DNA of 32,472 nucleotides from Eubacteriales bacterium (lineage in GTDB: Bacteria; Bacillota; Clostridia; Monoglobales; UMGS1388). The notes below the pieces were generated by a model. The model searched no databases and had not been told where the DNA came from. It saw only the letters and a list, made by a program, of their open reading frames with translations. The stretch is taken from contig JAQVYH010000018.1 of NCBI GenBank assembly GCA_029004515.1, positions 1-32,472 of the forward strand, read 5' to 3'. Position 1 is the first letter of the stretch; every line of letters starts with the position of its first letter. The position numbers and the translations under genes are program-made. Below, in pieces: positions 1-32,472 of this stretch.

Positions 1-126
1 AGAGAATTCAACTTAAAACAAAACTGACTCCGTTTGAAAAACGAAGTCAGTATGTTGCTTGAAAATTTAATATTAACTACCATAGGCTGTCTTTTTTGTA
101 CTGTCTGCACAAATTGGGGCAGTTCA
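1..126 (+). mobile_element. Right end of an IS3/IS150-type insertion sequence
   Basis: The sequence ending GGGGCAGTTCA at 126 has the form of a right terminal inverted repeat of the IS3/IS150 group. Its reverse complement begins TGAACTGCCCC. It aligns with the IS start at 32351: both have TGAAC, a shared GACA-TA-A-rich block and TATGGTAG inward of the end. The reading frame open at base 1 stops at 25-27 and could be the last codons of the transposase. A hairpin follows (25-51, arms CTGACTCCGTTT and AAACGAAGTCAG, one mismatch). Only the end of the element is in the window, so the family assignment rests on end similarity. The target duplication cannot be checked without the left junction. Confidence 0.6.
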
Positions 127-1116
127 TCAGATGAAACAGCTTTTTTAGGTTATATAACAGTAATTAAATCATCCCTTATAAATACTGATGGCAAAACTAT
201 TCTTGATACACCAAAATCGCTTGACCGCTTCTCATCAGCTGTTATTAAAAGAAGCACAGCAGACTTTAACAATACAGAGGATGAAATATGGGGTTACAAA
301 GGATATGATGGTAATATGAAGAATTGGGATGTTCAAAAGCTTCTTCGTGACAACTCAAGTACCGATAGATATTATCACACATCATTTACCGAAACAGGTA
401 CATATGGAACGATGAAGTCTGCTCACTTCAATCTTCCTTTAGGTCAAGGAAGTATGTGGGATCTTTCAAACTTCAAATATGTTACAATGAGTATTCGTTC
501 CAACACAAATGTAGCAGTAAGACTTTATCAGAATGGACCTTCTGCAAGAGAGACTAGCTCGGGACCTACAATCCCTAATACCAACGGTAAATGGGAAACT
601 GTAACAATCCCAATTGAGGATTTCCTTTCAAGTTGGCTATACAATGATTTCACAAGAAATTCGTCAAGAGTAAACTATGTAATATTCTATCCATCCTTCA
701 CCGAAGGTGGCAACACCGACAGATACTTTGATGTGGATAACATCTCATTCAACTGGACAAATAGCAAGGTTGGTATAACAAAGATTGACTTTACAGATAG
801 CACAGGTGCTTCAATTAACAGCAAGGGTTTATCAGCAGGCAAAGTGAAGGCTACTATAACTGTAAGTAACACAAAGGATATAGACGCAGGTAATGAAGCC
901 GCCAATGTGCTTGCAATATTTGCGCTGTATGACAAGACAACAGGAGATTTAGCTGAGGTCAAAGCATCTTCTAAAAGCATTGAATCAAATAAAACCGTTA
1001 GCATTTATGATACAATTAACGTCCCAGAAAACGCATATGACAGATACGAACTTAAAATACATTTATGGGACTACGAAACTTTAACACCTATAACCGAAAG
1101 TTATATATTCTACTAA
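127..1116 (+). pseudogene. 5'-truncated secreted carbohydrate-binding-type protein
   Basis: The open frame runs back to a TTG at 34 or ATG at 52, but codons before 127 come from the IS end. The apparent N-terminus is therefore an IS fusion, with no credible ribosome site or signal peptide. The remaining ~329 residues contain a beta-rich module (about 75-225) resembling galactose-binding/CBM-like jelly rolls, ending in a FDVDNISFNW strand of a type common in such folds. A C-terminal beta domain (about 230-329) resembles those at the ends of large secreted Clostridia proteins. No catalytic motif is visible. The gene stops 14 bases before a dehydrogenase with its own AAGGAG site. It is probably the tail of a larger exported glycan-binding or glycan-degrading protein whose front lies beyond the IS; the exact family is not recognised. 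Confidence 0.6.
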
Positions 1117-1130
1117 GGAGATGATAAAAA

Positions 1131-2081
1131 ATGAAAATAGTGCTTCTTGACAAATCAACCCTCGGAGAAGGACTTGACTTCTCAGCATTCAAACAATTTG
1201 GTGATGTAGAGCTATACGATATTACCCCTCCATCACAAATTACCGAAAGAATACTTGATGCAGATGTAGTAGTTGTCAATAAAGTCAACCTTAATGCAAC
1301 AAATTTAGCTGATGTGAAAAACCTTAAGCTCATCTGCGCATTTGCAACGGGGTATGACAACATTGATGTTGAATATTGCAAGTCAAGGGGAATTGCTGTA
1401 ACAAATGTTGTCGGATATTCCACATATAGTGTGGCTCAGCTCACTATCACTATGGCGCTTCATCTCACATCACATATTCCGGAGTATACAAGATTTGTAG
1501 AAAGCGGTGACTACACAAAAAGTGGCATTCAGAACCGCCTTATCCCTTTATATCATGAATTATACGGCAAGACTTGGGGTATAATCGGACTGGGTAATAT
1601 AGGCAGACAGGTGGCAAGATGCGCCGAGGCTCTTGGTTGCAATATTATCGCATATACGAAAACGCCTAATCCGAAGTATACCTGCGTAGACCTCGACACA
1701 CTTTGCAAAGAGGCAGACATAATTTCCATTCATACTCCTCTTACACCGGAAACAACGAAATTAATTAATAGCGAAAAACTTGCAATTATGAAAAAATCTG
1801 CTATAATAATCAATGTTGCCCGTGGGGCAGTAGCTGATGAGGAAGCTCTTGCAAACGCAATCAAGGATGAAAAAATCTCTGGAATAGGCGTCGATGTGTA
1901 TTCAACCGAGCCGTTCCCCGCAAGCCATCCATATAACGAGATTGCCCACCTTGACAATGTATGTCTTACTCCTCATATGGCATGGGGTGCACTCGAGGCA
2001 AGGGTGAGATGTCTTGAGGAAATTATTAAGAATATTACAGCGTATACTAACGGTGAAGAAAGATGCCGTGTAGATAAATAA
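1131..2081 (+). CDS. D-2-hydroxyacid dehydrogenase (NAD-dependent)
   Basis: A 316-residue cytosolic dehydrogenase of the D-isomer-specific 2-hydroxyacid family, which interconverts 2-oxoacids and D-2-hydroxyacids with NAD(P)H. The nucleotide-binding motif GLGNIG lies at 153-158. The catalytic triad is complete: Arg231 in NVARGA, Glu260 in DVYSTEP and His282 in TPHMAWG. The His-x-Ala-Trp context resembles glycerate dehydrogenase/hydroxypyruvate reductase more than lactate dehydrogenase, but substrate cannot be fixed from sequence. The start is set by AAGGAG ten bases upstream. It is probably cotranscribed with the MATE transporter 18 bases downstream. Confidence 0.9.
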   Translation: MKIVLLDKSTLGEGLDFSAFKQFGDVELYDITPPSQITERILDADVVVVNKVNLNATNLADVKNLKLICAFATGYDNIDVEYCKSRGIAVTNVVGYSTYSVAQLTITMALHLTSHIPEYTRFVESGDYTKSGIQNRLIPLYHELYGKTWGIIGLGNIGRQVARCAEALGCNIIAYTKTPNPKYTCVDLDTLCKEADIISIHTPLTPETTKLINSEKLAIMKKSAIIINVARGAVADEEALANAIKDEKISGIGVDVYSTEPFPASHPYNEIAHLDNVCLTPHMAWGALEARVRCLEEIIKNITAYTNGEERCRVDK

Positions 2082-2099
2082 ACAATCACGGAGGATATA

Positions 2100-3461
2100 A
2101 TGACAGAAACAGTTTTACAAACAAAAGAAAACAAAATGGGCACAATGCCTGTCCTAAAACTACTTATCAATATGGCAGTGCCTATGATGATTTCAATGAT
2201 GGTACAAGCTCTCTACAATGTTGTTGACAGTATATTCGTATCTATACTCAGCAAGCAAGCATTAGAAGCCGTAACCTTTGCCTTCCCAGTACAGAATCTT
2301 ATGATTTCTGTAGGTGTTGGTATCGGTGTCGGTATAAACGCACTTTTATCAAAAGCGCTTGGGGAAAAAAAGCATAAAACTGCAAATGAGATTGCGATGC
2401 AAGGCTTACTGTTAAACTCCATAAGCTATGTATTATTTCTGATTCTTGGAATATTTGCAACAAAGCAGCTTGTTTCATCACAGACTGCAGATCCAAGTAT
2501 TATTCAGCAGGGAACAGAATACCTTAGAATATGTCTTATATTCTCCTTTGGTTTGTTTATGCAGATTACATTTGAGAGGTTTCTCCAATCAACAGGCAAA
2601 ACCCTTCTTGCAATGGTTGTACAGATATGTGGAGCCGTAATTAATATTATCCTTGACCCAATCCTTATTTTTGGTTTGTTTGGATTCCCAAAGATGGGCA
2701 TCGCAGGTGCAGCGATTGCAACTGTAATAGGGCAGATAATAGCAGGTATTATCGGATTCATTCTTAATATAAAATACAATCACGAGATAAAATTATCCTT
2801 TAGTGATATGAAACCAAAGCCTAAGACAATGTGGAATATTCTATACATTGCTGTACCTTCCATACTCCTTGCTTCAATTGGTTCTATAACAACTTATGCG
2901 ATGAACAAGATACTTAACAAATACGACAATGCAGTTGCAGTATTTGGTGTGTATTTCAGGCTTCAGAGCTTTATATTTATGCCAGTGTTTGGTCTTAACA
3001 ATGGTATGGTGCCAATTATTGCATATAACTATGGTGCAAGAAATAAAGAAAGAATTCTAAAGACAATTAAGTGTGCAATGATTATTGCAGTATCTATTAT
3101 GCTATTTGGACTTATACTCTTTAATGCAATTCCTGAGGTGCTCCTTGGAATGTTCAACGCAGATGCAAGCATGATCGTAGTTGGTTCACAAGCTCTTAGA
3201 AGAATCAGTCTCAGCTTTATGTTTGCCGGTGTTTCTATTATCTGCATTTCAGTATGTCAGGCATTTGGATATAGCATATATGGACTTGTTGTATCAGTTC
3301 TTCGTCAGCTTGTCGTTCTTATTCCGCTTGCATATCTGCTTTCACTTGTCAACCCAACTGATCCGGTCGCGATATGGTTTGCATTTCCATTAGCAGAGAT
3401 AGTAGCGATTATTGTAAGTTTTATATGCATAAAGAAAGTATTCAAAAAGGTGAATTTATAA
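2100..3461 (+). CDS. MATE family efflux transporter
   Basis: A 453-residue polytopic membrane protein with about 12 hydrophobic segments arranged as two MatE repeats. The first begins PVLKLLINMAVPMMIS and the second begins near residue 235 (TMWNILYIAVPSILL). The N-terminal ALYNVVDSIFV segment is typical of the family. Such proteins export cationic drugs or metabolites using Na+ or H+ gradients; no substrate is evident here. GGAGG lies 5 bases before the ATG, 18 bases after the dehydrogenase stop, so the two genes probably share a transcript. Confidence 0.93.
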   Translation: MTETVLQTKENKMGTMPVLKLLINMAVPMMISMMVQALYNVVDSIFVSILSKQALEAVTFAFPVQNLMISVGVGIGVGINALLSKALGEKKHKTANEIAMQGLLLNSISYVLFLILGIFATKQLVSSQTADPSIIQQGTEYLRICLIFSFGLFMQITFERFLQSTGKTLLAMVVQICGAVINIILDPILIFGLFGFPKMGIAGAAIATVIGQIIAGIIGFILNIKYNHEIKLSFSDMKPKPKTMWNILYIAVPSILLASIGSITTYAMNKILNKYDNAVAVFGVYFRLQSFIFMPVFGLNNGMVPIIAYNYGARNKERILKTIKCAMIIAVSIMLFGLILFNAIPEVLLGMFNADASMIVVGSQALRRISLSFMFAGVSIICISVCQAFGYSIYGLVVSVLRQLVVLIPLAYLLSLVNPTDPVAIWFAFPLAEIVAIIVSFICIKKVFKKVNL

Positions 3462-3796
3462 CATACAAAAACAGGCATTTGAATATCTTCAAATTCCTCA
3501 GACCGCCGAAAAAGTCGTTCAACCACAAGCAAAATAGAAAATATTTATCTCTTGCTTGTTCTATAAAAAATAATAATATATAATTATAATGGCGTAGGTT
3601 TTATCGAAAAACCTACGCCATTGCTTGCTTTCACCCTTCCCGACCTCTACCGTACCCTCGTACGCCGACGATGTCGGGAATGTCGAATTTAACTTCCTTT
3701 TTCACAGTCTGCAAGCGTGTCGATAAAACTATATAATTAATAAGCAAACTCAGTATTTACGAAGAAACATTCTATCATTAATTATTTTATAATAAG
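3462..3796. other. 335-base intergenic region with a hairpin repeat
   Basis: This is the convergent space between the MATE gene and the LysR gene. I see no gene of normal size. The first ~125 bases are AT-rich and featureless. From about 3589 to 3740 the composition turns GC-richer and holds nested inverted repeats (see the repeat entry). Confidence 0.7.
3589..3740 (-). repeat. GC-rich palindromic element with a tiny reading frame
   Basis: A perfect 14-bp inverted repeat (ATGGCGTAGGTTTT at 3589-3602; complement at 3608-3621) encloses ATCGA. A second one (TTCCCGAC 3637-3644; GTCGGGAA 3673-3680) encloses a CGTAC-CCTC-GTACG hairpin. The outer edges carry a related GTTTTATCGA stretch in opposite orientation (near 3597-3607 and 3719-3729). 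On the minus strand a GTG frame beginning VKKEVKFDIPDIVG runs through the element to a stop just before the large hairpin. Composition and symmetry suggest a small interspersed repeat. The second copy needed to prove it is not in this window. Confidence 0.5.
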
Positions 3797-4675
3797 CTAT
3801 TGTTGATCAACATTCACTATATTAATACTACCAGCTAGAAACTGTTTTGCGTAATCTTTAGCAGAGGTATTCCTTGAATATACAACATGAAAAGCGTGAG
3901 GCTGTGTTAATCCCTCAACCGTGAATGTTCCAATATCAGATTCTTTTGCAACAACAGAATTGTATAGAAAACTGATGCCTATACCAGATTGTACCAATGC
4001 CTTAATTGACACAAAACTACTGATTGAAACCACTCTAGAAAAATCCTCCAACACATATCCTGATGCAGTTAAGCGGTCCTCAAATATATGTCGAGTTCCT
4101 GAGCCTTCCTCTCGTACAATTAAAGTTTGACTTAGTAATTCCTCTATTGTTATACGCTTTCCACAGAAGGGACTATCTATAGAACATATACCAATAAAGG
4201 GCTCCATTCGTAGTAAATACGAATCGTATTTTGTTTTTCTGAACTTTCCTTCTATAACAACAAAATCAAGTTGGTTTTCATCAAGCAATTGCAGTAAGTT
4301 CTTGGTATTATCCACTACAAGAGAAAGCTCATGAGCAGGATTTTTCAAATAGTCACGGATGGCATCTATCAACACATAGTCACCTATCGTTTTTGTCGCA
4401 CCAATCCTTAGCTTTAAGCGCTTTTTATCCGCTATAGCCAACTGTAGCTCTTCAAATTGATATTGCTGGGAAATGGTATATCTCTCCAATAGTTGACAGC
4501 TCTCAGTTTTATGAAGGCTATGCCCATCATAAATAAAAAGTTTTGTCCTTAGCTCCTGCTCTAGTGACTTTATCTGCTTTGTGACAGCAGGTTGTGACAG
4601 GTGTAGACGCTGCGCGGCCTTACTATAATTCATAGTCTGACAAAGAACAAGGAAAGTATAAAGTTTAGAATCCAT
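3797..4675 (-). CDS. LysR-family transcriptional regulator
   Basis: A 292-residue LysR-type regulator. The N-terminal winged helix-turn-helix is at about 1-60 (NYSKAAQRLHLSQPAVTKQIKSLE), followed by the two-lobed periplasmic-binding-like effector domain (about 87-285). AGGAGG lies five bases before the ATG. It is divergent from a YeiH-type transporter, an arrangement in which the LysR protein usually controls the transporter and itself. The inducer is unknown; the CysL/YeiE subgroup is the closest guess, inferred from the neighbour. It ends in TAG, one of two ordinary genes here that do. Confidence 0.9.
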   Translation of the reverse strand: MDSKLYTFLVLCQTMNYSKAAQRLHLSQPAVTKQIKSLEQELRTKLFIYDGHSLHKTESCQLLERYTISQQYQFEELQLAIADKKRLKLRIGATKTIGDYVLIDAIRDYLKNPAHELSLVVDNTKNLLQLLDENQLDFVVIEGKFRKTKYDSYLLRMEPFIGICSIDSPFCGKRITIEELLSQTLIVREEGSGTRHIFEDRLTASGYVLEDFSRVVSISSFVSIKALVQSGIGISFLYNSVVAKESDIGTFTVEGLTQPHAFHVVYSRNTSAKDYAKQFLAGSINIVNVDQQ

Positions 4676-4696
4676 AGCTTCCTCCTATAACTTATT

Positions 4697-4712
4697 GGAA
4701 TCGCATTATTCC
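4697..4712. promoter_or_regulatory. Candidate LysR operator (GGAAT-N6-ATTCC)
   Basis: GGAAT at 4697-4701 and ATTCC at 4708-4712 are separated by six bases, in the 108-base divergent region between the regulator and the transporter. The dyad size and T-N11-A-like form fit LysR binding sites. The position close to the LysR start fits autoregulation. Confidence 0.45.
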
Positions 4713-4721
4713 TAATTATAA

Positions 4722-4755
4722 CTTTATATTATCATAGTTTTGTGATAATATAAAG
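4722..4755. promoter_or_regulatory. Perfect 13-bp inverted repeat upstream of the YeiH-type gene
   Basis: CTTTATATTATCA at 4722-4734 is repeated exactly in inverse at 4743-4755 around an 8-base spacer. It lies 28 bases before the transporter ATG, so it could be an operator or an RNA hairpin in its leader. No U-run follows, so it is not a terminator. Confidence 0.5.
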
Positions 4756-4783
4756 AGGAAATAAGAAAAAAGGAGATTTTTCC

Positions 4784-5809
4784 ATGAGTACAAAAACAAA
4801 AAAAGGACTTATGTTCATCTTGGGGCTAATGATTTGCTTTGCATTGGCAGGATTATCTGTGCTACTCGAAAAGGTAATTCCCGGTGACTTGTTAGGTGCA
4901 TCCATAATCGCCTTATTTGCAGGAACCATAATTAATAGCTTTTTTCATCCATCATGGATGAAGCCTGCTCTCAAATTTACATCCAAGAAAATCTTAAAGT
5001 TTGCTATTATCCTATTGGGAGCATCGCTATCAATCAATGTTATAGTCTCAGTTGGTAAGATGACATTTTTTGTAATGATTTTTACATTTCTAATGTGTTT
5101 TGGAGGTGGTTACTTTATCAGAAAACTGTTTGGACTGAACTGGAGGTTGTCTAATCTTATCTCTGCAGGAACGGGAATCTGTGGTGGGTCGGCCATCGCA
5201 GCAATATCACCTGTAATTGATGCAGAAGATAAGGACATTGCTTTTGCCATGTCCTCCACATTTCTATTTGATATGGTGCTGGTTGCGCTTTATCCTATTA
5301 TGGGTAAATTGTTAGGCATGTCTGATATTGCGTATGGTATTTGGGCAGGAACCTCTGTAAACGATACATCAAGCGTTGTTGCATCTGGCTATGCTTTTTC
5401 CGAGTTAGCTGGCGATTTTGCTACAATGGTGAAGCTTACACGAACCGTTGCTATCATTCCCACTGTTTTGGTTTTTGCATATATAGGCATCAGAGCAAAG
5501 CGTAAAGAGATGCAACAGCAAAGCGGTGGAAAGAAAGTAAATATAACAAAAATCATTCCTTGGTTCATTTTAGGTTTTTTGGCAATGGCACTACTGAATA
5601 CTGCTGGGTATATACATCTTGGAATATCCAGTACAATCAAAGTAGCTAGCAAGTTTCTGATGGTTACAGCTCTGGCTGCAATCGGACTTGGAACCAGTTT
5701 TCATGATTTCAAAAAAGCTGGTCTATCACCAATGTTCTATGGTATCACCATAGATACATTAGTAACATTGACGGCGCTCATTGTTATCTGGTTTATGGGA
5801 TTAATGTAA
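4784..5809 (+). CDS. YeiH-family putative sulfate/anion exporter
   Basis: A 341-residue protein with about 10 hydrophobic segments, of the YeiH/UPF0324 family often annotated as putative sulfate exporters. Visible family signatures are SAGTGICGGSAIAAISPV (about 126-143), WAGTSVNDTSSVVA (about 187-200) and the terminal AAIGLGTSF (about 304-312). AAGGAG precedes the ATG. The divergent LysR gene and the dyads between them suggest inducible expression. Transport of a sulfur compound is a family-level inference only. Confidence 0.88.
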   Translation: MSTKTKKGLMFILGLMICFALAGLSVLLEKVIPGDLLGASIIALFAGTIINSFFHPSWMKPALKFTSKKILKFAIILLGASLSINVIVSVGKMTFFVMIFTFLMCFGGGYFIRKLFGLNWRLSNLISAGTGICGGSAIAAISPVIDAEDKDIAFAMSSTFLFDMVLVALYPIMGKLLGMSDIAYGIWAGTSVNDTSSVVASGYAFSELAGDFATMVKLTRTVAIIPTVLVFAYIGIRAKRKEMQQQSGGKKVNITKIIPWFILGFLAMALLNTAGYIHLGISSTIKVASKFLMVTALAAIGLGTSFHDFKKAGLSPMFYGITIDTLVTLTALIVIWFMGLM

Positions 5810-5837
5810 TCAAATTTAGAAAAGTTAATTAATACTA

Positions 5838-5883
5838 AAAACAGGCAGTCGCATATCATCGATGCAACTGCCTGTTTTTTATT
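5838..5883. terminator. Bidirectional rho-independent terminator
   Basis: AACAGGCAGT (5841-5850) pairs with ACTGCCTGTT (5868-5877), with an inner GCAT/ATGC stem and a C-A mismatch. A T-run follows on the plus strand and a second T-run on the minus strand. It sits between the convergent YeiH-type gene and the PII-like gene and can serve both. Confidence 0.9.
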
Positions 5884-5986
5884 GTTTTCATTACTTGGCT
5901 ATATTAATCGCTTTTAGTTTATGTTCGAAATTTTGAATATACGCTTGTGTACCTGAATGGTACTCTCTATGTTTACCTATCTGCAA

Positions 5987-6661
5987 TTAATCTTCCTCAA
6001 ATTTTCTCATACCAGCGGTCTCAGAAACAGGTATAGAAAAGCATATTGCTTCGATTTCAGTTCCTGCTCCACATTTCTCGTTTATAGCCTTCATTATATT
6101 TGATTTCTTCGTTGTCGATTCTAAAATGTATATCATATCTCTTTCTTCCGCAAGAGATACTCCATAGAATTTCTCAGCTTTACGCTTGCCCGTTCCCTTT
6201 GCGTGAATGACCGTTCCGCCTGATGCTCCTGCACTTCTTGCAGCGTCCATTACATCATCTGAGAATCCTTCGTTTAATATTACTACTATCAGCTCGTTTT
6301 CGCAATTCATCATATTATCAATCGCACCTCCTACAGTTTGACCTTCTGTTATATATGCAAGATTTTTTCCGCCACATACACTTTTAAGTGGAATCGCCAT
6401 CATAATTCCATTACCCGGAATATCAATAAATAGCTTTCTTTTTGCTAGCTTAATTAGTTGCTTTAATGTCTCCGAGGTAGCTATTGTTTCTACAATGGTC
6501 TTATCACTAGGTTCTAAATCGTAGAGTGACAGATGTTCAGAGGTAGCGGTTCCATTACCGAGATTTGCCATAATAAGACTCAGATTTAACTCTTTGTAAA
6601 TATCAATAAGCATATCTGCTCTAGCTCTATCTAATATTGTTAAAACATAAAACAATTCCAT
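5987..6661 (-). CDS. PII-like signalling protein paired with DUF1538
   Basis: A 224-residue soluble protein that looks like two PII-like ferredoxin-fold halves. The first runs to about residue 90. The second (about 120-224) carries the glycine-rich ARSAGASGGTVIHAKGTG loop region typical of PII-like proteins. I place the start at the ATG overlapping the TAA stop of the upstream gene (TAATG), because GGAGG lies seven bases before it. The longer start at 6676 would use that site as codons. Tight translational coupling to the DUF1538 membrane protein suggests it regulates that protein, as PII proteins gate transporters. The bound ligand is unknown. Confidence 0.8.
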   Translation of the reverse strand: MELFYVLTILDRARADMLIDIYKELNLSLIMANLGNGTATSEHLSLYDLEPSDKTIVETIATSETLKQLIKLAKRKLFIDIPGNGIMMAIPLKSVCGGKNLAYITEGQTVGGAIDNMMNCENELIVVILNEGFSDDVMDAARSAGASGGTVIHAKGTGKRKAEKFYGVSLAEERDMIYILESTTKKSNIMKAINEKCGAGTEIEAICFSIPVSETAGMRKFEED

Positions 6662-8184
6662 TATGACACCTCCCATAATTCAATAACTTCATCATCTGCA
6701 AATAGACTAATGAATTCTTCACGAACATCAGTTTTAGATTTCGAGGTTGCCATAGCGCCCATAATCTGAATTGTGATAAGTGGCATCATTGCAACCATTG
6801 CCACTAGTCCAAATGCGTCCTTGACTACATTTCCTCCAAGCGCTGAACAAACTCCCATAGCAAGAGGTAACATAAAGGTTGCAGTTACTGGTCCCGATGC
6901 AACTCCGCCTGCATCGAAAGCAATGGCTGTAAAGGTTGGCGGCACAAAAAGTGCCAATATAAGTGATATGATATATCCAGGAACCATAAACCACAGAATT
7001 GAAATTCCTGTAAGAACTCTTATCATAGCAAATCCCATTGCACATGATATTGCAATAGATAATGTATTTTTTAAGACTTTCTCGGAAATTGCTCCTGCAC
7101 TTACATCTGTAACCTGTTTTGTCAGCACATGAACCGCAGGTTCTGCATTTATAATGAACCAACCCATAATAATCGCACTAGGCACAAGCAGCCATTTTGC
7201 CTTAGTAGCCATAACTTCGCCTAATACATAGCCAAGCGAAGAAAACCCTACATTTACACCTGTAAGAAATAACACCAAACCGATATATGTAAATAGAAGT
7301 CCGATTATTATCTTAAGTAATGGTCTTTTGTGTATTTTAAGTGATACAATCTGAAATATCCCAAAAAACAGTGCGATTGGAAACAGCGCTATTGCCACTT
7401 CCTTAAAATATTCTGGTAACTCTTTTAGATAGGTGAAACCCATATCAACTGTGCTTTCAAAGTTATTAACGACAATAGACGATGCAGTTTCTGCATTCCC
7501 CTGATATATAAAGCCTAAAGCAAGAACTGCTAAAATAGGACCTATTGAACATAGGGCTACCAAACCAAAGCTATCTGATTTTGCCTTTTCATCACTTCTA
7601 ATTGATGAAACACCTACCCCAAGAGCCATAATAAAAGGTACTGTAATTGGTCCTGTTGTAACACCACCTGAATCAAATGCTACTGACAGGAAATTCCTAT
7701 CAGATAAAAATGCTAATCCAAACACTAATACATAAAACACAATTAACATCCATTTGAGCGGAATTGCAAACAAAATACGCAGCATACTAAACATAAGAAA
7801 TATTCCTACACCTACAGATACTGTAAGTATCAAAACTGTGGTATCTATATTTGGAGCATTTTTTGCAAGCACCTGCAGATCAGGCTCTGCTACTGTAATT
7901 GCAACTCCTAATATAAAGCTTATTATTACAATTAACCATACCTTTTTGCTTTTGGTAATTTTTGCTCCGATATGGATTCCTATCTGTGTCATGGAAACCT
8001 CAGAACCGATTGTAAATAGCCCCATTCCGGCAACTATCATTATCGAGCCTATAATAAACGAAAGCATTAGTCCACTCTCTATAGGCACAAAAAACATACA
8101 CAAAACTCCTACGATTAAAACGATGGGGAAAACCGAATAAAGGGATTCCATCATTTTTTCTTTTATTATGTTATGTTGATGCAC
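6661..8184 (-). CDS. DUF1538 integral membrane protein
   Basis: A 507-residue membrane protein with about 12-14 hydrophobic segments and a clear internal duplication. AEPDLQVLAKNA in the first half matches AEPAVHVLTKQV in the second. FDSGGVTTGPITVPF matches FDAGGVASGPVTATF, and SFGLVALCSIGPI matches AFGLVAMVAMMPL. This inverted-repeat-like two-half architecture fits a transporter, but the family's substrate is not known to me. The start is GTG, set by AAGGAGGAG seven bases upstream. It forms a two-gene operon with the PII-like gene. Confidence 0.88.
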   Translation of the reverse strand: MHQHNIIKEKMMESLYSVFPIVLIVGVLCMFFVPIESGLMLSFIIGSIMIVAGMGLFTIGSEVSMTQIGIHIGAKITKSKKVWLIVIISFILGVAITVAEPDLQVLAKNAPNIDTTVLILTVSVGVGIFLMFSMLRILFAIPLKWMLIVFYVLVFGLAFLSDRNFLSVAFDSGGVTTGPITVPFIMALGVGVSSIRSDEKAKSDSFGLVALCSIGPILAVLALGFIYQGNAETASSIVVNNFESTVDMGFTYLKELPEYFKEVAIALFPIALFFGIFQIVSLKIHKRPLLKIIIGLLFTYIGLVLFLTGVNVGFSSLGYVLGEVMATKAKWLLVPSAIIMGWFIINAEPAVHVLTKQVTDVSAGAISEKVLKNTLSIAISCAMGFAMIRVLTGISILWFMVPGYIISLILALFVPPTFTAIAFDAGGVASGPVTATFMLPLAMGVCSALGGNVVKDAFGLVAMVAMMPLITIQIMGAMATSKSKTDVREEFISLFADDEVIELWEVS

Positions 8185-8294
8185 TCTACCACTCCTCCTT
8201 CGATGTAAAATATATACTTGTAAAAATTAAGTTTATAATGGAATTAGTATAAAAATGTTCAAAACAATTAAAACGAGTTTTCGTATATTTTATC

Positions 8295-8654
8295 TCAATT
8301 TTGCTTTTTCTCTTTAACTGTATTTATTGATGAAATCAACATTCTGCGAATTTGTCCACAGTTATTTACGATTGCCTTATATGTCTCATCATTTATGTAC
8401 CCTGTCCTATTAAGTAACTCTAACCAATATTCAGATTCATAACATTCTTTTAAAGCAATCTGCATTTTTGAAATAAAATCTGCTGTTCCATGTGCATACT
8501 TAGATTCGTGAATATTGGCACCGATTGATGTCCCTGAACGCATAAGCTGATTTGTCATAACACTTTCTCTTTTGGTTTCCTTTATACTTTTGCACTCATT
8601 TATTATTTCAACCGCAAAATCTTTTGCTTTATCAAGCATTATACTCTCCGCCAT
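8295..8654 (-). CDS. Four-helix bundle protein (S23 / rRNA intervening-sequence family)
   Basis: A 119-residue helical protein of the family first seen as ORFs in 23S rRNA intervening sequences; the Avd accessory protein of diversity-generating retroelements shares the fold. The core signature is RSGTSIGANIHES (about 40-52), followed by FISKMQIALKECYESEYWLELL. A conserved-looking N-terminus supports the ATG at 8654. A second ATG at 8639 has a better GGAG site and cannot be excluded. No rRNA, reverse transcriptase or template repeat is nearby. Its ~210-nt leader is a dense hairpin array with its own promoter (separate entries), so protein and RNA array may be one unit. Function is unknown; binding nucleic acid is inferred from the family. 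Confidence 0.88.
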   Translation of the reverse strand: MAESIMLDKAKDFAVEIINECKSIKETKRESVMTNQLMRSGTSIGANIHESKYAHGTADFISKMQIALKECYESEYWLELLNRTGYINDETYKAIVNNCGQIRRMLISSINTVKEKKQN

Positions 8655-8681
8655 ATCATCACATCCAATACATTTGTTTTA

Positions 8682-8873
8682 GCTAAATTTTGCAACAAGT
8701 TGCAAAGCTAAATTACTCCACTTCGTTCCACAGCTAAATAACTACTTCGGAGTAGCTAAATTAAATTCGCCTTTTTGCTGACCGCAGGTCAATTTAGCTA
8801 CGAAGTAATTTAGCGTGCTTTAGTACATTTAGCTTGCTTTAGCGAATTTAGCTGAATTCACTTTGTGAATTCA
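8682..8873 (-). repeat. Array of GCTAAAT/ATTTAGC boxes with interleaved hairpins (leader of the S23-type gene)
   Basis: On the plus strand four GCTAAAT boxes (8682, 8707, 8733, 8755) are followed by inverted ATTTAGC boxes (8792, 8808, 8827, 8846) and one CTTTAGC (8837). The two halves are therefore mirror images. Between boxes lie small palindromes: TTTGCAAC-AA-GTTGCAAA (8689-8706), CTACT-TCGG-AGTAG (8742-8755), GACC-GCA-GGTC (8780-8790) and TGAATTCAC-TTT-GTGAATTCA (8853-8873). The whole array lies between the promoter and the start codon of the four-helix bundle gene, so it should be transcribed as its 5' leader. Confidence 0.85.
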
Positions 8874-8901
8874 TTATACCACAAATCATATCTTTTTGCA
8901 A
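8873..8901 (-). promoter_or_regulatory. Sigma-A promoter for the hairpin leader and S23-type gene
   Basis: On the minus strand TTGCAA (-35, 8896-8901) is followed by a 17-base spacer and TATAAT (-10, 8873-8878) with an extended -10 TGG. Transcription would start near 8866, inside the first EcoRI-type palindrome, giving a leader of about 210 nt. Confidence 0.75.
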
Positions 8902-8927
8902 TGAAGGCTAGCAAAAGCAACATGCAG

Positions 8928-10064
8928 TTAATTGTCGATTATACTCTTATCATACCCTTCAAAAATGGCATTGACCATATTATCAAATCTTTCTTTTGTA
9001 ACCACTCCATCGTGATATGATACGCCATGTCCTGCGGCAATATCATTTGTGTATTCTTTTAACGGATATACCGCAAATGAGTTATATGATGTGTTGTAGT
9101 GCGTCACAATGGGCATAAACGAGTGCTTATTTATAGAAACTTTGTTATCATAAAACATTAGCTTAACTTTGGCAATTCCTCCTAAAAGGTTTTTAGCTTC
9201 AAGCTGTCTAGAAACAAAGTTACCTAAAGAATAATAAACTAATATTTCATTTCCTTTTTCGGTAGTTATATATTCAACAGGCTGTATAACGTGGGGATGA
9301 GAGCCAATTATCAAGTCTACTCCCCAATCTGCCATCTTATATGTAAGGTCCTTTTGCATTTGATTAGGTGATGTGGCATATTCGGTTCCCCAATGAATAA
9401 ATGCAATAGTAAAATCTGAATTTTCCTCTGCATAAAGTGCATCCTTGTAAATTTTGTCCTCGTCTATAAGCTCTACAAGGTATGGCTTATCTTTGGGTAG
9501 CGGAAGCCCATTAGTGCTATATGTATAATTGAGCATTGCTATATTAGCACCATTAATTCGGGTAACATAAACCCTCTCATCATCTTCGGGACTTTCGTGA
9601 ATTCCAAGAACGGCTATATCAGGATATTTCTTCCAAAATTCTATCGTTCTTACAACACCTGTATCCCATTTGTCAAGCACATGGTTTGAAGCGTGGAGAA
9701 CAACATCAAACCCTTCTTTTGCCAAAGTGTTTCCTACATCTTCGGGCGAATTAAACAAAGGGTAACCACTATATCCCAATTCGCTTCCTGCAAAAACAGT
9801 TTCCTGACCAATGACTGATATATCGGCATTTTTTATCATAGGTTGAAGCTTTTCATATATAGGCGAATAATCATAAGTCCCATCTTGTTTTTTGCCGCTA
9901 TTTATAACCGGCATATGATAAAGATTATCGCCGCACGCTACAAGATCAATATATTTAGGCTGCTCTTGCACAGGAGCTGAAGTCTCTATTGTATCGCCTG
10001 CGCAACCACACATAAAAACTAATATAGCAATAAAAATGATAAAGGCTGTTAGAAACTTTTTCAT
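8928..10064 (-). CDS. CapA-family lipoprotein (PGA_cap metallophosphatase fold)
   Basis: A 378-residue exported protein. The N-terminus is a hydrophobic signal ending FMCGCAG (17-23), a lipoprotein-like site with Cys19 or Cys21 as anchor. The CapA-type metallophosphoesterase motifs appear in order: ACGDNLYH, GQETVFAG, HASNHVLD, HWGTEY, GSHPHVIQ and YSLGNFVS. Members are named after poly-gamma-glutamate capsule genes, but many, like this one, stand outside capsule operons and act on unknown cell-surface substrates. AAAGGTGG lies seven bases before the ATG. It follows exonuclease III by 36 bases and is probably cotranscribed with it. Confidence 0.88.
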   Translation of the reverse strand: MKKFLTAFIIFIAILVFMCGCAGDTIETSAPVQEQPKYIDLVACGDNLYHMPVINSGKKQDGTYDYSPIYEKLQPMIKNADISVIGQETVFAGSELGYSGYPLFNSPEDVGNTLAKEGFDVVLHASNHVLDKWDTGVVRTIEFWKKYPDIAVLGIHESPEDDERVYVTRINGANIAMLNYTYSTNGLPLPKDKPYLVELIDEDKIYKDALYAEENSDFTIAFIHWGTEYATSPNQMQKDLTYKMADWGVDLIIGSHPHVIQPVEYITTEKGNEILVYYSLGNFVSRQLEAKNLLGGIAKVKLMFYDNKVSINKHSFMPIVTHYNTSYNSFAVYPLKEYTNDIAAGHGVSYHDGVVTKERFDNMVNAIFEGYDKSIIDN

Positions 10065-10100
10065 ACGATAACCACCTTTTGATTATTTTTCATTAGTTAA

Positions 10101-10853
10101 TCATTCAACCTCTATACTCACTGGGCAATGATCGGAGCCGTAAATATCTGTATGAATTTTTGAGTCTTTTACTTTACCTGCGATTCTGTTTGAAACAATA
10201 AAATAGTCAATACGCCATCCTGCGTTTTTCTCCCTTGCCTGAAAGCGGTAACTCCACCAAGAATAAACATCCTTGGTATCAGGATACAGCATCCTGAATG
10301 TATCCTTAAATCCATTGGACAAAAGAACCGTCATCTTTTCTCTTTCCTCATCGGTAAATCCTGCATTTCGTCTGTTAGTTTTAGGATTCTTAATATCAAT
10401 CTCCTCATGAGCAACATTTAGGTCGCCACAGAGAATAACAGGCTTGATTTTGTCAAGATTGACTATATACGAAAGAAAAGCATCTTCCCATATCATTCTA
10501 TAATCTAGTCTTTTAAGTGCATCTTGAGAGTTTGGGGTATAGCAAGTGACAAAATAAAAATCTTCGTACTCCGCAGTTATAACTCTACCCTCAGTGTCAT
10601 GCTCTGGAACTCCAATTCCATATGTAACATTAACTGGTTGTTTTTTTGTATAGATTGCAGTACCCGAATAGCCCTTCTTCTGCGCACTGTTCATATAAAG
10701 GATATAACCATCAATATTAATATCCGCCTGACCTTCCTGCATTTTAGTTTCTTGAAGTGCAAAGATATCAGCATCAAATTTACTGAATATATCCGCAAAC
10801 CCTTTTGTCATACAAGCTCGTATTCCATTAACATTCCATGAAACAAATCTCAT
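10101..10853 (-). CDS. xth: Exodeoxyribonuclease III / AP endonuclease
   Basis: A 250-residue DNA-repair enzyme of the ExoA/Xth family, which cleaves abasic sites and degrades 3' ends of duplex DNA. The metal and catalytic residues of the fold are present: Asn in WNVNGIR, Glu in LQETK, Tyr in VTCYTPNS, Asp-x-Asn in CGDLNVAH, Asp in WRIDYF and the final Asp-His in GSDHCPV. GAGGAG lies before the ATG. Length is normal. A sigma-A promoter lies ~80 bases upstream and overlaps a terminator for the preceding rsgI gene. Confidence 0.95.
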   Translation of the reverse strand: MRFVSWNVNGIRACMTKGFADIFSKFDADIFALQETKMQEGQADINIDGYILYMNSAQKKGYSGTAIYTKKQPVNVTYGIGVPEHDTEGRVITAEYEDFYFVTCYTPNSQDALKRLDYRMIWEDAFLSYIVNLDKIKPVILCGDLNVAHEEIDIKNPKTNRRNAGFTDEEREKMTVLLSNGFKDTFRMLYPDTKDVYSWWSYRFQAREKNAGWRIDYFIVSNRIAGKVKDSKIHTDIYGSDHCPVSIEVE

Positions 10854-10896
10854 AATTAATCTCCTCTTTCGTATGGGATTGTGTTTAATTGGGGAT

Positions 10897-10960
10897 AAAA
10901 AAATGTTTATTCCGCATTTTAAACACCTTAATTTGTGTTAATTATACCACGGAATAAACA
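10897..10960 (-). terminator. Terminator after rsgI, overlapping the xth promoter
   Basis: On the minus strand an 11-base arm (at 10950-10960) pairs perfectly with 10904-10914 (plus-strand TGTTTATTCCG), with an inner AACAC/GTGTT stem and seven T residues after it. The loop is long (35 bases), so efficiency is uncertain. It lies 82 bases after the rsgI stop. Confidence 0.6.
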
Positions 10961-10969
10961 GATAATCAA
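10941..10969 (-). promoter_or_regulatory. Sigma-A promoter for xth-capA
   Basis: Minus strand TTGATT (10964-10969), 17 bases, TATAAT (10941-10946) preceded by TGG (extended -10). The expected start near 10934 lies inside the terminator loop. RNA from this promoter therefore lacks the first terminator arm. Confidence 0.65.
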
Positions 10970-11042
10970 TTTCATAATATGAATTTTTGCAGACGATTTA
11001 TGCATAAGACTACACTAAATTATACTCATAACACTAAATGTA

Positions 11043-11876
11043 TCATTTATCTGCATTTTTACTTTTAGGGCTTTTTCCTTTGTTCTCGGATTTTTCATCT
11101 ATTGAATCCTTTTTAGGCTCTTTATAATTAGATTCTTTTTTGTCAACATCTTTGTTATCCTTATCATTTGTTGTGTTGTGTGACTCATTTTCTTTGGATT
11201 TTGGAGCTGTTTCCCCGCGTTTTTTATTACTTTTATCATTAATAATTTCTTCTTTTAATGCATCGTCTTTCTCTATATCATCAAGATCTTCTTTATTCTT
11301 ATCATAATTATTCTTTTGCTTTTTATACTCCTCGTGCCTTGAATCATCTATCTCTATAACTTCTGTTTGAAAACCATTGATGGGTGTTTGGGTAAACTTT
11401 TGTTTGATCTCATTTGTAAATTTCTTATTATCAGAAACAACGCCAATTTTTATATCACTATTGTTCTCGTTTAGATATCCATCATCTTCACAAAACCCCA
11501 CAATTTTATTAAAGCACTCGTCTGGATTTTTTTCATTAATAGTGTGTTTTTGAAGCAAGATTTTTGCATCGTTGTTTAAAGGAATAATATCAATCACCTT
11601 ATTAAACCTGTTTATATCAAGTCGTAGGCTTGGATTGATATCAACATACAAATAACTTTCAGGGGTGTTATATATGCTCATAAACTTCATTCCACCAACA
11701 AAAAGGAAAATCATAAAACACGCTGCCACTGCAAGATATTTTACATAACTTTCTTTATGAAACATTACGCTTTGTCCAATTTTGTATTCTTTGTCAGGTA
11801 GTTTTTTCATTGTTCCATCATTAAAAAGAATAACAGCTTCAGTATCCCTTATTTCCAAAACAACTCCCTTTTTCAA
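11043..11876 (-). CDS. rsgI: RsgI-type anti-sigma factor (membrane-spanning)
   Basis: A 277-residue single-pass protein. The cytosolic RsgI N-terminal domain (about 1-42, KGVVLEIRDTEAVILFNDG) binds SigI. A transmembrane helix follows at about 46-66, then the conserved extracytoplasmic domain with VDINPS (78-83). The Asn81-Pro82 bond is the place where RsgI family members are reported to self-cleave. The tail (about 185-277) is a low-complexity Lys/Glu/Asp/Asn region with no carbohydrate-binding module, so it is the plain Bacillus-type form rather than a glycan sensor. I choose the TTG at 11876: GGAGGTAA lies six bases before it, and the ATG at 11897 would consume that site. It lies four bases after the sigI stop. 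Confidence 0.85.
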   Translation of the reverse strand: MKKGVVLEIRDTEAVILFNDGTMKKLPDKEYKIGQSVMFHKESYVKYLAVAACFMIFLFVGGMKFMSIYNTPESYLYVDINPSLRLDINRFNKVIDIIPLNNDAKILLQKHTINEKNPDECFNKIVGFCEDDGYLNENNSDIKIGVVSDNKKFTNEIKQKFTQTPINGFQTEVIEIDDSRHEEYKKQKNNYDKNKEDLDDIEKDDALKEEIINDKSNKKRGETAPKSKENESHNTTNDKDNKDVDKKESNYKEPKKDSIDEKSENKGKSPKSKNADK

Positions 11877-11880
11877 ATCC

Positions 11881-12564
11881 TTACCTCCTCTCTCCATACA
11901 AGTACGACATTAAATTTTCATATTCACCACCAATAATCAGACTAACCATAATAATATACTTTCTGTGTCTTTCAATTATCTTTTTATTAGTTTTTAATTT
12001 TTCTATTATTTCCTTACTAGGTAAGACTTTTGCACTTTTGAAGTGTTTAAATCTTTCCTTATCTGAACAAATGTACTCCCCGATCAAGGTGCAGTAGTAT
12101 ATTGTTTTTTTGTTCTTTGGTACTTGTTCAACCATATCGTAAAATGACAAACCAAAAGCCTTTAATTCATCACTTAATGACATAATTTCAAAAGTAGTAT
12201 CTGTCATAGTTGAATTATTATCTTTAACTTCAAATGCAATCTCTTCTCCGTGGTCATTTTCGTTGGAAAGCTGAGAAAAAAGCACATCACCTCTGTACCT
12301 TGATTCCTTTTTAAGAAAATTGATAATGTGGTTTTTTATAACAATAAAGGCATAGCTTTCAAAACTGCCTTTTAATTCATCATAAGATGTAATCGCATTG
12401 TTAAAAGCAATCAGGGATTCTGAATATATGTCATCATCTTTTGATATAAACTTACCAACTGTTTTATACGCACATTTTAGAATGAATTTATCGTATCTAT
12501 TTATAAATTCATTACGAGTTTGTGTCTCCGTCTTTGCACGATTTAGTTCATCTATGTCCACCAT
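11881..12564 (-). CDS. sigI: RNA polymerase sigma factor SigI
   Basis: A 227-residue SigI-family alternative sigma factor. Region 2 lies at about 20-85 (YDKFILKCAYKTVGKF through FLKKES). The SigI-specific C-terminal domain carries LPSKEIIEKLKTNKKIIERH and RKYIIMVSLI near 180-210. Family members direct heat, envelope or polysaccharide-response genes and are held by the cognate RsgI encoded next. AAAGGGTG precedes the ATG. A sigma-A-like promoter lies 25 bases upstream of the start, so basal expression need not depend on SigI itself. Confidence 0.9.
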   Translation of the reverse strand: MVDIDELNRAKTETQTRNEFINRYDKFILKCAYKTVGKFISKDDDIYSESLIAFNNAITSYDELKGSFESYAFIVIKNHIINFLKKESRYRGDVLFSQLSNENDHGEEIAFEVKDNNSTMTDTTFEIMSLSDELKAFGLSFYDMVEQVPKNKKTIYYCTLIGEYICSDKERFKHFKSAKVLPSKEIIEKLKTNKKIIERHRKYIIMVSLIIGGEYENLMSYLYGERR

Positions 12565-12589
12565 ATATTCACACCCTTTCTATGAAATA

Positions 12590-12618
12590 ATAATATAAGA
12601 AAACATCTATAAAGTCAA
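12590..12618 (-). promoter_or_regulatory. Sigma-A promoter for sigI-rsgI
   Basis: Minus strand TTGACT (12613-12618), 17-base spacer, TATTAT (12590-12595), about 25 bases before the sigI ATG. It begins immediately after the terminator stem of the preceding gene. Confidence 0.6.
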
Positions 12619-12620
12619 TA

Positions 12621-12654
12621 GACTGCCGTGCAATTAGCACGGCAGTCATTTTTT
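12621..12654. terminator. Strong terminator hairpin downstream of the stalk-domain gene
   Basis: A perfect 11-bp stem (GACTGCCGTGC 12621-12631; GCACGGCAGTC 12637-12647) with loop AATTA. The T6 run is on the plus strand; on the minus strand, where the preceding gene lies, the following sequence is only moderately T-rich. Confidence 0.75.
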
Positions 12655-12658
12655 GTTA

Positions 12659-13441
12659 TTATTCCACTATAACAGTGTTGCTTTCTTCATCCCAGATAAC
12701 CTCTAATTTAAGGCTTTCTGCAACAAATCTCACCGGAACCACTGTTCTGCCGTTTGAAAGTTCAGGTTTTGCATCAAGCTGGAACTCCTCACCATTTACA
12801 TAGGCTTTTAATTCATCAATTACCATCTCAATTACAATATTATCTTTTATGATAGTAACTTTTTGATTTTCTTCATCCCATTTAACTTCACAGCCATAGG
12901 CTTCTGTAAGTGCTCTTATAGGAACGATTGTTCTTCCACTTTTAATTACGGGATAAACCTTATCATACTTTTCATAATCAACATTTTTGCCACCAATGAA
13001 GGTTTCAATTCTAAAATCTTTCAGTTCCTTTTTAGCTTCAGCAATTTCCTTTAGCAATTCTTTTCTCTCTTCTTTTGTCATATCCGGGAAGAGCTCTCTC
13101 ATTTCTTTTAAGTAAGTGCGGAGTTCTATTTTCTCTTCCTTAACAAGTCTTTTCGCCTCACGAAGTCTTAATATTCCATCTTTTTCATTTTCTGGCTCTT
13201 CTTCAGTAACAGTTACTTCATTCTCATTTTCTACTTCTTCCGTTTCTTTAACATCTTTTTCTTTCTTCACCCTTTCAGGTTTTTCTTGTTTGATTTCCTC
13301 TACTTCTTCTCCCTGTTCTGCGGGTTCTAATACGACTTCTTCATCAGATACTGCCGCAACATCCTCCGCATTTACCACAAAAGCAAAATTCAACATTACT
13401 AATACCGCCAAAATAACTGCTATTATTTTTTTCTTTTTCAT
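12659..13441 (-). CDS. Secreted copper-amine-oxidase N-terminal (stalk) domain protein
   Basis: A 260-residue exported protein. The signal peptide (about 1-25) ends VVNAED. It is followed by a very acidic Glu/Lys-rich stretch (about 30-85), a charged coiled coil (about 90-145) and two tandem stalk-type repeats (about 155-260), each with the motif GRT(I/V)VP(I/V)R and a W-(D)EE strand. Such domains are cell-surface modules in Clostridia and do not make it an oxidase. GGAGGG lies six bases before the ATG. It is upstream of sigI but separated by a terminator and promoter. Function is unknown. Confidence 0.85.
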   Translation of the reverse strand: MKKKKIIAVILAVLVMLNFAFVVNAEDVAAVSDEEVVLEPAEQGEEVEEIKQEKPERVKKEKDVKETEEVENENEVTVTEEEPENEKDGILRLREAKRLVKEEKIELRTYLKEMRELFPDMTKEERKELLKEIAEAKKELKDFRIETFIGGKNVDYEKYDKVYPVIKSGRTIVPIRALTEAYGCEVKWDEENQKVTIIKDNIVIEMVIDELKAYVNGEEFQLDAKPELSNGRTVVPVRFVAESLKLEVIWDEESNTVIVE

Positions 13442-13470
13442 ATAAAACCCTCCTTTTCTGATTTGTTATA

Positions 13471-13486
13471 TAATACAATTGTATTA
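13471..13486. promoter_or_regulatory. 16-bp perfect palindrome upstream of the stalk-domain gene
   Basis: TAATACAATTGTATTA is a perfect dyad 30 bases upstream of the ATG, where the promoter should be, so it may be an operator. No clear -35/-10 pair was found. Confidence 0.35.
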
Positions 13487-13515
13487 ATCAAAAATTGGGG
13501 GTTAAAGTTGTTTTT

Positions 13516-15114
13516 TTATTTTCCCAATATTTTTTCTGCGCAAATCAGTCCATCATAAGCGGAGGATATAATTCCGCCAGCATAGCCTGCTCCCTCACCG
13601 CAAGGGTATAGTCCCTCTATATCTGCACTCTCAAGATTATCACCGCGGAGAATCCTCACAGGTGAAGTTGTGCGAGTTTCAGGGCCTGTAAGGAGTGCAT
13701 CAGGATAGTAAAAACCATTCATCCACTCATCAAAATCCTTTATTGCAGATTTAAGAGACGATACAATATAGTCAGGCATATAGCTTGAATGTGGTGCAAA
13801 GATTGTGCCCGGCTTATAGGTTGGTGACACATCTCCAAAAGCAGTTGTATTCTTACCATTAATAAAATCTTCCATACGCTGAACAGGTGCACAAAAATCT
13901 CCACTAATATCAAAAGCTGCCCTCTCAATAGAGCGTTGAAGCGCTATACCTGACAATGGATGTTTATCTGGAAAGTCACAGGGTGTGACACTTACAAGAA
14001 GTGCAGAATTGGCATTCTTGCCATCCCTTGCTTCCTCACTCATACCATTGGTGCATATTCCGCCTTGCTCTGATGCAGCAGGGACAACATAACCACCAGG
14101 ACACATACAAAATGAATAGACACTTCTTCCATTGTCAAGATGCGTAACAAGCCTATAATCTGCCGGACCTAAAAGAGGATTGTCATATTCACCGCCATAC
14201 TGAAGTTTATTCATATATTCCTGTGGATGCTCAACCCTTAAACCGATTCCAAAGGGCTTTTGCTCCATTGTGATTCCTTGATTATAGAGATTATCAAAAG
14301 TATCTCGCGCGCTGTGACCAATAGCTAAAATCACACTATCACAAGGGATTTCATAAACCTGACCATCACTTACATATTCTACGCCATAAACCTTATTCCC
14401 TCTAGTGATAACACGAGTAAATTTAGACGAAAACCTTACCTCTCCTCCAAGGGATATAATCTTCTCACGAAGGTTTCTAACAACTTTTCGCAAAACATCA
14501 CTACCAACATGGGGCTTTTCAAGATATAGTATCTTTTCATCTGCGCCTGCCTTAACAAATTCACTCATAACTTTATACTTCTTGTTATCTACAAGACCGG
14601 GCTTAAGTTTGCCATCCGAGAAAGCTCCCGCGCCACCCTCGCCAAACTGGATATTGCTCTGCGTATCAAGCTCTCCACCACTCGCAAAAGCATTAATATC
14701 ACTAAATCGTATATCTACAGGCTTGCCCCTCTCTAGTACAATGGGGCTTTGGCCACTCTCAGCTAAAATAAGCGCAGCAAATATCCCTGCAGGACCGAAG
14801 CCAACAACAACAGGTCGGCTATTGCGATTTGCAGGGATAACATTATATCTATAATCTTGTATATATGATGCTCCCTTGCTACGCCTTATAAATGAAATTC
14901 TTGATTCTTCTTCGCTATTATGCAAGGATACCCCTACGGTCATTTTATAGTGAATAGTATCTTTATTTTCCGTTATAGTGGCTCTTTTAAGCAGAGTAAT
15001 ATTAGTGATAAGTTCATCTTCAAGTTTAAGCACCTGACAAACCTTATCCTTAATCATCACATCTGTATAGTCAAGAGGCATTTGTATATTTGTCAATTTA
15101 ATCATAACAAGCAC
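13516..15114 (-). CDS. COG2509-type FAD-dependent dehydrogenase
   Basis: A 532-residue cytosolic flavoprotein of the uncharacterised FAD-dependent dehydrogenase group. An N-terminal ~90-residue domain precedes the dinucleotide motif GFGPAGIFAAL (about 105-115). GEGGAGAFSDGKL, DSVILAIGHSARDTF, KPFGIGLRVEHPQ, CMCPGGYVVPA and the terminal PCGEGAGYAGGIISSA are the family signatures. The ATG at 15105 matches the usual family start MIKL; neither it nor 15114 has a good ribosome site. It begins 15 bases after pyrI and appears to be the last gene of the pyrimidine transcript. Substrate is unknown. Confidence 0.88.
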   Translation of the reverse strand: MLVMIKLTNIQMPLDYTDVMIKDKVCQVLKLEDELITNITLLKRATITENKDTIHYKMTVGVSLHNSEEESRISFIRRSKGASYIQDYRYNVIPANRNSRPVVVGFGPAGIFAALILAESGQSPIVLERGKPVDIRFSDINAFASGGELDTQSNIQFGEGGAGAFSDGKLKPGLVDNKKYKVMSEFVKAGADEKILYLEKPHVGSDVLRKVVRNLREKIISLGGEVRFSSKFTRVITRGNKVYGVEYVSDGQVYEIPCDSVILAIGHSARDTFDNLYNQGITMEQKPFGIGLRVEHPQEYMNKLQYGGEYDNPLLGPADYRLVTHLDNGRSVYSFCMCPGGYVVPAASEQGGICTNGMSEEARDGKNANSALLVSVTPCDFPDKHPLSGIALQRSIERAAFDISGDFCAPVQRMEDFINGKNTTAFGDVSPTYKPGTIFAPHSSYMPDYIVSSLKSAIKDFDEWMNGFYYPDALLTGPETRTTSPVRILRGDNLESADIEGLYPCGEGAGYAGGIISSAYDGLICAEKILGK

Positions 15115-15129
15115 ATTCCGATTATAATT

Positions 15130-15546
15130 TTAGTTTGCTTTAGTTTCACAATATAGGCATCTATATACCTTTTTCTCCTTATCAGGGCATACAAAGATAT
15201 GAGGGAGTTCCTGTTCTGTTGATGTGATGCAACGGGGGTTCTTACAAAGAATAACATTTGTAATTCTCTCTGGAAGAGAGATAATTCTCTTCTCCACAAG
15301 CTTTCCATCACGGATAATATCAACTGTAACATCAGGATCAACATAGCCTAAAATATCCATATTGATTTCAATATCCGCATCAATCTTTATTATATCCTTT
15401 CTGCCCATTTTAGAACTCGCAACATTCTTAATAATTGCAACAGAGCAATCAAGCTGGTCAAGTTCTAAAAGGTTATAAATCTTCATACCATTTCCAGCAG
15501 TAATATGGTCAATAACGATACCATTTTTAATAGAATCTATATTCAT
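15130..15546 (-). CDS. pyrI: Aspartate carbamoyltransferase regulatory subunit
   Basis: A 138-residue PyrI chain. The N-terminal half (about 1-95) is the allosteric nucleotide-binding domain. The C-terminal zinc domain has Cys101-x4-Cys106 and Cys130-x2-Cys133. It makes the catalytic PyrB trimers responsive to ATP, CTP and UTP. GGAGG lies seven bases before the ATG, which overlaps the pyrB stop as TAATG, giving stoichiometric coupling. Having pyrI means this organism uses enzyme-level feedback at ATCase. Confidence 0.95.
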   Translation of the reverse strand: MNIDSIKNGIVIDHITAGNGMKIYNLLELDQLDCSVAIIKNVASSKMGRKDIIKIDADIEINMDILGYVDPDVTVDIIRDGKLVEKRIISLPERITNVILCKNPRCITSTEQELPHIFVCPDKEKKVYRCLYCETKAN

Positions 15547-16460
15547 TATTGCACCTCCAAAAGCTTAAGAATCAATGCCATTCGCATAATTTTACCATTA
15601 AATACCTGTTTGAAATAGCAAGAACGAGGGTCATCATCAATTGCAACTGCAATTTCATTAACACGAGGAAGCGGATGCATTACGCACATGTCATCTTTGG
15701 CAAGCTTCATCTTTTCAGGAGTTAGAATATAGCTATCTCTAAGACGGAGATAATCTTCTTCGTTGAAGAATCTTTCCTGCTGAACTCTTGTCATATAAAG
15801 GATATCAAGATCACCAATAACAGACTCTAAGTCGTCTGTCTGCAAATATTCAATTCCCTTATCTTTAATCATGGAATTCTTCACATAGCTTGGAAGCTTG
15901 AGCTCTTTGGGAGAGATAAGTACGAACTTAACACCATCATATCTTGAAAGTGCAGAAATAAGGGAATGAACAGTTCTGCCAAATTTGAGATCACCGCAGA
16001 AACCAACAGTAAGATTATCAAGATGACCTTTTTCACGTTGAATCGTAAGAAGGTCAGCAAGAGTCTGCGTTGGATGATTGTGTCCGCCATCACCTGCATT
16101 GATTACAGGTATAGATGCATTAAGTGATGCAACAAGTGGCGCTCCTTCCTTCGGATGACGCATAGCAATAATATCAGCATAGTTAGAAACGGTCTTTGCT
16201 GTATCTGAAACACTCTCACCTTTAGATGCTGATGAAGAATTGGTACTTGATACAGAAAGGACATTTCCGCCAAGCTCATACATAGCCGCTTCAAACGACA
16301 ATCTTGTACGGGTAGATGGTTCAAAGAAAAGTGTCGCAAGCTTTTTGCCCTTGCACTTCTCGCTATACTTTAAGGGATTCGCAATGATATCCTCTGCAGT
16401 TAAAAGCAACTGTTCGATTTCTATAGTTGAAAGTTCAAGTATATCAATCAGGCTCTTCAT
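15546..16460 (-). CDS. pyrB: Aspartate carbamoyltransferase catalytic subunit
   Basis: A 304-residue PyrB chain that joins carbamoyl phosphate and aspartate, the committed step of UMP synthesis. The carbamoyl-phosphate loop [11 protein letters not shown] is at 46-56, the second-site Ser/Lys loop (SSASKGES) at about 75-82, and [14 protein letters not shown] near 127-140. HPLPR in the C-terminal half binds the substrates. GGAGG precedes the ATG, which overlaps the pyrE stop by four bases. Confidence 0.97.
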
Positions 16461-17104
16461 TTGTTGCCTCCAATCCAGCTCTCGTCAGATGGATTGTTTC
16501 GGAAAGCTATAAGTCTTGCAATATCTTCCTGTTTAATATAACCTGTTTCAGCTGCAACGTTTGCAACGCACTCAAAGTTTGTAAGGCTGATGTTTTTGAC
16601 ATTAGCCTGTGCAAGACGGTCGATACCCTTCTGCATACCATATGTAAAGATTGATACAACGCCAAGTACCTCTGCGCCAGCTTCTCTTAACACATTTACA
16701 ACTTCTATAACGCTGCCGCCTGTTGAGATAAGGTCCTCAACAACTACAACCTTCTGGCCTTTTTCAAGTTTGCCTTCAATCTGGTTGTTTCTGCCGTGGT
16801 CTTTTGCACCGCTTCTTACATAACCCATTGGCAGATCAAGGATATGACCTGTGATAGCAGCATGTGCGATACCTGCTGTTGATGTGCCCATAAGCACCTC
16901 CACGTCAGGATAGTTCTCCTTTATAAGCTGAGCAAGACCATTTTCAACATCGTTTCTTACCTCTGTTGATGTGAGTGTAAGTCGGTTGTCACAGTAAACA
17001 GGGCTTTTAATGCCTGATGCCCATGTGAAAGGCTCTTCAGGTCTGAAAAACACCGCCCTAATTTTAAGCAAGTCACTTGCAATTGTTCTTTCAAGATTTG
17101 TCAT
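16457..17104 (-). CDS. pyrE: Orotate phosphoribosyltransferase
   Basis: A 215-residue type I phosphoribosyltransferase that makes OMP from orotate and PRPP. The PRPP-binding motif [13 protein letters not shown] lies at about 119-131. The N-terminal [22 protein letters not shown] and the [17 protein letters not shown] catalytic loop are characteristic. AAGGAG overlaps the pyrF stop and precedes the ATG by nine bases. It lies between pyrF and pyrB in the operon. Confidence 0.96.
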
Positions 17105-17117
17105 TTGTGTCTACTCC

Positions 17118-17816
17118 TTATCCAATAAATTCGCTAATGAATCTCTTATAAGCAGCAACAGGATCATCGGCTGCTGTGATAGGTCTACCTACAACTATGT
17201 AGTCAGAACCAACTTCCTTTGCCTGCTCAGGAGTCATAACTCGTACCTGGTCACCAACATTGCCATCAGCAAAACGAACACCGGGAGTTACTGTGATAAA
17301 ATCATCACCGCAGATTTCATGAACCAAGCCAGCTTCAAGAGGTGAACATACAACACCATCAAGTCCTGCAAGCTTTGAGTTATGCGCATAGTGCATTACA
17401 ACCTCGTCAATAGGAACTGGAATAAGGAGTTCCTTCTCCATTCTTTCTTGACTTGTAGATGTGAGCTGTGTTACTGCAATAAGAAGCGGACGAGTACCAT
17501 CTTCTCTTGTAAGACCCTCGATAGCAGCCTCCATCATCGCTACCGTGCCTGCCGCATGGAGGTTGCACATATCAACATCAAGTCTTGACAATACAGCCAT
17601 TGACTTTTTAACTGTAATTGGAATGTCATGAAGTTTAAGGTCAAGAAAAATCTTATGACCTCTCTTTTTGATTTCCTTTACGATTTCAGGACCTTCTGAA
17701 TAATAAAGCTCCATACCAATCTTAACAAATGGTTTCTCTTCTGTGAAAAGGTCAAGGAATTCCATTACTGCCTTTTTGCTTGAAAAATCGCATGCTATAA
17801 TTACATCTTTACCCAT
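17118..17816 (-). CDS. pyrF: Orotidine 5'-phosphate decarboxylase
   Basis: A 232-residue TIM barrel that decarboxylates OMP to [15 protein letters not shown] begins the first strand. The catalytic Asp-Lys-Asp array is in [10 protein letters not shown] (about 57-66). The phosphate-binding loops are TPGVRF and YIVVGRPI. Its ATG lies within the last codons of pyrD (8-base overlap), with AGGAGG in the pyrD coding sequence. Confidence 0.96.
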
Positions 17817-18726
17817 TGTGTGCGCCTCCTATAATTTCACTTAATAAATTTATTCTGTATCTATCCATAACCTCTGGGAGATTATTTATTATATCTCTGC
17901 AAGCAAAAGGATTAACAAGGTTAGCCGCACCAACCTGAACAGCTGTTGCACCGGCAAGCATAAATTCAATTACATCCTCTGCTGTGGACACACCGCCCAT
18001 TCCGATAATAGGAATGTTAACGGCCTCATAAACCTGATATACCATTCTAAGTGCAATAGGCTTGATTGCAGGACCTGAAAAGCCACCCATCTTATTTGCA
18101 ACAACTGGCTTTTTGCGATTAAGGTCAATTCTCATACCAAGCATTGTATTGATAAGAGAAATTCCATCAGCACCTGCCCCTTCGCAAGCCTTTGCGATAG
18201 AAACTATATCCGTTACATTAGGTGTAAGTTTAATAAACACAGGCTTGGTTGTAACCTTTTTAACTGCCTCTGTAACCTGCGCTGCTGCCTCAGGCGATGT
18301 ACCAAAGCTCATGCCGCCGCCGTGAACATTAGGACAGCTGATATTAACCTCAAACCAGCCAATTTGTTCTTCACTATCAAGCATCTGACATGTATATACA
18401 TATTCATCAATTGAAAAGCCACTTACATTAGCCATAACAGGCTTGTTAAAGCATTCCCTCATCCTTGGTAGTTCTTCGGAGATAACCTTTTCAACACCCG
18501 GATTTTGAAGTCCTACAGAGTTAATAATACCACTTTCACACTCTGCAATTCTTGGTGTTGGGTTACCAAATCTCTTATCCTTTGTTGTACCTTTGAAAGA
18601 AAACGTTCCAAGGCAATTAATATCATAAAGCTCTGCAAACTCATATCCAAATCCGAATGTACCGCTAGCAGGGATAATAGGGTTATCAAGAGTTATGCCT
18701 GATAATTCAACATTTAATCTTCCCAC
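17809..18726 (-). CDS. pyrD: Dihydroorotate dehydrogenase, class 1B catalytic subunit
   Basis: A 305-residue FMN-binding TIM barrel that oxidises dihydroorotate to orotate. [19 protein letters not shown], the [11 protein letters not shown] catalytic-Cys segment (the 1B enzymes use Cys as base) and IIGMGGVST are visible. The partner pyrK directly upstream confirms the NAD-dependent heterotetrameric class 1B. The start is GTG, with AAGGAGG seven bases before it inside the end of pyrK (13-base overlap). Confidence 0.96.
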
Positions 18727-19451
18727 GATATTTCCTCCTTAAGCATAACAGGTCCATCCTTGCAGATTCTCTTATAGCCTGTAAGGGTCTCACAGCTACA
18801 ACCCATACACGCACCAAAACCACAGCCCATTCTTTCTTCAAAACTCATCTGTCCTTCTGTTACAGATGCCCTGTAAATTGCCCTCAGCATTGGCTCAGGA
18901 CCACAGGAATAAAAATATGTATATTCAATATCTTTCATAGCTTCTGTTACAAAGCCCTTTATACCATAGCTTCCATCGACTGTTGTTACATAAACATCAG
19001 CACCGAGCCTTTTAAATTCCTCTTCATAGAAGATTTCATCCTGTGTATTAAAGCCGATTACAACAGATGGCTTTGTGCCATTTTCAACAAGCTTTTTACA
19101 AAGATTATACAAAGGTGGAACACCTACACCACCACCAACAAGCAATGGTTTTGCCCCGCTCTTTGTAAGGTCATAGCCGTTACCAAGACCTGTTAGGATA
19201 TCTAAAATTTGTCCTTCCCTCATTGTGGCAAGCTGCTCAGTACCCCTACCTATAGCTTTATAAATAAGTGTAAGGCTTTCACCGTCATAATCACAAACAG
19301 AAATAGGTCTTCTTAAAAACAACCCATCAAGCTGAATATTAACAAACTGCCCGGATGCGCTTATATGAGAAGTGTCGCCCTTAAGGACCATCCTATATAC
19401 AGATTTTGCTATTTCTTTATTACTTATAATTTCAAAAAGTGATTGCTTCAC
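18714..19451 (-). CDS. pyrK: Dihydroorotate dehydrogenase electron-transfer subunit
   Basis: A 245-residue ferredoxin-reductase-like protein that passes electrons from PyrD to NAD+. FAD binds at LRRPIS (46-51) and NAD at GGGVGVPP. The [2Fe-2S] ligands are Cys210, Cys215, Cys218 and Cys230 in GCGFGACMGC...RIC. I place the start at the GTG at 19451, because AAAGGAG lies eight bases upstream of it; the GTG at 19460 overlaps that site. Confidence 0.95.
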   Translation of the reverse strand: MKQSLFEIISNKEIAKSVYRMVLKGDTSHISASGQFVNIQLDGLFLRRPISVCDYDGESLTLIYKAIGRGTEQLATMREGQILDILTGLGNGYDLTKSGAKPLLVGGGVGVPPLYNLCKKLVENGTKPSVVIGFNTQDEIFYEEEFKRLGADVYVTTVDGSYGIKGFVTEAMKDIEYTYFYSCGPEPMLRAIYRASVTEGQMSFEERMGCGFGACMGCSCETLTGYKRICKDGPVMLKEEISWED

Positions 19452-19468
19452 AATCTGCACTCCTTTGT

Positions 19469-20698
19469 CTAAAAATCAAAACTACTGTCTTGGTATGCAA
19501 CCCTACCATCACAAACAGTAAGCATGCATTTGCCAAACACCTTTTCGCCCTGGAAAGGTGTACTTCTTCCCTTTGATAAAAAATCATCAGGATTAATTGT
19601 ATATTCACTACCTAAATCATAAACACAGAAGTTTGTGTTTTCATCAAAGTCAAGGTTAAATCTATTTCTAGGATTGATACTCATAAGCTTAACAAGCTTT
19701 TCAAGCGTAATAATACCTGTCTTTACAAGATGTGTATAAAGCACCGAAAAGGCTGTTTCAATGCCCACTACACCCATTGCGCTCTTTTCAAGACCTTTGG
19801 ACTTTTCTTCAACTGAATGAGGCGCATGGTCAGTAGCAATCATATCAATTGTGCCGTCCTTAATCCCCTCAATAAGTGCAAGTCTGTCCTCATCACTACG
19901 GATAGGAGGATTCATCTTAAAGCGGCCTTCTTCCTGTATCATCATATCATTAAGCACAAGATAGTGCGGACCAGTCTCACAGGTTATATTAACACCCTCT
20001 GCCTTTGCCTTGCGGATAATTTCTACGCTTTCCTTTGTTGATATATGGCACACGTGGTATTTGCAACCTGTCTTCTTGACAAGCTCTATATCACGGGCAA
20101 TCATCTGCCATTCACTTTCGGAGCATATCCCTCTATGACCATTTATCTTTGCATACTCCCCATCGTGAATATATCCACCATTAAGAAGTGAATTAACCTC
20201 GCAATGGGCAGAAATTATTCCATCAAGGCTTTTAACCCTTTTCATAAGGTCAATCATCATATCATCAGATTGAACCCCTCGTCCATCGTCAGAAAATCCA
20301 ACAACAAATGGAGCCATTCCTTCGATATCGGCAGGCTGTTCTCCCCTTTCACCAATAGTAAGTGCTCCATATGGATGCACTCTTATCTTGGCATCTTTAT
20401 CTATTATATCAAGCTGGATTTTGAGGTTTTCTACACTATCAGGAACAGGATCAAGATTAGGCATAGAGCACACATCGGTATAGCCACCTCGTGCAGATGC
20501 ATATGTTCCGTCAGCGATAGTTTCCTTATACGAAAAACCCGGCTCTCGGAGATGAACATGAACATCGGCGAAACCGGGAAATACTATATATTTATAATTG
20601 GAATCATTTTTAGAAACACCTATATCGTTGAAATAGCAGAAAAACATATCTTTATCCTTTAAAGTATCTATTGTAATATTGTCAGTACAAACAGACAT
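19469..20698 (-). CDS. pyrC: Dihydroorotase
   Basis: A 409-residue amidohydrolase that closes carbamoyl-aspartate to dihydroorotate. The metal-binding motifs are DVHVHLREPG (His47, His49), SAHCE, CHIST and ATDHAPHS. NPPIR and the N- and C-terminal beta-sandwich pieces fit the class I enzyme. AAAGGAG precedes the ATG. It is the first gene of the pyr operon, 24 bases after the predicted transcription start. It ends in TAG. Confidence 0.95.
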   Translation of the reverse strand: MSVCTDNITIDTLKDKDMFFCYFNDIGVSKNDSNYKYIVFPGFADVHVHLREPGFSYKETIADGTYASARGGYTDVCSMPNLDPVPDSVENLKIQLDIIDKDAKIRVHPYGALTIGERGEQPADIEGMAPFVVGFSDDGRGVQSDDMMIDLMKRVKSLDGIISAHCEVNSLLNGGYIHDGEYAKINGHRGICSESEWQMIARDIELVKKTGCKYHVCHISTKESVEIIRKAKAEGVNITCETGPHYLVLNDMMIQEEGRFKMNPPIRSDEDRLALIEGIKDGTIDMIATDHAPHSVEEKSKGLEKSAMGVVGIETAFSVLYTHLVKTGIITLEKLVKLMSINPRNRFNLDFDENTNFCVYDLGSEYTINPDDFLSKGRSTPFQGEKVFGKCMLTVCDGRVAYQDSSFDF

Positions 20699-20728
20699 AT
20701 TTGTTCTCCTTTCAGCATTTATCTATGA

Positions 20729-20758
20729 TATGATATCATAACAACCCTAAAATGTCAA
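20729..20758 (-). promoter_or_regulatory. Sigma-A promoter of the pyr operon with overlapping palindrome
   Basis: Minus strand TTGACA (20753-20758), 17-base spacer, TATCAT (20730-20735) preceded by TGA (extended -10). A perfect 12-bp palindrome TATGATATCATA (20729-20740) covers the -10, so a repressor could bind there. The leader is only about 24 nt, leaving no room for a PyrR-type attenuator. Confidence 0.75.
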
Positions 20759-20799
20759 TGACTTTGCCTAAGTTTTAACACATCAAAAGAGCTGTCTCA

Positions 20800-20823
20800 T
20801 ATAATAAAAATGGTACTATTTTT
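20800..20823 (+). promoter_or_regulatory. -10 element and imperfect palindrome before the SOD-like gene
   Basis: TATAAT lies at 20800-20805 with no convincing -35. It is followed at once by an 18-bp dyad, AAAAATGGTACTATTTTT (20806-20823, one mismatched pair). A dyad at the transcription start suggests repressor control. Confidence 0.4.
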
Positions 20824-20843
20824 ATGAAAGGGATATGATATAA

Positions 20844-21305
20844 ATGAAATTTTTCGCAAATAATTTTGCTATTGCTAATATAAGCGGTAGCAAAGATTAT
20901 CCAACTATTAGGGGAAAAGTATCATTCATTCAAAGAAAAAACAGTGTTTTAGTCATGGCTAATATTCATGGTCTACCATATAGCAAAGAGAAGTGTAAAG
21001 AAGATATTTTGGCATTTCATATACACGAGGGAGAATCCTGTGATGGTAGTATAAAAGAACCTTTTTCTGAGACTAAAGGACATTATAACCCACAAGGTTG
21101 CCCTCACCCATATCACCCGGGAGATATGCCTCCGCTATTTTCCAACAGCGGTTATGCATTTTTAAGTTTTCTTACAGACCGCTTCTCCGTTGATGAAATC
21201 ATCGGCAAAACAGTTGTAATACACAAAGGGACTGACGATTTCAGATCACAACCGTCAGGAGACAGTGGCGAAAAAATTGCCTGTGGCGAAATTAGTCAAC
21301 AATAA
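20844..21305 (+). CDS. Cu/Zn superoxide dismutase-family protein
   Basis: A 153-residue protein with the Cu/Zn-SOD beta-barrel pattern. All metal ligands align: His59 and His61 (FHIHEG), bridging His80 (KGHYNP), His88, His91 and Asp94 for zinc (HPYHPGD), and His127 (VIHKGTDD). Cys66 and Cys147 could form the family disulfide. The active-site Arg of classic enzymes is Lys144 here (GEKIACG). There is no signal peptide, unlike most bacterial Cu/Zn-SODs, so it should be cytosolic. AAAGGG precedes the ATG. Activity as a dismutase is likely but unproven. Confidence 0.88.
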   Translation: MKFFANNFAIANISGSKDYPTIRGKVSFIQRKNSVLVMANIHGLPYSKEKCKEDILAFHIHEGESCDGSIKEPFSETKGHYNPQGCPHPYHPGDMPPLFSNSGYAFLSFLTDRFSVDEIIGKTVVIHKGTDDFRSQPSGDSGEKIACGEISQQ

Positions 21306-21714
21306 AAATGCCATAGGTGCAAATTGCACTACAGATAATTCCCTCAGCTAGCATAACACGAAAAAAGAGCTATTAACGAAACAAGTCTTTTTTACTATGA
21401 AAGATGTTATGTTCTAGTTTATGTCAAGGCTGTTCAGCAGTGAATATTAGTGGCTCTCTTAAAGGGAGCTGTCAACGAAGTTGACTGAGGGATTGTTATG
21501 AACCAATCCTCCCGCCACCTTCGATGTTCCCCTCCTTTACACAAGGAGGGCTTTCACTGTTTTACTAAACTAATGTACTTTGAGCCTAACAAGAACGTAA
21601 ACTTGTCCTATGTTAGCGTTTTATCATAAAAACTTTTATATACAAACTATACTTTTGAATTCCGTTTTTTACACAAACGCAAGAATTAAACAAAAAAACT
21701 TTGTTTGTATATGC
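21306..21714. other. 409-base intergenic region rich in inverted repeats
   Basis: I see no gene. It holds GTGCAA-A-TTGCAC just after the SOD-like gene and a loose stem at about 21353-21412 (CATAACA/TGTTATG with an inner A6GA/TCT6). An ATTCCCTCAGCTAGC stretch near 21341 resembles one end of the hairpin element described next. The compact hairpin element itself lies at 21452-21551. CTAACA/TGTTAG and ATATACAAAC/GTTTGTATAT pairs lie before the oxidoreductase stop. Confidence 0.6.
21452..21551 (+). repeat. Gene-less copy of the DUF559-associated palindromic element
   Basis: It begins with GGCTCTCTT/AAGGGAGC (21452-21469), then GTCAAC-GAA-GTTGAC (21471-21485) and CTGAGGGATTG. It ends with CCCTCCTT-TACAC-AAGGAGGG (21530-21550). 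The same order of hairpins flanks the DUF559 gene at 31661-32109, with CTGAGGGATTG and CACCTTCGA/CCCCTTCGA matching. Here only ~35 bases replace the gene. Outer CAGTGAA (21438) and TTCACTG (21553) extend the inverted symmetry. Confidence 0.8.
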
Positions 21715-22911
21715 TTATTCAAGTTCCTTTTCGTGTAAAATAACACCATTTTTTCTTAACTCTTCTTGCAACATTTCTACATCAAGACTTGAGAAGTCGT
21801 CCGTCATAGCTGCAGCTATTCCAGCTGCCTGTCCTGTTACAGCACAACACGGAATTACTCTCATAATATCCCACATTATTTCATTTACTGAAGTACATCT
21901 GCCAGCTACAATTAAATTTTTAACTGTTTTGCTATATAGAGTCCTGAATGGTACTTCGTAAATAGGTCCTCTTCTTTTCCAATTTGACACCATACCTACT
22001 GAATCATTAAATTCCTTATGCACTTCATCATGAGAAAGCATGTATTCACCAACAATTTTTCTGGTCATTCTTATTTGTGGTATTGTAGCCATAGTTACAG
22101 GCCAATAAGTTTCATCATCTTCCCTTTTAGATAAAAAATGATTCATTGTAGAAGTGTGTGACATAATCATCATTTCAGAAAGCTCTTTTCCATCAAGTCC
22201 TAAAAATCTTCTGTTGTTTAATACCTCAATCTTATTTTCTTCTGTTTTATCTTCATCTGGGACGTCTGCAAATCCCACCATATTTAAATTATAACCTTTT
22301 AGTCCGCATGAATAATACCATGCGGCAAGAACATTTCCTTGCTTAAAAGTTATTGTGGGCACATCACCAAGCTTTGCAACATCACAATCGCCTGTTGCAT
22401 CAACAACGCTCTTAACTCCATAGCCCACCCTTCCTGATTTATTTTCAACAATTATACAATCTATTTTATCATTATTTTTATATACAGATGTTACATATGT
22501 ACCATACAAAATGTCAACACCCTCATTCACCAAAAGTTGTTCAGCAAGTATAGCAAAAACCTGTGGATTATATCTAACCTCAAATCTTTTATCTTTTTCA
22601 GTTCTTGTTCCTTCGCCATCAAGCCAATTTTCAGGGTATCTATCCTCTGCACCATATTTTATTGAAAGTTTGAGCAGTTCTTCTGCTATACCAAAAGACA
22701 CTTGTTTGCCCTTTCCATCACACAATGGCAAATATATTGTAACAATTCCTGCCGTAGCAAGTCCACCAAGCATAAATTGTTTTTCTATTAAAAGAGTTCT
22801 TTTGCCTTGTCGCGTTGAAGCAAGAGCCGCAGAAATCCCTGCAAATCCCCCGCCACAAACAACAACATCATAATTGTCAATTATTTTAGTAAGCAACTTT
22901 TCTTCAATCAT
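21715..22911 (-). CDS. FAD-dependent oxidoreductase (glycan-cluster type)
   Basis: A 398-residue flavoprotein with the N-terminal Rossmann motif VVVCGGGFAGISAAL (about 16-30) and EKQFMLGGLATAG. A conserved VDATGDCDVAKL lies in the middle and a C-terminal NLIVAGRCTSVNEIMWDIMRVIP...GQAAG FAD-binding segment closes the fold. This is the FAD_oxidored family often found beside polysaccharide lyases and hydrolases in gut bacteria. The reaction is not established. AAAGGGG lies before the ATG. It is the last gene of the glycan cluster, 20 bases after the lyase. Confidence 0.85.
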   Translation of the reverse strand: MIEEKLLTKIIDNYDVVVCGGGFAGISAALASTRQGKRTLLIEKQFMLGGLATAGIVTIYLPLCDGKGKQVSFGIAEELLKLSIKYGAEDRYPENWLDGEGTRTEKDKRFEVRYNPQVFAILAEQLLVNEGVDILYGTYVTSVYKNNDKIDCIIVENKSGRVGYGVKSVVDATGDCDVAKLGDVPTITFKQGNVLAAWYYSCGLKGYNLNMVGFADVPDEDKTEENKIEVLNNRRFLGLDGKELSEMMIMSHTSTMNHFLSKREDDETYWPVTMATIPQIRMTRKIVGEYMLSHDEVHKEFNDSVGMVSNWKRRGPIYEVPFRTLYSKTVKNLIVAGRCTSVNEIMWDIMRVIPCCAVTGQAAGIAAAMTDDFSSLDVEMLQEELRKNGVILHEKELE

Positions 22912-22931
22912 TATATTTTCCCCTTTACTGA

Positions 22932-25394
22932 TTATTTCACGATTGGTTTCATTGAATCAAGGCTTTCCCATACAAAAGTACGAACCTCATACTCTTGCAT
23001 ATTTTCCTTTGTTGGTGGGATATATACATAATCCGCATTAGAAGTTGTGACTACATCAACAAGAGTATTAGTTGCCTTGTAATAATACGCATGGATATAT
23101 ATACTACCTGCTGACTGGAAGGTCGCTTTGAATGTTTTACCCTGTGATTTATTAACATTGACACTAATCTTAACACTATTTTCATCAGCGCTTATGATAT
23201 TTACACCTGAATCGGCCTTAAGTAGCCCGCCAACAGGAACACAAACTTCAACCGTCACGATGCCGGTGTTTGCCATAGTTGGGTCAGATACTGCAATCTC
23301 AACCTCACCATTATTATTCTTCACCATAACTGAAGACTGACTATCACTTGTAATAATATCAGCACTTCCTCCATTACTAAAGAAATTAGCCGCAACTATG
23401 CCAAGACTTTTTTCCTTTACAGCGTGGATTGAATCGGTTTTAGCAATAATTTCAATATCAGGATTCGTATTATACTCTGCGGTCTGATCAGCTGAATATG
23501 TTGGTAGCAATACATATGAATAGCCCTGATTGTCAGGATTAGCACCGTGGTCGTACCACATAGTCATATAGTATCTTGATTCTTTATAATTATAATTCCA
23601 AGGGATTTCATACAGACCATAATTTGTACCATCACGAAGTTCTCTTAACGCTTTGATATTACTACCTTCAGGGAAATAATAACCCACATTGGAATTATCC
23701 ACATTACCCTGAATATTAATCCACTCTGGAGCGATATTTTTCTCTGTTCCAATTTGCCTTTGATCAAGCTCTCCGTCAATATATATCTCGTTTGTGCCAC
23801 TAGAGTTAAGCTTGCGGCTATCAACAACAGACTCAATTGTTCTATTATCTGTGCTAGAAATACCACTACCAAGGCATACTACCTCATCATCAAACATAAA
23901 CCAACTCTTTTTTGCCTCAAGAGTTGTATTATACTGACTAAGGTGCATACCTACAGATGAATATTTATCATCAACAGTTGATCCGCCAACCCAATTGTAC
24001 GCATTGTACGCCGCAGCACCATCACTTTGACTACGAACTATTGTATCAAGAGTTATACCGGGAAGTCTGTATCTATTAATAGTTGTCCAAAAATGGTCAG
24101 CAAACTGCTCCATATCATCGGTATAAAGATATACCATACCCGAGCCTGTGTACCATGCAGTACCGTTGCCATCATTTGCCTCATAGAAACCTGCCTTTTT
24201 TGATGACATACTTACCCCAAGTCCCCAGCCATTGCGAAGATGAACAGCCTTTGCCATATTTGTTGAAATCATACTTTTAATAAGCTCATCCGCTGGCTGA
24301 ACATCATCATCCTTGCATACTTCATCCGCAAGACGAAGGATATCAACAGGTAGGTCAGTATCAAAAAAGCTATCGTATTTATCTTCATTAACCCACTTTT
24401 TAATTATACTCTTAAACTGAGCATTATAAGGCTCAGGAGAAAACTGGGTCATTCGCACAATAAATTGCATTGCCTGATGGCCTATTCTATGGGAGCTTCT
24501 TGATACTGGAGAGCCTATTTCTCTGCCTCTTACCATATCCATCATCTCTCCACGATAGATATATGGAACATAAGAATTAAGGGCAATTTCATATATATTT
24601 GAAAGACTCTCGTCAGTTATTTCATAGTCTGTTCCATACAGCATCCCAACAGACTCGCAAAGTTCACGCATGAGGGATTTTCCGTATCCACCATTATATG
24701 CAATGTTAGCATGCTGAATAAACGAACCATCAGTATAGTAGCCGTCGCCTGATGTAACATATCTATAAATAGGCTTCATACCATTTACAGCGTGATTAAT
24801 CTTGTCAGCGTTCTTTCCCACAACACCACGAAGGAGGATTGCCTGACAATCCCACATCTTGTTTGCTGCGGTAAAACCAACATCAGGATTGTGCTTATCA
24901 ATTGCTGCCATATATCCGTCTATAACCGCCTGTGGAACTAACTCATAAATAAGAGAGATTGTATTACAAATAGTAGTTGGTGAGCCAAACTCCCAACCCC
25001 AGAAAAAGCCTTTGGTTGAATTGACGCTATAAGCATTTTGTCCAAGCTTGGTAAATGCCTCGACTGCCAGATCACCCATTTCTTGATTACCTTGATACTT
25101 TGAGCCATTGGTTGCATATGCAAGAGCGATATTTTGAACATGGTCGAGATACCCGGTATTTGTACTATAGGATGTGCTTGACTTGATCGAATCTCTTGAA
25201 GCTTCTGCTGCAGCATCTATCTGTGCGATTCTCTGGGCATAAATATTATCAAGAGGATTGTAGTTTATACCGCCTGTAAGCTGCCCTTTCCTGTTTTCTC
25301 TTAATATATCAAACTCATCACTTGGCACATAGGCAGAAACAGTTTCAAAGGAAACCTTTTCACTATCAGAAATCTCACCAATGCCGTTATACGC
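22932..25394 (-). pseudogene. Catalytic half of an amber-interrupted PL8 polysaccharide lyase
   Basis: Read in frame after the TAG at 25395-25397, this part has 820 codons. The PL8 alpha-toroid starts near the DEFDILR segment. It has FFWGWEFGSP (the aromatic patch), TAANKMWDC (the catalytic-Asn region), DGSFIQHANIAYNGGYG with the catalytic His and Tyr, and MVRGREIGSP with the Arg/Glu pair. The beta-sandwich domains follow. PL8 enzymes cleave hyaluronan, chondroitin or xanthan by elimination. The first GTG at 25328 has no ribosome site and no signal peptide follows it, so independent production of an exported enzyme is unlikely. No other lesion is seen. Confidence 0.88.
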
Positions 25395-25397
25395 CTA
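25395..25397 (-). other. In-frame amber codon splitting the PL8 gene
   Basis: The minus strand reads GCC TAG GCG at codon 460 of a 1280-codon frame. Both sides stay in the same frame and make continuous domain sequence (SVYA before, AYNGIGE after). A single substitution, a sequencing error or programmed readthrough are all possible. LysR and pyrC in this window end in TAG, so TAG is a normal stop here. Confidence 0.9.
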
Positions 25398-26774
25398 GGC
25401 ATATACCGAGTGTGCGCCAACTGGTAAATCAGTATACTTAAGAGTATAGGGCGCCTCATCACATACACCAATTAAAGAATCGTCAGAGTAAAACTCAACC
25501 TTTGTTATAGTTGTATTATCACAGAAAGCATCTGCTGATAAATACACAGGATAATCCTGAGGGATTTTTGTATTTGCATAAGGAGTAAGGAGTGTAACTG
25601 TCGGTGTTGTGACAGGCTCTCTTACTACATCACTCATTGTAGCAACAGAAATATCTCCTTTTGCGTTGTCCACATCCTGTGGCACTACCCTGATGCCAAC
25701 ATACTTACCAATTTCATTAGCTGAAAGAGTATATATTGATTTTAAATCAGAGCTGCTTGTTTCGGTTTTTAAAACAGTCACATTCTGTGATAAATATATA
25801 TCATCAGCTGAGCACCACTCTACAACCGAGCCTGATTCAGGGCTATTTGCAAAATATTTATAATTAGCAGTTAAAGTATAACCATCAATATTATAACCTT
25901 TAATATCAAGGTTGTAGGCAACAGGATTAATACCATCACCATAATACACCTTAACATCATCACAAGCCATCTGATATGCCTCGCTACCTGTGTCTGCAAA
26001 GAAACCTGCAGATGCAAGACGAGGCTGCGCCATAGTATAGCTACCTGATGAACCATTCGCTAAAAAGTTAAAGGTATGTTTGCTATCTGTCCAAGGCTTC
26101 ATATCAAGAAGAGTTTCACCATAATACATATCAATTGTTCTTGTAGGCATATGGATAACAAATCGTAGATATATCCATGGATTCTCTGCTGTGAGTGTAG
26201 TACCTGCTGTTGTGTTTCCTCTTGCCAAGGCAGACAACCACTCACTATTATAAGACATATCACCAGTTGATCTTATTGAAACCTGAGATAATATTTTTCC
26301 TCCTGATTGGAGGTTATAGCCAGAAAAAGTTGTATCACAAAGCTGATATCTAAGTGTTCCGCTGGTGGGCTTTTTAAGTCTTATTTCATGGGTTACAGTT
26401 CCCTGACTATAAGGCGCATCGAAATTTCTATAGACCCTAGACTTTTTACCATCAACCATAGTGGTGGCGCCTGTAGAAAGGAAGGTAGTATTATTAACCC
26501 CGTCGTCCTTCTCAAGGAAGTTTTCAGGATAATTTGCCATATTATAGCCAGTGGTGTTTTCTTTCTTAAAAACCCACTTGGTTACTGTATCCCTTTGCAA
26601 GAGCTTATGAGATGTATTGTCACCATTAACAACAGCAAACTCGCCTCTATCAAAAGACTCATATTCACCAATAAACTCCTGCATCTCCTCTTCTGGTATA
26701 TCTTCTTCACAAAATGCAGGAAGTGTACTAGTTATCAGTGACAGTGCTAATAAAACGCTTGCAAGCCTCTTCAT
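25395..26774 (-). pseudogene. Secreted N-terminal half of the PL8 lyase (ends at amber)
   Basis: 459 residues ending at TAG. A signal peptide occupies about 1-22 (MKRLASVLLALSLITSTLPAF). A concanavalin-like/CBM-type beta domain (about 50-275) precedes an Ig-like domain (about 285-390) and the start of a second Ig-like domain (about 395-459; TTITKVEFYSDDSLIG). That second domain continues after the stop. GGAGA lies eight bases before the ATG. If translation stops here, the product is an exported binding-type fragment without lyase activity. Confidence 0.85.
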
Positions 26775-26789
26775 TATTTACATCTCCAT

Positions 26790-27560
26790 TTATTCAAATA
26801 TGCTATGTAAAAACCTTATAGAACTCTTTATTTCCTTATCATAATCATCTGTGGGAACAGCTTCAATACTGATTTTCCCTGTATAATTAATCTTCTTTAG
26901 GCAAGCTACAAACTCATCATAATTAAAGCCATCACCCTCACATGGGAAATGTCTGTTAATACCCTCAGCCACATGAACATGCCTTAATATATCAGCATTA
27001 TCAGTTATGCCCTGATATGACTCACCTTCTCTTGTGATATGGAAAAGATCAGCAAGAAGGAATAAATTTGGATGAGAAAGTTTTCTTACAAAATCTCCGC
27101 CTTGAGTAAGATTGTTTATAACATTTGTATCTTCACTATTTAAAGGTTCAACAACAATTGCTACACCGTACTCTGCGGCGATATCTGCGATGAGAGAAAA
27201 ACTCTCCTCAAGCTGTTGCCAACAGAGATTTGCATCTTCACCATCATCGATATTTCTTGCTCTTCCACTGCCAATTACAGCAATCTTCACACCAAGCTTT
27301 TGTGCCTTGGACAGAATATTATGACAATACTCCTTAAGAAACTCCGCAGAATAATTACTGCCACAAAGGCGCACGTCTCCTGGGAAGAAACAGCAACCTG
27401 ATTCAATAGGTATACCTGCCTTTGCAGTATTGTCCTTATATCTTTCGATATCCTCATCTGTCTTATCCTTTAACTCCGATAAGTTAATTTCAATAAAGTC
27501 AAATGGGTCATTTGCAAAGCGGAGTACATCCTCCGGGCTTCCACAATATCCAATTTTCAT
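26790..27560 (-). CDS. Sugar phosphate isomerase/epimerase (xylose-isomerase-like TIM barrel)
   Basis: A 256-residue TIM barrel of the AP-endonuclease-2/xylose-isomerase-like superfamily. Metal-ligand positions of the fold are visible: Glu in VVEPLN, Asp in LLADLFHI, His in HVHVAE and Glu in SIEAVP. Members isomerise or epimerise sugars or inositols; the substrate cannot be told. I prefer the ATG at 27560 (MKIGYCG). The GTG at 27569 sits only two bases from AAAGG. It lies 18 bases after the GH20-like gene and 15 bases before the lyase, so it is within the operon. Confidence 0.82.
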   Translation of the reverse strand: MKIGYCGSPEDVLRFANDPFDFIEINLSELKDKTDEDIERYKDNTAKAGIPIESGCCFFPGDVRLCGSNYSAEFLKEYCHNILSKAQKLGVKIAVIGSGRARNIDDGEDANLCWQQLEESFSLIADIAAEYGVAIVVEPLNSEDTNVINNLTQGGDFVRKLSHPNLFLLADLFHITREGESYQGITDNADILRHVHVAEGINRHFPCEGDGFNYDEFVACLKKINYTGKISIEAVPTDDYDKEIKSSIRFLHSIFE

Positions 27561-27578
27561 TAATGCCACATCCTTTTA

Positions 27579-29288
27579 TTATAATTTTTCAAGAGATATA
27601 AACATATTTTCTATCTCTTTTATTTCACTTTTTTTATTCTTCTTAATCCACATCTTACGATATTTACTGAGCCAGTTTATAGTGTCAAAAGGCTTTTCAA
27701 TGTGATATTTACATACCTTTGCCAACAGTTGTGCCATAACACCTATGCCTTCACAGGCAACAAGCATTTCTTCAAGATAATTTTTATCCATATTATTATC
27801 AGTTTTAAGAGTTGTGATAAGCTCTGTACAATCCTTGATAACATCTTGGATAGTTGATTCATAAGGATAGGTAATATATGAATCATACTTGGTTTTATAC
27901 ACTACATTTGAATAGATAAAGGCAAAGTTATTCCAATCGATTTTACTATGTATTTTATCAAGTCTAGTAAGATACTCTACACCCTTATTATCTTTATACA
28001 CCAAGTAGTTTATATCATCATTAAATGTTTTACCACAACTTGTATCAACATTCCATGACTTTGATGCACCCAGAACCAGACCAAACATTGCAAGCTCAAG
28101 ACTACAGGGATTTCCCCAATCGCCCCAGTTTGTATTAAGAACTCCAAACGCCGAATTTCTATATCCACAGTCTATCATATTGGATATATTCTCCCTTGAC
28201 TTTTCAATATTCTCACACAATCTACTCCATGTGCTTGTACCCGGGCACACTATTTGGTTTCTGTTCATCTTACTAAACTTTTCTATATTCTCTACAGGGA
28301 TATTCTTTTCATAATGCCAATTAAGAAAGATTACATCATCAGGCAATAAATCCACACATTCGGGATGCTGAAGCAATATATCAGCCCACATCATTACCGT
28401 TTTCCCTTTTGACTTAACATAGTCAATTATCTTCTTAACAAAGTCAATATATAATTTACCTGTGTCAAAATCCTTATGCTTTCCAATTGATAAATCAAAG
28501 GTTTCATCACAGCAAATATTAAAAGTATTACTTCGAAACAATGGCACATATTGGTCAATAAGGCTTTTAATAATTTCAAAACTCTCATCACTTGTAGGGT
28601 CAATAGTGTGATGATGCATACGATTATGCCAGAACATCTCTTCCTTTTCTAAATCTTCAACCTCTCGAAGGTGCTTATATTGTGGCTTTTCAAGAAGCTC
28701 GTACAGATGACCAAATGTGGAAAGTGACGGTATAAATTCAATAAAATTATCATAGCAATAATCGTCAAGCTCACGTATTTCATCAGCAGTTAAATATCCT
28801 GTACGCTCAATTGAATCAGCATATTCTTTAAATTCAAAGGTGTGCTCAACATACAACTGAAGGGAATTCATTTTATAATATGCAAGGTTATCAATAAGTT
28901 CTTTGAGAGTTTCAACAGTTGGAACCTTGCCTCGTGTGACATCGTGATAAAATCCACGATACTTCATATCAGGGCAATCTTTAATATTGCAGCAAACAGC
29001 ATCTTCGCAGCTTAAAATCTGTCTCAAGGTTTGTATTCCATAAAACAGCCCTGCATTATCCCCACCTTTAATAGTGATTATATCATTACTGGCAGATAGT
29101 TCATAGGCTTCCCTTGGCATATCAGACATACTCAATACTAATGGTATTCCATTCGTAGATTGAGGAAGCTTACTTATAGCTTTACCAACTCTTTCATCAA
29201 GACAAATACCTGAAAAATTCACAGAATTATTTTTTAAAATAGCATTTCTCTCTTCAATAAATTTTGGTCTTGGCAATAAATGCAACAT
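27579..29288 (-). CDS. GH20-like beta-N-acetylhexosaminidase
   Basis: 569 residues without a signal peptide, so probably cytosolic. An N-terminal GH20b-type domain (about 1-105) leads into the GH20 barrel at YRGFYHDVTRG (about 110-120). The catalytic Asp261-Glu262 pair is in NICCDETFD, the position of the GH20 acid/base. NWGDWGNP lies on a later strand. Such enzymes release terminal GlcNAc or GalNAc; after PL8 lyase this fits degradation of glycosaminoglycan-type oligosaccharides (inference). The GGTGG ribosome site precedes the ATG. It is the first gene of the four-gene minus-strand glycan cluster. Confidence 0.8.
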   Translation of the reverse strand: MLHLLPRPKFIEERNAILKNNSVNFSGICLDERVGKAISKLPQSTNGIPLVLSMSDMPREAYELSASNDIITIKGGDNAGLFYGIQTLRQILSCEDAVCCNIKDCPDMKYRGFYHDVTRGKVPTVETLKELIDNLAYYKMNSLQLYVEHTFEFKEYADSIERTGYLTADEIRELDDYCYDNFIEFIPSLSTFGHLYELLEKPQYKHLREVEDLEKEEMFWHNRMHHHTIDPTSDESFEIIKSLIDQYVPLFRSNTFNICCDETFDLSIGKHKDFDTGKLYIDFVKKIIDYVKSKGKTVMMWADILLQHPECVDLLPDDVIFLNWHYEKNIPVENIEKFSKMNRNQIVCPGTSTWSRLCENIEKSRENISNMIDCGYRNSAFGVLNTNWGDWGNPCSLELAMFGLVLGASKSWNVDTSCGKTFNDDINYLVYKDNKGVEYLTRLDKIHSKIDWNNFAFIYSNVVYKTKYDSYITYPYESTIQDVIKDCTELITTLKTDNNMDKNYLEEMLVACEGIGVMAQLLAKVCKYHIEKPFDTINWLSKYRKMWIKKNKKSEIKEIENMFISLEKL

Positions 29289-29308
29289 ATAACCACCCGA
29301 TATTTAAT

Positions 29309-29325
29309 AATATTTTAAAAATATT
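29309..29325. promoter_or_regulatory. 17-bp palindrome upstream of the glycan cluster
   Basis: AATATTTTAAAAATATT has perfect 8-bp arms around a central A. It lies 21 bases upstream of the first gene of the glycan cluster. It is a possible operator but very AT-rich, so chance is not excluded. Confidence 0.35.
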
Positions 29326-29337
29326 TTCCATTTTATA

Positions 29338-29366
29338 TTGATTTTTCTTTCAATGTGATGTATAAT
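29338..29366 (+). promoter_or_regulatory. Promoter of tRNA-Leu
   Basis: TTGATT (29338-29343), 17-base spacer, TATAAT (29361-29366), 24 bases before the tRNA. Confidence 0.75.
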
Positions 29367-29390
29367 AGTCGAGCAGTTAAAATTCAATAT

Positions 29391-29477
29391 GCCGTCGTGA
29401 TGGAATTGGCAGACGTAGCGGACTCAAAATCCGCCGGTAGCGATACCGTGTGGGTTCGACTCCCACCGACGGCACCA
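29391..29477 (+). tRNA. tRNA-Leu (anticodon CAA)
   Basis: An 87-nt tRNA with encoded CCA. The acceptor stem GCCGTCG/CGACGGC is perfect. The anticodon stem GCGGA/TCCGC holds loop CTCAAAA (anticodon CAA). The long variable arm CGGTA-GCGA-TACCG marks a class II tRNA. The T arm is GTGGG-TTCGACT-CCCAC. It reads UUG codons. Confidence 0.97.
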
Positions 29478-29478
29478 C

Positions 29479-29506
29479 AAAAGCATATCATAAGATGTGC
29501 TTTTTT
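29479..29506 (+). terminator. Terminator after tRNA-Leu
   Basis: AAAAGCATATC-ATAA-GATGTGC followed by TTTTTT, two bases after the tRNA. Confidence 0.85.
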
Positions 29507-29514
29507 ATGTAGAG

Positions 29515-29541
29515 AAGACAACCACCAACGGTGGTTGTCTT
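29515..29541. terminator. Perfect 12-bp hairpin between tRNA and TPR gene
   Basis: AAGACAACCACC-AAC-GGTGGTTGTCTT is perfect. T-rich flanks on both strands suit the convergent TPR gene ending at 29546 and any read-through past the tRNA. Confidence 0.75.
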
Positions 29542-29545
29542 TTAA

Positions 29546-30808
29546 TTAGTATTCTAAAGTTTCAAGTTTTGTAACCTGTGTTTCAGAATTAATGCTGTAA
29601 TATGACATATAGTCACTATAGAATCCGTTGATTAAGTATACATTTACGCTACTTGCAAGCTGTGTATTAGCACCTGATTCTACAATATATTTCCACACAT
29701 TAACTATGTTGTTTCCAACAGGCTCAGTATAAATAATATTGCCACCTACAAATGCATAATCCTTTACTTCAGAGCAAATCTCAGCGTTATCTGCACCATC
29801 AAATCCACACACATATAAGGCAGGCTTATGTGTTACATAATATAGCTTATCACTCTTATGTACAATTGACTTTATATCAATATTCTCCATAACAGAGAAT
29901 GATTTAGTTTTTGTATCAAGCATATATGTTCTATATGCATCTTCATCGCAACGCTCGCTAAAATACAGATATTTATTATCAGCTATACCACAAAAACTTC
30001 CATCTTCGTAATAAATACTTGATATCTTCTTGTCAGTATAAACATCCGCTACACCATAGTATAGACCTGATGCAATATCCACAAGAATAATCTGCTTTAG
30101 CCCCTTGTCATAAACATAGGCAGCTACACCATCTGTTGCAAACTTCCTTGACGGAGATCCTGTATATATGATCTTTTCACTATTAGATTTGTTAATATAT
30201 TTAACTTCATTGTCTGTGATTTTAATAACCCCACTATCTAGAGTTATATCATCATCAGCGACTGATAAGTTCCCTTTATTTGTGACTAATGTTGAAAGTA
30301 TTGACCATTCGTTTGCTTTAAAAGAAACTCCTTTTTCAGCAGCCTTTGTAATCCAAATACGAGCATCACTTGCAATACCCCTCTTGATACTCAAATTTAC
30401 AAGTCCACGATAGACCCTTTCATTATTATCAGAAAGCTTTAATGCATAGTTATACGCTTTTTCTGCTTGTTCAATCTTGCTTAGTGCAAGATATGCATCA
30501 CCAAGTCCTGCTCTTGCCTCTACATTATCTTTATCAATTTTAAGAGCTTTTTTATACGCCTCAAGGGCCCCTTGAGCGTCATTGGATTCAAGATATTTAT
30601 CACCAGAATCAATATATGACACAACACGCTGGGATGGCGCAAAGAAATCCACAACACCGAATTTTACAAAGCTATAGCTTGCTCCTAAAAACAACAAAAC
30701 AACCAGTATTGCAAGAATCTTCTTTCCACTTCCGCCTCTGCGTCCTTTTCTACGAGGGGAAACAGATGACATAGACATTCCATATGTTACATTAGGCTGA
30801 ATTCTCAT
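29546..30808 (-). CDS. TPR-repeat membrane-anchored protein
   Basis: 420 residues. A basic cytosolic N-terminus (RRKGRRGGSGKK) precedes one transmembrane helix (about 31-50). Two or three TPR units (about 60-135; YLESNDAQGALEAYKKALK and AEKAYNYALKL) follow. The region from about 195 to the end is repeats of short beta strands with YY/FC motifs, like a DUF5050-type beta-propeller. The domain outside is probably a protein-binding surface; function is unknown. GGAGG lies nine bases before the ATG. Confidence 0.8.
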   Translation of the reverse strand: MRIQPNVTYGMSMSSVSPRRKGRRGGSGKKILAILVVLLFLGASYSFVKFGVVDFFAPSQRVVSYIDSGDKYLESNDAQGALEAYKKALKIDKDNVEARAGLGDAYLALSKIEQAEKAYNYALKLSDNNERVYRGLVNLSIKRGIASDARIWITKAAEKGVSFKANEWSILSTLVTNKGNLSVADDDITLDSGVIKITDNEVKYINKSNSEKIIYTGSPSRKFATDGVAAYVYDKGLKQIILVDIASGLYYGVADVYTDKKISSIYYEDGSFCGIADNKYLYFSERCDEDAYRTYMLDTKTKSFSVMENIDIKSIVHKSDKLYYVTHKPALYVCGFDGADNAEICSEVKDYAFVGGNIIYTEPVGNNIVNVWKYIVESGANTQLASSVNVYLINGFYSDYMSYYSINSETQVTKLETLEY

Positions 30809-30876
30809 AAATCAATACCTCCAATTTCCATAAGTGCATTTTACCATACAACGATATGTAATGTAAATAGCTACAT

Positions 30877-30907
30877 AAAAAAATCCACACAAAATGTGGG
30901 GATTTTT
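30877..30907 (-). terminator. Terminator after the class II aldolase gene
   Basis: AAAAATCCACACA (30879-30891) pairs with TGTGGGGATTTTT (30895-30907) with one mismatch. The minus strand reads into seven T residues. It lies between the aldolase gene and the TPR gene. Confidence 0.8.
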
Positions 30908-30916
30908 AAGTCGTTT

Positions 30917-31588
30917 TTATCTATTTGCAGGATGCTTACCTGTCATACCAAACTTTCTTCTGATTTCATAGAGCTGCTCAACCTGTTCATCAGAGAAAAT
31001 CTGTGGTCCGCCAAGCTGCATTGATCTGAATAATAATTCTGCATAAAACTCTAATGATTCCATTTTATGATATGCATTAAGTAATGAATCGCTATACGAA
31101 AGAGCACCATGGCTCTCGAGAAGAACTGCATCATAATATTGAAGATATTTTTCAACATTATCAGGAATTTCCTCTGTTGAAGGAACGCCATATTCAGCGA
31201 TTGGAACCTCACCAAGAGCAATTACCGCCTCAGGCATAATTGGCTTTGTAAGAGGGATTCCTGCAATTGCAAAGCTGGTTGCAAAAATTGGATGTGCATG
31301 AACCACAGCATTTACATCATCACGCTTTTGATACACTCGAAGATGCATCTTAATCTCAGAAGAAGGCTTAAAGCCGTCGTTTGCGTGGAGGATATTACCC
31401 TGTCCGTCAATTTTACAAATATATTCAGGTGTCATAAATCCTTTGCTTACACCTGTTGGTGTACAAAGATACTCATTATCACTGATTTTAACCGAGATGT
31501 TACCATCATTAGCGGCAACCATTCTTCTATCATATATTCTTTTGCCAATATCACAAATCTCTTGCTTGATTTGTTCTTCCGTCTTCAT
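30917..31588 (-). CDS. Class II aldolase, L-fuculose-phosphate aldolase-like
   Basis: A 223-residue zinc aldolase. Glu78 (SSEIKMHL), His97 and His99 (VVHAHPIF) and His160 (ESHGAL) match the metal and catalytic residues of the fuculose-/ribulose-phosphate aldolase family. NDGNISV and TPTGVSKG are the phosphate-binding loops. It would split a keto-sugar phosphate to DHAP and an aldehyde. L-fuculose-1-phosphate is the likeliest substrate but is unproven, since no fucose kinase or isomerase is in the window. GAGAGGA lies before the ATG. It stands as a single gene. Confidence 0.85.
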   Translation of the reverse strand: MKTEEQIKQEICDIGKRIYDRRMVAANDGNISVKISDNEYLCTPTGVSKGFMTPEYICKIDGQGNILHANDGFKPSSEIKMHLRVYQKRDDVNAVVHAHPIFATSFAIAGIPLTKPIMPEAVIALGEVPIAEYGVPSTEEIPDNVEKYLQYYDAVLLESHGALSYSDSLLNAYHKMESLEFYAELLFRSMQLGGPQIFSDEQVEQLYEIRRKFGMTGKHPANR

Positions 31589-31660
31589 AATTATTCCTCT
31601 CCTTTATGTATTAACAATGATAATTATATACGGGATGTAAGGTTTAGATGCAGTACCAAA

Positions 31661-32109
31661 GGCTCCCTTGTGTAAAGGGAGCTGTCAGCTTAGCTGACTG
31701 AGGGATTGTCTGATTTCTTTATCAATAAGCATACATACCCCTTCAAAATTTTCCATAACATCAAGATTTGATATTCGTATAACCTTAATTCCATATTCTT
31801 TTAAATATTCAGTTCTCTTTTCATCACTTATAAGACCTTCATATTCATAATGCTGCGAACCATCAAGCTCTATCGCCAAGTTTGCCTTTGCACAATAAAA
31901 GTCTGCTATATATTTACCCAAAACTTTTTGTCTTGTTATTTTGATTGGATAATTCCTTAAAAAATCATACCATAAATGTCGTTCTTCTTTTGTCATATTC
32001 TTTCGTAGGTTTCTGGCAAACGGCACTATGTTTTTATTATACTTTCTATCCATTTACAACCCCTTCGAGTTTGCTTTTGCAAACCCACCTCCCCTTACAC
32101 AGGGGAGGC
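31661..32109 (-). mobile_element. Palindromic element carrying a DUF559 gene
   Basis: The element is bounded by two hairpins that are inverted copies of each other: GCTCCCTT-GTGTA-AAGGGAGC (31662-31682) and CCTCCCCT-TACAC-AGGGGAGG (32088-32108). Inside each lies a second hairpin, GTCAGC-TTA-GCTGAC (31684-31698) and GTTTGC-TTTT-GCAAAC (32069-32084). The DUF559 frame fills the space between and runs into the 31684-31698 hairpin. A short version without the gene lies at 21452-21551. Mobility is inferred from the repeat structure. Confidence 0.75.
31685..32053 (-). CDS. DUF559 (PDDEXK / very-short-patch-repair-like) endonuclease
   Basis: A 122-residue protein with the DUF559 nuclease core: NMTKEERHLW (Glu23/24), RQKVLGKYIADFYC (Asp51), IELDGSQHYE (Glu62, Asp64, His68) and IRISNLDVMENFEGV. 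The fold is that of Vsr/PDDEXK nucleases, predicted to nick or cut DNA. The last eight residues and the TGA stop are encoded by the repeat itself, with the stop inside the GTCAGC hairpin arm. The 5' flank is the other repeat end, and no standard promoter or strong ribosome site is visible (AAGGGGTTG precedes the ATG). It may act on the palindromes that flank it. Confidence 0.85.
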   Translation of the reverse strand: MDRKYNKNIVPFARNLRKNMTKEERHLWYDFLRNYPIKITRQKVLGKYIADFYCAKANLAIELDGSQHYEYEGLISDEKRTEYLKEYGIKVIRISNLDVMENFEGVCMLIDKEIRQSLSQLS

Positions 32110-32162
32110 TTTTTCTATTTTCGACAAAATTCTCCATATAATTAACGAACAATATAGATGTC

Positions 32163-32272
32163 AGAGAATTCATTTTACGACGCCATCAATTGATGTAGCG
32201 GTCAAATGACCGAAGAAAGTCGTCAGGCTTTAATAAGTTTTGCAAAGCAAAATTCAATATGCATCAATTATA
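32163..32272 (-). repeat. Promoter-driven cloverleaf-like repeat
   Basis: Read on the minus strand: TTTTGC-TTT-GCAAAA (32238-32252) comes first. A three-way junction follows, with outer ACGAC/GTCGT (32177-32181, 32219-32223) enclosing CGGTCA-TT-TGACCG (32199-32212) and CATCAATTGATG (32184-32195). It lies between the DUF559 element and the IS start. No reading frame of note is present. It may be a small RNA or a non-coding mobile repeat. Confidence 0.55.
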
Positions 32273-32295
32273 ATACAACGCATCGTCAAAAGCAA
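32267..32295 (-). promoter_or_regulatory. Promoter reading into the cloverleaf-like repeat
   Basis: Minus strand TTGCTT (32290-32295), 17-base spacer, TATAAT (32267-32272). Transcription would begin near 32260 and cross the hairpins. Confidence 0.55.
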
Positions 32296-32389
32296 TAGTA
32301 CGATTGAGCAAATGTATATTAAAAAACAAATAAAAATCTCCGACAAAAACTGAACAAGTCCAGTAAAAACGGACAATAGAAAAAACAGA

Positions 32390-32433
32390 CCCCTTATGGT
32401 AGAATAAAAGAAACTACCATAGGGGGATTTTTT
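32390..32433 (+). promoter_or_regulatory. Hairpin masking the IS start site
   Basis: CCCCTTATGGTAG (32390-32402, one bulged T) pairs with CTACCATAGGGG (32414-32425). The G-rich ribosome site (32422-32427) lies in the second arm and a T6 run follows directly before the ATG. RNA reading in from outside would hide the ribosome site or terminate. Confidence 0.65.
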
Positions 32434-32472
32434 ATGCCACGAGAATACAGACATATCCAAGAATATGAAAAA
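32434..32472 (+). CDS. IS3-family transposase OrfA, N-terminal fragment
   Basis: Thirteen codons reach the window edge: MPREYRHIQEYEK. I recognise this as the start of the short helix-turn-helix OrfA protein of IS3-family elements in gut Bacillota. GGGGGA lies six bases before the ATG. The family assignment is from memory of such N-termini plus the terminal repeat upstream. Confidence 0.55.
   Translation, partial: MPREYRHIQEYEK

Follow-up and report, generated by a model that had tools for sequence, protein, structure and literature searches.

A DUF559 nuclease gene between inverted palindromic ends as a candidate REPtron-like mobile element

Our analyses of a 32,472-nucleotide stretch of clostridial DNA (the window) revealed a 449-bp unit at positions 31661 to 32109 in which a DUF559 gene lies between two inverted ends. 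We consider it probable that units of this kind, about 440 bp long, are minimal mobile elements resembling REPtrons, with a Vsr/EDxHD-type DUF559 nuclease as their sole protein, acting on its own ends. Comparison of sequences shows a fixed unit, deletion derivatives, syntenic absence, a repeat type tied to the clade of the protein, and a protein under selection, and we infer that the DUF559 protein recognizes and cleaves the hairpins and carries out transposition. Short palindromic repeats without a known mover abound in many bacterial genomes; a dedicated nuclease partner from outside the RAYT family would account for some of these repeats and open their movement to testing.

Architecture of the element and its predicted nuclease

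The complete element was delimited by sequence comparison and runs from outer hairpin to outer hairpin. Read inward, each end consists of an A-tract, an outer hairpin (H1), a short link, an inner hairpin (H2) and a purine tail. The H1 stem is GCCTCCC or GGCTCCC with the loop TTGTGTAAA, the sequence of H2 varies, and the tail reads GAGGGR-TTGT. At the 3′ end of the element, H1 occupies positions 31661 to 31683 (core 31663 to 31681, CTCCCTTGTGTAAAGGGAG) and H2 positions 31684 to 31698 (GTCAGC-TTA-GCTGAC), both predicted by folding and backed by covariation. Arm–tail comparison showed the tail of this end, GAGGGATTGT, at 31700 to 31709 on the plus strand, to mirror the purine arm of H1. At the 5′ end, the tail GAAGGGGTTGT (32056 to 32066, minus strand) also serves the nuclease gene as ribosome-binding site, and folding places H2 at 32069 to 32084 (GTTTGC-AAAA-GCAAAC on the minus strand) and H1 at 32087 to 32109 (core 32089 to 32107). 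An outward T-tract at 32110 to 32114 (plus strand) follows and, together with H1, resembles a terminator. Folded as single strands, the window ends gave z-scores of −4.4 to −6.5, and none of 200 shuffles folded as well. These results bear out a preliminary description of this DNA, which had placed a hairpin with a GTGTA/TACAC loop at each end of the unit, the two being inverted copies of one another; its picture of the ends as hairpins holds, but each end comprises two hairpins and a purine tail rather than one hairpin. An Rfam search of the element matched zero families. The window genome contains one DUF559 gene and two exact copies of H1, both beside that gene, and a degenerate, gene-less, MITE-like copy with both inverted ends lies at 21452 to 21551. 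A 40-bp imperfect palindrome adjoins the element at 32170 to 32209.

The DUF559 gene (31685 to 32053, minus strand, 122 aa) is the sole gene-like ORF between the window ends. Its TGA stop codon (31685 to 31687, minus strand) lies within the outer arm of H2 and is encoded by the repeat, as is the C-terminal RQSLSQLS of the nuclease. That the repeat supplies these residues and the stop had been read from the window in the preliminary description. Among 49 related elements, the stop codon falls inside the tail/H2 part of the repeat in 45, and the start codon comes 5 to 6 nt past the GAGGGRT tail in 43. The stop had been assigned to the terminal hairpin; it is indeed within the repeat but belongs to the inner hairpin H2 instead of the outermost H1.

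The window protein matched PF04480 with 94.1 bits (cut-off 20.6; E = 5.9e-27), and its structure was modeled with a pLDDT of 86. Foldseek matched the model to NGO0050 (3HRL), the catalytic domain of I-Bth0305I (3R3P) and then Vsr (1VSR), which ranks lower than I-Bth0305I; the latter, with TM scores of 0.64/0.78, is the closest characterized fold. Thirteen residues are invariant across 48 relatives (T21, E24, W28, Q42, Y48, D51, F52, E62, D64, G65, H68, D77 and V106), among them the acidic and histidine residues E24, D51, E62, D64 and H68. By profile and fold, the window protein is thus predicted to be a Vsr/EDxHD-type PD-(D/E)XK nuclease. Judged by substitution rates, with a median dN/dS of 0.053 over 261 pairs, the gene is under purifying selection. 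A search of defense families with PADLOC returned weak matches only.

Linkage of the hairpins to DUF559

A search with the window protein yielded 82 loci (80 on named genome contigs and 2 viral), of which 75 have the hairpin on both sides when the pattern tolerates 3 substitutions; the set over-represents loci near the window clade, and a few matches are of other hairpin types. A hairpin-blind test, in which the 260 nt upstream of each gene were aligned with the reverse complement of the 260 nt downstream, gave a score of at least 30 in 44 of 62 DUF559 loci versus 3 of 225 positions taken from those loci as controls. Both counts run against the possibility, raised in the preliminary description, that DUF559 homologs commonly lack the hairpins. 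The same score was reached in 14 of 21 loci from a plasmid collection (Alphaproteobacteria, Deinococcota, Cyanobacteriota and E. coli), where the hairpin sequences differ, versus 1 of 84 controls. In the test of 62 loci, matched ends were absent at some stand-alone DUF559 loci, for example L017, L025, L077 and L092, and at E. coli ycjD a hairpin of the same type stands on one side only. There are 29 DUF559 matches in 51 genomes of the order, and H1 or a variant stands beside most of the strong ones. Class-wide, 22 of 293 genomes contain both the hairpin and a stand-alone DUF559 gene, 9 and 9 contain each alone and 253 contain neither (Fisher p = 4e-19, a value that is only indicative because the genomes are related). 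Thus, stand-alone DUF559 was undetected in 9 of 31 hairpin-bearing genomes, and most of the DUF559-only genomes that we inspected have other hairpin types.

Copies of H1 are dispersed in many Clostridia, and the rhizobial hairpin was found in 139 plasmid records. Five copies read in one genome (G044) are about 251 to 257 bp long (∼235-bp spacing) and hold the C-terminal third of the GCCTA-type DUF559 gene. Another genome (G035) has a copy of 114 bp that joins the start-codon region directly to the 3′ end. The gene-less copies thus include internal-deletion derivatives of the DUF559 gene in which both ends were kept. A hand count from the hairpin listing gave 26 inward-facing hairpin pairs, 10 with a full DUF559 gene, 9 with the ∼235-bp spacing seen in G044 and 7 short; cargo other than DUF559 was found in zero of these pairs.

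Hairpin type follows the protein clade. It requires 15 changes on the tree of 133 proteins, versus a shuffled mean of 36 (0 of 200 shuffles), a clustering to which near-copies and joint inheritance contribute and which therefore shows linkage rather than recognition. Three genomes (G030, G117 and G286) harbor two hairpin types, each DUF559 gene with its own.

The ends themselves covary. Every one of the 52 sampled ends pairs at H1; at H2, 90% of cells pair, and each of the four pairs tested shows compensatory changes. For H1 and H2 together the covariation score was 0.434, versus 0.092 when shuffled and at most 0.102 when slid. In 121 of 122 distinct ends, the 3′ arm of H1 and the tail have the same last purine, and each tail matches its own arm in 14 of 14 cases in which an element has two unlike ends. 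Over 21 families, which were hand-picked after inspection so that the relation counts as a lead, the tail matched the mirror image of the arm at 0.859 versus 0.762 permuted (0 of 2,000), and the arm as a direct repeat at 0.779 versus 0.740. A purine-motif triplex would explain a mirror-image tail. On visual inspection we rejected antiparallel pairing between the tail and the 5′ arm of H1, because the relation is a mirror image.

Insertion sites and alternative explanations

At one locus between convergent genes (L074), G287 carries the element and its sister genome G329 only a lone H1, which could just as well be the scar of a deletion or a target that was already there. A second locus (L169) has a 471-bp element between purH and purD; in several other Clostridia, 22 to 30 bp separate these genes. 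The hpa operon holds DUF559 in three Deinococcus species, at a different junction in each. Such syntenic sites without the unit, together with varied insertion points in one operon, support mobility at the level of species comparisons, in keeping with what the preliminary description had inferred. It had suggested looking for empty sites in sister strains: species-level cases (the lone H1 in G329 and purH–purD) were found, but none at strain level, and the relatives from phages and viruses were few in number and lacked clean flanks. Comparison of joined flanks across the order yielded no contiguous empty site. Many E. coli genomes have ycjD between sapF and fabI and others lack it; most of its region (L282 to L284, the sapF–fabI interval) was matched in 3,365 of 5,426 E. 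coli genomes. This interval was rejected as a clean empty site because both alternative alleles read hold an efflux operon instead.

Over 89 elements, A/T tracts are conserved outside both ends, and no target-site duplication was enriched at any offset. The flanks of most elements are mutually unrelated, and H1 without a tail makes up 7 of 75 hairpins read, mostly ends with a degenerate tail; ready-made sites are thus not the rule.

Several features of the surroundings were also seen. DUF559 interrupts operons, between sufB and sufC (L193), within a transhydrogenase operon (L203) and between paaD and paaZ (L210). In an Oscillospiraceae group (L132, L134, L141, L142, L149, L153, L155, L164, L170, L171, L175 and L186), a conserved stretch of ∼130 bp lies directly 3′ of the element and the 5′ flanks are unrelated; copies of this stretch, which may be a preferred target or a piece of a larger unit, also adjoin hairpins of other types. 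In the window clade, the motif GCATCTAAACC...ATGTCGAA, possibly a promoter-like repeat, recurs beside elements at separate loci (L023, L036 and related flanks). Elsewhere in the window (8295 to 8880), a short ORF, which we take to resemble four-helix-bundle proteins, stands beside a run of TTTAGCT/AGCTAAA-type repeats.

In the mechanism that we propose, the DUF559 nuclease would recognize the ends of its own element once folded, probably when the DNA is single-stranded or extruded, and would nick or cut at the ends or at a target. Because a PD-(D/E)XK hydrolase is not known to catalyze strand transfer, host replication or repair would finish copying or insertion. Copies that lack the gene would be mobilized in trans. 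The H1 stem and the outward A/T tracts probably double as a bidirectional terminator, which would make insertions between genes tolerable.

That same lack of known strand-transfer activity would also fit a passenger role for DUF559, for example as a repair or defense nuclease, with another enzyme such as an IS200/IS605-type transposase moving the palindromic ends in trans. Like the present units, IS200/IS605 elements show no target-site duplication, as single-strand transposition by a Y1 enzyme would predict, and Y1 genes occur in 9 of 14 element-bearing genomes. However, Y1 was not found in the other five (G036, G040, G287, G020 and G023, some of them incomplete), DUF559 is the only cargo of the 26 inward pairs, repeat type tracks DUF559 clade, and other phyla show the same pairing with hairpins of different sequence, so that we regard a passenger role as unlikely. 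We give slightly less weight still to homing as the whole explanation, whereby the nuclease would cut existing hairpin copies or empty alleles and recombination would copy the element in, creating no new insertion points by itself. The fold nearest to the model among characterized proteins is indeed the catalytic domain of a homing endonuclease, the lone H1 in G329 stands at the site of the G287 element, and the abundant gene-less copies would offer homologous targets; against this, most elements have flanks unrelated to each other, and tail-less H1 is rare.

The hairpins might instead be ordinary intrinsic terminators on either side of a small gene, their likeness incidental, which we judge very improbable. 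The outward T-tract after H1 at both ends and the position of some elements between convergent genes, as at L074, are what terminators would show, and a terminator role may coexist with the others. As the sole explanation it is refuted by features that terminators do not have: H2 and the purine tail, ends that are exact to the base at scores of unrelated loci, the compensatory changes within H2, the covariation of arm and tail, and the gene-less deletion copies. The preliminary description had allowed for terminators with no copies elsewhere, and the many copies, including deletion derivatives of the gene, contradict this. The REPtron-like element, with a nuclease acting on its own ends, is thus the reading that we prefer.

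Relation to known systems

Beyond this reading, we put forward more tentatively, as a possibility that we rate somewhat below even, a hitherto undescribed class of transposable element that spans phyla and whose palindromic units are moved by a Vsr/EDxHD-type nuclease. Its ends would consist of hairpins with mirror-image purine tails, possibly forming an intramolecular purine-motif triplex, and it would be the source of several orphan repeat families in Clostridia, rhizobia, Deinococcus, sphingomonads and cyanobacteria. A literature search, with subscription journals mostly outside its reach, returned no paper that links DUF559 to inverted repeats or MITEs; the function of the rhizobial RIME and AB/C repeats has been described as unknown (PMC2573895). 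If the proposal is true, REP-like logic was built twice from unrelated enzymes, and the common but seldom-named DUF559 family acquires a biological role.

The element shares with Vsr mismatch endonuclease and with Caulobacter VsrA, a Vsr-like DUF559 protein described as a putative host repair enzyme (PMC12907096), the superfamily of its nuclease; unlike vsrA, its gene belongs to a repeated palindromic unit. I-Bth0305I, an EDxHD-family homing endonuclease (PMC3943268; structure 3R3P), is closest to the modeled DUF559 protein in fold, but the element is not intron-borne, has no extra DNA-binding domains, carries its own hairpins and occupies many unrelated sites. As in MITEs with autonomous partners, internal-deletion derivatives retain both ends; in contrast to MITE/IS systems, target-site duplication was not detected and a transposase of known class is absent. 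The closest parallel is with REPtrons, in which RAYT genes lie between inverted REPs (PMC2817692, PMC3733652). Both have two inverted palindromes around a gene, dispersed gene-less repeats and a repeat type co-inherited with the enzyme clade, which upholds the likeness to REP/RAYT pairs, with an unrelated enzyme, drawn in the preliminary description. REPtrons, however, encode an HUH/Y1 tyrosine transposase, whereas the DUF559 element has a PD-(D/E)XK nuclease only; its H1–H2–purine tail ends are unlike those of REPtrons, and the GTAG tetranucleotide that tags the foot of the REPtron palindrome is absent from the aligned ends. Thus, the DUF559 element works like a REPtron yet lacks two of the features that define one, the HUH/Y1 enzyme and the GTAG tag.
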